Source: Bacteroidota bacterium (GTDB lineage Bacteria > Bacteroidota > Bacteroidia > Palsa-965). From it: a stretch of DNA of 64,000 nt. Below are positions 1 through 64,000 of this stretch, piece by piece. The stretch is taken from assembly GCA_006218065.1 (NCBI GenBank), contig VBWE01000011.1:1-64000 (forward strand), given 5' to 3'. How positions within the stretch are numbered: position 1 is the first letter of the stretch; each line of letters opens with the position of its first letter. A program made the position numbers and the translations under genes. The notes under the pieces are model-generated. The model was not told the DNA's origin. It ran no database searches and saw only the letters and a list, made by a program, of their open reading frames with translations.

Positions 1-166
1 TGTGTCAAGTTCGTTCCAGCTTGTTTCCGTGGAAGAATACGAGCCGAACGAAAATCAGCAGCGCACGAAAAAAGTCACGATGCTCGTTACCTGCACGCTG
101 TTCAACGGGACGAATACGCAGTTGCTGCAGAATGCGGAAATCGTTTTTTCAGTTGCTTATCCGTAA
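1..166 (+). CDS. C-terminal end of an unidentified protein (5' truncated)
   Basis: An open frame enters from the left edge (codons from base 2) and ends with TAA at 164-166, giving the last 54 residues of a protein (ends ...EIVFSVAYP). The piece is polar with alternating hydrophobic stretches, compatible with a beta-rich fold. No family motif is visible. The next gene starts 119 bases downstream on the same strand. Function unknown. Confidence 0.5.
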   Translation, partial: VSSSFQLVSVEEYEPNENQQRTKKVTMLVTCTLFNGTNTQLLQNAEIVFSVAYP

Positions 167-285
167 ATAAAACAGGCAAAAACTGTAACAGATTTTAAAC
201 ACAGAGATCGCACCAGTCATCCCACATGGAGATCACGAGCGGGTTTTTACCTGTTTTAAAGTTGCGTATCAATAAATTTCTCCCG

Positions 286-1056
286 ATGAAAAAGAACGTT
301 CTCATTTTTTTATGCAGCGTCCAGGCAGTTTTCAGTTTTGCACAAACTGCGCCTGATTTCACCATCACCACAACCGACAGCATTACGAAAAACCTGTACG
401 ATACGCTGAATGCAGGCAAGACTGTTGTGCTCGACTTTTTTTACCCGAGCTGCCAGGGCTGCTGGTATTATTCGCCAATCATTGAACAGGCGTACCAGGC
501 GCATGGCGCGGGAACCGGCAGTGTGCAGTTCTGGGGAATCAACGGCGGGGTGCTTTCGAACGATGCGCAGATCATCGCTTACCGGCAGCAGTACGGCATT
601 ACCAATCCCTGCGCCAGCGGCCTGCAGGGGAACGGCGGTTACGTGGACAGTCTTTACCAGTCCGTGTTCGGTACGTTCGGTTACCCGGCTTACGCGGTCG
701 TTTGTCCCGACAAAAGGATTTACTGGAATGTCAACTATCCGCCGGTTGCCACAGGTTTTGATACATATATCAACGACTCGTGCGGAATTACGTCGGGTAC
801 AACCGATGTATTTTCACCCGCATCGGTCAGCGTTTTCCCGAACCCGGCGAATGACCTGCTGCATATCCGTTCCGAAAATTTCGTCATGGAGAAAACCGAG
901 CTCTTCCATTTAACCGGGCAGTTGCTTTTTTCGGAACAAACAAACGACATCGTTACCAGCCTGCGGCTTTCCGGTTATGCTCCCGGACTGTATTTTTTAA
1001 AACTGACCGGGCCCGGCGGAATAAGCTGTTTCAAAAAGATTGAAATAACCCGGTAA
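286..1056 (+). CDS. Exported thioredoxin-like protein with T9SS sorting domain
   Basis: 256 residues if started at the ATG at 286, which gives a signal peptide (MKKNVLIFLC..FSFAQ, about residues 1-20); an earlier in-frame ATG at 226 would put 20 extra residues before it. A thioredoxin-like segment follows with C56-Q-G-C59 in a FFYPSCQGCW context, so a thiol-disulfide role outside the cytoplasm is likely. The last ~80 residues (SVSVFPNPANDLLHI onward, ending in a KKIEITR-type basic end) match type A T9SS C-terminal sorting domains, implying secretion through the outer membrane. The redox partner is unknown. It is followed after 74 bases by another T9SS substrate. Confidence 0.8.
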   Translation: MKKNVLIFLCSVQAVFSFAQTAPDFTITTTDSITKNLYDTLNAGKTVVLDFFYPSCQGCWYYSPIIEQAYQAHGAGTGSVQFWGINGGVLSNDAQIIAYRQQYGITNPCASGLQGNGGYVDSLYQSVFGTFGYPAYAVVCPDKRIYWNVNYPPVATGFDTYINDSCGITSGTTDVFSPASVSVFPNPANDLLHIRSENFVMEKTELFHLTGQLLFSEQTNDIVTSLRLSGYAPGLYFLKLTGPGGISCFKKIEITR

Positions 1057-1130
1057 AAAAGCACAGCGACCCAACCAAACTCACCCGTTGCCCGTGTATG
1101 TGTTCAGAAACCAAGAAAATCGCCATACCC

Positions 1131-3170
1131 ATGAAGCCAATCAAGACTCTACTGCTCACATTAACCGCTGCTTTCCTGCTCTGCTTCACCGCAACGCAGT
1201 CGCATGCGCAGTGTCAGGCCAGCTTTACTTTTACAGTAAACGGAGCCACTGTTACTTTTGCCAACACATCGACCGGCGTTACCATGCCGACGTATTACTG
1301 GAGTTTCGGCGATAACACGAACAGTTGGGCGACCAACCCGGTACATTCGTACAATTCGCCGGGTACTTACGGAGTATGCCTGATGCTTTGGGACAGCCTG
1401 AACAATTGCCAGGGTACTTTTTGCGACACGATCGTCGTTACACAAGGCTGCGGATTAACGGCAACGACCAGTTCCACGAACGCTTCGGCCTGCAACCAGT
1501 GCGACGGACTTTCCACGGTAACCGCTGCCGGCGGAACTCCTCCTTACACATATTCCTGGTCCAACGGCAGCACGACGAACTCGGCTTCAAACCTTTGTCC
1601 CGGCGGTATTTCTGTAGTTGTTACCGATGCCAACGGATGCCAGGCGACAGCTACTTCTGCTATTTCCTGCCCTCCCGGGAACTGCCAGGCCGGTTTCTCG
1701 TTTACAGTTAACGGATCTTCCGTGACTTTTGCAAATACGTCAACAGGATCGAGCCAGCCGCTGTATATCTGGACTTTCGGAGACAATACGACTTCCATGA
1801 CAATCAACCCGTCGCACAGTTACAACAGCGCGGGTGTTTACCAGGTTTGCCTGACTATGTACGACAGTATCAGCAATTGCCAGGATACATACTGTGATAC
1901 CGTTACTGTTACTGTCGGCTGCAACCTTTCCGCTGCGGTAAGTACGACCAACGCTTCCGCCTGCAATATGTGCGACGGGATTGCCGCAATCACGGCGAGC
2001 GGAGGAACACCGCCTTATACTTACTCGAGCGGACCGAACGTTACCAATCTTTGCCCGGGCAATTATACTTCAACAATTACCGATGCCAGCGGATGCCAGG
2101 TGACCGTAGCGTATGCCATTTCCTGTCCTCCCGGAAACTGCCAGGCCAGTTTCACTTACACGATCAACGGCGGAACAGTAACCTTTGCGAATACGACGAC
2201 AGGCGTTACACTGCCGACTTATTACTGGACATTCGGCGACAACACCAGTTCGTATGCAACCAATCCTTCGCACTCATATCCCAATATCGGCTGGTACACG
2301 GTGTGTCTTACCGTTTGGGACAGCGCAAGCTGGTGCCAGAGTACCTGGTGTGATTCAATTTACATTTCGACCGGCTGCGGCATGACCACCACGATCAGTT
2401 CGGTGAACGCCTCCAACTGCAGCACCTGCGACGGAATAGCGACCCTGGTTGTATCGGGAGGAACAGCGCCTTACACGTACCTCTGGTCGAACGGAGCAAC
2501 GACAGCATCGGTAAGCAACCTTTGTCCGAACAACGTTTACACCGTTAACGTAACGGACGCAGCCGGTTGCATGGCCAGTGCAAGCGTATATATCAGCTGC
2601 ACGCAAAACACCATCTGCAGTTCCGCATTCATTATGGTACAGGATACGGCGAACCCGCTCCAGTGGTACGCTACCTCGACGGTAACCGGCATGGCACCTT
2701 ACAGTTACTTCTGGGATTTCGGCGACGGCAATTTCTCCACGCAGCCGTATCCCACGCATGTGTATGCCAGCTCCGGTTCTTACCAGGTATGTCTCACGGT
2801 GATCACCGCTGACAGTTGCACGGATACGTACTGCGATTCGTCCACCTTCCTCATGCAGGACAACCGCAGCACCACGCCCGGCATGCAGTACCTCAATGTG
2901 ATCAACCCGGCCACGGGCATCGCACAGACTGCAACACAGGTAAGCTACCTCGCCCCGAACCCGTCCAGCGAATTTATCGACCTGGTGCTTGACCGTGAAG
3001 TGAGCGGAAGCGTGCGCATCACCAACCTGCTCGGCAGCGTGGTTTACGAAAGCCGCCTCGAAGGCCGCAGCACACGCATCGACGTGAGCACATTCAACAA
3101 CGGGTATTACAATATCAGCATAAACACAGGTAAAGAAAACATCAACCGGAAGATCACGGTGATGCATTAA
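1131..3170 (+). CDS. PKD/SprB-repeat secreted adhesin-like protein with T9SS sorting domain
   Basis: 679 residues from the ATG at 1131; a start at 1098 would precede the signal peptide (MKPIKTLLLT..SHAQC) by 11 residues. After the signal, PKD domains (YYWSFGDNT.., HSYNSPGTYGVCL) starting near C28, C185, C337 and ~494 alternate with three cysteine-rich SprB-type repeats (NASACNQCDG..GGTPPYTYSWSNG..VTDANGC). The repeats are also visible in DNA with unit starts at 1212, 1683 and 2139. Residues ~605-679 form a T9SS sorting domain (YLAPNPSSEFIDLVL). In this phylum such proteins act in surface adhesion or gliding; that role here is inferred from domain content only. Confidence 0.85.
   Translation: MKPIKTLLLTLTAAFLLCFTATQSHAQCQASFTFTVNGATVTFANTSTGVTMPTYYWSFGDNTNSWATNPVHSYNSPGTYGVCLMLWDSLNNCQGTFCDTIVVTQGCGLTATTSSTNASACNQCDGLSTVTAAGGTPPYTYSWSNGSTTNSASNLCPGGISVVVTDANGCQATATSAISCPPGNCQAGFSFTVNGSSVTFANTSTGSSQPLYIWTFGDNTTSMTINPSHSYNSAGVYQVCLTMYDSISNCQDTYCDTVTVTVGCNLSAAVSTTNASACNMCDGIAAITASGGTPPYTYSSGPNVTNLCPGNYTSTITDASGCQVTVAYAISCPPGNCQASFTYTINGGTVTFANTTTGVTLPTYYWTFGDNTSSYATNPSHSYPNIGWYTVCLTVWDSASWCQSTWCDSIYISTGCGMTTTISSVNASNCSTCDGIATLVVSGGTAPYTYLWSNGATTASVSNLCPNNVYTVNVTDAAGCMASASVYISCTQNTICSSAFIMVQDTANPLQWYATSTVTGMAPYSYFWDFGDGNFSTQPYPTHVYASSGSYQVCLTVITADSCTDTYCDSSTFLMQDNRSTTPGMQYLNVINPATGIAQTATQVSYLAPNPSSEFIDLVLDREVSGSVRITNLLGSVVYESRLEGRSTRIDVSTFNNGYYNISINTGKENINRKITVMH
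1212..2600 (+). repeat. In-gene tandem PKD+SprB repeat units
   Basis: Three consecutive units begin with the same tgYcaggcc motif at 1212, 1683 and 2139 (periods 471 and 456 bases). Each encodes one PKD domain plus one SprB-like domain. Copies are clearly diverged, so this is an old duplication, yet it remains a possible site of recombination or assembly collapse. Confidence 0.8.
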
Positions 3171-3229
3171 GAAGCAGAAGTTTGGTCTGTTATCATTTAC
3201 GCGATTTGGGAGAAACGTGTAAATGCCAA

Positions 3230-3260
3230 GCCCCGGGGAGTGTGTGCCCGGGGCTTTTTT
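3230..3260 (+). terminator. Rho-independent terminator after the PKD gene
   Basis: GCCCCGGG (3230-3237) pairs with CCCGGGGC (3247-3254) around a 9-nt loop, followed by six T (3255-3260). It sits 60 bases past the stop codon at 3170. Confidence 0.85.
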
Positions 3261-3394
3261 GTGACTTTATTTTTGTGCGTCTTTACTTCTGTGCGGGAAT
3301 GAATGTTAAATATCGAACTCAAAATGTCGAATGCCGAAGTAACTATCCTGCAGAAAATTTACCTCAGCATACCGAATGATTGATCTGGGACTCA

Positions 3395-4840
3395 CTACTT
3401 GCTGACACAAATTTTTCCTGAAAATACAGCCTGATCACTATATACCTTAAAATAATAGAACCCCGCCGGTAATGGCCGGCAATCCATTTCAATATCCAGT
3501 TTTCCATCGCTCCACTGCACGGATTGAATACCAGCATCCATGCACTTGCCATCAGGCGTAAATAAAATCAGTTCGGGCGAACAATTCGTTTTATTCATGG
3601 GGATTTGAATGTGTGCTACATCAGACGATGGTTGCGGAAAAACGAAAGGTGCGCCGGTAATTTTTTCGGCTGCAGACAAACCTACCGGTACCGGGTACAC
3701 ACAGGCCGACCCGTCGATCTTCACGAAATATCCGTCAACCGGCAGGCTGCTGAAAAGCCCGCTGTAACCGGCGAATGCGAATCCTCCTTCATTATTCTCC
3801 ATAACCGCTCCGGCCCAGCGACACGAATTCGCCCAGGAAACCGTATTGGTCCAGAGCGAATCGCCATTCAGGTCGACTTTAAGCATCAGCAAACCTTTCC
3901 CGCAGGAAGACGAAGACACGCCCGAGGTGGATGCAGCAAAAAGCAGGCAGGTATCTGAAGTAACGATCATATCTACCGCATCCTGCTGCGCAGAGAGCAA
4001 AAAAGTCTTTTGCCAAACAAGGCCGCCGTTTTTGTTTACGCGCAACCAATAAAGATCACGGGTACTACCGGACCCGATATGTCCGAAAACCACATAACTG
4101 CTGTCGGGAAGTTGGCGGAGCGCAACAGGAACGTCGGGCAAACTATAAGCCCAACTTAAGCTGCTTAACGAGCCGACATACGTTCTGATTAACTCTTTTT
4201 GTATGTTCGACACTTTGAGATACGCGAAGGCACCTTCCCTTGTCCTGATCATTGCGGTGCAGGAGTCCTGAACTCCGCTCGAAAAAAAATAGCTCGAACC
4301 GACACTGTTTCCTGAACTGTCCGTTTTCTGAACAAAAATATTGACCACCGAAGAACCGTTCTGGTCATAACCGGCCAGGTAATAAGTCGAATCGTTGACC
4401 TGAACGAGATCTTTTGCGTAACAATTGCTGCCGCTGGTTGTACCGACATGGTATCGCTTATCAAACAAAACCGTACCGGCTGTATCCAGTTTTATGAGAT
4501 GCATACGCCAGTAGCTGGTATCTTTAACGCTTCCGCAAAGCAGGAGCTGGTTAGATGGCATAAGCAGCAAAGCCGCTGCAACCGAAGGGCCGGCCGCAGG
4601 ATAATTTTTTCGCCAGAGCATACGTCCGCAGGGATCGGTTTTGATCAGCAGCTTTTCTTCCACGCCGCTCCCGTTGCGATAGTCGCCGGCTATTATGTAT
4701 GTGCTATCCGGCAATTGAACTATTCCGCAGGTGCGCAAAAAGTACGCATTTCCCGGGTAAAGATATTGTGAGGTAACCTGCTGTGCCTGCATCCCGGAAC
4801 AATAGCAAAGGAGCAACAGCATCTGGAAATGAAAACGCAT
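3395..4840 (-). CDS. Exported beta-propeller-like protein with T9SS sorting domain
   Basis: 481 residues with an N-terminal signal peptide (MRFHFQMLLLLCYCSGMQAQ). The body consists of repeated blocks of the type LPDSTYIIAGDY..IKTDPCGRMLWRKNY and KLDTAGTVLFDKRYH, the kind of repeat seen in delta-60/Kelch-like beta-propellers of Bacteroidota. The C-terminal ~85 residues (FVFPQPSSDVAHIQI .. PLPAGFYYFKVYSD..GKICVSK) fit a T9SS sorting domain. It converges with the PKD gene. No catalytic motif is seen, so a structural or binding role outside the cell is the most that can be inferred. Confidence 0.75.
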   Translation of the reverse strand: MRFHFQMLLLLCYCSGMQAQQVTSQYLYPGNAYFLRTCGIVQLPDSTYIIAGDYRNGSGVEEKLLIKTDPCGRMLWRKNYPAAGPSVAAALLLMPSNQLLLCGSVKDTSYWRMHLIKLDTAGTVLFDKRYHVGTTSGSNCYAKDLVQVNDSTYYLAGYDQNGSSVVNIFVQKTDSSGNSVGSSYFFSSGVQDSCTAMIRTREGAFAYLKVSNIQKELIRTYVGSLSSLSWAYSLPDVPVALRQLPDSSYVVFGHIGSGSTRDLYWLRVNKNGGLVWQKTFLLSAQQDAVDMIVTSDTCLLFAASTSGVSSSSCGKGLLMLKVDLNGDSLWTNTVSWANSCRWAGAVMENNEGGFAFAGYSGLFSSLPVDGYFVKIDGSACVYPVPVGLSAAEKITGAPFVFPQPSSDVAHIQIPMNKTNCSPELILFTPDGKCMDAGIQSVQWSDGKLDIEMDCRPLPAGFYYFKVYSDQAVFSGKICVSK

Positions 4841-4895
4841 AGAAATCGTTTTTTAGGAGGGGATGCTGTCGTAAGATAGCAAATTCACGGCAGAA

Positions 4896-6791
4896 TTACA
4901 TCACCGCCCCTTTCACAATCTCCTCCACCACCGCAGGGTCAAGTAACGTGGAGATATCGCCGAGGCTGGATGTTTCTCCTTCGGCGATCTTGCGTAAAAT
5001 ACGCCGCATGATTTTTCCCGAACGCGTTTTCGGAAGACCGGTAACGATCTGGATTTTGTCCGGCTTCGCAATCGGGCCCATGTATTTATTCACCGTATCG
5101 ATAATTTCTTTTTTCAGCGACTCCACATCTTTCCGGCCGTTTTCATCAATGCAGAACGCGTAAATGCCCCAGCCTTTGATATCGTGCGGAAAAGCGACGA
5201 CCGCGCTCTCCACGATATCCGGGTGCTCGTTGATCGCGTTTTCGATCTCCGCGGTTCCCAGCAGGTGACCGGATACTTTGATCACATCGTCCACGCGCCC
5301 GGTGATACGATAGTATCCGTCTTCGTCCCGGCGGCAGCCGTCGCCAGTGAAGTAAAGATTTTTATACGTTTCGAAATACGTCGCGCGGCAGCGTTCGTGG
5401 TTGCCGTACGTGGTACGGATTATGCCGGGCCAGGGAAAACGGATGCATAAACGTCCTTCCACGCCATTGCCTTGCAATTCATTTCCGGCTTCGTCAACCA
5501 GGACAGGTTGAACACCCGGCAGCGGCCATGTGGCGAAACCGGGTTTTGTTTTGGTAATGCCGGCCAGCGGCGAAATCAGGATTCCGCCCGTTTCCGTTTG
5601 CCACCAGGTATCCACGATCGGGCATTTTTCTTTGCCGATATTTTTATGATACCATTCCCAGGCTTCCGCGTTGATCGGCTCGCCCACTGTTCCGAGCACA
5701 CGAAGCGAATCCAGTTTGTACGGTTTTACAAAATCAAGTCCCATCGCTTCGAGGGAACGGATCGCGGTGGGTGCGGTGTAAAAAATATTCACCTTGTGCT
5801 TGTCAATCACATGCCAGAAACGCCCAGCATCCGGGAAAGTCGGGATACCTTCGAACATCACCGTGGTGGCTCCTGCGAGCAAAGGACCGTACACCAGGTA
5901 CGAATGCCCGGTAACCCAGCCGACATCGGCGGTACACCAGAACACGTCCCCGGGATTATACTGAAACACATTTTCGAATGTATATTTTACGTACACCATG
6001 TACCCGCCGCAGGTATGCACCACGCCTTTGGGTTTGCCGGTCGAGCCGGAAGTGTAGAGAATAAACAGCATGTCTTCGCTGTCCATTTCTTCGGCCGGGC
6101 AATCGGCAGAAACGGTTTTTATTTCTTCGCTCCACCAGAGGTCGCGTCCTTCAACCATGTTCACGGCAACCCCGGTACGTTTTGCGACAAGCACTTTAGT
6201 TACAGACGGACAGGTTTTCAGCGCTTCATCCACGACTGATTTCAGCGGAATATCTTTCGCTCCGCGGAAACCGCCATCGGCAGTAACCACGATCCTGCAA
6301 TCCGCATCGTGAACCCGGTCGGCCAGCGAACTAAACGAAAATCCGCCGAAAACAACGGAATGGATCGCGCCGATACGTGCGCAGGCCAGCACAGCAACCG
6401 CGAGTTCGGGTATCATCGGCATATAGATGCATACCCGGTCGCCTTTTTTCGCGCCGTGTTTTTTCAATACGTTGGCAAAGCGGCAGACTTCCGCATGAAG
6501 TTCTTTGTACGAAATTTTTCTGCCGGCTTCATCCGGGCTGTTCGGCTCCCAGATCATCGCGGTTTGATCGCCGCGTTCCGCCAAATGCCGGTCGAGGCAA
6601 TTTTCCGTAATGTTCAGTTTTCCGCCGATAAACCATTTTACATCCGGGCCGGTGAAATTCCATTCGAGCACTTTATTCCATTTTTTCCGCCAGGTAAATT
6701 CAGCGGCTTGCTCTGCCCAGAAAATCTCGGGCTGCTCTATGCTTTTCCGGTATTCGGCATGATATTGCTCCAGGCTGGTGATGCGTGACAT
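4896..6791 (-). CDS. acs: Acetyl-CoA synthetase (AMP-forming)
   Basis: 631 residues from the ATG at 6791 (MSRITSLEQYHAEY); the frame is open to 6839 but those 16 residues are not conserved-looking. It activates acetate to acetyl-CoA via acetyl-AMP. Visible motifs: the P-loop-like YTSGSTGKPKGVVHT, the adenylation core GEPINAEAWEWYHKNIG, the hinge TGDGCRRDEDGYYRITGRVDDVIKVS (split here by its context), and the C-terminal KTRSGKIMRRILRKI, whose lysine is the acyl-adenylate catalytic residue regulated by acetylation in characterised Acs. Length matches the family (~630-650). It stands alone between an exported protein and the cold-shock gene. Confidence 0.95.
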   Translation of the reverse strand: MSRITSLEQYHAEYRKSIEQPEIFWAEQAAEFTWRKKWNKVLEWNFTGPDVKWFIGGKLNITENCLDRHLAERGDQTAMIWEPNSPDEAGRKISYKELHAEVCRFANVLKKHGAKKGDRVCIYMPMIPELAVAVLACARIGAIHSVVFGGFSFSSLADRVHDADCRIVVTADGGFRGAKDIPLKSVVDEALKTCPSVTKVLVAKRTGVAVNMVEGRDLWWSEEIKTVSADCPAEEMDSEDMLFILYTSGSTGKPKGVVHTCGGYMVYVKYTFENVFQYNPGDVFWCTADVGWVTGHSYLVYGPLLAGATTVMFEGIPTFPDAGRFWHVIDKHKVNIFYTAPTAIRSLEAMGLDFVKPYKLDSLRVLGTVGEPINAEAWEWYHKNIGKEKCPIVDTWWQTETGGILISPLAGITKTKPGFATWPLPGVQPVLVDEAGNELQGNGVEGRLCIRFPWPGIIRTTYGNHERCRATYFETYKNLYFTGDGCRRDEDGYYRITGRVDDVIKVSGHLLGTAEIENAINEHPDIVESAVVAFPHDIKGWGIYAFCIDENGRKDVESLKKEIIDTVNKYMGPIAKPDKIQIVTGLPKTRSGKIMRRILRKIAEGETSSLGDISTLLDPAVVEEIVKGAVM

Positions 6792-7007
6792 ATTATTTCT
6801 TTTTTTGAATCTGTTCCCCTTTTCGTACAGGAAACCCAATTTTAGCCATTTTCAAAGGATGCGCAAAAACGCAGCGCAGCCGGCTCTCCGCTTTTACCGG
6901 TCAAAAGCCGGTTTACCGGGTATGCAGACCGGGCTATAATCTTCCGTATAATGCTGTTCTTTAACCCTTTCCGGCTCAAAAACCGGGATAAATAAAAAAT
7001 ATTTTTT

Positions 7008-7015
7008 TAACTTTG
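7008..7015 (+). promoter_or_regulatory. -7 promoter element of the cold-shock gene
   Basis: TAACTTTG matches the Bacteroidota sigma-A -7 consensus TAnnTTTG. It lies 38 bases before the ATG at 7054, leaving an untranslated leader of roughly 30 nt. A clear -33 TTG box at the expected distance was not found. Confidence 0.6.
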
Positions 7016-7053
7016 GTATAATTCATTTATTACTCACAATCAAGTTCTTTTCC

Positions 7054-7248
7054 ATGAAAACAGGAGTTATTAAATTCTTTAATGCGACCAAAGGATATGG
7101 TTTTATTAAAGACGACAGCACCGGCAGCGAAATATTCGTGCACATTACAGGCCTGATCGATCAACCGGTCAACCAGGGTGATAAAGTGTCATACGATGTC
7201 AGCGAAGGCCGTAAAGGCGCGAATGCAATCAACGTCAAAAAAATATAA
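7054..7248 (+). CDS. Cold-shock domain protein
   Basis: 64 residues forming a single cold-shock domain: MKTGVIKFFNATKGYGFI carries RNP1 (KGYGFI) and EIFVHI is RNP2. It binds single-stranded RNA/DNA and probably acts as an RNA chaperone. Length equals the CspA family. It is monocistronic, with its own promoter and terminator. Whether it is cold-induced or constitutive cannot be read from sequence. Confidence 0.95.
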   Translation: MKTGVIKFFNATKGYGFIKDDSTGSEIFVHITGLIDQPVNQGDKVSYDVSEGRKGANAINVKKI

Positions 7249-7270
7249 TTGACTCACCGCATTCTCCCGA

Positions 7271-7302
7271 ATCCCCTCCGAACCAATCGGGGGGGATTTT
7301 TG
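7271..7302 (+). terminator. Rho-independent terminator after the cold-shock gene
   Basis: ATCCCC-TCCG (7271-7280) pairs with CGGGGGGGAT (7288-7297) around AACCAAT, then a short T-rich tail (TTTTGTTT). It lies 22 bases past the stop codon. Confidence 0.75.
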
Positions 7303-7324
7303 TTTAGATGCTGTTGGAATGCGG

Positions 7325-7332
7325 TATCTTTG
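7325..7332 (+). promoter_or_regulatory. -7 element abutting the RND exporter gene
   Basis: TATCTTTG fits TAnnTTTG and ends 10 bases before the GTG start at 7343. Transcription would begin only a few bases before the start codon, suggesting a leaderless or nearly leaderless mRNA for the 7343-15033 run. Confidence 0.55.
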
Positions 7333-7342
7333 AAACGCTTTT

Positions 7343-9610
7343 GTGAACTTCCTTCGTAAAAATTTCAGGATTATCAGCCTGGTGACTTTGCTCTTTGTTG
7401 GCATCATCACCGTATTCTCTTTCTCTTCGGCCCGTCACCTGAAGTTCGATTATGATTTCGAAAGTTTTTTTCCTTCGGGCGATCCGGAACTGGAGATTTA
7501 CCAGGATTTCAGGAAAACATTTGAGTACGACAACGAGTTTGTTCTCCTGGCTTTCGAAAATAAAAAAGGGATTTTTCAAAAAGATTTCCTGGAAAAAGTA
7601 CAGGGATTTGCGGATTCGCTCCGCCAGGCCCGGAATGTAACGTCGGTTATTGCTCCCACCGATCTCGAATACGCCGTGGTCGGTCCGCTCGGCCCGGTCA
7701 AACTGCCTTACCTCCATATTGATGAACCGGAACAATACGCAACCGATTCTGCGCGGATTTATAAAAGCGAAGAACTGGTCGGATCATTTTTTTCTACCGA
7801 TGCCCGTTCGCTTTGCCTGTACATCAAAACCACCGAGGGCATCGCCAAACTTCCTTCCGATACGCTGCTCGGCTTGATGAACGGGATGATCGAAACGTCC
7901 GGCTTCGACGGGTACCACATGGCGGGAAAAATCAACGGGCAGAAAGTGTACCTCGACAGGCTGCAGAATGAGTTCGTGGTGTTTTTCATCAGTTCTTTTT
8001 TTCTCATCATGCTTTTCCTGCTCATCTCTTTCCGTTCGGCCTGGGGCGTTTGGGTGCCCATCGTCATCGTGCTGCTGGCGATCCTCTGGACGATGGGCCT
8101 GATGCAGGTTACGGGCAAAGCGCTCGACATCATGACCGTGTTGCTTCCCACCATGATGTTCGTGGTAGGCATGAGCGATACGGTGCATATCATGAGCAAA
8201 TACCTGGAAGAAATGCGCGCCGGCCGCGACCGTTTTACCGCGCTGGTGAATACGATCCGCGAAGCGGGTTTTCCGACTTTCCTCACGCTCATCACCACCT
8301 CGCTCGGTTTTCTCACGCTGCTGTATTCCACCATTAAACCGATCCGCGATTTCGGCATTTATACTTCGCTGGGCGTATTCATCGCGTTCATCCTCTCCTA
8401 CTCGCTCATGCCGGTCATCCTGAATTCGATCCGCGAACCGAACCTGCGGCGTGAATCGAAATCTTCGCAGTTCTGGGAAAAGCGCCTGCACCGCCTGCTG
8501 GGCTGGATCTTCCGGAACGCGAAAGCCATCATGATCGCCGTCGTTCTTTTCATCGGCATTTCCATTTTCGGGATCACCCGGATCGAACTGAACAATTACC
8601 TGATCGAAGGACTGACGCGCGGAGACGAACTGCGGGAGAATTTTACTTTTTTCGAAACGTATTATTCCGGCGTACGTCCGTTCGAAATGATCGTCGAGCC
8701 GCGCGATTCCACGCACAGCCTGCTCGGTCCCGAAGAACTGCGCGCGACGGACCGGCTTGAACAGTACCTGCAGACCGAATACGGCGTCGGTTTTATTTTC
8801 TCCCCGGCCACGCTGGTCAAAGGCGCGAACAAAGCACTCAACGGCGGCGACCCGGCATTTTACAAGGTCCCGGAAACGGATTCGGCCATCACCGAAGCGG
8901 TCGATCAGCTCGCGCAATTCAAAAAACGGAAAGAAATAAAAGTCTTCCTGGCGAAAAATGAAAAACGCGGCCGCCTCTCCGGTAAAATGCACGATGTAGG
9001 CAGTAAAGTGATCCGCGAATTAAATGTCGGGCTTGAAAAATTTCTCGCCGGCCCGGATATGAAAGCGCTCAAATGCACGATGACCGGGGGCGCGATGCTG
9101 CTGGATAAAGACAACGTGTACCTGGTGAACAATATGCTGTCCGGCCTTGCGCTTTCCATACTGGTCGTGGCACTGATCATCGCGCTGATCCACCGCTCGC
9201 TGGCCATGACCGTGATCGCGATCATCCCGAACGTGGTGCCGATCCTGCTCATCGGCGGACTGATGGGCTATTTCGGCATTGACCTGAAATCGTCCACCTC
9301 CATCATTTTCTCCATCGCTTTCGGGATTGCCACGGACGATACGATTCATTTTCTTGCCCGGCTGAAAATCGAAATGAACAAGGGGAAATCCGTGATCTAC
9401 GCGGTTAAACGGACTTTTATTTCCACCGGCAAAGCGGTTATCGTGACTTCGCTTATTCTTTCGGCAGGTTTTCTCACGCTGATTTTTTCGGGATTTGAAA
9501 GCACCTTCTATTTCGGCGTACTGGTAAGCATCACGCTGTTCATCGCTGTGCTCACCGACCTGCTGCTTTTCCCGATCCTGGTCGTGTGGCTGCTGAAAAA
9601 GAAAAAGTAA
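7343..9610 (+). CDS. RND/MMPL-superfamily transporter (predicted exporter)
   Basis: 755 residues, GTG start just after a TATCTTTG promoter. Topology is the duplicated RND/MMPL plan: one N-terminal membrane helix (residues ~8-27), a periplasmic domain, five membrane helices, then the same again. The transmembrane carboxylate motifs typical of proton-driven RND pumps appear in both halves (VVGMSDTVHIMSKY; AFGIATDDTIHFLARL). The family includes SSD-containing lipid and hopanoid exporters (HpnN-like), so a lipidic or envelope substrate is plausible but not shown. Only 10 bases separate it from the downstream methyltransferase, so it probably belongs to that transcription unit. Confidence 0.85.
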   Translation: MNFLRKNFRIISLVTLLFVGIITVFSFSSARHLKFDYDFESFFPSGDPELEIYQDFRKTFEYDNEFVLLAFENKKGIFQKDFLEKVQGFADSLRQARNVTSVIAPTDLEYAVVGPLGPVKLPYLHIDEPEQYATDSARIYKSEELVGSFFSTDARSLCLYIKTTEGIAKLPSDTLLGLMNGMIETSGFDGYHMAGKINGQKVYLDRLQNEFVVFFISSFFLIMLFLLISFRSAWGVWVPIVIVLLAILWTMGLMQVTGKALDIMTVLLPTMMFVVGMSDTVHIMSKYLEEMRAGRDRFTALVNTIREAGFPTFLTLITTSLGFLTLLYSTIKPIRDFGIYTSLGVFIAFILSYSLMPVILNSIREPNLRRESKSSQFWEKRLHRLLGWIFRNAKAIMIAVVLFIGISIFGITRIELNNYLIEGLTRGDELRENFTFFETYYSGVRPFEMIVEPRDSTHSLLGPEELRATDRLEQYLQTEYGVGFIFSPATLVKGANKALNGGDPAFYKVPETDSAITEAVDQLAQFKKRKEIKVFLAKNEKRGRLSGKMHDVGSKVIRELNVGLEKFLAGPDMKALKCTMTGGAMLLDKDNVYLVNNMLSGLALSILVVALIIALIHRSLAMTVIAIIPNVVPILLIGGLMGYFGIDLKSSTSIIFSIAFGIATDDTIHFLARLKIEMNKGKSVIYAVKRTFISTGKAVIVTSLILSAGFLTLIFSGFESTFYFGVLVSITLFIAVLTDLLLFPILVVWLLKKKK

Positions 9611-9620
9611 TTTCGTACCC

Positions 9621-10286
9621 GTGCTGCGCTTCCTTGTTTCCACCTTCTGGCGTCCTTACGTAACATGGTACCTGAAAAAACCGCGCAGGTATAACCGGGC
9701 CGGGCTTTCCATGCTCGTGCAGCCGGGCGTTTTTCACCCGGGATTTTTTTTCAGCACGAAATTCCTGCTCACATTCCTGGAAGAAAAAAAAGCGGCACTG
9801 AAAAACAAAACATTCCTCGAACTGGGCGCGGGCAGCGGGCTTCTCGGTCTTTTTGCAGGCAAACACGGCGCAAAAGTCACCGCTTCCGATATCAGTAAAA
9901 CAGCCGTAGAAAATATCGTGGCGAATGCCGCATCGAATCATATCGCGATCACCGCGGTGCATTCCGACCTCTTCGACCGGATCGATCCGCAAACTTTCGA
10001 TTTCATCGTCATCAATCCGCCGTATTATAAAAAGAAACCGGCCACCGAAGCGGAACAGGCCTGGTACTGCGGCGAAGAGCTGGAATACTTCCAGGAATTA
10101 TTTTCACAACTGGGGAATTACATGCACCCCGCGAGTGAAGTGTACATGATCCTTTCCGACGATTGCGACCTGGAAGGAATCCGGAGCATCGCTTCGCAGC
10201 GGCAGTTCGGAATGAAACCGGAAACATCGAAGCGCATCGCCTGGGAAATCAATACCATTTTCCGACTGAAAGAAAAAGAGCCTTAA
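9621..10286 (+). CDS. Class I SAM-dependent methyltransferase (MTS/PrmC-like)
   Basis: 221 residues, GTG start 10 bases after the exporter. Motif I (LELGAGSGLLGLF, ~67-78) binds S-adenosylmethionine, and INPPYYKKKP holds an NPPY motif (132-135) characteristic of enzymes methylating planar nitrogens (PrmC/HemK, rRNA N-methylases). A long aromatic-basic N-terminus (RPYVTWYLKKPRRYNRAG) precedes the fold. The substrate is unknown. Context could mean either a stand-alone housekeeping methylase or part of the radical-SAM cluster. Confidence 0.8.
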   Translation: MLRFLVSTFWRPYVTWYLKKPRRYNRAGLSMLVQPGVFHPGFFFSTKFLLTFLEEKKAALKNKTFLELGAGSGLLGLFAGKHGAKVTASDISKTAVENIVANAASNHIAITAVHSDLFDRIDPQTFDFIVINPPYYKKKPATEAEQAWYCGEELEYFQELFSQLGNYMHPASEVYMILSDDCDLEGIRSIASQRQFGMKPETSKRIAWEINTIFRLKEKEP

Positions 10287-10334
10287 AGTCCAATAGCTTA
10301 AGCCATTCGGAATTTCCCCAAGGACTTTATTCCC

Positions 10335-10342
10335 TAACTTTA
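10335..10342 (+). promoter_or_regulatory. Possible internal promoter before the nucleotidyltransferase gene
   Basis: TAACTTTA (one mismatch to TAnnTTTG) ends 5 bases before the GTG at 10348, in a 61-base gap. If functional, the radical SAM genes could be transcribed separately as a leaderless message. Confidence 0.35.
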
Positions 10343-10347
10343 TCGAG

Positions 10348-11346
10348 GTGAACAGAATATCTACGCTACATCATTCCGATAATCCTGCGCTGAGTACGGC
10401 TCATTCGGCCGTGCTGCGGACAGTTATTTATTTCGATATTTTCAATCACCCGCTGAAATCAACGGAAATACAGGACTACTGCCAGCAATCCAGGCTGCGC
10501 CGGGAAGAAATTACCGGTGCGCTGCACGAACTCTGCCGGGATAATTTTCTCGAAGAGCAGGAAGGTTATTATTTTCTCAGCGGGCGGAATATTCTCGCCG
10601 GCATCCGGAAAGAACGAAACGAACGCGCCGAAGCCTACCTGAAAAAAGCGAAACGCTACAGCAAACTGATCGCTTCATTTCCTTTCGTCCGTTCCGTCGG
10701 TATCAGCGGTTCGCTTTCCAAAGGCACCATGGATCACGACGGCGATATTGATTACTTCATCATCACCGAACCGAAACGCCTCTGGGTATGCCGGACGCTG
10801 CTCGTATTGTTCAAAAAAGTTTTCCTGCTCAATTCGAGAAAATATTTCTGCGTGAATTATTTTATCGACACGCATGAACTTTCCATTCCCGACCTGAACC
10901 TGTTCACCGCCACGGAAATCGTTTTCATCAAGCCGATGTACGAAGGGGCGGTTTTCGAAAAATTCGTCCGGGCGAATACCTGGGTCAATGAATTTTACCC
11001 GAATCGTGCTGAAACAGCCGACCGGCATGACCTTCCTTCCGGCAACCGTTTTTTCAAACGCAGTTTTGAAAAAATAATGCGCGGACGTTTGGGTGAAGCG
11101 CTCGATACTTTTTTCTTCCGGCTCACGCTGAAACGGTGGAAAAGAAAATTCCGGAACGTGGATGAATCGCAGTTCGATCTGAATTTCCGTTCGCGCAGGA
11201 ACGTATCCAAGCACCACCCGCAGGGATTCCAGTTCAAAGTGATGAACCAGCTGGCGGAACGCGTGTTCGAATTCGAACAAAAGCACCGGGTCGTTTTGCA
11301 GAAAAGCGAATGGCGCCTGGATAACCCGGTGGAAATGCAAGGCTGA
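10348..11346 (+). CDS. Winged-helix + nucleotidyltransferase-domain protein
   Basis: 332 residues, GTG start. Residues ~15-85 resemble a winged helix (HPLKSTEIQDYCQQ..REEITGALHELCRDNFLEEQEGYYFL). A polymerase-beta-like nucleotidyltransferase core follows: GISGSLSKG (117-126 region) and D133-x-D135, the GS...DxD metal site, in a DGDIDYFIIT context. The basic C-terminal third (KRWKRKFRNVDESQFDLNFRSRRN) has no recognised motif. It ends 3 bases before a B12-radical SAM gene, suggesting co-translation. Such proteins transfer nucleotides to proteins, RNA or small molecules; the acceptor is not known. Confidence 0.7.
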   Translation: MNRISTLHHSDNPALSTAHSAVLRTVIYFDIFNHPLKSTEIQDYCQQSRLRREEITGALHELCRDNFLEEQEGYYFLSGRNILAGIRKERNERAEAYLKKAKRYSKLIASFPFVRSVGISGSLSKGTMDHDGDIDYFIITEPKRLWVCRTLLVLFKKVFLLNSRKYFCVNYFIDTHELSIPDLNLFTATEIVFIKPMYEGAVFEKFVRANTWVNEFYPNRAETADRHDLPSGNRFFKRSFEKIMRGRLGEALDTFFFRLTLKRWKRKFRNVDESQFDLNFRSRRNVSKHHPQGFQFKVMNQLAERVFEFEQKHRVVLQKSEWRLDNPVEMQG

Positions 11347-11349
11347 ACC

Positions 11350-12813
11350 ATGCGCATCCTCTTCTCCCATTCCTACTTCATGTATTTCGATCCCAAGCAA
11401 TGGGAACTGGAGCAGCCGTACCCGCCGCTGGGAACGATTTTCGCCGCTTCGTTTCTCCGAGAAGCCGGGCATGAAGTCTTTTTGTTCGACACCATGTTCG
11501 AGCAGGACGAGCGGGGATTGCCTGCGCAGCTTGACAAATACCGGCCGGATGTTTTCGTGATTTACGACGACGGGTTCAACTACCTGACCAAAATGTGCCT
11601 CACCAACATGCGCGAAGCCGCTTTCCGCATGCAGGAAATCGCGAAGCAGAAAGGTTGCACGGTCATCGTTTCCAGTTCCGACTCTACCGATCATTTTGAG
11701 AAATACCTCGATCACGGCGCCGATGCGGTGATCAAAGGAGAAGCGGAAATCACGCTGCTGGAAATTATTTCACTCCCGGCGGAGAAAAAAAACGATTTCA
11801 GTTCCATCGCCGGTATCGCATTCCGGCAAAACGGGCAAACGGTACAAACCCCGAAACGCCAGGTGATGAAAGACCTGGATGCGCTGCCGCTTCCCGCCTG
11901 GGATCTCGTGGACATCAAACCGTACCGGGAACGCTGGATGCGCAGCAGCGGCGAACTTGCGCTGAACATGGCCACCACGCGCGGCTGTCCTTATAAATGC
12001 AACTGGTGCGCCAAACCCATTTACGGGAACCGCTACAATTCACGCTCGCCCGAAAATGTAATCCAGGAACTGAAACTGCTCCGCGAAAAATTCCAGGTAA
12101 GCAAAATCTGGTTCAGCGACGATATTTTCGGTTTGAAACCCGGCTGGGTAAACCACTTTGCCGACCTCGTGGAAAAAGAACAGATCAGCTTCCGCTATAA
12201 AATCCAGTCGCGCGCCGACCTGCTCATCCAGGAAAACTACGTAGCCGATCTCGCCCGCTCCGGCTGTGAAACGGTCTGGCTCGGCGCCGAAAGCGGCTCG
12301 CAGCGCATACTCGACGCGATGGACAAAGGCACTACGGTGGAACAGATTTACGAAGCGGTCCGCCTGCTGAAGAAACACGGCATCCGCACGGCGCTTTTCC
12401 TGCAGTTCGGTTACCTCGGCGAAACGATCGAAGACATTCACAAAACCATCGGCATGCTGAACGACCTGCTGCCTGACGATATCGGCGTTTCGGTTTCGTA
12501 CCCGCTGCCGGGAACAAAATTTTACGAGATGGTGAAGCACGACCTGGAGGAAAAATCGAACTGGAGTGATTCCGACGATCTTCACCTGATGTTCCGCAAT
12601 ACCTATTCACCCGATTTTTACAGGCAGCTTCACCGGTTTGTACATAAAAATTACCGGAAGCACCAGGCATACGAAAGCATCGGTATCTTTTTAAAGAAAC
12701 CTTCCCGCATCAGCCGCACGCACCTGCGCCGCGCGCTTTCTACTTTGTATTATATCCCCGCTTCGTTTTTCGAAAAGCGTAAACTCAAGCAGATAGAGCA
12801 TGCCTGGAACTGA
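11350..12813 (+). CDS. B12-binding-domain radical SAM protein (first paralogue)
   Basis: 487 residues. An N-terminal Rossmann-like B12-binding-type domain (residues ~1-140; no DxHxxG lower-ligand motif seen) precedes a radical SAM core with C213-x3-C217-x2-C220 in TRGCPYKCNWC for the 4Fe-4S cluster. Further core motifs: FSDDIFGL, WLGAESGSQRILDAMDKG and FLQFGYLGET. The architecture is that of BchE/HpnJ-type class B enzymes, which do C-methylation, cyclisation or rearrangement. It shares domain order and motifs with the protein at 13642-15033. It overlaps the next gene by 14 bases. The chemistry is not predictable from sequence. Confidence 0.85.
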   Translation: MRILFSHSYFMYFDPKQWELEQPYPPLGTIFAASFLREAGHEVFLFDTMFEQDERGLPAQLDKYRPDVFVIYDDGFNYLTKMCLTNMREAAFRMQEIAKQKGCTVIVSSSDSTDHFEKYLDHGADAVIKGEAEITLLEIISLPAEKKNDFSSIAGIAFRQNGQTVQTPKRQVMKDLDALPLPAWDLVDIKPYRERWMRSSGELALNMATTRGCPYKCNWCAKPIYGNRYNSRSPENVIQELKLLREKFQVSKIWFSDDIFGLKPGWVNHFADLVEKEQISFRYKIQSRADLLIQENYVADLARSGCETVWLGAESGSQRILDAMDKGTTVEQIYEAVRLLKKHGIRTALFLQFGYLGETIEDIHKTIGMLNDLLPDDIGVSVSYPLPGTKFYEMVKHDLEEKSNWSDSDDLHLMFRNTYSPDFYRQLHRFVHKNYRKHQAYESIGIFLKKPSRISRTHLRRALSTLYYIPASFFEKRKLKQIEHAWN

Positions 12814-13645
12814 AGCGGCTTTCGATTTTCACGCGGCTTCCTACGATTCCACCTTCACCCATTCGGAAACGGGAAAACGGCAGCGCAAACGCGTGCACGA
12901 TTATCTTGAAAAAAAACTGGATGCTGCACTTTATAAACGTGTACTCGAACTGAACTGCGGCACCGGCGAAGATGCGATCTGGCTGGCCCGCCGCGGGCAC
13001 GAGGTAACGGCAACCGATCTTTCACAAAAAATGATCGACCTGGCTGAACGCAAATCAGCCGAGGCAAAAACGACGATCCGCTTTCAGAAAACCAGCTTCG
13101 GTGAAATTGCATCCCGGTTTGCTCCCGGTTCTTTCGATTGTATTTTTTCCAATTTCGGCGGACTGAACTGCATCGATTATGCCGCCGTGAAAAAACTCGC
13201 AGACGATTCGGCGATCCTGCTTCGTCCCGGCGGAAGGTTTATTGCCGTGATCATGGGCAAAAACTGCAGTTGGGAAAAATTCTATTTCCGGCTCAAAGGA
13301 GACCGCGAGAATCGTCTGCGCAGGAAAAAAAACGGCGGCGCAGAAGTCATGATCGGCGAAGAGAAATTCACTACCTGGTATTATTCCCCGGCTGAAATCC
13401 GGGAGGCTTTTTCAAAACAGTTCGCGTTTGCAGATAACATCCCCGTCGGCTGGGCCCTGCCGCCTTCGTACCTCGAACCCCGGTTTAAAAACAAAAAGAA
13501 CCTGCTTGCATTCCTGCACGGGATAGAAAATATGTGCTCCCCGTTTTCCTTTGCCGTGAACCGTGCAGATCATTTCCTCATCGATTTCGGGCGAACCGGT
13601 GCGGGGGATGCGCGCGAATCGGGTAACTTCGGCATACCGCAATGA
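12800..13645 (+). CDS. Class I SAM-dependent methyltransferase between the radical SAM paralogues
   Basis: 281 residues; starts within the end of the upstream gene (14-base overlap) and ends overlapping the next by 4 bases (ATGA), so translational coupling is likely. The N-terminus FDFHAASYDSTFTHSETGKRQR and motif I VLELNCGTGEDAIWLARRG (~48-66) are typical of UbiE/Methyltransf_11-type small-molecule methylases; ATDLSQKMIDLA is motif II. Unlike the 9621 enzyme it lacks NPPY, so O-, C- or S-methylation of a small molecule is more likely. Its place between two radical SAM genes suggests it acts in the same pathway. Confidence 0.8.
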   Translation: MPGTEAAFDFHAASYDSTFTHSETGKRQRKRVHDYLEKKLDAALYKRVLELNCGTGEDAIWLARRGHEVTATDLSQKMIDLAERKSAEAKTTIRFQKTSFGEIASRFAPGSFDCIFSNFGGLNCIDYAAVKKLADDSAILLRPGGRFIAVIMGKNCSWEKFYFRLKGDRENRLRRKKNGGAEVMIGEEKFTTWYYSPAEIREAFSKQFAFADNIPVGWALPPSYLEPRFKNKKNLLAFLHGIENMCSPFSFAVNRADHFLIDFGRTGAGDARESGNFGIPQ

Positions 13646-15033
13646 ATATCCTGCTGACACACGGTTACTTCCTCGAAGAAGATGAGAAAGAAAAACTCAT
13701 CATGAAACCGTATGTTCCGCTGGGCATCCTGTACATTTCCGCCTGGCTGAGCAGGAACGGTTTTGAAAATGAAGTTTTCGACAGTACGTTTTCTTCTTTC
13801 GAAAAATTAAAAACAAAACTCACGGAAAAACGGCCGGAAATACTCGGCATCTACGTCAACCTGATGACGAAGCTGAACGTATTGCGCATCATGGAATTCA
13901 TCCGGAACACCCCGGCCTTGTCGCATACGCGGATCGTACTCGGCGGACCGGAAGTCAAAAACCATGTGGCGAATTTCATGAACCACGGCGCGGATATCAT
14001 CGTGCTCGGCGAAGGAGAAGAAAGCATGGCGGAAATCGCAGCGGCTTTCAGTAAATCGGCGGATCCTGATCTTTCCGGCATCGCAGGCATCGCCTGGAAA
14101 AACAAATCCGGCGAAACCATCATGAATGAACCGCGGCAGTTGCTGAAAGAAGTCGATGCGCTTCCTTTTCCGGATCGCAGTAAAATCGATTTGCACCTGT
14201 ACCTCGACGCCTGGAAAAAACATCATGGACAATCCACCATTTCCGTGAGCACGATGCGCGGATGTCCCTACACCTGTAAATGGTGCAGCCGCGCGGTTTA
14301 CGGATTGAGTTACCGCCGGCGCAGCCCGGAATTAGTGGCGGATGAAATGGAACATATCCGTGAAAAATACAAGCCGGACATGATCTGGTTCGTGGACGAT
14401 GTTTTTACGATCAGTCACAAATGGCTGCGTGAGTTCGCGGATGAAATTGAAAAGCGTAAACTGGAACTTCCGTACGAAATCATCACGCGCGCCGACCGGA
14501 TGAACGAAGAAGTGATCGACCTGCTGGTGAAAAGCGGCTGCCGCCGGGTGTGGATTGGTGCGGAAAGCGGTTCGCAGAAAATCATCGATGCCATGGACCG
14601 GCGCGTGGATGTGAAACAGGTGAGCGACATGATCCGGCTTTCGCAGCAGAAAGGAATACAGGCCGGCACCTTTATCATGCTCGGTTACCCGGGCGAAACG
14701 CAAAAAGATATCCGCGAAACTATCCGGCACTTGGTCAGTTCCGATCCCGACCTGTACACGATCACCGTGGCTTACCCGATCAAAGGAACGCCGTTGTACG
14801 AAGAAGTGGAAAGCCGTTTTATCCAACAGCCCGACTGGGCAAAATCCACCGACCGCGATATCGATTTCGAACGCAGTTTTCCGCGCAAATATTACGACTA
14901 TGCCGTGCGCTGGGTTTATAACGAAGTCGCTTTCAGCAAAAGCCGCAAAAACGGGCACTGGATGAAAATGCCTATCCACAAACTAAAATCGCTGGCTGCG
15001 CGGGGCGGAATGTTTCTGAGTAAGATGATGTAA
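13642..15033 (+). CDS. B12-binding-domain radical SAM protein (second paralogue)
   Basis: 463 residues, start overlapping the preceding stop (ATGA). A B12-binding-type N-terminal domain (IVLGGPEVKNHVANFMNHGA; LGEGEESMAEI) leads to a radical SAM core with C208-x3-C212-x2-C215 (MRGCPYTCKWC), then WFVDDVFTISHKW, RVWIGAESGSQKIIDAMDRR and FIMLGYPGET. It parallels the 11350 protein in order and spacing of motifs but is clearly diverged, which suggests two successive or related reactions. It closes the gene run and is followed by a long inverted repeat and a convergent gene. Confidence 0.85.
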   Translation: MNILLTHGYFLEEDEKEKLIMKPYVPLGILYISAWLSRNGFENEVFDSTFSSFEKLKTKLTEKRPEILGIYVNLMTKLNVLRIMEFIRNTPALSHTRIVLGGPEVKNHVANFMNHGADIIVLGEGEESMAEIAAAFSKSADPDLSGIAGIAWKNKSGETIMNEPRQLLKEVDALPFPDRSKIDLHLYLDAWKKHHGQSTISVSTMRGCPYTCKWCSRAVYGLSYRRRSPELVADEMEHIREKYKPDMIWFVDDVFTISHKWLREFADEIEKRKLELPYEIITRADRMNEEVIDLLVKSGCRRVWIGAESGSQKIIDAMDRRVDVKQVSDMIRLSQQKGIQAGTFIMLGYPGETQKDIRETIRHLVSSDPDLYTITVAYPIKGTPLYEEVESRFIQQPDWAKSTDRDIDFERSFPRKYYDYAVRWVYNEVAFSKSRKNGHWMKMPIHKLKSLAARGGMFLSKMM

Positions 15034-15055
15034 AAACGAATTCCTTCCGGGCATT

Positions 15056-15166
15056 AAACGCACAACGCCAAATGCTCAATTACCAATGTTCATTGGACAG
15101 ATGCACCTGCCTGCCATAGCTGTGCTGCGGACAGGTTGATAATTGAGCGTTTGGCATTGTGCGTTT
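15056..15166. repeat. Intergenic inverted-repeat element (27-bp arms)
   Basis: Arms 15056-15082 and 15140-15166 are inverted repeats matching at 25 of 27 positions. The two mismatches are reciprocal: the words GCATTTGGCGTT and GCGTTTGGCATT exchange one base pair. The 57-base centre contains its own short hairpin (CCAATGttCATTGG, 15083-15096). It lies between convergent genes, so it may also terminate transcription. Confidence 0.8.
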
Positions 15167-15253
15167 ATTCCTTGTTTCATGGAATACGCACTAAAAGAAA
15201 CTCCCATCCCACGTTAATGGAACAGGAGTTCGCATGCTCTGCCTGAGCTGTAT

Positions 15254-15571
15254 TTAGTTTGCTTTTTGTTCTGTTTTGGCGGCAGCCGGTGCGGGCTTTG
15301 CCGTGGCTTTGATCCGGCGGGCTTTTTTCCAGCTCGCTCCGCCTTTTTTCGCATCAGCGGAAGTAGCCTGTTTTGTGCCTTTGCCATCCTGCCTGGTATC
15401 TGCAATTCCTGTGGCAGGCGCAGCAGCCGGTTTTTCTTTTTTAGATGTTGCCGGTTTTACGGTTGCAGCAGAAGGTTTTGCTTCGGCATTGGCCGGTTTT
15501 TTATTGTCCTGGGCCATAGCTGCTGCCGAGATGAGCAGGAATGCAGCCAGGGAGAAAACGAGCTTTTTCAT
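15254..15571 (-). CDS. Small exported Ala/Lys/Pro-rich protein
   Basis: 105 residues. A clear signal peptide (MKKLVFSLAAFLLISAAAMAQ) is followed by a low-complexity chain dominated by Ala, Lys, Pro and Thr, without cysteine or a predicted fold. The mature part is strongly basic and probably disordered, so binding to anionic envelope polymers or nucleic acid is possible. A similar Lys/Ala tail ends the TlpA-like protein at 36899-37570. Function unknown. Confidence 0.65.
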   Translation of the reverse strand: MKKLVFSLAAFLLISAAAMAQDNKKPANAEAKPSAATVKPATSKKEKPAAAPATGIADTRQDGKGTKQATSADAKKGGASWKKARRIKATAKPAPAAAKTEQKAN

Positions 15572-15681
15572 GTTGTTATCTTGTTAGTTGGTTACTGTTC
15601 CGGGGATATAACAAACTTAATGCCATTTTCCGGTAAAAGCACTATTCTCCCTATTTTCGGGGTTCATAAGGGCATACTCTC

Positions 15682-16887
15682 TTGACAAAAAGCTTTCTTA
15701 CCCGCAACATCATCCTGCTTTCGCTGATCAGCCTGTTCAATGATCTCGCGGGTGAAATGCTCTATCCTATCCTGCCGCTTTACCTGGAATCGGTAGGATT
15801 CAGCGTACTCTGGATCGGCCTGCTGGAAGGCATGGCCGAAGCGATTTCCGGGATTTCGAAATCTTATTTCGGGAAACTTTCCGACCGTTCGGGCAAGCGG
15901 GTGCCGTTTATCCGGATCGGTTATGCCATGAGTGCATTCAGCAAACCCATGCTCATTCTTTTTCGTTTCGCGCCGTACGTGCTTTTTATGCGTACCGTGG
16001 ACCGGCTGGGTAAAGGCGTTCGGACAGGCGCGCGCGATGCGCTGCTCTCGGACGAAAGCGCGCCGGAGAACCGGGGAAAAGTATTCGGTTTTCACCGGGC
16101 CATGGATACCCTGGGCGCTGTGCTCGGGCCAACCGTGGCGCTGGCCTGGCTGCTCACGCAGGGAGACAAAAACCTGGAACCGGTTTTCTGGTTCGCTGCA
16201 ATTCCCGGGGCGGCCGGTATCATCCTTACTTTTTTGATCCGCGAACAACGGAAAGAACCGAAAATCAAAACGGGCAACGGCGGATTTTTTTCTTTTTTCA
16301 GCTACTGGAAAATCGCCAAACCGGAGTACAAAAAAATAGTTGCCGCGCTCGGTGTATTTTTCCTGCTGAACAGTTCCGATGTTTTCCTGCTCCTGCTGGT
16401 GAAAAAAATGGGATTCGGAACAAGCACGGCGGTACTGCTTTATATCCTGTACAATTGCACCTATGTAATCGTTTCATACCCGGCCGGTCGCCTGGCGGAT
16501 AAAATCGGGATGAAAAAAATGCTGCTCTCCGGGCTCTCTATTTTTGCGCTGGTGTATGTGATCGGGGGATTCCTCTTTTTCTTTTCGCAACCTGCGCAGA
16601 TCAATCTCGTCCTGCTTATCGCTGCTTTTGCGCTTTACGGAATTTATGCAGCCTGCAGCGACGGCGTGGCCAAAGCCTGGCTCAGTAAAACCTGCGAAAA
16701 AAGCGACAGTGCGCAGGCTATGGGACTTTTTTCCGGCGTGCAGAGCCTCGGTGCGCTGGCCGCAAGTTCCATCGCGGGTCTGCTCTGGACCTTCGACACC
16801 GCCGGGGCCGGGACTTCTTTGCTGCTCACCGCGGGCGCTGCACTTTTTTCCATCCTGCTTTTAAGACGCATCCGCGAAGGCGCGTGA
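15682..16887 (+). CDS. MFS transporter
   Basis: 401 residues, TTG start at 15682 (MTKSFLTRNIILLSLISLFND); no good ATG exists until well inside the first helix. About twelve hydrophobic helices are visible. The loop 2-3 motif GKLSDRSGKRVPFIRIGY is the MFS motif A, and DRLGKGVRTGARDALLSDE is characteristic of a conserved bacterial MFS subgroup of unknown substrate. It diverges from the Ala/Lys-rich gene; the lipoprotein gene follows after 51 bases. Confidence 0.85.
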   Translation: MTKSFLTRNIILLSLISLFNDLAGEMLYPILPLYLESVGFSVLWIGLLEGMAEAISGISKSYFGKLSDRSGKRVPFIRIGYAMSAFSKPMLILFRFAPYVLFMRTVDRLGKGVRTGARDALLSDESAPENRGKVFGFHRAMDTLGAVLGPTVALAWLLTQGDKNLEPVFWFAAIPGAAGIILTFLIREQRKEPKIKTGNGGFFSFFSYWKIAKPEYKKIVAALGVFFLLNSSDVFLLLLVKKMGFGTSTAVLLYILYNCTYVIVSYPAGRLADKIGMKKMLLSGLSIFALVYVIGGFLFFFSQPAQINLVLLIAAFALYGIYAACSDGVAKAWLSKTCEKSDSAQAMGLFSGVQSLGALAASSIAGLLWTFDTAGAGTSLLLTAGAALFSILLLRRIREGA

Positions 16888-16925
16888 TTTGCCCGTTCGG
16901 TATGCTTTGACTAATTTTCATGTTC

Positions 16926-16933
16926 TAACTTTC
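16926..16933 (+). promoter_or_regulatory. Weak -7-like element before the lipoprotein gene
   Basis: TAACTTTC differs from TAnnTTTG at the last base and ends 5 bases before the ATG at 16939. Confidence 0.3.
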
Positions 16934-16938
16934 CTGCC

Positions 16939-17571
16939 ATGAGATATTATTTCGTTTTGCCTGCTCTATTATTTCTTTTTGCCTGCGGAAATGCCGACAA
17001 ACCTGCCGAAACAGCCGATACGGGAAAGCACACCACGAAGGATTCCATGAAAGACGCGCTGGCCGATATGCCCCCGCCTTCGGAAGCCAAACAGTTTGAA
17101 TGGTTTTACAGCCTCTTCGTTAAAGGGATGATGACCGACAGCATTTTTCAGAAATTCATCCACCCGGAAAACGGCGTATATATGATCGAATCGAACGGCG
17201 CGATGCCACAGATGAAAAACGTGACGGATATCAGCGATTTTACAACCGCACAGGGAAAGCCGTTTTTCACCATTTCACGCGACGACCTGATCTGCGAACT
17301 GAAGGACGAAGAACTTCCGAAGGTGGATTGCGACAGCAAGGATTTTTACAGCAAGTCCGGTTGCTTTACCCGTGAAGAAAACACGTTCAAAGAAGAAAAA
17401 ACCTGGCAATATTGTCACCTCACGCCCGACGAAGAAAAGAAAGTAACGAAAATGGCCGCCGGCATTACCCGTGTCGTGATCAACACAAAAAACTACCGGT
17501 ATTATTTTTCGCTGATCAACGGCAGTTGGTACATCAGTTTCATTGATATGCGGAAGCCCTGCCAGGCTTGA
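16939..17571 (+). CDS. Hypothetical lipoprotein
   Basis: 210 residues with a lipobox (LLFLFAC-G, cysteine ~16), predicting lipidation and membrane anchoring. A disordered linker (NADKPAETADTGKHTTKDSMKD) leads to a folded domain of ~150 residues with four cysteines (LICELKDEELPKVDCDSKDFYSKSGC..WQYCHL). No recognised family. It ends in a bidirectional terminator shared with the convergent gene. Confidence 0.7.
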   Translation: MRYYFVLPALLFLFACGNADKPAETADTGKHTTKDSMKDALADMPPPSEAKQFEWFYSLFVKGMMTDSIFQKFIHPENGVYMIESNGAMPQMKNVTDISDFTTAQGKPFFTISRDDLICELKDEELPKVDCDSKDFYSKSGCFTREENTFKEEKTWQYCHLTPDEEKKVTKMAAGITRVVINTKNYRYYFSLINGSWYISFIDMRKPCQA

Positions 17572-17580
17572 GTCGTACCA

Positions 17581-17625
17581 TTATAAAAGCAACGGCCCGG
17601 AAATTCCGGGCCGTTGCTTTTATAA
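17581..17625. terminator. Perfect 45-bp palindrome, bidirectional terminator
   Basis: 22-base arms (17581-17602 and 17604-17625) pair perfectly around one A. The stem core is AGCAACGGCCCGGAA with A-rich and T-rich flanks on either side. It lies 9 bases after the lipoprotein stop and 9 bases before the end of the convergent gene, as expected for a shared terminator. Confidence 0.9.
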
Positions 17626-17634
17626 TTCGTTTTG

Positions 17635-18021
17635 TCACTTGCTCATATGCTCGCGGCGCATTTTCATGCCTTTCTTCGGATGTATGATACGTTTGGCACT
17701 CATCCATTTTTCATACTGGGCAGGAGTCAGCACTTTTTTCATGCCTTCGCGGAATTCTTCGTTCGCTTTTTTTCTTTCCTGGTCCATCAGCTCTTTGCGC
17801 ATACCTTTCTGGATGGTGAGCCTTTCCATTTTTTGTTCTTTTTTGAAGGCGAGGTGATGCACATCCATGCGCTGTTTCGCGTTCAGCGAAAGCTGCTTGT
17901 CGATCCGTGCGGTAATTTCATCGGCGCGCTGGCCCGGCGTTTTTTTCGCGGGTACGGCCTGCTGGGCGAAAGTAAAGACCGAAAACATAATGCATACGGT
18001 CAGGGAGATTATCTTTTTCAT
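17635..18021 (-). CDS. Exported helical protein, Spy/CpxP-like
   Basis: 128 residues from the ATG at 18021 (MKKIISLTVCIMFSVFTFAQ signal peptide); an in-frame ATG at 18033 adds four residues. The mature part is helical and charged, with two LTxxQ-like elements (LSLNAKQRMDV.., VLTPAQYEKWM) spaced as in Spy/CpxP periplasmic chaperones and their Bacteroidota relatives. The C-terminus is Lys/Arg/Met-rich (PKKGMKMRREHMSK). A periplasmic chaperone or metal-related role is possible; the family match is tentative. Confidence 0.65.
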   Translation of the reverse strand: MKKIISLTVCIMFSVFTFAQQAVPAKKTPGQRADEITARIDKQLSLNAKQRMDVHHLAFKKEQKMERLTIQKGMRKELMDQERKKANEEFREGMKKVLTPAQYEKWMSAKRIIHPKKGMKMRREHMSK

Positions 18022-18070
18022 GGCTTTAAGCATTGTTGTGCAGGAACATATTCAAACCCTGTGCCAATGC

Positions 18071-18673
18071 TTATCTCAATACTTTACGCCCGGCTTTAAG
18101 TGCCTCAGTCACAGCCTTAAAGCGACGTTCCCGGGTTTCGTCTCTTTTGGCCGAAGTAATCGCCTGGACCATTTCTTTACGGTTCGTATATGCCAGTGAA
18201 TCAAAAAACGCACGGGCTTTCGCATTCTTTTTGAACCAGGCTGCAAGTTCCGGCGGCGTTTCGAGCGTCTTTTTGATTTTTGCAACCGGCGTCGGATCGG
18301 AGTTGTTCAGCCTGGCCGCTTCGCGGATGTATGCGATGATATGTTTCTCATTCGCTTTCACCTGTTTTATATCGGTGAACTTGATCATCCGGTTACCGCG
18401 GTTCTGCTCACCGTAATTAAAAAGTTTTTTATCGTCCTTCATCAGCGAACCGCGGAAGAAAACCAGTGCAGCATGCGCTTTGAATCCCCACACGTTGCAG
18501 ACCATGCCGTTCTTGTGGAAATTCGGTCCCCATTTCCAGTCTTCGATGATTCCCGGTTCCGCTTTGTGAACCAGTTCGCGCAGTTTGATGCAGATTTCCT
18601 TCCAGGGCGAAGGCATCGTGTTAAAAGCGGCGTCGATGAGTTTTGTCGCCTGCGGATTGATTTTTATAGCCAT
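18071..18673 (-). CDS. DUF1801 / YdeI-family protein
   Basis: 200 residues from the ATG at 18673 (MAIKINPQATKL). Residues ~15-110 fit a DUF1801 fold (WKEICIKLRELVHKAEPGIIEDWKWGPNFHKNG..VFFRGSLMKDD). The C-terminal part (TPPELAAWFKKNAKARAFFDSLAYTNRKEMVQAI..KRDETRERRFKAV) matches the YdeI/OmpD-associated region. This family is cytoplasmic and poorly characterised. The frame extends to 18754, but the extra residues look non-coding. Confidence 0.8.
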   Translation of the reverse strand: MAIKINPQATKLIDAAFNTMPSPWKEICIKLRELVHKAEPGIIEDWKWGPNFHKNGMVCNVWGFKAHAALVFFRGSLMKDDKKLFNYGEQNRGNRMIKFTDIKQVKANEKHIIAYIREAARLNNSDPTPVAKIKKTLETPPELAAWFKKNAKARAFFDSLAYTNRKEMVQAITSAKRDETRERRFKAVTEALKAGRKVLR

Positions 18674-18759
18674 ACAGTTGATCGAAAAAGTGATACGGCT
18701 GAAAGATACGACGGCTGCGGCAAATGCAGGCTCCCGACATTGGCTGAAAAGCAACCCTT

Positions 18760-19692
18760 ATGAAAAATCCAACCTTCAGGCGCCGCGTGTTCCGGGTCAG
18801 TTTGTGGCTGATGACCGGTTACCTGCTCCTCTTCGGCTTCCGGCTGCTTTACAGCTACAGCAGCAAATCGCGCGAAACGGAAAGCAGTTACATCAGCAGT
18901 TTCTTCGACGATTTTACACCAAGCCGGAAAAATTACGCCAGCGAAAAGACGTACCGGGGCAAAACGGAAACGACCACCACGGCCAAAGACGACGCCGGCG
19001 GAAGCGTACAGCACAGCAGCAGCCCGGGTATCAAGTACGAAAAAACCGCCACGATCAAATCGCGCAGCGCGAAATTCACGGAAGACGAACAGAGGCTTCG
19101 CAGCGATGTTACACGTTTCCGCGGCATCATCCAGTACGAGGAAAATACCGGGCAGGCGGGTGATCGCGAACTGCACCTGATGATCGGCGTGCCGCCCGAA
19201 AAATTCGATTCCTGTTACCAGGCGCTCAAAAAAAACGGGCGCGTCCGCACAGCCGACATCACCAAGGTGGATAAAACCAGCGAGTACAAAGACCTGAACG
19301 CCCGCCGCGCATCACTCGAGCAAACCCGCGCATCACTCATCGAATTCAAAAAGCAGAACGGGCGCATCGAGGAATTCATGATGCTCCAGAACCGTATTCT
19401 CGAGATCGAGGAAAAACTGCAGGCACTCGGCGTGCAGCTCGGCGATTTTGCGGAAGAGAACGAATTCTGCACGATCCGTTTCTCCCTGGTGGAAGGCAAC
19501 GGTCCCGCGCCCATTTCCCTGCTGCACCGACTGAAAGTCTGCTTCGAGTGGACAACGCAATATTACCTGGCGCTGGTCGGCGGGATAGCTTTAACAGTCG
19601 CTGCAGCGTTTTTCGGATTGCTGGTTTTCGGAAAAGTCCGCGAGCTGATTAAAAGCTACACGGGTCGCAAAAAAGAGGAACCGGCCGCTTAA
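18760..19692 (+). CDS. DUF4349-type membrane protein with coiled coil
   Basis: 310 residues: N-terminal membrane helix (~12-30, VSLWLMTGYLLLFGFRLLY), an extracytoplasmic domain (RDLHLMIGVPPEKFDSCYQALK-like core of DUF4349), a coiled coil (YKDLNARRASLEQTRASLIEFKK.. and MMLQNRILEIEEKLQAL) and a C-terminal membrane helix (~265-285) with a basic cytoplasmic tail. DUF4349 proteins are envelope proteins of unknown function. Its stop overlaps the convergent LRR gene by 4 bases. Confidence 0.75.
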   Translation: MKNPTFRRRVFRVSLWLMTGYLLLFGFRLLYSYSSKSRETESSYISSFFDDFTPSRKNYASEKTYRGKTETTTTAKDDAGGSVQHSSSPGIKYEKTATIKSRSAKFTEDEQRLRSDVTRFRGIIQYEENTGQAGDRELHLMIGVPPEKFDSCYQALKKNGRVRTADITKVDKTSEYKDLNARRASLEQTRASLIEFKKQNGRIEEFMMLQNRILEIEEKLQALGVQLGDFAEENEFCTIRFSLVEGNGPAPISLLHRLKVCFEWTTQYYLALVGGIALTVAAAFFGLLVFGKVRELIKSYTGRKKEEPAA

Positions 19693-20402
19693 AAATACAG
19701 TACGCCTTTCGGAAAGCAGGATGTTAATCTTGTTTTTTCCGCGTCAGTTACCGGGTTCCGGGCTAAAACTATACGCTCGGCCTTGTTCAGTTTACAAAAT
19801 GACTGCGGCAGAAGCACGATCTTATTCAGGTGAAAAACGGCAAGTTTCAGGTTCGTTAGCATGCCGATGGACTCCGGTAACGAAGCCAGTTTGTTCTGCG
19901 AAAGATCAAGCTGTTCCAGGTTGACCAGTTTACCGATACTGTCCGGAAGCGCTGCGATATTATTATTGGATAACCAAAGATTCTCCAATTCGCTCATCCC
20001 GCAGATTTCAGTTCCCAGTTTTTCCAGTCCTGCACCGGTAATCAGCAATGTTTTAAGATGCAGTTTGGAAAATCCTTTCGGTAATGTTTTCATCGTTCCT
20101 CTCCTGATGGAAAGATGTTCCAGTTTCGGAAGCTGCGTGATGAGTTTCATAAAATGAGCCCAGTCGAAAACGGAGGAATCGGCAAATTCGATCCGTAAAT
20201 CCTGCAGGTTCCGGAATTTCGTGAGTGCTGCCGGCATACGTTTTCCCGCAAAAGCGACATCGAGCGTAAGCACCGAGTCCGGTACAAGCAGCGCTTTTTG
20301 AAAATCTTCGTAATACCCTTTTGTGCTTTGTCCCGGAAGGGCCGAAGGTATTGCACATGCAAAACAAAAAAGCAAAAGAGAAAAACGAATGAAACGAAAC
20401 AT
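19689..20402 (-). CDS. Exported leucine-rich-repeat protein
   Basis: 237 residues with a signal peptide (FSLLLFCFACAIPSALPGQ). At least five LRR units of ~23 residues are visible (LENLWLSNNNIAALPDSIGKLVN, LEQLDLSQNKLASLPESIGML and others) between about residues 60 and 210. LRR proteins bind proteins or carbohydrates. It ends overlapping the DUF4349 gene. Its start lies only 4 bases after the stop of the putative cysteine hydrolase gene, so the two are probably one operon. Confidence 0.8.
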   Translation of the reverse strand: MFRFIRFSLLLFCFACAIPSALPGQSTKGYYEDFQKALLVPDSVLTLDVAFAGKRMPAALTKFRNLQDLRIEFADSSVFDWAHFMKLITQLPKLEHLSIRRGTMKTLPKGFSKLHLKTLLITGAGLEKLGTEICGMSELENLWLSNNNIAALPDSIGKLVNLEQLDLSQNKLASLPESIGMLTNLKLAVFHLNKIVLLPQSFCKLNKAERIVLARNPVTDAEKTRLTSCFPKGVLYF

Positions 20403-20406
20403 GGTT

Positions 20407-21774
20407 TTATTTTTTCAGATCGGTGGCCTCGGCAAGATTTTTACCGGTTAAGCGCATACAGGTTGCATTATCAAATATCCCGGTCGGTTTTTCCCCGTTG
20501 GCGAGCTGGTAAAGCGCTACCAGTTGCGCGAAATAAATATTGAACCGGTCGGGATTCAATCCCAGCATGGCATTTTTAATTTTTTCATCCTTGATCTCCG
20601 TGGTTTTTGCCCTGATGGCAGCGGTGATTTTTACGGCGTCCAGGTCGTTCACTTTGCCGTTTGCAATATTTTTATCGACTGCTGCGGATTCGTCGATTTT
20701 ATTATTCCCTGATAAAATTTCTGCAACGCTGGCCGAAGTTTTGGCGTTGGGCAGATTTTCTTTGGGTGGACTGGCGGTAATATTCGCGCCGATCCAGTAG
20801 TTACCAAAACTCGTATCTGTAAAGAGATCTTGTCCCCACTGATTGGCTGTTTTTACATGAGTAATTTTTCCTTGGGGATCATTGTTTTCACGAACATATT
20901 CCAGGAAAATAAATGAATGTCCGAACATTGCCGAACCTGTTTTGACCTTCTTATAATCTTCTTCAGAAGGCCAGGTCTGAATGACTGCACCCGGTCTAAG
21001 TTTACCGTCTTCCCATATTCCTTTGTGATCAACAAATTCTCCCCATCCCTGGTTAACAATCGCTCCGGGCCCGCCTCCCCCGGCGACATCCGCAGGATTA
21101 TCTTTTCCCTGGCTCGACCAAAGTCTGTAATATGTGCTTTTAACAGGATTGAAATCGTCACCGGTAATATCTTTCGTATCGACTCCCATAATATCCTTAT
21201 ACGCACGGTTAAAGCGACCTTTTGCGGCATCATAACAATAGCCACCGCAGTTTTGCTCTGCCTCGGGTGTATTGGTAAAATTACTTGCGACACGATTTCC
21301 AAGCACATTTTCCTTCGCCCCGGGATCAACAATATCCTGCACCCTGTTGGCAGAAGCAGAATTCGGCGTAAGTGTGAGTATCAGTTTTTCAGAATCCACC
21401 AGGAATTGATTGATCATGATCTGAATCTCCGTATCCGTCGAATCATCTATCAGAACTGTGACGTAAAATGAATCTTTATCAGAAGGCGCACCAAACATCA
21501 TTTCACGAATCAAGAGCGCTTTGTCTGAAACAAGAAGCGTAGGTTTCGTGGGATTCGAACTCTTCCACTCCATTACCGTTTCCTGCGCAAGCCCTTTGCT
21601 GTCTTCCTTCATCTCGATATCTCCCTTGCTCCGGATGGACTGCAGATACTCGTCAACCGTACGCGGCGGATCTATGCTGACTGCAGGTTCTGCGTGCTCA
21701 ATATCCTGTTCGTTATCCCAATCTTCGTCGTGCTGAAATGACGGGGACGGGCGTTGAAGTCGTTCGAAGCTCAT
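20407..21774 (-). CDS. Putative NlpC/CHAP-like cysteine hydrolase without signal peptide
   Basis: 455 residues. The N-terminus (MSFERLQRPSPSFQHDEDWD) is acidic and disordered, with no signal peptide. Residues ~170-320 carry a papain-like arrangement: C176 and C180 (EQNCGGYCYDAAKG), then KLRPGAVIQTW before H286 (FGHSFIFLEYV) and N311 (KTANQWG), as in NlpC/P60 or CHAP hydrolases. The C-terminus (DRFNIYFAQLVALYQLANGEKPTGIFDNATCMRL) recalls peptidoglycan-binding-like helices. It could be a peptidoglycan or peptide hydrolase, or an effector carried by a contractile system. Assignment is by pattern only. Confidence 0.5.
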   Translation of the reverse strand: MSFERLQRPSPSFQHDEDWDNEQDIEHAEPAVSIDPPRTVDEYLQSIRSKGDIEMKEDSKGLAQETVMEWKSSNPTKPTLLVSDKALLIREMMFGAPSDKDSFYVTVLIDDSTDTEIQIMINQFLVDSEKLILTLTPNSASANRVQDIVDPGAKENVLGNRVASNFTNTPEAEQNCGGYCYDAAKGRFNRAYKDIMGVDTKDITGDDFNPVKSTYYRLWSSQGKDNPADVAGGGGPGAIVNQGWGEFVDHKGIWEDGKLRPGAVIQTWPSEEDYKKVKTGSAMFGHSFIFLEYVRENNDPQGKITHVKTANQWGQDLFTDTSFGNYWIGANITASPPKENLPNAKTSASVAEILSGNNKIDESAAVDKNIANGKVNDLDAVKITAAIRAKTTEIKDEKIKNAMLGLNPDRFNIYFAQLVALYQLANGEKPTGIFDNATCMRLTGKNLAEATDLKK

Positions 21775-22001
21775 TTTACAAGGGGTTAATTTGATTCTTT
21801 AAATGAATTCATGCTACAAGTTACAAAAACCGGACCCGTTTGTCAAGGTTTAGCGGAGATACTTTATGAAACACAGGAATCCCGGGCACGGATATAAAAA
21901 CCGTATCCGCAGGAATCTTGCAGGCCGGGGTAAAACAACTAAATCGTTTAAAATATGGTATTTCAAAACGCAGGCATGGCTCAAATTCCCGCTTTTTGCT
22001 C

Positions 22002-22009
22002 TAAATTTG
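22002..22009 (+). promoter_or_regulatory. -7 promoter element of the PNGase-like gene
   Basis: TAAATTTG matches TAnnTTTG and lies 27 bases before the ATG at 22037. This supports that start over the upstream in-frame ATG at 21866. The stretch 21775-22001 shows no other feature. Confidence 0.6.
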
Positions 22010-22036
22010 AATTTCCGTTTCACAACAACGATTTCC

Positions 22037-24097
22037 ATGAAAAAAATTATCCTTTCCCTCGCAGTTATTGTATGCTCTGGCCTGCTGAACGCACAAACCA
22101 ATCCCGGCGATACCATCGTGATGCAAACCTTCACCTTCGGATCGCCGCAGGACGCCTGGTTCGTTTTTCCTCCCGATACGAACAGCTACGAAAAAGTGAT
22201 CATGAAATACACGCTCAAATGCAACCCGGCGCAAAACCCGGCCTGCGGCGAGTGGGATTACCTGACCAATACATACGTTTATAAACCGACCGGCCTGCTC
22301 GATTCTTCGCAGGTGATCCAGCCCATGCTGCTGGTAAACGGCGCAAGCGCTGACAGCGCGGTGTATTCCAACACGCCGACTTACAGTTACGATACGCTCT
22401 GGCAATATTTTATCGTGCACAGTTCCACCACCTCGCTGGTGAGTTCCGTGATCGGTAACGGAAATACGACTACTCCCGCTCCCTTCGGCGCATCCAGGCC
22501 CGTTTCGAGAACGCAGTATCTGTGGAAAGCATCGGAAATGACGGCGGCGGGCATGAACGCGGGAAATATTACCGGCATGCAGTTTTTCCTGCAAACGCTC
22601 GGCGGACAGTTGCGCAACATGACCATCCGCATGCAGCATACCGTGCTGGATTCGCTGACGCAGCAAACATTTACCGCCGGCGGGTTTACGGATGTGTACA
22701 TGCAGAATACCAGCTTCGCTTCTGGCGGCTGGAATTCGCTGCAGCTGACCACGCCGTTCAATTGGGACGGGACATCGAACCTGCTGATTGAAATCACATA
22801 CGACGGATTGCAGGCTTCTGCGGATAATGTGCTTGCAGCAGATACTACGCAAACCTTTAAATCGGCCCTGCTGAATGCCGGGAACGACCGCGATGTTTCC
22901 GCTGTTTCCGGCGGATACGTGAGCATCCCGCTCAACGCCGAACTCGCCGGTATCGACAGTTTTGTTACGGTTTCATTCTGGACTTACGGCAACGCAGCGC
23001 TTCAGCCGATGAACGGAACGAGCTTCGAAGCGGTGGATTCGCTCGGCCAGCGGGTGATCAATGCACACCTGCCCTGGAGCGACAGCCGCATTTACTGGGA
23101 CGCTGGAAATTCCGGCGGAAGCAGCTACGACCGCATCGATAAAGCGGCGACGACTGCGGAGATCGAAGGACAATGGATTTACTGGAGCTTCACGAAAAAC
23201 GTGGCCACCGGTTCGATGAAAATTTACAAAAACGGCGTTCTCTGGCACAGCGGCACGAATAAAACGCGGTACATGAACAATATCCGCACGTTCCGTTTGC
23301 TCAAAGGCGCGGGGAACGGATCGCTTTCGTACGAAGGCCGCATGGATGAGTTCACCGTTTTCAATAAAGAACTTTCCGCTCCTGAAATTCTGAACTACAT
23401 GAACCAGCCGGTCACGGTCACCGATTCGAATTTCACACGCCTCGTATTGCGTTATGATTTCAATGACGGCAATTACATCACCGTATCCGATTCCGCCGCA
23501 GGCAATCATCCCGCTGCGACGCTCGCTTCGGTGCAGAACGCGCTGAAACCCGCTTCCGAACTGGTCAGCAATTTCACCGAAAGTAAAATCCGTCCGCGCG
23601 TTACATTCGAGCAGGGCGTTTATACTTCGTACATCGACTCTTTGCAGGTACTCGATTCCACGATGAACGTACCGATGCAGATCCTCGTGTTCAACGATTC
23701 GGTCGTCAATCCCGGCATCGCTACCGATACGATCATCGGCTGGCCGGCGACTTCGGGCATGAATTCGGACAGCACGATTTATTTTTCGCAGTACGATTAT
23801 TACAACACGTTCCCGGAAGTCATCCGCTACGAACTTGCGCGTTACATCACACCTTACGGCAACGGCCTGAGCCTGGGCGCAGGCTGGACCTGGACGTTCG
23901 ACGTGAGCGATTACGTAACGCTGCTTCATGATTCCGTACACCTGGCCGCAGGAAACTGGCAGGAACTGCTCGACGTTAAATTCCTGATGATCCTCGGCAC
24001 GCCGCCGCGTCCTGTGCTCGGCATTGAAAACCTGTACAACGGTAATTTCAATTACGGCATCGGCAGCGACCCGATCGACAATTACCTTCCGCCGTAA
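22037..24097 (+). CDS. PNGase F-like T9SS protein, N-terminal half (frameshift split)
   Basis: 686 residues from the ATG at 22037 (MKKIILSLAVIVCSGLLNAQ signal peptide). An N-terminal PNGase F-like domain (KVIMKYTLKCNPAQNPACGEWDYLTNTYV) is interrupted by a LamG-like module (FVTVSFWTYGNAALQPM.. GRMDEFTVFNKELSAPEIL) and continues with FEQGVYTSYIDSLQVLD..WTFDVSDYVTLL. The frame ends abruptly in DPIDNYLPP-stop at 24095. The expected next motif VTGHG..NCAEFC is found at once in the -1 frame and continues in the gene at 24109. It is thus one half of a likely N-glycan-releasing amidase, either disrupted or carrying a sequence error. Confidence 0.75.
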   Translation: MKKIILSLAVIVCSGLLNAQTNPGDTIVMQTFTFGSPQDAWFVFPPDTNSYEKVIMKYTLKCNPAQNPACGEWDYLTNTYVYKPTGLLDSSQVIQPMLLVNGASADSAVYSNTPTYSYDTLWQYFIVHSSTTSLVSSVIGNGNTTTPAPFGASRPVSRTQYLWKASEMTAAGMNAGNITGMQFFLQTLGGQLRNMTIRMQHTVLDSLTQQTFTAGGFTDVYMQNTSFASGGWNSLQLTTPFNWDGTSNLLIEITYDGLQASADNVLAADTTQTFKSALLNAGNDRDVSAVSGGYVSIPLNAELAGIDSFVTVSFWTYGNAALQPMNGTSFEAVDSLGQRVINAHLPWSDSRIYWDAGNSGGSSYDRIDKAATTAEIEGQWIYWSFTKNVATGSMKIYKNGVLWHSGTNKTRYMNNIRTFRLLKGAGNGSLSYEGRMDEFTVFNKELSAPEILNYMNQPVTVTDSNFTRLVLRYDFNDGNYITVSDSAAGNHPAATLASVQNALKPASELVSNFTESKIRPRVTFEQGVYTSYIDSLQVLDSTMNVPMQILVFNDSVVNPGIATDTIIGWPATSGMNSDSTIYFSQYDYYNTFPEVIRYELARYITPYGNGLSLGAGWTWTFDVSDYVTLLHDSVHLAAGNWQELLDVKFLMILGTPPRPVLGIENLYNGNFNYGIGSDPIDNYLPP

Positions 24098-24108
24098 CCG
24101 GGCACGGC

Positions 24109-25380
24109 ATGGACACGCCGAGTAACTGCGCCGAGTTCTGCCCGAAAAACCATTTCTATAATGTGAACAACACGCTGCAGTACACCAAGCTCGTGTGGCG
24201 CGACAACTGCGACCGCAACCCGCTTTACCCGCAGGGCGGAACCTGGGTGTACGACCGCTCGAACTGGTGCCCCGGCGCGGAAGTGTGGACGTATGACATG
24301 GAACTCACACCTTTCGTAACACCGGGCAACACCGCGATCCTGAATCACGATGTGCAGGCGTACGTGCAAACCGGCGGCTGGGATTATTACCAGATCGAAG
24401 ACCAGGTGGTGTATTACGACGCACCGAGTTTCACGCTCGACGCTTCCATCGACGATATCATATCGCCGAGCACGAACCAGATGTGGCTGCGCTACAACCC
24501 CGTTTGCACAAACCCGATCGTAAAAATCACGAATACCGGTTCCACTGCGCTGACCTCGCTCACGATCACGTACGGATTAAACACGGGAACTCCGGCAGTT
24601 TATAACTGGACAGGCAACCTAGCTTTCCTGGAAAGCCAGGATGTTACACTGCCCATATTCCCGTGGGCGCAGGGCGCAACCAGTTTCACCGTAACGATCA
24701 GCAGCCCGAACGGCGGCGCCGACCAGTATGCCTACAACAACAGCCGCACGAGTTCGTACGTCTATCCGCCGGTGATGCCTTCGCCGATGGTGATCGAATT
24801 CAAGACCAACAATTACGCCTGGGAAAATGATTACACGCTTAAAAACAGCGCCGGTGTAATTATACATTCCCGCAGCAATCTGCTGAACAATACGGTTTAC
24901 AAAGACACGCTCACGCTGCCGTACGACTGCTACACGTTTGAACTGCTCGACACCGGGGAAGACGGGCTGAGCTGGTGGGCCAATACCGCGCAGGGATCGG
25001 GATACATCCGTTTCCGCAGCGCGACATCAAACCAGATCCTGAAAAGTTTCGGGAATGATTTCGGCGGACAGGTGTACCAGCAGTTTACCGTGGGACTGAC
25101 GAGCAGCACCACCGATTATATTATGACCAACCAGCTGGAGATGCACGTCTATCCGAATCCTTCCGACGGCCATGTGTACATCGACGTGAACATGACGAAG
25201 CGCGACAACGGCCTGATCGAAATTCACGATATGCTCGGCAAAAAAGTGTACAGCTACCGTTTTGAAAATCTCACCGCAGAAAGCGTGGAAGCCGATCTTT
25301 CCTTCCTGGACAAAGGCGTTTATTTTGTAACGCTGACCACGGGTGATCAGAAAGTGAGCAGGAAGCTGATGATGGATTGA
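24109..25380 (+). CDS. PNGase F-like T9SS protein, C-terminal half (frameshift split)
   Basis: 423 residues counted from an ATG that is probably not a real start: the codons just before it (24094 onward) read VTGHG in frame, which belongs to the PNGase F C-terminal domain. The domain continues with NCAEFCPKNHFYNVN, WRDNCDRNPLYPQGGTW and RSNWCPG. A beta-sandwich region follows, then a T9SS sorting domain (LEMHVYPNPSDGHVYID .. GVYFVTLTTGDQ..KLMMD). Joined to 22037-24097 it would give a ~1110-residue secreted glycoamidase. Without a promoter or signal peptide, this half cannot be exported on its own. Confidence 0.7.
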   Translation: MDTPSNCAEFCPKNHFYNVNNTLQYTKLVWRDNCDRNPLYPQGGTWVYDRSNWCPGAEVWTYDMELTPFVTPGNTAILNHDVQAYVQTGGWDYYQIEDQVVYYDAPSFTLDASIDDIISPSTNQMWLRYNPVCTNPIVKITNTGSTALTSLTITYGLNTGTPAVYNWTGNLAFLESQDVTLPIFPWAQGATSFTVTISSPNGGADQYAYNNSRTSSYVYPPVMPSPMVIEFKTNNYAWENDYTLKNSAGVIIHSRSNLLNNTVYKDTLTLPYDCYTFELLDTGEDGLSWWANTAQGSGYIRFRSATSNQILKSFGNDFGGQVYQQFTVGLTSSTTDYIMTNQLEMHVYPNPSDGHVYIDVNMTKRDNGLIEIHDMLGKKVYSYRFENLTAESVEADLSFLDKGVYFVTLTTGDQKVSRKLMMD

Positions 25381-25429
25381 TAACCCGGCTTCAGTAAATT
25401 ACTACGCGTCGGAAATACAGATTGTAATC

Positions 25430-25475
25430 AAAGCGAGCGTCCCGATCGCTATCGGGACGCTCGCTTTGCTTTTAT
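25430..25475 (+). terminator. Strong hairpin terminator after the PNGase-like gene
   Basis: 17-base perfect arms (25430-25446 and 25451-25467, AAAGCGAGCGTCCCGAT) around the loop CGCT, followed by GCTTTTATAAT. It lies 50 bases past the stop codon. Confidence 0.8.
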
Positions 25476-25486
25476 AATAGGCTAAC

Positions 25487-25559
25487 GCAGCGAAGCAATC
25501 GCTTGCGAAGCGCAACGTTACACCTTCGGAAGCGATTGCTTCGCTGCGCTCGCAATGAC
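25487..25559. repeat. GTCATTGCGAGC-type intergenic inverted repeat
   Basis: Perfect 18-base arms at 25487-25504 (GCAGCGAAGCAATCGCTT) and 25530-25547. The right arm continues into GCTCGCAATGAC, so the reverse strand reads GTCATTGCGAGCGCAGCGAA and on into CAATC. I recall this word from intergenic repeats in many unrelated bacterial genomes. It lies between convergent genes, next to a separate terminator hairpin. Confidence 0.75.
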
Positions 25560-25595
25560 TACCAAAATTTTTAAGGATATGTATGCTGACGCAAA

Positions 25596-26759
25596 TTACC
25601 CTTTCGGCCTCGCGTAAGCGATCACATCTTTATCCGTGATCGTCTTGTCGCAGAGGATGACTAAACGTTCGATCACGTTGCGGAATTCGCGGATATTGCC
25701 GCTCCAGGTTATTTTCTGAAGTTCTTTGATCGCTTCTTTCGTGACCGTTTTCTGCGCCATGCCGTGTTCTTCGCAAACCAGTTTCAGGAAATGATCGGCG
25801 AGCAGCGGGATGTCTTCGATACGTTCGTTGAGCGAAGGCACATGCACCAGGATCACGCCGAGGCGGTGGTACAGGTCTTCGCGGAAATTTCCTTTTTCAA
25901 TTTCCTTTTTCAGGTCTTTGTTCGTGGCCGCAACCACGCGCACGTTCACTTTGATTTCTTTTTCACCGCCCACGCGCGTGATTTTATTTTCCTGGAGGGC
26001 GCGCAGTACTTTTGCCTGTGCGGAAAGGCTCATATCGCCGATCTCGTCGAGGAAAAGCGTCCCGGCTTCCGCCAGTTCGAATTTTCCTTTACGCTGTGAA
26101 ACGGCGGAAGTAAATGCTCCTTTTTCGTGCCCGAACAATTCGCTTTCGATAAGCTCGCTGGGAATGGCTGCGCAGTTCACCTCGACCAGCGCTCCGCCGG
26201 AACGGTTGCTTTTTTCATGCAGCCAGCGCGCAACGAGTTCCTTGCCTGTTCCGTTCTGACCGGTGATCAGCACGCGGGCATCGGTAGGCGCTACACGTTC
26301 GATCATCTCCTTGATGGCAGATATGGCTTTCGAATCGCCGATCATGTCGAACGTCTTGCTTACTTTTTTGCGTAGGACTTTCGTTTCCGATACTAATTTC
26401 GATTTGTCGAGCGCGTTGCGGATCGTTACCAGCAGCCGGTTCAGGTCGAGCGGTTTCTGGATGAAATCGTAAGCGCCTTTTTTTACCGCTTCCACGGCCG
26501 TTTCGATATTCCCGTGCCCCGAGATCATGATCAGCGGCATGTCGGGATTGGTCAGCATCAGTTTGTCGAGCATTTCCAGCCCGTCCATTTTGGGCATTTT
26601 AATGTCGCAGAGAATGATATCGAATTTATCTTTCTGCGCCATCTGGAGACCTTCCTGTCCGTCTGCAGCTTCTTCAACGGTAAAATCTTCGTATTCGAGA
26701 ATATCACGCAGGGTGCGGCGGATACTTTTTTCGTCGTCGACAATGAGAATTCGGGCCAT
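25596..26759 (-). CDS. NtrC-family sigma-54 response regulator lacking a DNA-binding domain
   Basis: 387 residues. The receiver domain (1-120) has phosphoacceptor D52 (LCDIKMPKMDG). The AAA+ domain (~135-365) has Walker A GQNGTGKE (167-174), the sigma-54 contact loop as GAFTSA (214-219; the usual motif is GAFTGA) and Walker B LFLDE (~239). The protein stops right after the AAA+ lid (NVIERLVILCDKTITDKDVIAYARPKG), without the Fis-type helix-turn-helix of ordinary NtrC proteins. It probably activates sigma-54 holoenzyme from solution, as described for FlgR of Helicobacter. No histidine kinase is adjacent. Confidence 0.9.
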   Translation of the reverse strand: MARILIVDDEKSIRRTLRDILEYEDFTVEEAADGQEGLQMAQKDKFDIILCDIKMPKMDGLEMLDKLMLTNPDMPLIMISGHGNIETAVEAVKKGAYDFIQKPLDLNRLLVTIRNALDKSKLVSETKVLRKKVSKTFDMIGDSKAISAIKEMIERVAPTDARVLITGQNGTGKELVARWLHEKSNRSGGALVEVNCAAIPSELIESELFGHEKGAFTSAVSQRKGKFELAEAGTLFLDEIGDMSLSAQAKVLRALQENKITRVGGEKEIKVNVRVVAATNKDLKKEIEKGNFREDLYHRLGVILVHVPSLNERIEDIPLLADHFLKLVCEEHGMAQKTVTKEAIKELQKITWSGNIREFRNVIERLVILCDKTITDKDVIAYARPKG

Positions 26760-26830
26760 AGTTTCCTGGAAAGAGGAGTAAAAATAGTAAAAAGACCGAG
26801 TTTTCAGCGATTGGAGTCCTGCCCGGGATA

Positions 26831-26914
26831 AATTTCAAATGCAAAATTTCAAATGTAAAACGCTAAAGTGAGGACAGTTTTACATTTGAAATTTACCATT
26901 TTGCATTTGAAATT
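26831..26914. repeat. Palindromic element, family C copy 1
   Basis: Left arm 26831-26860 is two AATTTCAAATG-like words in tandem; right arm 26878-26914 is its inverted counterpart with a 7-base insertion. The centre reads GCTAAAGTGA. A second, diverged copy lies at 34801-34886. It sits upstream of the regulator and downstream of the AlgJ-like gene, both on the minus strand. Confidence 0.8.
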
Positions 26915-26938
26915 CGCTGCGGATAAAGTTTCTCCGAC

Positions 26939-28441
26939 TTATTTTTTTCGCTTTTTTTCTTCCCCGATCACATACTGCGCATCGAGATACAGCAGCGAAT
27001 CAATAGAAATGCCCATTTGCCTGCTTTTCTCGATTTCCAGCGGGTACCAGCCCGGATCGCGGACAATGCGTTCCATCACCGTACGTATTTCCGGTGCCGC
27101 CCGTTTATAAATGGATTTCGGATCACTCATCCGGCTGCCGGCTTTCAGTGCGACAAGCGCGTCAGCATAAACCAGGGAATCGACTTCGATGCCACTGACG
27201 CCTGACTTCTGTTTCAGCAGCCCGATCCAGCCGGGTGATGCGTAAATCTGGTCCATCATTTTTTTCACAACCGGCGACGATTTTTTCAGCGTCTGCTCTT
27301 TGCCCAGCACAACCAGGTCGTAAGCCTTATCGATGAATCCCCAGGAAAAATCCGGCAGGTTACCGTCGGTGCAGAGGATCATGATCACATCGTGACTGAA
27401 AATTTCGCCGCGGTAATCCACTTCCGCCGAATCGAGCAGGCCGTCGCCGCGGCAGTGCGGGTAATACTGCTGGTTGTAATAGAGGTAATCGATCCGTTCA
27501 AAACTGCCGCCTTCGATATCATAAAGCGGGAAAGTCCAGAAATAGCTGTCGGCAATAGTGAGCAGTTTCGGGCGCTTTTTGCCCACGGAATCTTCGAAAC
27601 TGAAATCGGCATACGCCATCGCCGGCGCTTGAGGTCCGAAAAGAAGGTTCATCCCGTTCCCGATATCGTAATCCACATCGTCCAGCGTATTGCTGAAATG
27701 AATATTGCGGAGTACGAGTCCCGGCACACGCGTTCCGCGAAGCTCCCCGATCTTTCCCGTGATGCTGTCGGCTGCAAGCAGCGCCCCGTAACGGCTCCAG
27801 TGAATGCCGCATTTCGGGAAAAGCGGGTATTCCGAAACCGGTTTCATTTCCCTGAACCAGCTGTGCGCATCGATGTGATTCAACTGCAGTTCTTTTGAAA
27901 GACGCGCATACACGTCGCTGTTTTTCGGCCCGACAACCTGCTGGTATTTTTCGGGCAGGTACTCGTGGAAAAACGAACCTTTTCCGGGGGCAAAAACAAG
28001 CAGCAGCGTAATATCACGTTCCGCCAGTTTATCCTGCACGGCTTTTGCTTTCTCCAGCTGCGCGCGTATTTTTTTCTCGCCGATAAAATCCACACCGCTG
28101 TATGCTTCCATGTAATTGGTCTCGTACAGGTAACCTTCCTTCCCGATCTTGACATTGTTGGCATACGCCCGGGCCAGCAGCCAGTACCCGGACTGGTTGT
28201 GGATGCGGACAGCCATGCTCCGGAAACCGAAATTTTCGTTATGCCAGTCGTCGAAGGCATGCTGGTACGAACCGCTCCACCAGCCGGTATCGGTAAACTG
28301 TGGTTTTACTTTCTGCTGAATATCGCCGCTGAGCGGTTTCAACTGCGCGAACGGAACATATTGCTGCAAAAGCGGGAGCAGCATAAAGCCGAGGATAATT
28401 CCCAGCAGCAGCCTTTTGATATGTTCCTGTTTTGGCTTCAT
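26939..28441 (-). CDS. AlgJ/AlgX-like SGNH-family protein (O-acetylation partner)
   Basis: 500 residues with one N-terminal membrane helix (~9-28) and a periplasmic SGNH-like domain. Putative catalytic elements: H214 (FPKCGIHWSRYG) and S299 (LTIADSYFWTF). The AlgJ/X motif DTHW appears here as GIHW, so the aspartate two residues before the histidine is a glycine. The start codon shares one base with the stop of the upstream MBOAT gene (TGATG), indicating translational coupling. The pair probably transfers acyl groups (usually acetyl) to an exported polysaccharide or other envelope acceptor. Confidence 0.8.
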   Translation of the reverse strand: MKPKQEHIKRLLLGIILGFMLLPLLQQYVPFAQLKPLSGDIQQKVKPQFTDTGWWSGSYQHAFDDWHNENFGFRSMAVRIHNQSGYWLLARAYANNVKIGKEGYLYETNYMEAYSGVDFIGEKKIRAQLEKAKAVQDKLAERDITLLLVFAPGKGSFFHEYLPEKYQQVVGPKNSDVYARLSKELQLNHIDAHSWFREMKPVSEYPLFPKCGIHWSRYGALLAADSITGKIGELRGTRVPGLVLRNIHFSNTLDDVDYDIGNGMNLLFGPQAPAMAYADFSFEDSVGKKRPKLLTIADSYFWTFPLYDIEGGSFERIDYLYYNQQYYPHCRGDGLLDSAEVDYRGEIFSHDVIMILCTDGNLPDFSWGFIDKAYDLVVLGKEQTLKKSSPVVKKMMDQIYASPGWIGLLKQKSGVSGIEVDSLVYADALVALKAGSRMSDPKSIYKRAAPEIRTVMERIVRDPGWYPLEIEKSRQMGISIDSLLYLDAQYVIGEEKKRKK

Positions 28442-29865
28442 CAGAACCGGAAATAGATGAACGGGTTAAAACCGGCTGCCGTGATATAGCTCAGCGAAAG
28501 CGTGAAGAGCAGGAGCGAAATGGCCGTAAGCGCGATATGCCCGGAAATATTCGGTGTACCGAAATAAATTTTCTGCTGGAAAAGATCGCCGCGTTTGAAG
28601 AAGCAGAAGAACCCGAAGAAAATCGCCAGTGCGAATGCCGGCCAGTATTCCGGCTCCGGCAGAACGAATGCTACGGCGGTATTCTGCCCGAGCATGGCTT
28701 TGTAAAAAGAATCCGCCCCGGCAACGGTATCCGCACGGAACATCACCCAGCCGACCACGACGATGAAGAAAGTAAACAGTACGCGCGTGATTTTCCCCGT
28801 CCGTTTAAGCAGCCGGTCGAGCAGAACCCGGTCGAGAATAAGGAACAATCCATGCCAGGCTCCCCAAAGTACAAACGTCCACGCCGCACCGTGCCAGAGA
28901 CCGGAGGCGAGAAATACGAGATAGAGATTCAGGTACATCCTGCCTGTTCCGGCGCGGTTTCCGCCCAGCGGGATGTAGAGATAATTCCGCATCCAGTTGC
29001 CCAGCGTGATATGCCAGCGTCGCCAGAATTCGGTGATGCTTTGCGAGATATACGGATTGTTGAAGTTTTCCGGGAAACGGAAGCCCAGCATTTTCCCCAG
29101 GCCGATGGCCATATCGCTGTAGCCAGAAAAGTCGAAATAAATCTGGAAAGTATAAGCCAGCGCGCCCATCCAGGCTGTAGCCGCATGCAACTGCCCGGGA
29201 TCGGAATCGAAAACCGTGTCGGCATAAGCGGCGACGTGGTTGGCGATGATCACTTTTTTCGCAAGGCCGATCCCGAAACGGTAAAATCCCGATAACCGGT
29301 TGTCCAGCGTATCGTTGGCGCTGCGATCGGTGATCTGGTCGGCAATTTCATGATAACGGATGATCGGGCCGGCGATCAGTTTCGGGAAAAGAATAATGTA
29401 CAGCAGGTAATTGAAAAAATTGTCGAGCGGTTTGTGCACGCCACGGTAAACGTCAACGACGTATGTAACCGTCTCGAACGTATAAAATGAAATCCCGATA
29501 GGAAGAATCACGTTCAGCGCGCCGATTTTGCCGATTCCCCACGATTCGAAAAGCACGTTGATGTTGTCGATGAAAAAATTACAGTACTTGAAATAGAACA
29601 GCAGTCCCAGGTTCATGCAGAGCGAAAGTACGAGCAGGGCCTTTTTTTCGACAGGATCCTCCCTGTTGTGCATCGCACGCACGAGAATAAAATCGAGGAA
29701 CGTGGTGCCGAGTATGACGAGAATAAATTTCGGTGCGCCCCAGCTGTAAAAGAAAATGCTGCCGAACAGGAGTACGTAATTCCTGTACTGCCTGCCGCTC
29801 AGGTAATACAGAACCAGGAGCAACGGCAGGAAAAAAGCGAGAAAAACCGAACTGCTGAAAATCAT
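28441..29865 (-). CDS. MBOAT O-acyltransferase (AlgI-like)
   Basis: 474 residues, strongly hydrophobic, about 11-12 membrane helices. MBOAT signatures: FDFSGYSDMAIGLGKMLGF, SITEFWRRWHITLGNWMRNYLYIPLGGNR, and the invariant His H325 in ASGLWHGAAWTFVLWG. It carries acyl groups from cytoplasmic acyl-CoA across the inner membrane for transfer by the AlgJ-like protein encoded next. The acceptor is unknown; no polysaccharide synthase is adjacent. Confidence 0.92.
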   Translation of the reverse strand: MIFSSSVFLAFFLPLLLVLYYLSGRQYRNYVLLFGSIFFYSWGAPKFILVILGTTFLDFILVRAMHNREDPVEKKALLVLSLCMNLGLLFYFKYCNFFIDNINVLFESWGIGKIGALNVILPIGISFYTFETVTYVVDVYRGVHKPLDNFFNYLLYIILFPKLIAGPIIRYHEIADQITDRSANDTLDNRLSGFYRFGIGLAKKVIIANHVAAYADTVFDSDPGQLHAATAWMGALAYTFQIYFDFSGYSDMAIGLGKMLGFRFPENFNNPYISQSITEFWRRWHITLGNWMRNYLYIPLGGNRAGTGRMYLNLYLVFLASGLWHGAAWTFVLWGAWHGLFLILDRVLLDRLLKRTGKITRVLFTFFIVVVGWVMFRADTVAGADSFYKAMLGQNTAVAFVLPEPEYWPAFALAIFFGFFCFFKRGDLFQQKIYFGTPNISGHIALTAISLLLFTLSLSYITAAGFNPFIYFRF

Positions 29866-29899
29866 GGTATGCCGGGCAGTGTAAAACTAATTCTTTTTT

Positions 29900-30002
29900 C
29901 AGTTGGCAGTTTTGGTGGAACGCGGTCTTCGTTAGTCGAAGTCTGAGACTTCGACTAACTGCGTCTGATTTACACAGACTTTTTGATGCAAACTGCCAAC
30001 TG
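29900..30002. repeat. Palindromic element, family A copy 1
   Basis: Outer 13-base arms (CAGTTGGCAGTTT 29900-29912; AAACTGCCAACTG 29990-30002) enclose a perfect hairpin of 14-base arms (29931-29944 and 29946-29959, GTTAGTCGAAGTCT) around a single G. The same core, with different outer arms, occurs at 57171-57281. It lies between two co-directional minus-strand genes. Confidence 0.85.
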
Positions 30003-30012
30003 ATGTAGCATT

Positions 30013-30948
30013 TTAAACACCTCCTTTATCAATCAGTTCGCGGATGGCGCCTTCCTTGAGCGAATAGGACGAGTAACGCATGCGCGTGATCTGCAGGACT
30101 TCGATCACGTGCTGGACAAGAATAGCCGAAACCACCATCATGTCCACGCGCATGGGAATCAGTCCTTTCATCTGCAGGCGCTCGGCGTGCGTCGAACGTT
30201 TCAGCTCGTGGTAAATGATCTCGCACTCGTCAATGTTATAAGTGTATTCCGTAAGTCCTTCGATCATTTCGGGCGAATAAAAACGGTGCGCGATCATCTC
30301 GGCGAGCGATTCGAAAGAACCGGTGGAGCCGATCATTTCCGTGGGCGGGAATTCGCGGGCGGCGAGGTAGAGCGGCTGCAGGTACGTATCGAGATAATCC
30401 CGGATCCGGTCTTCTTCCTGCTGTGTCATCGGGTCGGAAGGGCGGAATTTTTCCAGCAGGCGCGCCGCACCGATTTCGAAACTCTGTTTCCAGTAAATTT
30501 TCTCGTCGTCGGCGATGATGAATTCCGTACTTCCGCCGCCGATGTCGATGATCAGCGAAAGTTCCTTCGACATGTTAACCGCATCGCGCACGCCGCAGTA
30601 AATCAGTTCCGCTTCCCGGTTCCCGTCGATCACGAGAATATCGATACCGGTTTCCGCTTTCACGGCCTTTACGAAATCCGCGCCGTTCGAAGCGTTGCGC
30701 AAAGCGGAAGTTCCGAAGGCAGCCACTCTTTCCGCCTTGTAATGGTGAATTACGTTCTGGTGCGCCAGCATGGCCGTGAGCCCGCGCTGGAAAGCCGTTT
30801 CGGTAATAAAACCTTTGTTGATTCCGCCTTCGCCCAGCCGCACGGGCGTTTTTTCATTGTACAGCATCTCGTACTTCCCGCCTTCGCGGGTTTCCGCGAT
30901 CAGCAGGTTAAACGTATTCGTTCCGAGATCGACGATGGCGATACGCAT
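30013..30948 (-). CDS. Ppx/GppA-family exopolyphosphatase / (p)ppGpp phosphatase
   Basis: 311 residues of the ASKHA fold: phosphate-1 motif MRIAIVDLGTNTFNLLIAE, the glutamate region AAFGTSALRNASNG, and phosphate-2 motif LIIDIGGGSTEFIIAD. It hydrolyses inorganic polyphosphate and/or pppGpp to adjust stringent signalling. Length matches the short, two-domain form without the C-terminal HD-like extension of E. coli Ppx. It is flanked by unrelated genes. Confidence 0.9.
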   Translation of the reverse strand: MRIAIVDLGTNTFNLLIAETREGGKYEMLYNEKTPVRLGEGGINKGFITETAFQRGLTAMLAHQNVIHHYKAERVAAFGTSALRNASNGADFVKAVKAETGIDILVIDGNREAELIYCGVRDAVNMSKELSLIIDIGGGSTEFIIADDEKIYWKQSFEIGAARLLEKFRPSDPMTQQEEDRIRDYLDTYLQPLYLAAREFPPTEMIGSTGSFESLAEMIAHRFYSPEMIEGLTEYTYNIDECEIIYHELKRSTHAERLQMKGLIPMRVDMMVVSAILVQHVIEVLQITRMRYSSYSLKEGAIRELIDKGGV

Positions 30949-30956
30949 ACTTTAAT

Positions 30957-31018
30957 TTTCGATTGCCGATTTCAGATTGCCGATTTACCGCAATCGAAAA
31001 TCGGCAATCGAAAATCGA
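30957..31018. repeat. Inverted-repeat element built of GATTGCCGATTT words
   Basis: The left part (30957-30986) contains GATTGCCGATTT twice. The right part (30991-31018) carries the inverse words AATCGAAAATCGG and CAATCGAAAATCG. It lies between the end of the ABC permease gene and the start of the phosphatase gene (both minus strand). The same word occurs in the larger element at 52101-52262. Confidence 0.75.
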
Positions 31019-31029
31019 AGATAGTTTTG

Positions 31030-32400
31030 TTATCCGCGGTAAAAAAGCCATTTCCCGATTTCTTTCCAGGAAGGTTTTTTGCCGTACATGAGAATGCCTG
31101 TGCGGTAAATTTTGCCGGCCACCCAGGTCATCGCCAGGAATGAGATGGCGAGGATCGACAGGGAAAGAATGACTTCCCCGGCATATACTCCGCCGAAAGG
31201 CAGGCGCATGAGCATGGCTACGGGAGATGTAAACGGAATATAGGAGAGCCAGGTCGCGATCGATCCGTCGGGATCGGAGGCAATAGTACCGGAAAGCGCA
31301 ACGGAAATAATAAGCGGGATGGAAACGGGAAGCATGAACTGCTGCGTATCCGCTTCCGAATCGACGGCAGAACCGACCGCGGCGAACATCGCTCCGTACA
31401 TGAGGTAACCGAGAATGAAGTACAGGAAAAAGCACAGGATCATATTTCCCCAGGGAATCGACATCAGCGTGGCCACGGTTTTGTCCATCTGGTCGTTGGT
31501 ATCAAATTCCATGACGCCCTTTTCATTTTCAGGCATCACTTTATTCATCTGCGCGGAGTTCGCCTGTGTAAAATCGAGTTTTTTATCCTGCACGGAATTC
31601 ACCAGCGGCGTGATGATGAGGAAAGAAAGTAAAACCCAGATGGTGAATTGTGTGACGCCGACCAAAGCCACGCCGATTACTTTCCCGAGCATGAGCTGGA
31701 ACGGGCGGACGGATGAAACGATGACTTCGACGATGCGCGTGGTTTTTTCCTCGATCACGCCGCGCATTACCTGCACGCCGTACAGGAATATGAACATGTA
31801 AATGATCATCGCGAAACCGATGCCCACGAGCACTTTGATTTCCGTTTTGCTTTCTTTTCCGCGGATGCTGTTACCCACGGAAATTTTTTGCCCGAAAATA
31901 TTGATCGCCGCTTCCGGAACGCTGTCCAGCCGCATGGCTTCTGTCCGGTAAAGTTTGGTCAGCTCGAATTCAATATAACCCAGTGTATTGTATCCCGGTT
32001 CGTTTTTCGAATGCAGGATGGCCGAGCGGCCCACACTGTGCGCGGCAGAATCGTTTCCGCCGAAAAAATTGGCCGGAATTTCGAGGATGGAGACCTGGTC
32101 CGAGTCTTTGAACAGTTTTTTGGTTTCGTCCACATCCGACCGGACATAATGGAAATCAAAATGCAGGTTCATCGTATCGTGGAAAACCTTGTGGTAGTTG
32201 AACGCGGTTTCCGCACTGTCGAGTTTGATCATTTCCACCACCACGATCGTGCGCGGGGCGCCTTCGGAGCGGGCGAGCATGGCCGGGACGATGATGAGCG
32301 CACCCCAGAGTACCGGCGCGAGGAAACACATGATGATGAAAGTCTTGTTCTTGACCCTCGTGAAATATTCGCGGCGAATGATGAGACCGATTTTACCCAT
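31030..32400 (-). CDS. ABC-2 type transporter permease (NatB-like)
   Basis: 456 residues: an N-terminal membrane helix (~20-42, TFIIMCFLAPVLWGALIIVPAM), a ~140-residue extracytoplasmic domain, then about five membrane helices (KVLVGIGFAMIIYMFIFLYGVQVMRGVIEEKTTRIVEVIVSS is the ABC-2 signature, shown here in its conserved context). The family exports ions or drugs with a NatA-like ATPase. The matching ATPase gene lies 21 bases upstream but is frameshifted, so complex function is uncertain. Confidence 0.85.
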   Translation of the reverse strand: MGKIGLIIRREYFTRVKNKTFIIMCFLAPVLWGALIIVPAMLARSEGAPRTIVVVEMIKLDSAETAFNYHKVFHDTMNLHFDFHYVRSDVDETKKLFKDSDQVSILEIPANFFGGNDSAAHSVGRSAILHSKNEPGYNTLGYIEFELTKLYRTEAMRLDSVPEAAINIFGQKISVGNSIRGKESKTEIKVLVGIGFAMIIYMFIFLYGVQVMRGVIEEKTTRIVEVIVSSVRPFQLMLGKVIGVALVGVTQFTIWVLLSFLIITPLVNSVQDKKLDFTQANSAQMNKVMPENEKGVMEFDTNDQMDKTVATLMSIPWGNMILCFFLYFILGYLMYGAMFAAVGSAVDSEADTQQFMLPVSIPLIISVALSGTIASDPDGSIATWLSYIPFTSPVAMLMRLPFGGVYAGEVILSLSILAISFLAMTWVAGKIYRTGILMYGKKPSWKEIGKWLFYRG

Positions 32401-32421
32401 GGTGTGCTTGCGGTCGTTTAT

Positions 32422-33365
32422 TTATTCGGTGTAATTGCTTTTGGTTCCGATGGCCGCGCCTGCCGGTTCTTCTTCTTTCACTTTCGTGATGAAGATATCG
32501 TTCATGGTCGGCATCACTTCGCTGAACGAATGGATTTCGGCGCAGGAAAGCACGGCTTCGAGCAGTTTATTCGGCGAGGTATTTCCGAGCAGGCGCACCC
32601 GGATCCGGTGCCGGTCTTCTTCCTCTTTCGTATCCACCAGTTCTCCGCCCGTCCACATGGCATTGGTAAACGAAACGAGGCTTCCCTTGAAACTGATATC
32701 GTATGTATTGGTGCTGTATGCGCGTTTGATCTCTTTGACCTGCCCGTCGAGTATTTTTTTCGATTTGTTGATCAGGGCGATATTGTCGCAGAGTTCTTCC
32801 ACCGAGCCCATGTTGTGCGTGGATAAAATGACGGTGGTTCCTTTTTCGCGCAGGCGCAGGATCTCGTTTTTGATCAGTTGCGCGTTGATCGGGTCGAAGC
32901 CGCTGAACGGTTCGTCGAGGATCAGCAGGCGCGGCTCGTGCAGCACGGTAACGATAAACTGTACTTTCTGCTGCATGCCTTTGGAAAGTTCTTCCACTTT
33001 CTTTTTCCACCAGCCCTGCATGTCAAAGCGCTCGAACCAGTCTTCGAGTTTTCGTTTCGCGTCTTTTTTGCTCAGTCCTTTCAGCTGGGCGAGGTACATG
33101 GCCTGGTCGCCGACACTCATCTTACGGTACAATCCGCGTTCCTCGGGCAGGTAACCTACCTGTTCCGAATGTTTCGGTTCCAGCAGCCGTCCTTGTCCGG
33201 GCCGGTAATCTGGTTGATGATCCGGATGAGCGTGGTTTTCCCCGCGCCGTTCGGGCCGAGCAATCCGAAAATGCATTGTTCCGGGACGGCAATGCTCACG
33301 TCGTCGAGCGCCGTGTGATTGGCAAAACGTTTAACGATGTTTTGTGCTTCGAGCAGAATAGCCAT
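32422..33365 (-). pseudogene. ABC transporter ATP-binding protein (NatA-like), frameshifted
   Basis: The N-terminal part (start ATG 33365; MAILLEAQNIVKRFANHTAL) has Walker A LLGPNGAGKTTLIRIINQ and runs in one frame to a stop at 33156. The remainder (GYLPEERGLYRKMSVGD, signature LSKGMQQKVQF, Walker B RLLILDEPFSGFDP, STHNMGSVEEL) is in another frame ending at 32422. Relatives as I recall them carry about ten residues (…SGEVLFDGKP…) where this sequence joins GPDK directly to RLLEPKHSEQ, so roughly 20 bases seem to be missing near 33190-33200. The permease next to it is intact. Confidence 0.8.
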
Positions 33366-33373
33366 AGCGTGCA

Positions 33374-33381
33374 CGAAGATA
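33374..33381 (-). promoter_or_regulatory. Possible -7 element of the ABC transporter operon
   Basis: Minus-strand TATCTTCG (33381 to 33374) differs from TAnnTTTG by one base and ends 8 bases before the ATG at 33365. Confidence 0.35.
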
Positions 33382-33420
33382 CGTAAAACAGGAGGGAATT
33401 ATTGTGGAAGAATCGTACTT

Positions 33421-33680
33421 AAAATTCCGGTGCGTACCTGTTGCCAAACCGGGACCTGTCTTCACCGGAATAGTCCCCGATCAAGTTCCAGTCGGCAGCG
33501 GCAGGAGGCAGTCAGCAGGTATCCGGCGAGGAATGTTGGACATCTTTATGCTTCGTCAAAGACGAAGCATAAATTTTACTTTCCCTGCCGACTGCCTCCT
33601 GCCGCTGCCGACTGGAACTATTCCGACTTACGCTAACCGGTTTTCCTGTAAAACGGCTCGCCGGAGGAATTTTAAAAATC
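33421..33680. repeat. Nested palindromic element, family D copy 1
   Basis: Occupies the 387-base gap between divergent genes. A perfect 30-base inverted repeat (33484-33513 / 33590-33619, made of GGCAGCGGCAGGAGGCAG-like words) encloses a perfect 13-base hairpin (33545-33557 / 33561-33573, TTTATGCTTCGTC). Outside lie CGGAATAGT/ACTATTCCG (33466-33474 / 33617-33625) and the outer words AAAATTCCGG and CGCCGGAGGAATTTTAA. The outer frame recurs at 45888-46162 with different inner arms. Confidence 0.85.
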
Positions 33681-33752
33681 AACTTATTAACAGACTTTGG
33701 TTTTTAACTCCTCCCGGCTGTATCTTGTTTCAGAAAACAAACTCACATTCTT

Positions 33753-34775
33753 ATGGCAAAACCCTTTCTCATTCTCAGCCTCGACGGCGGCGGACTCCGC
33801 GGCATTGTTCCCACGATGATCCTGATGCAGATCGAACAGATCACCGGCAAAAAAATCCAGGATATGTTCCAGCTGATGGCCGGCACTTCCACGGGCGGAC
33901 TCATCGCGCTCGGGCTTTCCATCGGTAAAACGCCTGCACAACTGAAGGATATTTACGTTCAGAACGGCAAGAAAATTTTCCCCGCGACAGGCGGCGGCAT
34001 CACCGGGCTCCTGCACAAAGCGGAACAACTCTTCGAGCCGAAATACAGTCCTGCCGGACTGCAGTCGGTACTTGATCAGTATTTCGGCAATACCACCATG
34101 GCGGATTGCAAAGTGCCGGTAATCGCCTGCTGTTACGACCTGGCAAGCAATACGCCGCTTTTTTTCAAGAGCCGTTATACCAAACAGGCGCAGCCTATTA
34201 ATGCGAAACTCACGGAAGTTTGCCGGGCCACATCGGCTGCACCGACTTACTTCCCGGCTTTCCGGATGTCATACAACAACATGGACCGCGTGTGTATTGA
34301 CGGCGGCGTGTACATCAACAACCCGGGCATGGCGGCGTTCAGCGAGATCTGTAAATATTACAAAGACCCGCTGTACAATCTCCCCCCCGATTTCAATCCC
34401 GATGTGAATGTATTTATGCTCTCGCTGGGAACGGGAACTTATACCGCCAACCTCGCGCAGAAAAAATGGATCGACGGCGGATTAGTCAACTGGGCTACCA
34501 AAATCAGCGATATTATGATGCAGGCCACCAACCAGAGCACGGTGTACGAATGTTCCGAGATGCTTCCGGCCAACCAGTATTACAGGATGAACATCAGTAT
34601 CGGCGACGATAAATATTCCGACATGGCCGATTCGTCCGACGCCACGCGCAACTATCTCGAACAGCAGGTGCAGGCGCAAATCTTCAACAATGCGCAGGTG
34701 ATGAAAGACCTGCAAGCATTCCTGGTACGCGCAGGCGTTATGCCGGCGGGAAGCATCAGCAAACTGACGCCGTAG
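33753..34775 (+). CDS. Patatin-like phospholipase
   Basis: 340 residues, cytoplasmic (no signal peptide). It shows the oxyanion motif DGGGLRG (11-17), the nucleophile elbow GTSTGG with S46, and the dyad aspartate D183 in CIDGGVYINNP. Patatins hydrolyse acyl esters of phospholipids or other lipids; CapV-type homologues act in CBASS anti-phage defence. No cGAS/CD-NTase gene is adjacent, so a housekeeping lipase is the default reading. Length fits the single-domain bacterial form. Confidence 0.9.
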   Translation: MAKPFLILSLDGGGLRGIVPTMILMQIEQITGKKIQDMFQLMAGTSTGGLIALGLSIGKTPAQLKDIYVQNGKKIFPATGGGITGLLHKAEQLFEPKYSPAGLQSVLDQYFGNTTMADCKVPVIACCYDLASNTPLFFKSRYTKQAQPINAKLTEVCRATSAAPTYFPAFRMSYNNMDRVCIDGGVYINNPGMAAFSEICKYYKDPLYNLPPDFNPDVNVFMLSLGTGTYTANLAQKKWIDGGLVNWATKISDIMMQATNQSTVYECSEMLPANQYYRMNISIGDDKYSDMADSSDATRNYLEQQVQAQIFNNAQVMKDLQAFLVRAGVMPAGSISKLTP

Positions 34776-34800
34776 CAGCAGCTATTCCTTCGGGGAGGTG

Positions 34801-34886
34801 AATTTCAAATGTAAAATGTCAAAGGCAAAATGTTAAAGTGAATCCCACTTTTACATTTGAAATTTGACATTTTGCATTTGATATTT
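34801..34886. repeat. Palindromic element, family C copy 2
   Basis: Left arm 34801-34840 (AATTTCAAATGTAAAATGTC words) and right arm 34846-34886 are inverted with several mismatches. The centre TGTTAAAGTGAATCCCAC resembles the GCTAAAGTGA centre of copy 1 at 26831-26914. It lies between convergent genes and could terminate both. Confidence 0.8.
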
Positions 34887-34893
34887 ATTGGGT

Positions 34894-36042
34894 TCAGGAG
34901 AAATATTCCTTCATCCGGTCAAAAAATCCTTTGTCTTTTTTCCCGGGAGCCGGCTGGAAATTTTTGGACTCGCGCATTTTTTCGAGCAGTTGTTTTTCCT
35001 CGGCGCTCAGGTGCTGCGGGGTCCATACCTGCAGGCTTACGAGCAGGTCGCCGCGGTTGTAGCCGTTCAGGTCGGGAAGTCCTTTTCCTTTCAGGCGGAT
35101 AATTCTTCCCGACTGTGTTCCGGCATCTATTTTCACGCGGGCTTTCCCGTCGAGCGTGGGAATTTCGATGGACGTACCGAGCGCGGCGTCGGAAAAATTA
35201 AGGTAGTGTTCGTAAAGTAAGTTGTTCCCGTCGCGCGTAAAATGTTCATGTTCCACTTCTTCGATCGCGATCACCAGGTCGCCGGGAATACCGCCGCGCG
35301 GGCCGGCATTTCCTTTGCCGTTCATGCTGAGCTGTATGCCTTCGTGAACTCCCGGCGGAATACGGATGGTAATCACTTCTTCGCCGCGCGTTACACCGTC
35401 GCCGTAGCACGATTTGCATTTATCGGTAATGGTTTGTCCTTCGCCGCTGCAGGCCGGGCAAATGCTGGCGGTTTGCATGCGGCCGAGGATGGTATCGGTA
35501 ACGCGTGTAACCTGCCCGCGGCCTCCGCAGGTGCTGCAGGTATTGTATGAAGACCCGCCGGCAGCGCCGGTTCCCTTACATTTTTCGCAGCTGACGTATT
35601 TCTGTACTTTGATTTTTTTCTCCGTGCCGTTGGCGATTTCATCCAGCGTGACTTTCACTTTTACGCGCAGGTTCTGCCCCTTGTTCACCCGCCTGCCGCG
35701 CTGCTGTCCCTGCCCGCCGAAGCCGAACGCGCCGCCGAAAATATCGCCGAAATTGGAGAAGATGTCCTCCATATTCATTCCGCCCCCGTAGCCGCCGTTT
35801 CCGCCCGCCGCGCTGCTGCCCACGCCGGCATGACCGAACTGATCGTAGCGCTGTCTTTTTTCCGTATTGCTCAGCACTTCGTATGCTTCGGCCGCTTCCT
35901 TGAATTTTTCTTCCGAAGCCTTGTCGCCCGGGTTTTTATCGGGATGATATTTAATCGCCAGTTTCCGGTAGGCCTTTTTGATATCCTCCGGGCTGGCGTT
36001 TTTCGCAACACCGAGTATTTCGTAAAAATCGCGCTTTGCCAT
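34894..36042 (-). CDS. dnaJ: Chaperone DnaJ
   Basis: 382 residues in type I DnaJ order: J domain (1-70; [11 protein letters not shown] with the HPD loop), Gly/Phe-rich linker (~75-125, [22 protein letters not shown]), four CxxCxGxG zinc repeats ([32 protein letters not shown]), and C-terminal substrate-binding and dimerisation domains. It stimulates the DnaK ATPase. It lies directly downstream of grpE (70-base gap), forming a grpE-dnaJ unit; dnaK is not in the window. Confidence 0.97.
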
Positions 36043-36112
36043 TTTGTTTATTTGTTGGTTCGGAGGTATGTATCACTTCGAACTAAAAACTCCGAACAAG
36101 GAATGCATGCTG

Positions 36113-36685
36113 TTAATTTCCAACCACAACTTTCGCGAAGCGGATCACTTTACCGTTCAGCGTATATCCTTTTTCCACTTCATCCACCACTTTCCCTTTC
36201 AGGTCTTCGGTCGGTGCGGGAATATTGGTGATCGCTTCGTGCTTATCCGTATCAAAAGCCGCACCCACCGATTCCATGGCTTCCAGCCCTTTCTGCGAGA
36301 GAATGTGGCGGAATTTCTGGTGAACCAGTTTTACACCTTCGTTCACGGCGGCAATGTCGGTAGCGGTTTCGTTGCTGCGCACGGCGCGTTCGAGATCGTC
36401 GATCACCGGGAGCAGGCTTTTGATGATTTCCTCGCCGGCGTTTTTCAGTAAGTCGATCCGTTCTTTTGCGTTCCGTTTCCGGAAATTGTCGAAATCCGAA
36501 TACAGGCGCAGGTATTTATCATTCATTTCCGCGAGCTTCTGTTCCATCATTTCTGCTTTCTGCGCATCATCCGTCGCGGTGGAATCGGTTGCTGTTTCCG
36601 GGTTTTTGTTTTCAGAAACAGGCTCATCATTCCCGGCCAGGTTTTCGCCGGTTTCGTTGATCAGGTCCTTGTCTTTCTGGCTCAT
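36113..36685 (-). CDS. grpE: Nucleotide exchange factor GrpE
   Basis: 190 residues: an acidic disordered N-terminus (~1-50), a long coiled coil (KAEMMEQKLAEMNDKYLRLYSDFDNFRKRNAKER) and a C-terminal beta domain (HEAITNIPAPTEDLKGKVVDEVEKGYTLNGKVIRFAKVVV), the GrpE signature. It releases ADP from DnaK. It is the first gene of the grpE-dnaJ unit; no CIRCE-like operator was recognised upstream. Confidence 0.95.
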   Translation of the reverse strand: MSQKDKDLINETGENLAGNDEPVSENKNPETATDSTATDDAQKAEMMEQKLAEMNDKYLRLYSDFDNFRKRNAKERIDLLKNAGEEIIKSLLPVIDDLERAVRSNETATDIAAVNEGVKLVHQKFRHILSQKGLEAMESVGAAFDTDKHEAITNIPAPTEDLKGKVVDEVEKGYTLNGKVIRFAKVVVGN

Positions 36686-36840
36686 AATTCTTCAGAAATC
36701 GATGCTGTTAAAATATGACGAATTGACCGGAACCGTCAGGTTTTACTGCCGTTCCGGGTATTCCTGACTATGGTTCAAAGATCAGGCCGACGAAGATAAT
36801 GCGTCAAATTGACATGGAATGCCCTGCGGGATGGTTTTGT

Positions 36841-36880
36841 GGAAAGAAAAACCCGTTCCTGCGAGAGCGGGAACGGGCTG
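36841..36880 (-). terminator. Terminator of the TlpA-like gene
   Basis: On the minus strand CCCGTTCC (36877-36870) and GGAACGGG (36859-36852) form a GC-rich stem around GCTCTCGCA-type loop bases, followed by TTTTTC. It starts 19 bases past the stop of the TlpA-like gene. Confidence 0.85.
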
Positions 36881-36898
36881 ATTTTAATATCGGGCAGC

Positions 36899-37570
36899 TT
36901 ACTGCTTGTCCTGCTTGACCGCTTCTTTGACCGGGGCGGTAGTCGCTTTTTTAGCCGTGCCTGTTTTTTTCTTTTTCTTGCCTGCTTCTTTGGCTTTCTC
37001 CTCGCGGAGCTTTTCTTTTTTCCTGATGCTTTCCGGATCCTTGTCCAGCTGCATTTCAAGGGCTTTGTCCAGGCTGGCCCCGCGCAGGTTCTTGGCTACG
37101 ATAATACCGTTCTCATCGATCAGCACATTGGTCGGAATGGAATATACCTGGTATTTCTGTGCGGCCGCATTCTGCCACCATTTGAGGTCGCTCACATGAT
37201 ACGGCCAGTTCAGGCTGTCTTTGGCGATAGCCGATTTCCAGGCTTCTTTTCCACCTTCCCGGTCGAGCGAAACGTTGAAAACCACGAAGCCGTCGCCGTT
37301 TGTGAAAAACGAATCCTTGTATTTTTTGTAGGCTTTTACCACGTTCGGATTTTCCATCCGGCAGGGGCCGCACCAGGATGCCCAGAAATCGATCAGGACC
37401 AGTTTGCCGCGAAGCGACGAAAGCCGGATCGTATCTCCGTTCGGGTTCTGCATGGCGATTTCGGGCGCGATATTGCCCACGTTCAAACCTTCGACAGCGC
37501 CTGTCTGTGCGCTGGAAAATCCGGAAACAGCAAAAGCTGCTGCGAAAAGTAAATGACGTAATTGTTTCAT
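36899..37570 (-). CDS. TlpA-like thioredoxin-fold protein with Lys/Ala-rich tail
   Basis: 223 residues: signal peptide (MKQLRHLLFAAAFAVSGFSSAQ), then a TlpA/ResA-like redoxin domain with C67-G-P-C70 in FWASWCGPCRMENP and the cis-Pro loop YSIPTNVLIDENG. It likely reduces disulfides in the periplasm, e.g. in cytochrome or cell-envelope protein maturation. From about residue 170 the chain becomes a charged low-complexity tail (EKLREEKAKEAGKKKKKTGT), unusual for this family and similar in style to the protein at 15254-15571. Confidence 0.88.
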   Translation of the reverse strand: MKQLRHLLFAAAFAVSGFSSAQTGAVEGLNVGNIAPEIAMQNPNGDTIRLSSLRGKLVLIDFWASWCGPCRMENPNVVKAYKKYKDSFFTNGDGFVVFNVSLDREGGKEAWKSAIAKDSLNWPYHVSDLKWWQNAAAQKYQVYSIPTNVLIDENGIIVAKNLRGASLDKALEMQLDKDPESIRKKEKLREEKAKEAGKKKKKTGTAKKATTAPVKEAVKQDKQ

Positions 37571-37651
37571 GTTGAGGCTAACTTACGAAAAATTCCCGGT
37601 ATGGGTTTTAGTGCGCAGGACGGCCGGGCCGGCATCCTGACAAAAGGTAAA

Positions 37652-38959
37652 TCAGGCTTTTCTTACAATCTCCGCGCCAAGTTTATTCAAACGCTCATCT
37701 ATTTTCTGGTAACCCCGGTCGATCTGTTCGATATTGTGGATCGTGCTTTTTCCTTTGGCCGAAAGCGCCGCGATCAGCAGTGAAACACCGGCCCGGATAT
37801 CGGGCGATGTCATCGTTACCCCGCGGAGCTGGTGCTGCCGCCCGAGCCCGATCACCGTAGCCCGGTGCGGATCGCATAAAATGATCTGCGCGCCCATGTC
37901 GATCAGTTTATCCACGAAGAACAAACGGCTCTCGAACATTTTCTGGTGAATGAGTACGCTGCCCTTGGCCTGCGTGGCGGTAACCAGCACAATGCTCAGC
38001 AGGTCGGGCGTAAAACCGGGCCAGATCGCATCGGCAATAGTGAGGATGGAACCGTCGATGAACGTATCGATTTCATAAATCTCCTGGGCGGGAATGTAGA
38101 TGTCGTTTCCGCGGCGCTCGAGTTTAATGCCGAGCCGCTGGAAAACGCCGGGAATCACGCCGAGCTCATCATACGCCACATCTTTGATCGTGATCTCGCT
38201 CTGCGTCATGGCCGCGAGCCCGATGAAACTGCCTACTTCGATCATATCCGGAAGCAGGCGGTGTTCGGTGCCGCCGAGTTTTTCCACGCCTTCAATCCGC
38301 AGCAGGTTCGAACCGATGCCGGTGATTTTGGCGCCCATGCGGTTGAGCATTTTGCAAAGCTGCTGCACATACGGCTCACATGCGGCATTGTAAATGGTGG
38401 TGGTTCCTTCGGCCAGCGAAGCAGCCATCACGATATTCGCCGTACCGGTTACCGACGCTTCGTCGAGCAGCATGTACGCGCCTTTGAGCCGCGGCGATTC
38501 CACTTTGAAAAATTCGTGCTCGGCGTCGTATTCGAATTTTGCGCCGAGATTTTCAAAGCCGATGAAATGCGTATCTAATCGCCGGCGCCCGATCTTGTCT
38601 CCGCCGGGTTTCGGGATGTATCCTTTTCCGAAACGCGCGAGCAGCGGACCGACGATCATGATGGAACCACGCAGCGCACCGCCTTTTTTCTTGAAGGCAT
38701 CAGAACTGATATAGTCGATATCGACCTGGTCGGCCTGGAAAGTATATTGTTCGTGGCCCGTTTTTTCGACTTTCACGCCGAGTTCGCGCAGCAGGTCCAT
38801 GAGCTTCATCACGTCGATGATCTCGGGAACATTGCTGATGGTTATTTTTTCGGGAGAGAGCAGTACGGCCGATATGACCTGTAGCGCTTCATTTTTCGCG
38901 CCCTGCGGAACAAGGTCGCCTGATAAACGTTTACCGCCGGTGATCTCGAAAAAACTCAT
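37652..38959 (-). CDS. murA: UDP-N-acetylglucosamine 1-carboxyvinyltransferase
   Basis: 435 residues, full MurA length. It transfers enolpyruvate from PEP to UDP-GlcNAc, the first committed step of peptidoglycan synthesis. Seen: SGAKN-equivalent substrate site (PQGAKNEALQVI), RGSIMIVGPLLARFG, and PKPGGDKIGRRRLDTH, where D121 stands at the position of the catalytic, fosfomycin-binding cysteine (Cys115 in E. coli). Cys-to-Asp enzymes are active and fosfomycin-insensitive in known cases. It lies 9 bases downstream of the DUF4290 gene, so the two are co-transcribed. Confidence 0.95.
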   Translation of the reverse strand: MSFFEITGGKRLSGDLVPQGAKNEALQVISAVLLSPEKITISNVPEIIDVMKLMDLLRELGVKVEKTGHEQYTFQADQVDIDYISSDAFKKKGGALRGSIMIVGPLLARFGKGYIPKPGGDKIGRRRLDTHFIGFENLGAKFEYDAEHEFFKVESPRLKGAYMLLDEASVTGTANIVMAASLAEGTTTIYNAACEPYVQQLCKMLNRMGAKITGIGSNLLRIEGVEKLGGTEHRLLPDMIEVGSFIGLAAMTQSEITIKDVAYDELGVIPGVFQRLGIKLERRGNDIYIPAQEIYEIDTFIDGSILTIADAIWPGFTPDLLSIVLVTATQAKGSVLIHQKMFESRLFFVDKLIDMGAQIILCDPHRATVIGLGRQHQLRGVTMTSPDIRAGVSLLIAALSAKGKSTIHNIEQIDRGYQKIDERLNKLGAEIVRKA

Positions 38960-38968
38960 ACAATCTGC

Positions 38969-39611
38969 TCAGTGTTTTTTTCCGAATTTTTTATGTCCGC
39001 CGCCGCCTTTGTGGTTGTTGCTCTTCCGCTTGTTCTGCCCGAACTGCTGAACCTGGTTTTGCGGGATGGCGTTTTTGGGAAGGATTTCGCTGGTATGCAG
39101 GAAACGGAAATCATCAGCGACTTTCAACTCGCCGGCCGACAGCATTTCAAGCTGCTGCACGATAAGCTGGTCGTTGACCGAATCCCTGTTCCAGTTCAGG
39201 TAATGTTTTTTCTTTCTGGATCAGCGCTTCGAGATTTTTCCCGTAATGCTTGAAACGGATATCGCCCTGCGGATATTTGAGCGCTTCGGGTTTCGAATGA
39301 AACAGTTCCGGCTCGGGTTTCGGGAAAGGCGCATCCACATCCAATTTGTAATCCGAAATAATGAACAGGTGATCCCAGAGCTTATGTTCGAAATCGGAAA
39401 AATCTTTCAGGGAAGGATTCAGGATAGCCATCACTTTCACGATCGTACGGGCGCAGCGGTTGCGCTCTTCACGGTCTTCGATGGTCAGGCAATGATCAAT
39501 CATCCGGTACACGTTACGGCCGTACTCGGAAATGCTCATCTTGGGCTGGTCGGTATTGTAATCCATCCCGGTATTATTCACTAAGGGTGTTTCGGTGTTC
39601 TTTGCTGTCAT
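38969..39611 (-). pseudogene. DUF4290 protein gene with internal deletion/frameshift
   Basis: The N-terminal part (ATG 39611; SISEYGRNVYRMIDHCL..EERNRCARTIVKVMAI..FEHKLWDHLFIISDYKLDV) matches Bacteroidota DUF4290 and runs to KNLEALIQKE. The frame then leaves the family. The expected continuation KHYLNWNRDSVNDQLIV QQLEMLSAGELKVADDF (written in two parts) is in another frame that ends at 38969. About twenty residues of the family between these parts are absent, so roughly 60 bases seem deleted near 39206-39218. It precedes murA by 9 bases, the conserved neighbourhood of this family in my recollection. Confidence 0.75.
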
Positions 39612-39630
39612 TTTAAAAATAGGTATTCGT

Positions 39631-39638
39631 CAAAGGTA
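39631..39638 (-). promoter_or_regulatory. -7 promoter element of the DUF4290-murA unit
   Basis: Minus-strand TACCTTTG (39638 to 39631) is an exact TAnnTTTG match, 19 bases before the ATG at 39611. Confidence 0.6.
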
Positions 39639-39767
39639 CGTTTTTCGGTTTGTATATGCTTTCCAGTGGAAAAAGGGGGGCTTTCGTGTTAGTTTTCAAC
39701 AAGTCTGAACCTTCAGGGGATTTTTTCGTACAAACTGCTGATTCTCTTCCGGAAACGGCTTCGGAAC

Positions 39768-41630
39768 ATGGCCCGAAGCAATTCAAATATACTGAAAATG
39801 AGGCTATTATTACTATCCGGGCTTGTATTTATTGTTATTCCCGGCCCGGTTTCCGCACAGACGGGCCCTGGCGGAGTGGGATCAAGCGCCAACAATAAGC
39901 TTTGGCTGGATGCGAACCGCGGTACAACCCTTGCCGGGGCAGCCGTAACAGCCTGGTCCGACCAGTCGGGCGCTGCGAACAATGCCGCCCCGCCCTCCGT
40001 CGCCGCCCGCCCCAACCTCGTCGCCGGAACGGTAAACGGTTATCCTTCCATCAATTTCGACGGCACGGATGATGAATTCCGCGTTACGGACAATGCTTCC
40101 CTTGATCTTACTTCCTGGCAGATTTATATCGTGGTAAGAGCCGATGTGCTGAAAAATTACAACGCCATGGTCGTGAAGGGTGACGACGGAATGGAAAATT
40201 ATGAAATGCTTTCTTACAGCGACGGTAACGTGCATACGCCTATCCGCTGGACGGATGCCACGCGCACATTTCCGAGTTCGGCAGGCGGACAACTGACCAC
40301 GACCGGTTTTAATATCCTGGAATATTCCTATTCCGCCGCAGTGGGCCGCGATGTGTACAAGAACAACGCAAGCATTTATACCGACAACGAAAGCAAAACG
40401 CCAGCGGCCAATAATTTCGACCTGTACATCGCCAACGAACGATCTACTGCAGGCCGTTTCCACGACGGCGATATTGCCGAACTGGCTATTTTCAACGCGC
40501 CGTTAAATTCTGCGCAGCGTATTATTGTCAACAATTACCTGTCTGCAAAATACGGTTTGACGCTTTCCGCAAACGATCTCTATACGATGGACAATCCGGC
40601 TAACGGCGATTTCGATCACGATGTGGCCGGGATCGGTCGCGTAAGTGCAGCCAATATCCAGAGCGATTCGCGCGGATCGGGTGCGGTGCGGGTGAATAAT
40701 CCGTCCGGGCTCGGGAACAACGAATACTTTATGTGGGGACATAATAACGGCACCTGGGGCTCCTGGGGCGTGGCCGATCTCCCGGTCGGTATCCAGTCGC
40801 GGCTGGCGCGCGAGTGGCGGCCGAGCGAAACCGGCGACGTGGGTACGATCGACATCGGTTTTGATCTTTCCAACCTCGGACCGATTACCACGAGCGACCT
40901 GCGTTTGCTGATCGATACCGATAACGACGGCGTGTTTTCCGACGAGACTGCGGGCGGCGGCGGTGTGATTTCGGGCGCGAGCCTGGTGGGCGGATTGTAT
41001 TATTTCACCGGCATCAACATGGTGGACAGCCGCCGTTTTACGATCGGTTCCATCAACTCGACGCAGACGCCGCTTCCGGTGGAGTTCACCGAGTTCAACG
41101 CCGTGATGACGGACGGGCAGGTACAGATCAACTGGACTACGGCCAGCGAAGTGAACAACGATTATTTCGAGATCGAACGTTCGAAGAACGGTACGGATTT
41201 CGAAGTGCTCGGCCGCGTGGAAGGTGCAGGAAACAGTACCGTGAACATCGACTATTTCGAACTCGATGCCAAACCGTACGAAGGAACTTCCTATTACCGC
41301 ATCCGGCAGGTGGACTTCAACGGCGAAAGCAGCCGCACGAAAATAGTCGCAGTCAATCTCTTCTACGACAAGAAAAAAGGCATCATGACCTATCCGAACC
41401 CGTCCACGATCGAAGATTTGAAAATTGAACTGACCGGTTTCAAGGACGAAGAAGTACTCGTGGTACTGCGCGACATCAAAGGCAACGAGATCGCGACGAA
41501 AATGCAATTCATTGCAGAAGGCGCCACGATCATCGGGCTTGACCCGGGACGCACCGTTGCGCCGGGGACTTACCTGGTGGTGGCTTCATCGAAGAATGAA
41601 TTGTTTACGCAGAAGGTGGTGATCAGGTAA
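39768..41630 (+). CDS. Secreted LamG-domain protein with T9SS sorting domain
   Basis: 620 residues (an alternative ATG at 39798 removes ten residues before the signal peptide MRLLLLSGLVFIVIPGPVSAQ). A LamG/concanavalin-like domain (~30-240: LWLDANRGTTLAG..NFDGTDDEFRV..FHDGDIAELAIFNAPLNSAQR) is followed by a beta-sandwich region (DVAGIGRVSAANIQSDSRGSGAV..EYFMWGHNNG) and a fibronectin-like part (FTEFNAVMTDGQVQINWTTASEVNNDYFEIER). The C-terminal sorting domain (MTYPNPSTIEDLKIEL) is T9SS type A. Probably a cell-surface or released protein; the ligand is unknown. Confidence 0.85.
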   Translation: MARSNSNILKMRLLLLSGLVFIVIPGPVSAQTGPGGVGSSANNKLWLDANRGTTLAGAAVTAWSDQSGAANNAAPPSVAARPNLVAGTVNGYPSINFDGTDDEFRVTDNASLDLTSWQIYIVVRADVLKNYNAMVVKGDDGMENYEMLSYSDGNVHTPIRWTDATRTFPSSAGGQLTTTGFNILEYSYSAAVGRDVYKNNASIYTDNESKTPAANNFDLYIANERSTAGRFHDGDIAELAIFNAPLNSAQRIIVNNYLSAKYGLTLSANDLYTMDNPANGDFDHDVAGIGRVSAANIQSDSRGSGAVRVNNPSGLGNNEYFMWGHNNGTWGSWGVADLPVGIQSRLAREWRPSETGDVGTIDIGFDLSNLGPITTSDLRLLIDTDNDGVFSDETAGGGGVISGASLVGGLYYFTGINMVDSRRFTIGSINSTQTPLPVEFTEFNAVMTDGQVQINWTTASEVNNDYFEIERSKNGTDFEVLGRVEGAGNSTVNIDYFELDAKPYEGTSYYRIRQVDFNGESSRTKIVAVNLFYDKKKGIMTYPNPSTIEDLKIELTGFKDEEVLVVLRDIKGNEIATKMQFIAEGATIIGLDPGRTVAPGTYLVVASSKNELFTQKVVIR

Positions 41631-41642
41631 CTTCCCAATACC

Positions 41643-41872
41643 AACTTTCTCCAAAGGAGTCCTTCGGACAAATACCGACTTTCCAATAACTAAAAATCAC
41701 GATGTCACCCTGAGCGCAGACGAAGGGTGTGTACCGGGTACTTCTGTACAACGGATGTATTACACACCCTTCGTCTGCACTCAGGGTGACATTCTTATGC
41801 TTAGTGTAGCGTTCTTATAATGTTTGTACCTGGCCACGCGTGTTTGTCCGAAGGACTCCTTTGGAGAAAGTT
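41643..41872. repeat. Nested palindromic element, family B copy 1
   Basis: An outer perfect 30-base inverted repeat (41643-41672 / 41843-41872; contains CTCCAAAGGAGTCCTTCGGA) encloses an inner pair matching at 29 of 30 (41704-41733 / 41761-41790; GTCACCCTGAGCGCAGACGA). The centre is CCGGGTACTTCTGTACAACG. The inner pair and centre recur at 55972-56056. It lies between two plus-strand genes. Confidence 0.9.
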
Positions 41873-41894
41873 ACCGTTTAAAAGTTTTGAGTGC

Positions 41895-41902
41895 TACCTT
41901 TG
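41895..41902 (+). promoter_or_regulatory. -7 element abutting the LpxL-like gene
   Basis: TACCTTTG is an exact TAnnTTTG match that ends 5 bases before the ATG at 41908, implying a leaderless message. It also fixes the start at 41908 rather than the in-frame ATG at 41824, which lies inside the palindromic element. Confidence 0.6.
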
Positions 41903-41907
41903 CCCCC

Positions 41908-42789
41908 ATGCAGGCCCTAGGCTTTTACCTCCTGTTACCTTTTATCTACCTGGTCTCGGTATTGCCATTCCCGCTGCTCTATCTTTTTTCGGATTTCGTT
42001 TTTTTCTGGGTGTTCATCGTGTTCGGCTATCGCCGGAAAGTGGTGATGCAAAACCTGCGCAACGCATTCCCCGAAAAAAGCGAAAAGGAACTGAAACAGA
42101 TTTGCCGCCGGTTTTACCGCTACCTCTGCGACCTGTTCATCGAAACCTTCAAAACGCTTACGGTCAGCAAAGAAACCATGCTCCGGCATTGCGTGATCAC
42201 GCCGCAGGCTGCTGAAATTTTCGACCGTTACCATGCTGAAAAACGTCACATCATCATCGTCATGGGTCATTTCGGGAACTGGGAATGGGCGGGGAATTCG
42301 TTCAGCCTTACGCGCAAACACCAGCTTTACGTGATCTATCACCCGCTTCAGCATAAATACTTCAACCGGCTGATCGTGAATATGCGGACGCGCTTCGGCA
42401 CCAAACTCATCCCGATGCGCGATACGATGAAGCAGATGCTCACCAACCGCGATACCGGCCTGAACGCCACCGCCTTCATCGCCGACCAGACTCCCCTGCC
42501 CGACCGCGCCTACTGGATGCAGTTTATGAACCAGGATACGCCCGTGTTTTTCGGAACAGAAAAGATCGCGCAGAAGCTGGACTACCCGGTCATCTATACT
42601 TCGGTCCGGCGGCTCCGCCGCGGGTATTATGAAATCACCGCGGAAATCCTGTTCGATCATCCCGCCAAAACTTCCGCAGGCGAAGTAACCGAATCCCACA
42701 CGCGCCGGCTCGAAAAAGACATCCACGCGCAGCCCGAAAACTGGCTCTGGTCGCACAGGCGCTGGAAGCACAAGCGACCTTCTGCATAA
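41908..42789 (+). CDS. Lipid A biosynthesis acyltransferase (LpxL/HtrB family)
   Basis: 293 residues from the ATG at 41908. A membrane-anchoring N-terminus (MQALGFYLLLPFIYLVSVLPFPLLYLF in two hydrophobic runs) precedes the acyltransferase domain with the HxxxxE motif (MGHFGNWEWAGNS), YHPLQHKYFNRLI, and FIADQTPLPDRAYWM. It transfers an acyl chain to the lipid A precursor at the inner membrane. Length fits the family. The next gene, a fatty-acid desaturase, also concerns membrane lipids. Confidence 0.9.
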   Translation: MQALGFYLLLPFIYLVSVLPFPLLYLFSDFVFFWVFIVFGYRRKVVMQNLRNAFPEKSEKELKQICRRFYRYLCDLFIETFKTLTVSKETMLRHCVITPQAAEIFDRYHAEKRHIIIVMGHFGNWEWAGNSFSLTRKHQLYVIYHPLQHKYFNRLIVNMRTRFGTKLIPMRDTMKQMLTNRDTGLNATAFIADQTPLPDRAYWMQFMNQDTPVFFGTEKIAQKLDYPVIYTSVRRLRRGYYEITAEILFDHPAKTSAGEVTESHTRRLEKDIHAQPENWLWSHRRWKHKRPSA

Positions 42790-42829
42790 CTGCCCGGCAG
42801 TTGCCCGATTCATTTAAAATATCTTCACT

Positions 42830-43050
42830 AGCCGAAGCCTCAGAGGCTGTTAGGAATTTGTTTTTCGAGATTACAGCGGAGGATTTTTCACCCAGATGAC
42901 CTGCCTGCGCGTAGCCGCTACGGCGGAGGCAGGGGCGTTTTTTGAACAAGTAGCAGGAGGCTACAGGTGAAAAAAGCAACGAAGTATGGGTGAAAAAGAT
43001 CCGCTGGAAGCCGGAAGGATAATTTCCTAACAGCCTCTCAGACTTCGGCT
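42830..43050. repeat. Palindromic element, family E copy 1
   Basis: Outer arms 42830-42856 and 43024-43050 match at 25 of 27 (AGCCGAAG..AGAGGCTGTTAGGAA). Inside are GTTTTTCGAGATT (42860-42872), TTTTTCACCC / GGGTGAAAAA and CCGGAAGGATAATTT (43011-43025). A central hairpin CCTGCCTgcgcg...CGGAGGCAGG occupies 42900-42933. The inner words recur at 44097-44261 with entirely different outer arms. It fills the gap between two plus-strand genes. Confidence 0.85.
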
Positions 43051-43072
43051 CCCTGCCGACTATTGAAAATCG

Positions 43073-43080
43073 TAACTTTG
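43073..43080 (+). promoter_or_regulatory. -7 element abutting the desaturase gene
   Basis: TAACTTTG is an exact consensus match ending 6 bases before the ATG at 43087; a leaderless transcript is likely. It favours 43087 over the in-frame ATG at 43063. Confidence 0.6.
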
Positions 43081-43086
43081 CCGACC

Positions 43087-44094
43087 ATGCCTCAGGATTC
43101 CAGGCCCAGTTTATCCGGCAAATCGCTTATCCTGGCCACTAAACCTTTTGCGAAGGAAGTGCGCTGGAAAAGCTGGTATTATACCCTGTCCACTTTCTTC
43201 ATTATGCTCGCCCTGCTGGCCGGAACGGTGTGGAATTATCACTGGTCGCTGAAAATCGTATGCAGCGTGCTCGGGGGATTGACTGTTGTACGTATGTTCG
43301 TTATTTACCACGATCACCAGCATCACGCCATTCTCGATAAATCCGTCCCGGCCAAATGGCTGATGACTTTATTCGGCCTGTATATTTTAGCGCCGACGAG
43401 TATCTGGAAACGGTCGCACGATTATCACCACAAGCACAATTCCAAACTGTTCAGTGCGAGCATCGGCTCGTACCCGATCGTAACGCGGAAAAAATTCCTG
43501 GAAGCCGCACCCGGCGAAAAAAGGCTTTACCTCGTAACGCGTCACCCGGTTATGATCTTCGGCGGATACATCAGCATGTTTTTCGTAGGCATGTGCATCG
43601 ATTCTTTCCGCAGCAACCCGTCCAAACATAAAGATTCGCTGCTGGCGCTGATCCTTCACCTGCTTGCGGGAGCGGCCATCGCGTATTTCGGCGGATGGCA
43701 GATGCTGCTGCTGACCTGGATTATTCCGTTCACCATTGCCTGCGGACTGGGCGCGTATCTTTTTTACGCGCAGCATAATTTTCCCGGCGTTACCTTCCGC
43801 GACAACCAGGACTGGTCGTACGAAGGCGCAGCGATCGAATCATCGAGCTATATGAAAATGAATCCGGTGATGCGTTGGTTTACCGCCAATATCGGGTATC
43901 ATCATATTCATCACGTCAATTCGCGGATCCCGTTTTACCGGCTTCCCGAAGTGATGGACGCTATTCCCGAACTGCAGCAGGCCAGGACAACGAGCCTGAA
44001 CCCCGTGGAAATGTACCGCTGCCTGATGCTGAAAATCTGGGATCCCGAAAAAGGGAAAATGATCCGGCTGAACGAATTGAACAGCGCCGCCTGA
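43087..44094 (+). CDS. Membrane fatty acid desaturase
   Basis: 335 residues with four membrane helices and the three histidine boxes of the di-iron desaturases: HDHQHH (75-80), RSHDYHHKH (111-117) and GYHHIHHVNSRIP (about 280). It introduces a double bond into acyl chains of lipids or acyl-CoA, with oxygen as oxidant, which points to an at least partly aerobic life. Regiospecificity cannot be told. It follows the LpxL-like gene with its own promoter. Confidence 0.9.
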   Translation: MPQDSRPSLSGKSLILATKPFAKEVRWKSWYYTLSTFFIMLALLAGTVWNYHWSLKIVCSVLGGLTVVRMFVIYHDHQHHAILDKSVPAKWLMTLFGLYILAPTSIWKRSHDYHHKHNSKLFSASIGSYPIVTRKKFLEAAPGEKRLYLVTRHPVMIFGGYISMFFVGMCIDSFRSNPSKHKDSLLALILHLLAGAAIAYFGGWQMLLLTWIIPFTIACGLGAYLFYAQHNFPGVTFRDNQDWSYEGAAIESSSYMKMNPVMRWFTANIGYHHIHHVNSRIPFYRLPEVMDAIPELQQARTTSLNPVEMYRCLMLKIWDPEKGKMIRLNELNSAA

Positions 44095-44096
44095 TC

Positions 44097-44261
44097 AGAA
44101 GCCATCTCAAAAATGTTTTTCGAGATTTTTCCAAGTATTTTTCGTTCTGGCGAATATCGTTTCGTAGCGCATAGTCGGGCACTCTGTGCAAGAAAGGATG
44201 TGAAGACAGGGCGAAAAAGACGTAGCGGAAAATCCGGAAGGATATTTTTGAGATGGCTTCT
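44097..44261. repeat. Palindromic element, family E copy 2
   Basis: A perfect 18-base outer inverted repeat (AGAAGCCATCTCAAAAAT 44097-44114; inverse 44244-44261) encloses GTTTTTCGAGATT (44115-44127) and GCGGAAAATCCGGAAGGATA (44225-44244), both shared with copy 1 at 42830-43050. It lies between convergent genes; its right end touches the stop codon of the 44260-45789 gene. Confidence 0.85.
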
Positions 44262-45789
44262 AGTTCAGGAATTCCTGGCACCTGCGTTTCCGGACTTCGA
44301 GGAATGATTTGCGCGTAACCTTGCTCTCCAGCCAGCCCACGAGATCGAAATTTCCCAAAGCGCCTTTTTCAAATTTATCGTATTCGATCGCCGCGAGCAG
44401 GTGATCGTGCAGCTGGCTGAAAGCTTCCGTTTGCTGCGCTTTCGAAGGGATCGCTTTGATCTTGGTGCGGATAAAATCCATGATCAGCGCTTCCACTTTG
44501 TACAACTTCTGCTTTTTCAGCAGCATCCGGTACGTGGATTTGATGCGGTATTCCAGCAGTTCCTGGTCGCCCTGCTCGAAGTGAATGATGAGACTTTTGA
44601 TGTACGCCCAGGCGATCAGGTCGGGACGCATTTCGCCCGACATCTGCAGGAGGTCCTGCGTAAACCGGTTCGCTCTTTTCCAGTTGCCGAGCGTCATGTA
44701 CAGCGTTACCGCCATGTTCCTGAAATGCAGCAGGTCGATGGTGGAAAACTGCGTGGGCGGGTTGTTCCCGATCAGTTCCTCGATTTCCTGCGCCACCGTA
44801 TCCGCTTCTTCGAAATTTCCGACCGTAGTCATCACGAAAAATTTTTTCGAAAGAAAATGGAACTGCGTATCCAGTCCGACGTTTTTCGTGCGCTTGACTA
44901 AATCTTCCAGCACGCCCAGCGTAGATAAGGCTTCCCGGAATTTCCGCAGGGCGATCTCGCAGATGATTTTGTTGCTGATGGACGCGAGAAAAACATGCGG
45001 ACGCACTTCGAAAAAATGCTCGTGTTTCCAGAGCAGTTCCTGCGTTTTGATCAGGTACTTGTACATTTCTTCGAGCTCGTCGGAAATGTGGCGGTACAAA
45101 TACTGGCAGCGGTAGAAAAAGAAAAGCGAGTACGGGTCCGAAAACTCGTCTTCACTGAATTTATTCACTTCATTGAATACCGCATCGAAAGGTTCCATGT
45201 CCTTTTTGTTGCGCACGAAACCGCGCAGCACCGTGGTGGCCACGAGTTTATCGGAAGCTCTCCGGAGCTGCATGGCCTTGGTTTTCATGCTTTCGAGCAG
45301 GAACCATTCATTGTAAACGGAATCGATTTTTTTGAGCGTGGCTTCGTTGATCTCCCGTTCGCGCGCCAGCAGCAGCTCCCAGTCGAGCACTTCTTCCAGG
45401 TTTTCGTGCAGATCGTAACGCGTGGCCGTTTTTTTGGCGCGGGCGAGTATCTTTTTGCACTGATCCGACAAACCTTTCCGGTGAAGCACTTCCACCCGGT
45501 CGAGCATGCGGCGCATTTCCTGCTTTACGCTGGAACCATGGTACGCGGTAAGTCCGTCGAGAATAAAATTGTAGAGGTAGTTTTTCGCGACCGCAAAAGC
45601 CGACGATTCCGACGTGTACGCAAGTTTTTTGATCAGCGCAGCTTCGTTGTACTCGCGCTGCCGCTCAATCGCGTCAAAAAGCAGGATGTATTTGTTTTTC
45701 CCGCCTTTCTGGTGAAAAGAAGAGAGCTTTTTGATATAACCCTTTTCGTTTTTCGTCAGCGATTTGATCAGTTCAAAAAGAGGCTCCAT
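44260..45789 (-). CDS. Large helical protein of unknown function (TPR-like)
   Basis: 509 residues, almost wholly helical with repeated amphipathic helices and no signal peptide or membrane helix. The N-terminus MEPLFELIKSLTKNEKGYIKKLSSF is distinctive, and later pairs of helices (EEADTVAQEIEELIGNNP.., LRFRNMAVTLYMTLGNWKRANRFTQDLL-type) look like TPR motifs. A cytoplasmic scaffold or regulatory partner is plausible. A possible minus-strand -7 box TAAACTTG lies at 45835-45828. Confidence 0.7.
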   Translation of the reverse strand: MEPLFELIKSLTKNEKGYIKKLSSFHQKGGKNKYILLFDAIERQREYNEAALIKKLAYTSESSAFAVAKNYLYNFILDGLTAYHGSSVKQEMRRMLDRVEVLHRKGLSDQCKKILARAKKTATRYDLHENLEEVLDWELLLAREREINEATLKKIDSVYNEWFLLESMKTKAMQLRRASDKLVATTVLRGFVRNKKDMEPFDAVFNEVNKFSEDEFSDPYSLFFFYRCQYLYRHISDELEEMYKYLIKTQELLWKHEHFFEVRPHVFLASISNKIICEIALRKFREALSTLGVLEDLVKRTKNVGLDTQFHFLSKKFFVMTTVGNFEEADTVAQEIEELIGNNPPTQFSTIDLLHFRNMAVTLYMTLGNWKRANRFTQDLLQMSGEMRPDLIAWAYIKSLIIHFEQGDQELLEYRIKSTYRMLLKKQKLYKVEALIMDFIRTKIKAIPSKAQQTEAFSQLHDHLLAAIEYDKFEKGALGNFDLVGWLESKVTRKSFLEVRKRRCQEFLN

Positions 45790-45887
45790 ACAACCGGCTA
45801 AGGGAAACGAAATTGTTTGCTATATACAAGTTTAGTTAAAAAGCCGGAAGCGGACCGAATCGGATCCGATATAAATAGTACCTCCAT

Positions 45888-46162
45888 GTTTAAAATTCCT
45901 CCGGGGGCGTTTTATAGAAAAGTCTTTTGTGCGTCGGAATGGATTCCGTTCACCGTTTACCGTTTTCAGTTTGCCGTTTTGATATTGCAAGGAAGTCGTC
46001 AAAATCTACATTCTTCTTTATTTCAACAATACAAAACGGCAAATGGTAAACTGAAAACGGTAAACGGTGAACGGTGAACGGTAAACTGAAAACGGTAAAC
46101 GGAATCTATTCCGACATAAACAGTTCCTGGTTTTGTAACAGGCGCCCGGAGGAATTTTAAAC
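45888..46162. repeat. Nested palindromic element, family D copy 2
   Basis: Outer arms (45888-45909 / 46143-46162, GTTTAAAATTCCTCCGGGGG type) match except for a 2-base gap. The next pair TCGGAATGGATTCC (45934-45947) / GGAATCTATTCCGA (46101-46114) differs at one position. The inner arms consist of CGTTTACCGTTTTCAGT-like words (45951-45981 / 46032-46070), with a partial tandem duplication up to 46100. The outer frame is shared with 33421-33680. Confidence 0.85.
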
Positions 46163-46165
46163 AAT

Positions 46166-47368
46166 TCAACACCCCAATTCCTTGTACGTAATCCACGCCA
46201 GCAGGCCCATGCCCGTTTCCAGCGCATTTTCATCGATATCGAAATCCGAGGTATGCACGCCTTTTGTAAAACGGCCGTCGGGCGAAGCCGTTCCCAGCCG
46301 GTAGAAACAGGCGGGCAATTGCTGCGAGAAGTACGCGAAATCTTCGGCGGTCATCCGCATATCCAGCTGCGTTACATTTTCTTTCCCGAGGAATTCTTCC
46401 GCTGCTGCCTGCGCGCGGCCCGTCAGGTCGGGATGGTTGATGAGGTACGGATACCCTTTACGCACTTCGAAATCGCAAACCGCACCCATTTCTTTCGCCA
46501 GGGTTTCGGCGGTACTCTTCATAAATACATGCGCTTTTTCACGCCACTCTTCGTGCATCGTGCGGAAAGTTCCCTGGATATGAACCGTATCCGGAATAAC
46601 GTTCGTCGCGCCCAGTCCTTCGATCCGCCCGAAAGCCAGCACGGTCGGAACAGCCGGTGTGATCTTCGTTTTTTCTTCCATGAACAAAGCATGCAAGGCC
46701 GTGATGATCGTGGAACCCACGATGATCGGGTTCACGTAATCCTGCGGCATGGCCGCATGGCCGCCTTTTCCTTTGATCGTGATGTACAGTTCATCGGTAG
46801 AAGCCATGTACATGCCGCTGCGGAAGCCGACTTTCCCGGCAGGCAGCGATGGGAAAACATGCTGCGCGAAAATCGCTTCAGGACTCGGATGATTGAGCAC
46901 ACCTTCGGCAATCATCAGCGATGCGCCGCCGGGAAGTTTTTCTTCGCCGGGCTGGAAAATAAGTTTAACCGTTCCTTCAAAGCGGTCGCGAAGCTGGTTC
47001 AGGATGCCTGCCGCGCCGAGCAGCGATGCAGAATGGACATCGTGGCCGCAGGCGTGCATCACCCCGCTGTTCTTTGATTTGTATTCGGTTTCGCCGGTTT
47101 CGGTGATCGGGAGCGCATCCATATCAGCGCGCAGCGCGACGGTTTTTTTCGCGGGATTTTTTCCTTCGATCAGCGCCACGATCCCTGTTTTCACGAAGCC
47201 GGTTTTGTACGGAATTTTCAGTTCATCCAGCGCTGCGCAGATGTAGGCGGACGTGTTGAATTCTTCGAAAGAAAGTTCCGGGTGCGCGTGCAGGTGCCTG
47301 CGATAGGCTATCGTTTTGGCCAGGCTGCTTTTGGCCAGCTGTTTTATACTGTCGATCAGGTCGGACAT
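46166..47368 (-). CDS. M20-family amidohydrolase
   Basis: 400 residues. It matches the hippurate/N-acyl-amino-acid amidohydrolase group: HAHPELSFEEFNTSAYI, the metal motif MHACGHDVHSASLLGAA, the general base region FQPGEEKLPGGASLMIAEG, the dimerisation lid (GKGGHAAMPQDYVNPI), and the late histidine region DMRMTAEDFAYFSQQLPACFYRLG. Cytoplasmic metalloenzyme cleaving acyl or similar amide bonds; the substrate cannot be assigned. Confidence 0.92.
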   Translation of the reverse strand: MSDLIDSIKQLAKSSLAKTIAYRRHLHAHPELSFEEFNTSAYICAALDELKIPYKTGFVKTGIVALIEGKNPAKKTVALRADMDALPITETGETEYKSKNSGVMHACGHDVHSASLLGAAGILNQLRDRFEGTVKLIFQPGEEKLPGGASLMIAEGVLNHPSPEAIFAQHVFPSLPAGKVGFRSGMYMASTDELYITIKGKGGHAAMPQDYVNPIIVGSTIITALHALFMEEKTKITPAVPTVLAFGRIEGLGATNVIPDTVHIQGTFRTMHEEWREKAHVFMKSTAETLAKEMGAVCDFEVRKGYPYLINHPDLTGRAQAAAEEFLGKENVTQLDMRMTAEDFAYFSQQLPACFYRLGTASPDGRFTKGVHTSDFDIDENALETGMGLLAWITYKELGC

Positions 47369-47373
47369 GGCGT

Positions 47374-47381
47374 CAAATATA
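47374..47381 (-). promoter_or_regulatory. -7 element abutting the M20 amidohydrolase gene
   Basis: Minus-strand TATATTTG (47381 to 47374) is an exact consensus match, 5 bases before the ATG at 47368, implying a leaderless transcript separate from the SIR2 gene upstream. Confidence 0.6.
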
Positions 47382-47394
47382 GCCGGGATTTAAT

Positions 47395-48546
47395 TTATGA
47401 CAACCCGGAACTGAGAAATTGCTCCAGGCCGCCCGACAGGTAGGTGAACCGGTCTTTACCGAAAAGCAACTCGTACTGCGCTTTGGCCGATTCGCCGTGC
47501 TGTACAACGATCACATCATTTTTCGGCAGCGTTTTCCCGCTCGAGTTTTTCGCCCGCACCAGCAGCGACTTGATGGCGATATCTTCCGGCGGCAGCGAAT
47601 AACCGATAATGATCAGCCGGTCGGCATTCCGGATCGCTTCCAGCGCCGATTTCCAGATGTGCAGCAGGTTCGAATCGCGCACGTCCCGTTCAAAGGAAGG
47701 TGCCACGATCAGGCTTTTCAGCGGACCGTTGCCGCAATGACAGGAATTCAGCGTATCGGTTTCGTTGCGGAACGACTGGTGAATAATATTGCCTGACGGG
47801 TTGATATACACGTGATCGCAGAGGTCGCATTTCAGCCAGTTGAGCGAGCCGTGCAGTTTCAGTATCTGCAGGTAGGTTTCTTTGGTCGGGTAAATAACTT
47901 CACCGGTGTCTTCTTCCGCATGGCGCCAGCTGAAACCGAAATCAACGTTCCGCGGATCCTTGATATTCTGCCGGTAGATTTCCATTTCCACCTTGGTATC
48001 GTAGTTCGTCGTGATCAGCGCGGTTTTATTCGCGGCGGAAATCTGCTGCGTAACGAAACCGACAAACCTGTCGAGCTTTGATTTTTCTTCGGCTGTATAA
48101 TACGGCTGATCTTTCAGTGTTTCGTAAATCGCCCGGTCGAGCAGTCTCCGGTAGTAGTTGAGATCTTTTGCCGAATAGCTGTTTTCCCTTTGCACACGGA
48201 AATCTTTTACCGGGAAAGGAACGTTGTTGTTCACGTTCAGGTGATCGACCAGGGAAAGAATTTCGGTGATGAGCGGGAACTGGATTTCCTTTTTCTTTTC
48301 CGCCGCCGCATTTTCATATTCCTGCCAGCGATTTTGCAAACCCGGCATCAGGGAGTACAGAAAGTACAACAGGTCTTCTTCCATTTCCCTGCGGACCGCA
48401 GGCGGGAAATCGCTGTGCGGGTTTTCGGCGAACAGGTTTCCCTGGGCAATGGAATCGAGAATCACCGGAAGTATTTCGCGCGTAAGCGGAATGCCGAAAG
48501 GTTTCGATGCCCCGGCGCCCATGAAAATGGCAATCTTTTTTCCCAT
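47395..48546 (-). CDS. SIR2-like domain protein with zinc-ribbon cysteines
   Basis: 383 residues, no signal peptide. SIR2-fold elements: FMGAGASKPFGIPLT (NAD-binding loop, ~8-22), ITTNYD (178-183), LKLHGSLNW (229-237, the sirtuin HG motif) and IIIGYSLPPEDIAIK near the end. Cysteines C240-x2-C243 and C269-x-C271 could bind zinc, as in deacetylase sirtuins, though the second pair is CxC. The ~100-residue helical insert (45-150) is unlike sirtuins and resembles SIR2_2-type NADases known from anti-phage systems. No defence partner is adjacent; the role is open. Confidence 0.8.
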   Translation of the reverse strand: MGKKIAIFMGAGASKPFGIPLTREILPVILDSIAQGNLFAENPHSDFPPAVRREMEEDLLYFLYSLMPGLQNRWQEYENAAAEKKKEIQFPLITEILSLVDHLNVNNNVPFPVKDFRVQRENSYSAKDLNYYRRLLDRAIYETLKDQPYYTAEEKSKLDRFVGFVTQQISAANKTALITTNYDTKVEMEIYRQNIKDPRNVDFGFSWRHAEEDTGEVIYPTKETYLQILKLHGSLNWLKCDLCDHVYINPSGNIIHQSFRNETDTLNSCHCGNGPLKSLIVAPSFERDVRDSNLLHIWKSALEAIRNADRLIIIGYSLPPEDIAIKSLLVRAKNSSGKTLPKNDVIVVQHGESAKAQYELLFGKDRFTYLSGGLEQFLSSGLS

Positions 48547-48550
48547 ATTT

Positions 48551-48623
48551 CGAATTGCGAATGCCGAATGTCGAATGATGAAGGGATGATCACTTCGGCA
48601 TTCGCAATTCGGTATTCGGCATT
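48551..48623. repeat. Inverted-repeat element built of GAATGCCGAATG words
   Basis: Left part 48551-48583 (CGAATTGCGAATGCCGAATG and on) and right part 48593-48623 (CTTCGGCATTCGCAATTCGG and on) are inverted with several mismatches. A degenerate single-sided fragment with the words ATCGAACTC..AATGTCGAATGCCGAAG occurs at 3315-3341. It separates two minus-strand genes. Confidence 0.75.
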
Positions 48624-48626
48624 ATT

Positions 48627-51600
48627 TTAAAAGTCGAGGCTGAACGAGAGATGGGTAACCGGCTGCAGCACTACGCCGCTGTCGATACCCCAGGCGCGGT
48701 CGAGGCGGACGAAATAACCCCAGATACGCGCGCGCAATCCGAAACCGTATCCGCCGACGATCGGCTCTTTGTGGTTTTTCAGGATCACGGTGATCGGGTT
48801 ACCGGCCGAACCGATGATCGTGGTGTTAAGCGAGTTTTCTTCCGAGTACGGGTTCGGTCCGTTCCAGGCCGTTCCGATATCGCCGAAACCTACTACCTGG
48901 AAGGTGTTCAGGAAGTCGGAACGCATCGGCCTGTTGAACAGGTAACGGAAAAGCGGCACACGCAGTTCCGAGTTGATCACGGCGAAATTATTCCCGTTGC
49001 GGGTATTCTGGTGAAAACCGCGCATCGGCGTGGCCAGCGTCTGGTACGCGTAATTCTGCTCGGTCGAGATCGGTATGCTGTTGTTGAATTTCGGCAGCAG
49101 CCAGTTGTCCACGCCGCCCATGTAATAAATCAGTTTCTGGTGACCGAATGAGGTACTGGCGGCGAAGCGCGTAGCCCAAACAATTTCGCGGTGTACTCTC
49201 TGGTAATGACGGATGTCGATGCCGAGTACGTACATGTCGTTCGTGTATCGGTTATCCTCGTTCTTCGCTTTGAGCAGGCTGTCGAGTCCTTCGAATGCTT
49301 CCGCAAAAACTTTCAGGCGCATGCCGTTGTACAAATTAAGCCCGCGTTTAATCGTATTGTCGAAAACGAATTCCAGTTTGGCGCCCGCCAGGTTGTTGTA
49401 TTTGTTTTTCGCAAGCAGGTTGCCGTAGTCCGTCGATGTGTATACCGTACGGTCGTTACGGTACGTTGCCGATCCTCGGAGGAAAGCCACTTCGCTGAAC
49501 GGCCATTTCAGGCTGTAGCGTCCTTCGTGCGTATGGATTTTAATGAGCGAAGTCCCGCCCCCGGCCACGTTGAGGAACGACTGGCGATGCAGTACGATCT
49601 GGCGGTCGAGCCGGCGGACGCGGTCGTCGTAAGCCAGCATGTATTCGTTACTGTTCAGGTTCCCCGACAGGCGGACACCGGCGGTGATTTTATAATCTTC
49701 CAGCAGGTCGCTCATGCCGATCTTGAACAAGCCGGTGAAGCCAGGGTTCAGGTAAACCGGTGCGCCGCCACCTGTAAAGCGCTGGTAGCCCTGGTTCAGG
49801 AAACTGTTGTCGAGCTGGCTGACCACGTATTCGGTGCCGTACTGGATTTTGTAATTGCGCGCGATCGGCAGCAGGAATTCGTCTTTCGGCGTTTTCGGAA
49901 GCGTGGTATCCGCAACAGCGACTTTGTTCGTATCCGGGTTCACCGGGTTTTTCTTAACGGTATCCGTGCTGAACTGGTAATTCTTGATGTCGATTTTTTT
50001 CGCGGTGTCTTTCGGCGTATCGGTGGTTTTTACCGTCTGCAGTTTCTGCGTGCCGGACTCTTTTTTCTTTTGCTCCTGCTTGACTTTATCCAGCGAATCG
50101 ATTTCCAGGTCGATGCGGAACTGTTCGATGGCCAGGTCGCGGTAGCCGGTATTCTTCAGCTTCGAGGCTCCCATGGCGGTAAACGGGATCATCTCCCCGA
50201 TATACATCCGGTAATTTCCATCGTGGTAAATGATCTCGCCGTATTTGTTGGCGGCGGGATTCACGTCCTGCTCGAGAATATTTCTCGCATAGTTGGTCAC
50301 CGGGATGCTTCGCGCGAAATAGCGGTAATGCGCCGCCGTGTCGATGTAGGCGATCGTGCTGTCGAAATACGCGAGGTAGCGGTTGCGGATGCCGTTCTGG
50401 TCGCTCACGAAACAGTAGTGCGTGGAATCCCAGGCGGTGGCCTGTATTTCATTTACACCGGGCGTATTGGTGAGCCGGCGCAGTACGTTCGATTTGGTTT
50501 TGTAATTGTACAGCCACAGGTCGTAGGTTCCCGGCAGGATGATATCGGGGTTCACCGTTTTCATCGTGTCGAGTTCCCGGTTCGAGCTGAAAATGATGCT
50601 GCGTCCGCCGTCCACGAAACGCGGGTTCAGGTCGTCGTAAATGTCTTTGGTAACCGGCTCGGCCGATCCGCCGGCAATATTGTACACGAAAATATCGGTC
50701 TGCCCGTTCTGCACCGCCGACATGACCAGCTGCTTGCCGTCGTCGGAATACGCGAAATCGATGATCTTGATGAAATTGAAAATCGGCCGGATAATTTTTT
50801 CTTTGGTCTCCGGCGTATAAATCACGAGAAAGGTTTCTCCTTTTTTCTCGTAGATGTAGGCGAAAAGTTTGCCGGACGGATGCCAGGCCATGATCGGATA
50901 CGAGTAGTCGTTGATCCGGTCGAGTTTCTGCCCTGATTTCAGCAGGCGTTTCGGTTTTCCGCCGCTCACATTGTAAAGCCAGAGTTTGTACTGCCCCATT
51001 TCGTTGGTGGCGAAAACCACGTTCTGCCCGTCCGGGCTCACTTTAAGCTGGCTGTAAATGCGCGTGTTTTTCGGTTTGGCCAGTACCGGGGCCTGTTTCG
51101 GAAGTACGCGGGTAGTATCGTTCGGAACGTAACGTTTCAGGTAATAATCCATCCATTCGAAACTGAGGTTTTTCACGCTCAGGCCGATGACGAACATGTA
51201 CGAGCTTTCCACGTTGCGGCTCACCTTGGTCATGTAAAGCAGGTTCGAGATCACCGAAGGGCCGTATTTCTCGGCGATGTAATACCAGATGGAATGCCCG
51301 GCAAACTCTGCGTCGGTGCCGGTGAGGTGGTTGAACTGGCGGTATTTCCCGGTCATGATGCCGTCGCGCACGCGGTCGTCCACCTCGGTATTCCAGCCTT
51401 TCGAAACATACGCGACCAGGCCTTTGGTGTACCATTCGGGCAGCACGAGCAGGGTGGAATTTTTGAGCATGTCCTTCACATTACCGCCGTACATCATCTG
51501 GTTGATGAGCACTTCGGCAATGCCTGCGCGGATCTGTTCGTCGAGCCGGCGGTGATCGCCTTCGTAATAGATAAACACTTTACGGCCCACGATACGCGTA

Positions 51601-51962
51601 ACGCCGCCCACGTTGAACTGGTCTTCGTTGAACAGGCCGATATTGCTCTGCTTATAGTCTTCCTGCTTATTGTAAATGATGAACTGGATCCGGTCCTCGA
51701 GCGTGTAATCGAACATCTTCTCGATTTCGGCCAGGTGGCGTTTGGCTGCGCGGGCTACGTAAATCGCGAGTTCTTTGCCGCCGGTATTGAAATAGGTTTC
51801 GTACTTCTCGAATTTAAAATAAGCCCATTTGAAATCCTGGTACTGCACACGGCTTTTGCCGAAATCGATATTGGAGCCGCTGTAAAACTGCGCAGGCATG
51901 CTGCACGGAAACAGGAGGAACAGGAAGGGGACGAAGTACCGGGTTAAATTCAATCGTTGCAT
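48627..51962 (-). CDS. Pseudo-peptidase / PD40 propeller / outer-membrane beta-barrel fusion
   Basis: 1111 residues from the ATG at 51962 (MQRLNLTRYFVPFLFLLFPCSMPAQ signal). Residues ~40-280 resemble a peptidase_MA/M1-like domain (LPEWYTKGLVAYVSKGW, AGHSIWYYIAEKYGP), but the expected HExxH helix reads RAGIAEVLIN, so it is probably inactive. Residues ~300-560 hold TolB/WD40-like PD40 repeats (YSQLKVSPDGQNVVFATNE, FVDGGRSIIFSSNREL). A disordered KKES/TDTPKDTAKK linker leads to a ~400-residue beta-rich region ending in HLSFSLDF, a typical outer-membrane barrel terminus. Probably an outer-membrane protein with a large periplasmic part. Confidence 0.8.
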   Translation of the reverse strand: MQRLNLTRYFVPFLFLLFPCSMPAQFYSGSNIDFGKSRVQYQDFKWAYFKFEKYETYFNTGGKELAIYVARAAKRHLAEIEKMFDYTLEDRIQFIIYNKQEDYKQSNIGLFNEDQFNVGGVTRIVGRKVFIYYEGDHRRLDEQIRAGIAEVLINQMMYGGNVKDMLKNSTLLVLPEWYTKGLVAYVSKGWNTEVDDRVRDGIMTGKYRQFNHLTGTDAEFAGHSIWYYIAEKYGPSVISNLLYMTKVSRNVESSYMFVIGLSVKNLSFEWMDYYLKRYVPNDTTRVLPKQAPVLAKPKNTRIYSQLKVSPDGQNVVFATNEMGQYKLWLYNVSGGKPKRLLKSGQKLDRINDYSYPIMAWHPSGKLFAYIYEKKGETFLVIYTPETKEKIIRPIFNFIKIIDFAYSDDGKQLVMSAVQNGQTDIFVYNIAGGSAEPVTKDIYDDLNPRFVDGGRSIIFSSNRELDTMKTVNPDIILPGTYDLWLYNYKTKSNVLRRLTNTPGVNEIQATAWDSTHYCFVSDQNGIRNRYLAYFDSTIAYIDTAAHYRYFARSIPVTNYARNILEQDVNPAANKYGEIIYHDGNYRMYIGEMIPFTAMGASKLKNTGYRDLAIEQFRIDLEIDSLDKVKQEQKKKESGTQKLQTVKTTDTPKDTAKKIDIKNYQFSTDTVKKNPVNPDTNKVAVADTTLPKTPKDEFLLPIARNYKIQYGTEYVVSQLDNSFLNQGYQRFTGGGAPVYLNPGFTGLFKIGMSDLLEDYKITAGVRLSGNLNSNEYMLAYDDRVRRLDRQIVLHRQSFLNVAGGGTSLIKIHTHEGRYSLKWPFSEVAFLRGSATYRNDRTVYTSTDYGNLLAKNKYNNLAGAKLEFVFDNTIKRGLNLYNGMRLKVFAEAFEGLDSLLKAKNEDNRYTNDMYVLGIDIRHYQRVHREIVWATRFAASTSFGHQKLIYYMGGVDNWLLPKFNNSIPISTEQNYAYQTLATPMRGFHQNTRNGNNFAVINSELRVPLFRYLFNRPMRSDFLNTFQVVGFGDIGTAWNGPNPYSEENSLNTTIIGSAGNPITVILKNHKEPIVGGYGFGLRARIWGYFVRLDRAWGIDSGVVLQPVTHLSFSLDF

Positions 51963-52100
51963 CGCATGTATTATAAGGTAGAAACGCCTGGGGAGCTGCA
52001 TTTCTTGTAAACAGCTAATTTACGACAAAATATTGTTTATGTATAAAACTCCTCAGCGTATGGTACTTTCGGGAAGTTCCGGGTACTTCGGAGTGGACTG

Positions 52101-52262
52101 GATTGCCGATTTTGGATTGCCGATTGGCGATTTTACTCTGCGTAAACCCTGCGTCCCTGCGCCCTGCGGTGAAAACGGAATACAAACTTCACCGCGAAGG
52201 CACAAAGGCGCTAAAGCATGCTGCCAATCGCAAATCGGCAATCGCAAATCGGCAATCGGAAA
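52101..52262. repeat. Composite inverted-repeat element (GATTGCCGATTT arms, CTGCGTCCCTGC core)
   Basis: Left arm 52101-52134 and right arm 52223-52262 are imperfect inverted repeats of GATTGCCGATTT words. The centre holds CTGCGT/CCTGCG words ending in GCGGTGAA (52166-52173), facing TTCACCGC (52188-52195) followed by GAAGGCACAAAGGCGCTAAA. It is in the 392-base gap between the divergent genes starting at 51962 and 52355; no gene was seen there. Confidence 0.8.
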
Positions 52263-52306
52263 TAAGTCCCGCTGCTCCGCCTTGTAAAACCCATCTCAAA
52301 GATTCC

Positions 52307-52314
52307 TATATTCG
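52307..52314 (+). promoter_or_regulatory. Possible -7 element before the small exported protein
   Basis: TATATTCG differs by one base from TAnnTTTG and lies 40 bases before the ATG at 52355. Confidence 0.35.
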
Positions 52315-52354
52315 TTCTGCCTTTTGGCCGGCTTTTTGCTGATTCGGCACGACC

Positions 52355-52822
52355 ATGAACCTGCGTTTACTTTTTGTTTCCGTTATCCTGTTTTGTTCCC
52401 CGGCTCTTTTCGGCCAGGCGATGCTGCTTGTAAAGACTTCGCTGCAGCGGGAAATCGGCCCGGACAAGAAAACCGTTTCCGAAACCTGTTTCGTGGATTT
52501 TGAAAAACGCGCGGCTTTCCCTTTCGTGGTCGATTCGGTGAAATCAACGACCGGGAAGAAGATCGAATTCGAATTCTTCCACGTGGAGATGATCATGCAG
52601 AAGGACGATATCGAATGGAAACTTTCCAAAGACTTCCCGGCGGATAAAATGGGCTTATTTCAACTCCAGATCAAAAAGAGTTCCGGCGATCAGAAACAGC
52701 CGGCAGTCAACGCGAAAATCGATCTCACCAAGGGTTTCGTGATCTACGCGCACGATAACGGCAAACCGGTACAACTGAAAGTCGAGAAGATCGACCATTT
52801 GCCGGATGCGGAGAAGAAGTGA
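52355..52822 (+). CDS. Small exported protein of unknown function
   Basis: 155 residues: signal peptide MNLRLLFVSVILFCSPALFGQ, then an apparently folded domain with alternating hydrophobic residues (KKIEFEFFHVEMIMQKDDIEWKLSKDF) and a basic C-terminus. No cysteine pair, lipobox or sorting domain. No family recognised. A half copy of the family-B outer arm lies 13 bases downstream. Confidence 0.6.
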   Translation: MNLRLLFVSVILFCSPALFGQAMLLVKTSLQREIGPDKKTVSETCFVDFEKRAAFPFVVDSVKSTTGKKIEFEFFHVEMIMQKDDIEWKLSKDFPADKMGLFQLQIKKSSGDQKQPAVNAKIDLTKGFVIYAHDNGKPVQLKVEKIDHLPDAEKK

Positions 52823-52835
52823 AACTCCAACTTCT

Positions 52836-52857
52836 AACTTTCTCCAAAGGAGTCCTT
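52836..52857. repeat. Solitary half-copy of the family B outer arm
   Basis: The 22-base stretch beginning AACTTTCTCCAAAGGAGT is identical to the outer arm at 41643-41664. Its inverse partner is absent here, although a looser ATCCTTCGGATCGGACAAG follows at 52867-52885. Confidence 0.7.
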
Positions 52858-52970
52858 TCCGTAGGAATCCTTCGGATCGGACAAGCAGCAATTTCCGGAT
52901 ATAAAATGATCAGGATGGCGTCAGGCATCTGGAAAGGCTACATTTTTTTATTTCGGATTTAGGGGTATTC

Positions 52971-53108
52971 TGTAACGGTTTGCGGCTACCAGTAGTTGGC
53001 GTTTTGGAACACTCAACTGTCTTTATCCACCTAAGTTTATTAGTTGCACAACTGTTTATATTTGCACTTCACCCGCCATAACGCAAAGCTGCTGTTACCA
53101 CCAGTGCT
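52971..53108. repeat. attC-like repeat 1, left boundary of the SRPBCC module
   Basis: The site starts near GTAACGGTTTGCGGCT (52972), contains TTGCACAACTGTTT and GCACTTCACCCGCCATAACG, and ends in GCTGTTACCACCAGTGCT (53091-53108). It aligns with the site at 55031-55170 over its full length, same orientation. GTTACCACCAGTGCT (53094-53108) is complementary, bar one base, to AGCATTGGTGGTAAC (55027-55041). Layout resembles integron attC sites, but the RYYYAAC/GTTRRRY consensus is not strictly met. The rest of 52886-53174 shows no gene. Confidence 0.5.
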
Positions 53109-53174
53109 TTTTCCCCTTTGCGTCAGGTCATAGGTGACCACAGTCTATTGTGTTGCAGTTTTCGGTCTAGCTTG

Positions 53175-54083
53175 TTAAAAAACCTTTTGCCCCTTGCCTG
53201 TTGTAATCAAACTGAATAAACTTTGTTGCACAAGCATTTCCCATGCACCTGAACAATCACCGTAACACTGAAAATTGGGAACTAATCCAATGTGAGTGAA
53301 ACGCAATTGTGTCTTGCCATTTATTTCCTTGATTTCAAAAATGATTTTTGTGCCGTTCCATTCGTGTTTGTCTTTAAACGAACTCAAATTGCTGTCAGTA
53401 ACAAGCCACACTACTTTTTCATTTGGAATAATTTCAACTAATTTTTGTTTTGAATAATGGATGTCAAGCATATGATACTCAAACTCGTCATTCAATTTAT
53501 TTGAACTGCCGTTAATTTCACCTTGCCACCAACCGTTAACATTATTGATTGCATTAAACACTTCTTCGGGGGGTTGATTTACAAAAAAAGTAGTGGTGAA
53601 ATTTGCTGTCAATTCCTTTTCGTCTTCGGTTTGTGGTTTGTCTTTACCGTTGGGATGTCCGCTACCTGTGGTTATCAAACTGCGTAAACTCTTTTGAATG
53701 TAAGTGCTCCATGCGCCTTGACAAATATCGTAACACTCATATTCAGGAACTAAACCAACTTGGGTGAATTGAAGTTGAGTCTGATTATTTTTTTCAGTTA
53801 TCTCAAAAATAATTTTGTTGCCGTTCCATTCGCTTTTGTCTTTTGTAAAACTGAAAAAGTTGTCCATCACCAACCAAACAATTTTTTTGTCGGGGATGAA
53901 CTCCACTACTTTCATTTTGCAGCGATGTACATCTTGATAATGATAGCTCCACTCGTCATTCAATTTGTTTGTGCTGCCTTCAATTTCTTCACTCCACCAA
54001 GCACAAACATTGTTGATGGCATTGAAAACTTCCGTTGGAGAATTCCCTACTAAAATTGTTGTTGTAAAATCAGTTGTTGTCAT
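53175..54083 (-). CDS. Tandem-duplicated SRPBCC (AHSA1-like) protein
   Basis: 302 residues made of two copies of the same ~140-residue SRPBCC domain: [38 protein letters not shown] and [38 protein letters not shown]. Both end in a GLVP..CY..C.GAW..(Y/L)(I/V)Q(K/Q)SL..LITTG pattern. The fold binds hydrophobic ligands. The two halves are joined by a polar linker ([17 protein letters not shown]). Codons are clearly AT-richer than in flanking genes. Its start overlaps the ArsR stop by 4 bases. Confidence 0.85.
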
Positions 54084-54400
54084 TTTGCTTTGTTGTTTAA
54101 GATTGTTTCTAATTTTCTGAGTTTGGTTAGCCAGAATTTATCAAAGAAGTTAATGAAGTTTTGCAACTCATTAAAACCCTCTTGTTTGAGCATGCAATGT
54201 CTTTCTCTGCCAATGTCTGTAATGGAAATAAAACCTGCACCGTAAAGAATTTTTATATGCTTTGAAACAGCAGGTCGGCTCATGTCAAAATTATCTGCCA
54301 ATGAGTTTATCGTCATGCTTTCTTTTGAAAGCATCATCAGCATTTGTCTTCGGCTTGGGTCGGCAATTACCTGAAAAGCATCAAGCGTTTGCGTTCTCAT
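54080..54400 (-). CDS. ArsR-family winged-helix repressor
   Basis: 106 residues: [46 protein letters not shown] is the typical ArsR helix-turn-helix, followed by the wing ([22 protein letters not shown]). There is no CxC metal site, as in the ArsR members paired with SRPBCC proteins. It overlaps both neighbours by 4 bases (ATGA-type), so it is made with them. It probably represses its own operon through the twin palindromes at 54810-54851. Confidence 0.92.
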
Positions 54401-54804
54401 TTAGTAGCTTTTAAAAGTTCGACTAATTTGTTGCACAAGAACATCCAACCACCATTGTGGTCAGTTAAATTTTTGAATACTTCAAAGCCACTATGAACTA
54501 AAAATAATTCCGTTCCGCCTTCAATCGATGTGAGTGTCCAACTCACTTTTGATGTGTAGGGCGTCTTGGTTACAGCCCAGTCATTTTTCCATACATAACT
54601 AAGGTGCGTGAATGGTTTTACTTCCAACACTTCGCAAACAACAAATGTGTTATTAGGATTTGTGAACCGAAAATGATGCCCGACAAGTGGCTTAAAATCA
54701 CTTGGCATCAGCCACTGTGCCATCAGTTCGGGGTTGGTTAAATACTCCCAAACTTCTTCTGGAGTCTGGGAAAAATAAAATGTGTGTTTGATTTCTTTTT
54801 GCAT
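54397..54804 (-). CDS. SRPBCC-domain (AHSA1-like) protein
   Basis: 135 residues from the ATG at 54804 (MQKEIKHTFYFSQTPEEVWEYLTNPELMAQWLMPSDFKPLVG). Single START/SRPBCC fold with the family pattern SYVWKNDWAVTKTPYTSKVSWTLTSIEGGTELFLVHSGF and terminal helix GGWMFLCNKLVELLKA. First gene of the three-gene unit with ArsR and the duplicated SRPBCC protein. A longer frame to 54918 would run through the operator palindromes and is rejected. Confidence 0.88.
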   Translation of the reverse strand: MQKEIKHTFYFSQTPEEVWEYLTNPELMAQWLMPSDFKPLVGHHFRFTNPNNTFVVCEVLEVKPFTHLSYVWKNDWAVTKTPYTSKVSWTLTSIEGGTELFLVHSGFEVFKNLTDHNGGWMFLCNKLVELLKATK

Positions 54805-54809
54805 ATTGA

Positions 54810-54851
54810 GTAACTTTAAAGTTACGCAAATATATGTAACTTTAAAGTTAC
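54810..54851. promoter_or_regulatory. Twin operator palindromes around the SRPBCC-ArsR promoter
   Basis: GTAACTTTAAAGTTAC, a perfect 16-base palindrome, occurs twice (54810-54825 and 54836-54851), 26 bases start to start. Between them the minus strand carries the exact -7 element TATATTTG (54834 to 54827). One operator thus covers the transcription start and the other the upstream spacer, the arrangement expected for ArsR autorepression. Confidence 0.85.
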
Positions 54852-55030
54852 TAAACAAGTTTTTCTGTAAATATTTTTGTCTGCAGGTATGGCAGTTATG
54901 ATGCCTAATGAAAATCAATCAGTTAGAAATTTCTGAGATACTACGATGCCGTCCACCACATTTTTGTTCTCGTTTTTGTCTGTTCAAGGAAAAGGCTTAA
55001 TTGCCAGCCAATAAATTGTCTATTTTAGCA

Positions 55031-55170
55031 TTGGTGGTAACGTTTTACGGCTTGGCGATGTGGCGGAGTTTTAGCACAAAAACTCAATAGAATTACTGCT
55101 GTTGAACCTTGCACAAATGTTTCATAGAAGCACTTCAGCCGCCATATTGCCAAACCGCTGTTATAGGGCG
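55031..55170. repeat. attC-like repeat 2, right boundary of the SRPBCC module
   Basis: It starts TTGGTGGTAACGTTTTACGG and ends CCGCCATATTGCCAAACCG then CTGTTATAGGGCG. The left arm GGCTTGGCGATGTGGCGG (55050-55067) and the right arm CCGCCATATTGCCAAACC (55139-55156) are imperfect inverses. TTGCACAAATGTTT and GCACTTCAGCCGCCATA are shared with repeat 1. The stretch 54852-55030 holds no gene I can support. Confidence 0.5.
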
Positions 55171-55233
55171 TTTTTTCTCATTCATTCCGTTGTTTGTCAG
55201 CTATGTTTTATACACGTTGTTATCACACGTTTT

Positions 55234-55662
55234 TTATTTTTCAACAATTCTTTTAATCTTCAAGAGAGCTTCCTTCCAAAATTCATCCGAGCGATTTTTT
55301 TGTTTTTCAGTCGGGATATTGTCTTCGCTAATGGTTAAGAGAGTTGTTCCTCTCTTTTCAGTTATGTCAAAAGTCCAAGTCCGATAATTTTCTGGCGTGT
55401 CAGGTAGTCCATCGAAATGGCTCCAATGAGAATATTGAAGTTGAGTATTTGGTTCAACATTTAAAAGAATCCCTTTTTCCTCGTATTTATTACCGTTGTA
55501 TTCACCCTTGAATGTGATTGGACTTCCTTCTTTCCAATCTGTTTGGATTTCTGCTCCAAAGAAATACTCCTTAGCTATTTCTGGTTTAATTAATGCTTCC
55601 CATATTCTTACAGGTGAAGCGTCTATGTTCATTGAAGATTGAGATATTAATTCTTTATTCAC
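55234..55662 (-). CDS. SRPBCC-domain (AHSA1-like) protein, second module
   Basis: 142 residues: SQSSMNIDASPVRIWEALIKPEIAKEYFFGAEIQTDWKEGSPITF..YEEKGILLNVEPNTQLQYSHWSHFDGLPDTPENYRTWTFDI, a complete AHSA1-like fold ending in EFWKEALLKIKRIVEK. AT-rich like its neighbours, and placed just beyond attC-like repeat 2, so it would be the next cassette if this is a cassette array. No operator like that at 54810 is seen in front of it. The ligand is unknown. Confidence 0.85.
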   Translation of the reverse strand: MNKELISQSSMNIDASPVRIWEALIKPEIAKEYFFGAEIQTDWKEGSPITFKGEYNGNKYEEKGILLNVEPNTQLQYSHWSHFDGLPDTPENYRTWTFDITEKRGTTLLTISEDNIPTEKQKNRSDEFWKEALLKIKRIVEK

Positions 55663-55960
55663 TTGTTTTGCTTTAATTTGGATTTTCCTTTTACTTTTTG
55701 TTCTGTCTTGTCAGCAAGTTCTTGTCCTTTGTTTTTAATTCGGCCGCAAGAAATTAGTGTCTAAACGAATATTAACTTGTGTATAACCGCTACTCCTCCA
55801 AATCTACAACTCCAAGCCAACAAAAACAAAGCCTCGTATTTTACTGGTTATCATCCTAATTACTCGACAACAAACGCTTACAAACGAATACGAATAATTT
55901 GACGTAACAGTCCCTGCCCCAGTCAACACAAGGGGCTGGTATATGAGCAAAACAAAAGGA
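55663..55960. other. AT-rich intergenic stretch without recognised gene
   Basis: Between the last SRPBCC gene and the family B element. I see no coding sequence, RNA gene or repeat that I can support. The words TTAACTTGTGTATAACCGC (55769-55787) might be the remnant of another attC-like end, but this is weak. Confidence 0.4.
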
Positions 55961-55971
55961 CATTTGCCTAA

Positions 55972-56056
55972 CTCCCGAGCGCAGTCGGGGGGCGTGTACC
56001 TGGAACTTATTTACACAGGATTGTATTACACGCCCCTCGACTGCGCTCGGGGTGAC
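55972..56056. repeat. Palindromic element, family B copy 2
   Basis: Arms 55972-55998 and 56027-56056 (GAGCGCAGTCG..GGGGCGTGTA type) are inverse with a few mismatches. The centre CCTGGAACTTATTTACACAG aligns with the centre of copy 1 (41704-41790), and both flank it with GTGTA and GTATTACAC. The 30-base outer arms of copy 1 are absent. It separates two minus-strand genes. Confidence 0.85.
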
Positions 56057-56120
56057 GTCGTTATATTTTAGTTATTGGAATTGTTTTGGGAATTGTTTTT
56101 TGAGAAAGTTGAAAGTTCCC

Positions 56121-57137
56121 TCAGATTTTCTTCAGCACCTCAATCGTTTTCCCCATCATCTCTTCCGTAAAATCCAGGTGCGTAACAAAACGCACGGTCT
56201 GTTTTCCGAAACCGACGGCTTTGATATGCTGCTCCGCCAGCAATTGAATGAAACGCTCGCTGGGCATTTTTTCGCTGAGCGTGAAGATGATGATATTGCT
56301 TTCCACCGGCAGCAGGCTTTCCACGTAAGGCAACCGGCTGATCGTTTCGCCCAGTGTTTTTGCCCGGCGGTGGTCGTCTTTTAATCTTTCCACGTGGTTG
56401 TCGAGCGCGTAAATGCCCGCTGCCGCGAGAATCCCCGCCTGCCGCATGCCGCCGCCGAAAACCTTGCGCACCCTGCGCGCCTGCCGGATAAATTCTTTGG
56501 AACCGAGCAGCACCGAACCTGTCGGCGCACCGAGTCCCTTGGAAAAACAAACCGAAACGGAATCGAAGAGCATGCCCACGGCGCGCGTATCATCTTTGGT
56601 TTCCGTCAGCGCGTTGAAAATCCGCGCGCCGTCGAGATGGTATTTCACGCCATGCTTGCGGCAGACTTCCGAAATCTCTTTCATCTGCTGCAGCGAATAG
56701 CAGGAACCGCCCGCGCGGTTGGCTGTATTTTCCACGCTCACCAGCCGCGTCCGCGTCAGCCAGTCGAAAGCCGGGTTGATGCTTTCCTCCACCTGCTGCG
56801 CGCTCATCCGCCCGCGGTCGCCGTTGATCAGTTTGGCCTGCGCGCCGGAATTGAAACTGATTCCGCCGCCTTCGTAGTTGTAAATATGCGCGCTCGCATC
56901 GCAGATCACCTCGTCGCCGGGTTGCGTATGCACTTTGATCGCCACCTGGTTCGTCATCGTTCCCGAAGGACAAAACAAACCGGCTTCCTGTCCGAAAAGC
57001 GCGGCCGTTTTTTCCTCCAGCGCAATGATGGTCGGGTCTTCATTAAACACATCATCCCCCACCGGGGCGTGCAGCATGGCCTCGAGCATGGCTTTGGTCG
57101 GACGGGTAACGGTATCACTGCGTAAATCGATTGTCAT
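56121..57137 (-). CDS. Low-specificity L-threonine aldolase
   Basis: 338 residues of fold-type I PLP enzyme: [21 protein letters not shown] and [19 protein letters not shown] are the family N-terminal signature. The PLP aspartate is in [11 protein letters not shown], and the Schiff-base lysine is K200 in [13 protein letters not shown]. It cleaves threonine/allo-threonine to glycine and acetaldehyde. A possible -7 box TACTTTCG lies on the minus strand at 57162-57155. Single gene, divergent from the subtilase gene. Confidence 0.93.
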
Positions 57138-57170
57138 TTTTTACTTTTTGGAAAATCGAAAGTACGGTTT

Positions 57171-57281
57171 TTCAGTGGCAGCGGCAGTAAACAGACTGGT
57201 TCAAGGTTCATCGCTAGTCGAAGTCTGAGACTTCGACTAACCGCGATCTGATTTACGCGAACCGTTTACTACCACTGCCGC
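57171..57281. repeat. Palindromic element, family A copy 2
   Basis: Outer arms 57171-57190 and 57262-57281 match at 17 of 20, with the words CAGTGG and CAGCGG exchanged. Core hairpin 57213-57237 (TAGTCGAAGTCT and its inverse around G) and the following TCTGATTTAC are shared with copy 1 at 29900-30002. It lies between divergent genes, where a terminator is not expected. Confidence 0.85.
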
Positions 57282-57361
57282 TGAAGTAAAGTCCCATTTC
57301 GAAAGCAAACCATCCTTAAAAGTATGCGGACGCTGAGAAATTTTATACGAACTTTTCTTAG

Positions 57362-57369
57362 TAAGTTTG
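57362..57369 (+). promoter_or_regulatory. -7 element abutting the subtilase gene
   Basis: TAAGTTTG is an exact consensus match ending 4 bases before the ATG at 57374; the transcript is probably leaderless. Confidence 0.6.
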
Positions 57370-57373
57370 AGGA

Positions 57374-58960
57374 ATGACCAAAAAGGCCCTGCTGCTTTTC
57401 CTGCTCAGCACCATTTGCCACATACTGCCCGCACAAACGGGATGGTGGGTCTTTTTTACCGATAAAAAAGGTTCGACGCTCGACCCGTTTTCCTATTTCG
57501 CCCCGGAAGCGCTGGAACGCCGGGCCCTGCATGGACTTCCCGCATGCGATTCGACCGATTTTCCCGTGAATGAAAACTATGTCGCCGCTGTTTCCGCTTT
57601 GGCAACCGAAGCCGGCTATCCTTCCCGCTGGTTCAATGCGCTGGAAATTACGGCGGATGACCGGCAGATCGAAAAAATAAAATCGCTGGCTTTCGTGCAT
57701 CACGTGGAAAAAAGCTTCGACTCGGGCTGGAATTTCTGCAGCGCCGACGATCAGCCGGCCAAAGAAAAAGCGTACGCGAAAGACGTTTTGCGCCAGGTAC
57801 GGGCTTTGCAGGGGCAGCTGTTTTTCGAAAACGGAATCGACGGAAAAGGAATCATCATTGCCATACTCGACGTGGGTTTTCCCGGCATCAGCGACAACGA
57901 CGGTTTTCATCACCTCACGCAGAACAACCTGATCAAAAGTACCTACGACTTTCTCGAGAAAGACGAAAACGTGGATAAAGGCGATGAGCACGGAACGCTT
58001 GTGCTTTCGTGCCTGGCCGGTATCGACGACAGTTCCTGCATCGGCATGGCGACCGGGGCGAGTTACCTGCTTGCGCGCATCACCCGCCCCAACGGAAACC
58101 AGTACAATGCCGAAAGCCGCTGGCTGGCCGCGATGGAATGGGCCGATAAAAACGGCGCGCGGATCATCAACAATTCCGGCGGGCCGAACGAACTTTCGTA
58201 CTTCCCGGAAAACATGAACGGCAAAACCTGCATCGTATCCCGTGCGGGAAATCTCGCTGCACGAAAAGGCATACTGGTTGTTTCCGCCGCCGGAAATTAC
58301 GGCGACCGCGGGCGTCCGTACATTTTACCGCCTTCGGATGCCGACAGTGTTCTGTGCGTCGGCGCCGCATCCATGAAAAAGGGAAGCTGCCTGCGCGATG
58401 ATTACAGTTCGTACGGCCCGACTGCCGATTTCCGCGTGAAGCCGGACGTTTGCGCACCCGGTCGCGTGGAAGTAGCTATGTCGTACGAAGGGTATTCGGA
58501 AGACGAAGGCACTTCCTTTTCCAGTCCGCTCACGGCCGGTTTCGCAGCCTGCGTGCTGCAGCTCAATCCCGAAACGAAATGCATGGATTTATTCGAAGCC
58601 ATCCGGAAATCAGGCTCGCTTTATCCTTATTTCGATTATTCGCACGGCACCGGTTTTCCGCAGGCGTCGAAATTCCTGCAGAAAAAAATGGTCCCGGCCG
58701 ATACGTCGTACACGCTGAAAAAAGATGATTTCGTGGTTTGGGTGGAAATGAAAAACATGGAGGAAGTCGACGAAGAATGCACCGGCGGCAAATTACTCTA
58801 CTACAATATCCAGGATAAAAAGGGGCGGATCATCGAGCACAGTGTGGTTGAAGCCTGCTCGCGCAGGATCACGCTCGTGCATGCGCGGCAGAAGTACGAG
58901 CAGCAAGGTTTTGTACTGCATATTTTTTGCAACGGTCAATATGAGCAGTTTGAATTATAG
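57374..58960 (+). CDS. Secreted subtilisin-like serine protease (S8)
   Basis: 528 residues: signal peptide (MTKKALLLFLLSTICHILPAQ), a propeptide-like region to ~150, then the S8 domain with catalytic D166 (IIAILDVGFPG), H206 (GDEHGTLVLSCLAG), N308 (SAAGNYGDRG) and S381 (EGTSFSSPLTAGF). The canonical DTG after the first aspartate is DVG here, as in many Bacteroidota subtilases. The C-terminal ~95 residues (KKDDFVVWVEMKNMEEV..CNGQYEQFEL) form a beta-rich domain but not an obvious T9SS sorting signal. The next gene begins inside its end (20-base overlap). Confidence 0.92.
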   Translation: MTKKALLLFLLSTICHILPAQTGWWVFFTDKKGSTLDPFSYFAPEALERRALHGLPACDSTDFPVNENYVAAVSALATEAGYPSRWFNALEITADDRQIEKIKSLAFVHHVEKSFDSGWNFCSADDQPAKEKAYAKDVLRQVRALQGQLFFENGIDGKGIIIAILDVGFPGISDNDGFHHLTQNNLIKSTYDFLEKDENVDKGDEHGTLVLSCLAGIDDSSCIGMATGASYLLARITRPNGNQYNAESRWLAAMEWADKNGARIINNSGGPNELSYFPENMNGKTCIVSRAGNLAARKGILVVSAAGNYGDRGRPYILPPSDADSVLCVGAASMKKGSCLRDDYSSYGPTADFRVKPDVCAPGRVEVAMSYEGYSEDEGTSFSSPLTAGFAACVLQLNPETKCMDLFEAIRKSGSLYPYFDYSHGTGFPQASKFLQKKMVPADTSYTLKKDDFVVWVEMKNMEEVDEECTGGKLLYYNIQDKKGRIIEHSVVEACSRRITLVHARQKYEQQGFVLHIFCNGQYEQFEL

Positions 58961-59663
58961 ACATGTTGTTTTCCTCTTCCTGCTCACGCTGCCGTGCATG
59001 CTTCACGCACAGAAACGGCTCGAGAGTTTGAAGGTGGATACTTCCGGCCGCGTGGAAACATTCGGACCGAATCGCCGGATCTTTGCGCAGGCCGTAGCCA
59101 GCGTCGGTTTGTTTGCCGATAACGGCGACCCGGGCGCGCGGACCAGGAGAGCATATTCGTTCCAGGCCGGCGGGCGCATGAAACTGAAACTCTGGTCCTG
59201 GGAAGCGCTTACGCTCGACGTGTACTGGAAAATGCAGCGCTGGAACCTGGAACAGAAACCGGGCAAATTATTGCCCGACGGAAACCTGCACCAGCGGGAA
59301 TTGATCGTTACGCATTCGCTGAGCGGCGATTTCTGCAACCGGATCAATATCGGCCGGAGAGGCGATGTACTCGGTACTTACGTGGATTTAGGCGTTTACG
59401 GCGATTATGTTTTTCACTCCGTTCACGTGATGAAAGACCTGTACCTCGATCCTGCGGTCAGCGGAAAAGAATCGCAGCTCACCAAAAATTTCGGACTGCC
59501 CTACATGGCCCCGCTCAATTACGGGTTCAAAGCCCGCGCGGGCAACGGCTGGATGAACATTTTCGCGATGTACCGGGTATCGGGTATTTTTAAGAACGAA
59601 TACACGTCACTTTACCCGCAGCTTCCGCGTATAACCATCGGGATCGAAATCGGGACGGAGTGA
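58941..59663 (+). CDS. Exported outer-membrane-like protein of unknown function
   Basis: 240 residues from the ATG at 58941, which lies inside the end of the subtilase gene; the frame is open further upstream but only this start gives the signal peptide MSSLNYRHVVFLFLLTLPCMLHAQ. The mature part has alternating aromatic/hydrophobic beta strands (YSFQAGGRMKLKLWSWEALTLDVYWKMQRW; NYGFKARAGNGWMNIFAMYRVSGIF) ending in IGIEIGTE, compatible with a small beta-barrel such as the PorT/OMP_b-brl type. Coupled translation suggests a joint role with the protease. Confidence 0.7.
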   Translation: MSSLNYRHVVFLFLLTLPCMLHAQKRLESLKVDTSGRVETFGPNRRIFAQAVASVGLFADNGDPGARTRRAYSFQAGGRMKLKLWSWEALTLDVYWKMQRWNLEQKPGKLLPDGNLHQRELIVTHSLSGDFCNRINIGRRGDVLGTYVDLGVYGDYVFHSVHVMKDLYLDPAVSGKESQLTKNFGLPYMAPLNYGFKARAGNGWMNIFAMYRVSGIFKNEYTSLYPQLPRITIGIEIGTE

Positions 59664-59677
59664 TTCCCGCAGATTCC

Positions 59678-59685
59678 TATATTTG
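59678..59685 (+). promoter_or_regulatory. -7 promoter element of the acyl-CoA ligase gene
   Basis: TATATTTG, an exact consensus match, lies 22 bases before the ATG at 59708, just past the previous stop (59663). Confidence 0.6.
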
Positions 59686-59707
59686 AAATCCACAATAGTA
59701 TTCCCTT

Positions 59708-61483
59708 ATGGACGTAAAACGCCTTTTTGATATCCTGCCGAATTACCAGGAAAAATTCGGAAACAAACCCGATGCGCTGGCCGGTAAAGTGAAAGGCGTA
59801 TGGGTAAAGTACAGCCTGTCGCAATGCATCGAGTACGCAAACAATATCGCGTACGGTTTATTGCACCTCGGCCTGCAGAAAGGCGACCGCGTTATAATCA
59901 TGTCGAATAACCGGCCCGAATGGAATTTCATCGATTTCGGAACGCAGCTCGCCGGCGGTATCCTCGTGCCGGTTTACCCGACCATCAGCGAAAACGACCT
60001 GCAGTTTATCCTGAAAGATTCGGAATCCGCTTTTGTTTTCGTTTCATCCAAAGAACTTTTTGATAAAGTAAAAAATGCCGGCGCGGGATTGTCGTCGATC
60101 AAAGGAATTTACGCCATCGATACTTTCGAAGGAGGAACAAACTGGAATGAACTGCTCGATGCGGGAAAAAAGAACGCCGCGCCCGAAAAAGTAAAAACGA
60201 TCACCGACGGCATCGGCCCCAACGACCTGGTCACGATCCTCTACACCTCGGGAACCACGGGCACTCCGAAAGGCGTGATGCTTTCGCACAATAACCTGGT
60301 CAGCAATTTTTACGCCTGCCGTCACCTGACTCCCGCAAACGAAACCAGCCTCGCGCTGAGTTTCCTGCCGCTGAACCACGTGTACGAACGCATGAAGATT
60401 TTCATGTATCTCTTCCTCGGCACATCCGTTTATTACGCGGAAAGCCTGGATACGATCGGCGACAATATGCGCGAAGTGAAGCCGCATATTTTTACCGCGG
60501 TTCCGCGCCTGCTCGAGAAAGTGTACGACCGTATCGTGGGCAAAGGACAGGAACTGAAAGGTTTCCGCCGCTGGATGTTTTTCTGGGCGCTCGATCTCGG
60601 CCTGAAATACGAAATCAAAGGTGCGAACGGCTGGTGGTACGGTTTTAAACTCAAGATCGCGCGCAAGCTGGTTTTCAGCAAATGGCAGGCGGGACTCGGC
60701 GGACGGGTACTCGCGGTAGCTTCGGGCGGAGCCGCTTTGCAGCCGCGATTAGCCCGTGTATTCTGGGCCGCAGGAATTCCCGTGCTCGAAGGTTACGGGC
60801 TCACGGAAACTTCGCCGGTGATCGCCGTGAACCAGATGAACGAAGAAAATCTCCGCTTCGGCACAGTCGGACCGGTGATCGAAGGCGTGCAGGTGAAAAT
60901 TGCCGAAGACGGTGAGATACTCGTCAAAGGACCGAACGTGATGCTCGGCTATTATAAACGTCCCGATGCCACCGCCGAAGTGATCGATGCAGAAGGCTGG
61001 TTTCATACCGGCGATATCGGCGAATTCGTGGAAGGAAAATTCCTGAAGATCACCGACCGGAAAAAAGAACTGTTCAAAACCTCCGGCGGCAAATACATCG
61101 CACCGCAGATGATCGAGAACAAACTCAAGGAATCCCGTTTCATCGAGCAGTGCATGGTGATTGGTGAAAACCAGAAGTTCCCGTCAGTGCTCATCATCCC
61201 GGCGTATGATTTTGTAGCGGACTGGGCCGCACGGAAGAGCCTGAAATTCGGCAGCCGCGAGGAAATGGTCGCGCATCCCGAAGTCATCAAACGCGTACAG
61301 GAAGAGCTCGACAACGTGAACAAAGGTCTTGCGCAATACGAAAGCATCAAGAAATTCAAGCTGCTGGCCAATCCCTGGACAGTGGAGGCCGGGCAGATGA
61401 CGCCCAAACTCAGCCTGCGCCGGAAAATTATCGGCAACGAGAATAAAAAACTGATCGACGAAATGTATGGCGTTGCGGAATGA
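59708..61483 (+). CDS. Long-chain fatty acid--CoA ligase
   Basis: 591 residues of the ANL superfamily, FadD15-like group: P-loop LVTILYTSGTTGTPKGVMLSH, YGLTETSPVIAVNQ (A5), GWFHTGDIGEFVEGKFLKITDRKKELFKTSGGKYIAPQ (A7-A8, seen as one conserved block), and a C-terminal part with MTPKLSLRRKIIG. It activates fatty acids to acyl-CoA for degradation or lipid synthesis. It overlaps the acyltransferase start by 17 bases. A fadN-like dehydrogenase starts 1.8 kb downstream, in line with fatty-acid metabolism. Confidence 0.94.
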   Translation: MDVKRLFDILPNYQEKFGNKPDALAGKVKGVWVKYSLSQCIEYANNIAYGLLHLGLQKGDRVIIMSNNRPEWNFIDFGTQLAGGILVPVYPTISENDLQFILKDSESAFVFVSSKELFDKVKNAGAGLSSIKGIYAIDTFEGGTNWNELLDAGKKNAAPEKVKTITDGIGPNDLVTILYTSGTTGTPKGVMLSHNNLVSNFYACRHLTPANETSLALSFLPLNHVYERMKIFMYLFLGTSVYYAESLDTIGDNMREVKPHIFTAVPRLLEKVYDRIVGKGQELKGFRRWMFFWALDLGLKYEIKGANGWWYGFKLKIARKLVFSKWQAGLGGRVLAVASGGAALQPRLARVFWAAGIPVLEGYGLTETSPVIAVNQMNEENLRFGTVGPVIEGVQVKIAEDGEILVKGPNVMLGYYKRPDATAEVIDAEGWFHTGDIGEFVEGKFLKITDRKKELFKTSGGKYIAPQMIENKLKESRFIEQCMVIGENQKFPSVLIIPAYDFVADWAARKSLKFGSREEMVAHPEVIKRVQEELDNVNKGLAQYESIKKFKLLANPWTVEAGQMTPKLSLRRKIIGNENKKLIDEMYGVAE

Positions 61484-62627
61484 TCGCACGCCGGTTTATT
61501 TCCCGGGACTTGGCGCTTTACGTTTTCTCGCCGCCGCCATTGTTTTCTTCAGTCATATCGAACTTTTCCGCCGCCGCGCGGGATTAGAACATCACTACGA
61601 TCATATTTTCGTTTCGGAAGCCGGGCGTCTCGCCGTGAGTTTTTTCTTCGTTCTCAGCGGTTTCCTCATTACGTTTCTGCTGCTGAAAGAAAGAGCATCC
61701 GCCGGCGCCATCCACATCGGGAAATTTTACTGGCGGCGTGTACTGCGGATCTGGCCGATGTATTTCGTGGTCCTCGCACTCGCTTTTTTTGTTTTCCCAC
61801 AACTCGTTTCCGCCGCCGGTTTACGTGAAACGGAAATGCCAGCGGCGCATTTCCCGGGAAATTTATTGCTGTTCGTTTTCCTCCTTCCGAATCTTGCGCT
61901 GAGCATCTGGCCGCCCGTTGCCCTCGCCGAGCCGCTCTGGTCTATCGGTGTGGAAGAACAGTTTTACTTAATCTGGCCCTGGCTGGTGAAACTCCTGCGG
62001 AAATCGCTTCCCTTCGTGCTCGTTTTCCTGCTCATTTTTATCCCGTTGCTACGCTGTTGGCTGGGCTATCAATGCAGTCAAACAGCTGATCCTGTGCTTT
62101 ACCGGAAATGGTCCGTGGCATTCAGTTTCATATATTATTCGCGCATCGAGTGCATGGCGGCAGGTGCACTGGCGGCCTGGTGCCTGTTCGAGCAAAAAGC
62201 GCTGCGGATACTTTTTCACCCGCTGATGCAGGCGCTGGCTGCGGCCGGGCTGATCGTTTTGCTGGTTATTATGAAAGCCCCGGTTTACCAGCACCTGCCT
62301 TTCGCAGGATGTTTTGCGATACTTATGCTCAACATCGCGGCGAACCCGAAAAGCCTGCTGCGCCTGAATTTTGTTGCCGGCGACCGGTTGGGAAACTGCT
62401 CCTACGCTTTTTACCTGCTGCACGAAATCGTGATCCTCTCCTGCCTCTGGCTTTTCAGGAACGTGATCGGCGCTGACCTGAACGATGGCGCCGGTGAAAT
62501 CCTGTTCACGCTTACCGCATTCGGGCTCACCCTGCTCCTTTCCTGGATAGCATACAGGTTCTTCGAAAAACTCTTCCTCGACCGGAAGAAAAAATGGCAG
62601 GTGGTGCCGAGTGGCAGCCAACAGTAA
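61467..62627 (+). CDS. Acyltransferase-3 family membrane protein (OafA-like)
   Basis: 386 residues, about ten membrane helices, beginning within the end of the ligase gene. Signature: GALRFLAAAIVFFSHIELFRR (R and H of the AT3 family), VSFFFVLSGFLITFLLLKE, FYWRRVLRIWPMYF, and PLWSIGVEEQFYLIWPWLV. Such proteins O-acylate sugars of lipopolysaccharide, peptidoglycan or antibiotics using acyl-CoA. The overlap with an acyl-CoA ligase could mean shared use of acyl-CoA, though co-location may be coincidental. Confidence 0.9.
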   Translation: MALRNDRTPVYFPGLGALRFLAAAIVFFSHIELFRRRAGLEHHYDHIFVSEAGRLAVSFFFVLSGFLITFLLLKERASAGAIHIGKFYWRRVLRIWPMYFVVLALAFFVFPQLVSAAGLRETEMPAAHFPGNLLLFVFLLPNLALSIWPPVALAEPLWSIGVEEQFYLIWPWLVKLLRKSLPFVLVFLLIFIPLLRCWLGYQCSQTADPVLYRKWSVAFSFIYYSRIECMAAGALAAWCLFEQKALRILFHPLMQALAAAGLIVLLVIMKAPVYQHLPFAGCFAILMLNIAANPKSLLRLNFVAGDRLGNCSYAFYLLHEIVILSCLWLFRNVIGADLNDGAGEILFTLTAFGLTLLLSWIAYRFFEKLFLDRKKKWQVVPSGSQQ

Positions 62628-62676
62628 GTAGCGTTATTGGCGATTACCGGGAACTGAAAAACTGCTTCGGAATTGC

Positions 62677-62684
62677 TACCTTTG
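62677..62684 (+). promoter_or_regulatory. -7 promoter element of the toxin-antitoxin operon
   Basis: TACCTTTG, an exact consensus match, lies 20 bases before the ATG at 62705 and supports that start for the antitoxin gene. Confidence 0.6.
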
Positions 62685-62704
62685 ATAAAGCAAAAACAGA
62701 TTTC

Positions 62705-62932
62705 ATGACGGTGTTGCAAAAAAGGAAACAAGTATCCGATTTCCTGAAAAAAAAAGCGGATGACCGGTTCATTAACATGGTTTATGCCTTGATGCAGGAA
62801 TATGCAGCAAAACTGGAACCTATGACGGAAGAAGACTTGCTCGGACGGATTCGTAAATCACGAAACGACGTTAAATCGGGTCGCGTCTATTCGCATGCCG
62901 ATGTAAAAAAACGTTTCCGGGTAAAAAAATGA
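62705..62932 (+). CDS. Antitoxin of a type II toxin-antitoxin pair
   Basis: 75 residues from the ATG at 62705 (MTVLQKRKQVSDFLKKKADDRFINMVYALMQEYA). Helical, with the terminal YSHADVKKRFRVKK pattern common to short RelB/DUF2683-like antitoxins of Bacteroidota. The frame is open upstream to 62594, inside the acyltransferase gene, but the promoter at 62677 argues for the short form. It overlaps the toxin start by 4 bases (ATGA). Confidence 0.82.
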   Translation: MTVLQKRKQVSDFLKKKADDRFINMVYALMQEYAAKLEPMTEEDLLGRIRKSRNDVKSGRVYSHADVKKRFRVKK

Positions 62933-63246
62933 AACGTATTACATGGTCGGCATTCTCAGTAAAATGCCTTGAAGAGATACGGGATTTTATCGCCACGGAG
63001 TCAGGATCACGGGAAATAGCCGATCGTTATGTAAGTAAAATAATCAACCGGACCGATCAACTTTCCCGTGCCCCGGAATCCGGGCAGGAAGAGGATATGC
63101 TAAAGTCATTTGATGGCGATTTCCGTTACCTTGTAGAAGGTAATTACAAGATAATCTATGAAAACACGCTGAATGGAGTATTTATCCTGGATGTATTTCA
63201 TACACGTCAGCATCCCCGGAAAATCAGGCGCTCAAAAAAGAAATAA
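62929..63246 (+). CDS. RelE/ParE-superfamily toxin
   Basis: 105 residues: WSAFSVKCLEEIRDFIATES (N-terminal helix), LSRAPESGQEEDM, then the characteristic strand block DFRYLVEGNYKIIYENTLNGVFILDVFHTRQHPRKI. ParE-type toxins inhibit gyrase and RelE-type toxins cleave mRNA; sequence alone does not decide which. Translation coupled to the antitoxin. Confidence 0.9.
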   Translation: MKRITWSAFSVKCLEEIRDFIATESGSREIADRYVSKIINRTDQLSRAPESGQEEDMLKSFDGDFRYLVEGNYKIIYENTLNGVFILDVFHTRQHPRKIRRSKKK

Positions 63247-63282
63247 TTTTCGGGTTATTCCCCGAAAAGACAAAACAGCTCT

Positions 63283-64000
63283 ATGAACCGTTCAATCCGC
63301 AAAGTTGCAGTACTCGGCTCCGGCGTGATGGGCTCGCGCATCGCCTGCCATTTCGCCAATATCGGCGTCGAAGTTTTGCTCCTCGATATCGTTCCCAAAG
63401 AACCGAATGAAGCCGAACAGAAAAAAGGACTCACGACGAACGATAAAATTGTCCGCAACCGGGTTGTGAACGACGCTTTGCAGTTCGCGCTGAAATCCAA
63501 CCCTTCGCCGATTTACAGCGCACGTTTCGCGAAAAAAATCACGACCGGGAATTTCGACGACGATATGCCCGCGATCGCTTCCTGCGACTGGATCATCGAA
63601 GTGGTCATCGAACGGCTCGATATCAAACAGCAGGTTTTTGAAAAAGTGGAGCAATTCCGCAAAGCCGGTACGCTCGTCACCTCCAATACCTCCGGCATCC
63701 CGATCCACATGATGATCCAGGGCCGCAGCGACGATTTCAAAAAACATTTCTGCGGAAGTCACTTCTTCAACCCGCCGCGCTACCTGCGCCTGCTCGAAAT
63801 TATCCCGACGCCGGAAACTTCGCCAGACGTGATCCGCTTCCTGATGGATTACGGCGAACGCTGGCTCGGGAAAACAACCGTACTCTGCAAAGACACGCCG
63901 GCCTTTATCGCCAACCGCATCGGGGTGTACAGTATCATGGCGCTTTTTCACCTGGTGGAACGTATGGGACTCACGGTGGAAGAAGTGGACAAACTCACCG
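63283..64000 (+). CDS. 3-hydroxyacyl-CoA dehydrogenase, N-terminal part (runs off the window)
   Basis: 239 codons visible from the ATG at 63283; open at the right edge. NAD-binding start RKVAVLGSGVMGSRIACHFANIGVEVLLLDI, then SCDWIIEVVIERLDIKQQVFEKVE and TLVTSNTSGIPIHMMIQGR, and GSHFFNPPRYLRLLEIIPTPETS with the catalytic His region. The N-terminal dehydrogenase placement fits FadN-type fusions (dehydrogenase then enoyl-CoA hydratase, ~800 residues), but the rest is outside the window. It would carry out beta-oxidation of acyl-CoA, in keeping with the nearby ligase. Confidence 0.92.
   Translation, partial: MNRSIRKVAVLGSGVMGSRIACHFANIGVEVLLLDIVPKEPNEAEQKKGLTTNDKIVRNRVVNDALQFALKSNPSPIYSARFAKKITTGNFDDDMPAIASCDWIIEVVIERLDIKQQVFEKVEQFRKAGTLVTSNTSGIPIHMMIQGRSDDFKKHFCGSHFFNPPRYLRLLEIIPTPETSPDVIRFLMDYGERWLGKTTVLCKDTPAFIANRIGVYSIMALFHLVERMGLTVEEVDKLT

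Follow-up and report, generated by a model that had tools for sequence, protein, structure and literature searches.

The window analysed here, 64,000 nucleotides in length, comprises positions 1 to 64,000 of the forward strand of contig VBWE01000011.1 from Bacteroidota bacterium GCA_006218065.1. Between positions 9621 and 15033 it contains five plus-strand open reading frames in a row, and these are accompanied by an exporter gene, a promoter-like sequence and a palindrome:

7300..7332, plus strand: promoter-like sequence of the Bacteroidota type, TTG...TATCTTTG (pattern match only)
7343..9610, plus strand: RND/MMPL exporter gene (Pfam MMPL), outside the conserved system
9621..10286, plus strand: MT1 (221 aa), HemK/PrmC-like class I methyltransferase with an NPPY motif, accessory
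10348..11346, plus strand: NT (332 aa), winged-helix-like and Pol-beta-type nucleotidyltransferase of an unclassified family, core
11350..12813, plus strand: rS1 (487 aa), B12-domain radical SAM protein, the defining core enzyme
12800..13645, plus strand: MT2 (281 aa), class I methyltransferase, core, translationally coupled to rS1
13642..15033, plus strand: rS2 (463 aa), B12-binding radical SAM paralogue, accessory
15055..15167, no strand: imperfect palindrome downstream of rS2 and dispersed repeat (49 matches in the own genome)

The reading frame coordinates agree in every junction with the arrangement described in the first-pass annotation: the exporter gene ends 10 bases upstream of MT1, MT1 and NT are separated by 61 bases and NT and rS1 by 3 bases, rS1 and MT2 overlap by 14 bases and MT2 and rS2 by 4 bases. 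The promoter-like sequence lies immediately 5´ of the RND gene and is a possible promoter of the operon. The palindrome has arms of roughly 27 bases and belongs to a REP/MITE-like element repeated genome-wide; it marks the end of the operon and is not part of the system. An Rfam search of the window matched no riboswitch or other RNA element.

Two further observations concern the flanks. A small cold-shock-domain-like reading frame (MKTGVIKFFNATKGYGFIKDD...) was spotted by eye on the plus strand at about 7055-7250, between the genes for acetyl-CoA synthetase and RND. On the minus strand (26939-29865) an AlgX-like SGNH gene (Pfam) is followed by an MBOAT-like gene that shares 50% identity with a Pfam MBOAT protein, a combination that forms an O-acetylation pair for secreted polysaccharides. 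Such a pair also adjoins the gene for a third radical SAM protein, rS3, in G006 (L021:4398-7188), and since this was the one other locus in the set that matched, the AlgX/MBOAT genes were not assigned to the system.

Both proposed methyltransferases carry the expected Pfam domains, MTS in MT1 (64 bits) and Methyltransf_25 in MT2. MT1 scored below the cut-offs of the NCBIfam PRK14968/PrmC models, and its NPPY motif, which is typical of N-methylation on planar nitrogens, is conserved.

The first-pass annotation described rS1 and rS2 as diverged B12-radical SAM paralogues, and this is supported by the Pfam domain order, a B12-binding domain followed by a radical SAM domain, and by the CxxxCxxC sites, which are invariant in alignments of relatives (C213/C217/C220 in rS1, C208/C212/C215 in rS2). 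For rS2 both domains were detected, B12-binding with 46 bits (above the cut-off) and Radical_SAM with 82 bits; rS1 reached 80 bits for Radical_SAM, and its B12-binding domain stayed below the cut-off (23.3 vs 32.1 bits). The two proteins are 35% identical to each other, and identities within the rS1 family and within the rS2 family are 53-68%. At the position where rS1 reads SSSDSTDH, rS2 has kept GGPEV, and the alignment of rS1 contains an invariant DDGFNYLTKMCLTNMR stretch. The rS1 model matched the folds of MgmA, TsrM, OxsB and AprD4 over its full length, with MgmA as the closest solved relative. Enzymes of this fold include the protein glutamine methylase MgmA (PMC11796369) as well as GenK, GenD1 and AprD4, which act on aminoglycoside sugars (PMC5461906). 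rS1, rS2 and rS3 are predicted to use SAM together with an iron-sulphur cluster and probably cobalamin, which is less certain for rS1 with its low-scoring B12 domain.

The curated models were missed by a wide margin. BchE (TIGR02026, cut-off 481.35 bits), the best NCBIfam model for rS1, gave 160.5 bits for rS1 and 159.2 for rS2, the PhpK P-methyltransferase (TIGR04479, cut-off 600) gave 174.1 for rS2 and 123.2 for rS1, and HpnJ (TIGR03471, cut-off 577.6), the best curated match of rS3, gave 128.2 for rS1, 130.1 for rS2 and 129.9 for an rS3 relative. The best scores (BchE 160, PhpK 174, HpnJ 130) reach between one quarter and one third of what the cut-offs demand, and the AprD4 model gave 80 of 500 bits. 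All radical SAM proteins in the set, like NT, lie outside the curated families searched, judged by these profile scores.

Three groups of known systems come closest to these proteins. The class B radical SAM enzymes BchE, PhpK and MgmA share the domain order, the CxxxCxxC motif and the best curated scores; however, these scores are below the cut-offs, and no porphyrin, phosphinate or MCR partner genes were identified. With AprD4 and GenK/GenD1, which deoxygenate or C-methylate aminosugars, the set shares the B12-radical SAM fold, and AprD4 is among the best fold matches of rS1, but the score to the AprD4 model is low, an AprD3-like reductase was not identified, and organism and context are different. 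In the third system the glycosyltransferase HpnI, the deacetylase HpnK and HpnJ, a protein of the B12-radical SAM kind, act serially on glucosamine, and HpnJ makes the cyclitol ether from BHT glucosamine (PMC12583986). The likeness lies in HpnJ being the best curated match of rS3 and in the deacetylase and glycosyltransferase genes found near rS1 in relatives. The match is nevertheless 128-130 of 577.6 bits, the own genome has no squalene-hopene cyclase match, and neither NT nor the methyltransferases of the cluster have a counterpart in the HpnI-HpnK-HpnJ pathway.

NT had no match in Pfam, NCBIfam or PADLOC. Its AlphaFold model (pLDDT 86) shows a winged-helix-like N-terminal part followed by a Pol-beta nucleotidyltransferase fold, and the motif GS-x10-D-x-D (G121, S122, D133, D135), which within this fold agrees with the GS-x(9-12)-DxD pattern of the Pol-beta superfamily, is invariant in an alignment of 14 divergent relatives. 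The proposed assignment as a winged-helix nucleotidyltransferase is supported, and because of the invariant motif NT is probably catalytically active. A Foldseek search with the model found MntA (prob 0.99), HalB, AadA and ANT4 (ANT(4´)), none with an E-value below 0.001. NT shares the Pol-beta fold and the GS...DxD motif with MNT antitoxins and aminoglycoside nucleotidyltransferases, but it differs from them in its extra winged-helix-like N-terminus, its helical C-terminus and the lack of a sequence-level match. Unlike MNT antitoxins, NT is obligately paired with rS1; no HEPN partner was identified, and the adjacent genes encode a methyltransferase and a radical SAM protein.

To describe the distribution of the cluster, we used an even sample of 248 genomes of the phylum and a second set of 59 related genomes. 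rS1 was found in 19 of the 248 genomes (about 8%), and all 19 carry NT on the same contig, mostly adjacent. The co-occurrence is highly significant (Fisher p about 1e-25); the counts assume independent genomes, though kin exist among them, and the even sampling and the co-location in 19/19 safeguard the conclusion. rS3 is present in 12 and rS2 in three of the 248 genomes, and every one of these also carries rS1. The related genomes gave the same picture, with NT in 14 and rS1 in 13, all 13 having NT as well. In the even sample NT occurs without rS1 in three genomes, as a fragment with a stop codon in G073 and as part of fusion proteins in G165 and G176. In G073 (L149, contig C3) broken remnants of MT2 and rS1 at 1421-2580 lie close to the NT fragment (C3:3719-3964); these pieces represent a core that has decayed.

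When 84,980 species genomes were scanned, 547 or more relatives of rS1 emerged, and the 80 best loci were retained. Their sources include Mucilaginibacter, Niastella, Puia, Dyadobacter, Aureispira, Ignavibacteria and Kapabacteria. A contig scan of genomes with a single NT sequence retrieved nothing, and the same approach with the rS1 alignment worked. Neighbours were counted in the 86 loci that are flanked by 3.5 kb or more of sequence on each side; among all loci no more than three are duplicates. Near rS1 we found MT2 in 84 loci (within 8 kb), NT in 81, rS3 in 60, MT1 in 23, rS2 in 18 and RND in three, and the rS1-MT2 junction measures at most 5 bases in 67 of the 75 pairs encoded on one strand. 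These counts define a core of NT, rS1 and MT2 with MT1, rS2 and rS3 as optional members. NT-rS1-MT2 is an obligate module, and rS2 and rS3 are add-ons found only together with it. Beyond what the first-pass annotation had noticed, rS3 belongs to the set and rS2 is dispensable (in 3 of the 19 rS1 genomes vs 12 of 19 for rS3). Relatives have further add-ons, namely an amidohydrolase, additional methyltransferases, a SPASM radical SAM protein, flippases and GT4 glycosyltransferases.

The complete order MT1-NT-rS1-MT2-rS2 is repeated in four loci of relatives (L015, L016, L018, L021) and, interrupted or partly truncated, in two more (L020, L022). The neighbourhood search thereby upholds the earlier claim of a conserved, uncharacterised biosynthetic cluster, and in the open-access full text searched we found no description of a combination of NT, radical SAM protein and methyltransferase. 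The window genome encodes its rS3 on another contig (C77:46878-48371; L118:16961-18475), with 66% identity to a Mucilaginibacter copy, so the window displays just part of its genome's set; in the 40 kb taken from that contig no recognised partner families were found. Plasmid records contained distant radical SAM relatives only (at most 28% identity, one annotated as BchE with 28% to rS1), and NT was absent from them.

The RND exporter had been regarded as a part of the system, and this is not supported. It is near the core in just 3 of 86 loci, and close homologues with 59-65% identity are found within the same bacterial family independently of rS1; two genomes without rS1, G002 and G011, have equally close ones. 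Among the 59 related genomes, 23 contain a homologue. It adjoins the core of the window and that of G009; in G004 and G008 the distance is about 15-20 kb, and the gene is located near rS3. We regard RND as a general gene outside the conserved system, and with the promoter-like sequence directly before it, it is probably co-transcribed with the operon here. Since the exporter is not specific to the system, a lipid product is not favoured. Export of hopanoids or other lipids by an HpnN-type protein was rejected: RND is unlinked to the system, and the own genome has no match to the squalene-hopene cyclase PF13249, which is matched in the control genome of Bacillus subtilis. From the earlier proposal of a pathway that builds and exports a lipidic or cofactor-like molecule, the conserved biosynthetic cluster remains, whereas the lipid product is not favoured and the argument for export is weakened by the non-specific RND.

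The neighbourhoods of 80 named and 18 evenly sampled loci were inspected for further partners. In most named relatives the core forms part of an extensive locus that also encodes glycosyltransferases of the GT4, GT2 and DUF1972 types, a Wzx-type flippase, a Wzy/O-antigen ligase, an initiating sugar transferase, a polysaccharide deacetylase, a GNAT protein and an ABC exporter, together with the amidohydrolase, the SPASM radical SAM protein and the further methyltransferases. The evenly sampled deep-branch loci often have a short form consisting of NT, rS1, MT2, MT5, GT4 and a Wzx-like flippase. Of the 18 sampled rS1 loci 13 contained glycan-type genes, vs 3 of 20 control stretches taken from these genomes or related ones (p=5e-4), and two or more such genes occurred in 8/18 vs 0/20 (p=9e-4); as the glycosyltransferase profiles were built from cluster neighbours this enrichment is partly circular, though the families are generic. 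Five of the 18 sampled loci are without nearby glycan-type genes, and in the compact loci of the own family and class just two of seven have them. Neither the 64-kb window nor the 40 kb taken from the rS3 contig contained glycosyltransferases of the recurrent families, and the Wzx/Wzy-type flippase and polymerase seen beside the core in many relatives are absent from the window.

NT itself is connected with glycan genes in genomes that lack rS1. In G165 and G176 a GT4 glycosyltransferase is joined to an NT-like domain of the winged-helix/nucleotidyltransferase type (proteins of 656-668 aa, domain at residues about 370-590; L146:7419-9425 and L147:6654-8624), and in G048 (L027) NT directly adjoins initiating sugar transferase, Wzy-like and glycosyltransferase genes. 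The neighbours across the phylum and the fusion point to a glycan and not a lipid. Because of the neighbourhoods in relatives, the GT4-NT fusions and the glycan locus of G048, a glycan is the best-supported target.

We therefore propose, with moderate confidence, that the cluster represents one form of a pathway by which Bacteroidota tailor a glycan, either lipid-linked or on the cell surface. Radical chemistry at C-H or C-O bonds, methylation and nucleotidyl transfer by NT may well belong to the same pathway, with general glycan enzymes assembling and flipping the product. From the gene partnership, the catalytic motifs, the folds, the glycan neighbours in relatives and the fusion, all of which are observed, we infer the substrate, the function of NT and the sequence of reactions as follows. 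rS1, together with rS2 and rS3 where present, would modify a sugar unit at unactivated C-H or C-O positions, possibly by C-methylation, deoxygenation or ring rearrangement in analogy to GenK, AprD4 and HpnJ on aminosugars. MT1 and MT2 would add N- or O-methyl groups. NT would transfer a nucleotide onto the same sugar-type substrate or its carrier, which could be an activating step, a protecting step or a means of controlling the glycosyltransferase; the obligate association of NT and rS1 suggests that these two enzymes act in successive steps. Glycosyltransferases and a flippase would then build and export the product, and in the window genome these parts would be encoded elsewhere, as rS3 is. 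A more specific version, in which the Pol-beta enzyme NT nucleotidylates a sugar or lipid-linked sugar before the B12-radical SAM enzyme rS1 modifies an unactivated carbon, yielding a new monosaccharide of the surface glycan, is speculative and we consider it doubtful.

It is conceivable, though we hold it only tentatively, that the product is a free small molecule or glycolipid, natural-product-like and possibly a signal or antibiotic, which is incidentally glycosylated and secreted by the RND or an ABC exporter. The expanded loci, with up to three B12-radical SAM proteins, one SPASM radical SAM protein, four methyltransferases, an amidohydrolase and a GNAT protein, would suit such a pathway; an ABC exporter is near rS1 in 20 of the 86 loci, and RND lies directly upstream in the window. 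However, RND is not specific to the system, PF13249 had no match in the own genome, and a polymer or lipid-linked glycan would better explain why Wzx, Wzy and initiating transferase genes are such frequent neighbours. An unlikely variant is that NT is a regulator of glycan loci, a winged-helix DNA-binding or sensor protein, and that the remaining genes tailor the glycan. The helix-turn-helix-like N-terminus of the model, the position of NT on the strand opposite to the core (48 of 81 loci) and its presence in glycan loci without rS1 would agree with this, but the catalytic motif is invariant and the fusion to a glycosyltransferase suggests an enzyme or carrier function.

Modification of a protein or RNA, with the radical SAM proteins and methyltransferases acting on the macromolecule and NT adenylylating a protein, is quite improbable. 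The closest solved relative of rS1, MgmA, does modify a protein (PMC11796369), MT1 resembles PrmC/HemK2, and the fold matches of NT include protein-AMPylating MNT enzymes; on the other hand, the conserved partners are all enzymes, the distribution is patchy, glycan genes are nearby, and the gaps of 81 loci contain no recurrent short peptide reading frame, the best family occurring in three. RiPP biosynthesis was rejected, as no small reading frame family is common to more than three of these 81 loci, and so was a defence or toxin-antitoxin function, for which PADLOC yielded weak generic matches to the methyltransferase and radical SAM proteins and none to NT.

The module is present in about 8% of evenly sampled Bacteroidota genomes (19/248). 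Its nucleotidyltransferase family and its radical SAM families, three or more in number, are new in the sense that they fall outside every curated library searched. If the tailoring of a glycan is indeed its function, surface sugars modified by radical chemistry would form a class of their own and offer an entry to new C-H chemistry on sugars, and the module would bear on how soil and aquatic Bacteroidota appear to phages and to their neighbours.
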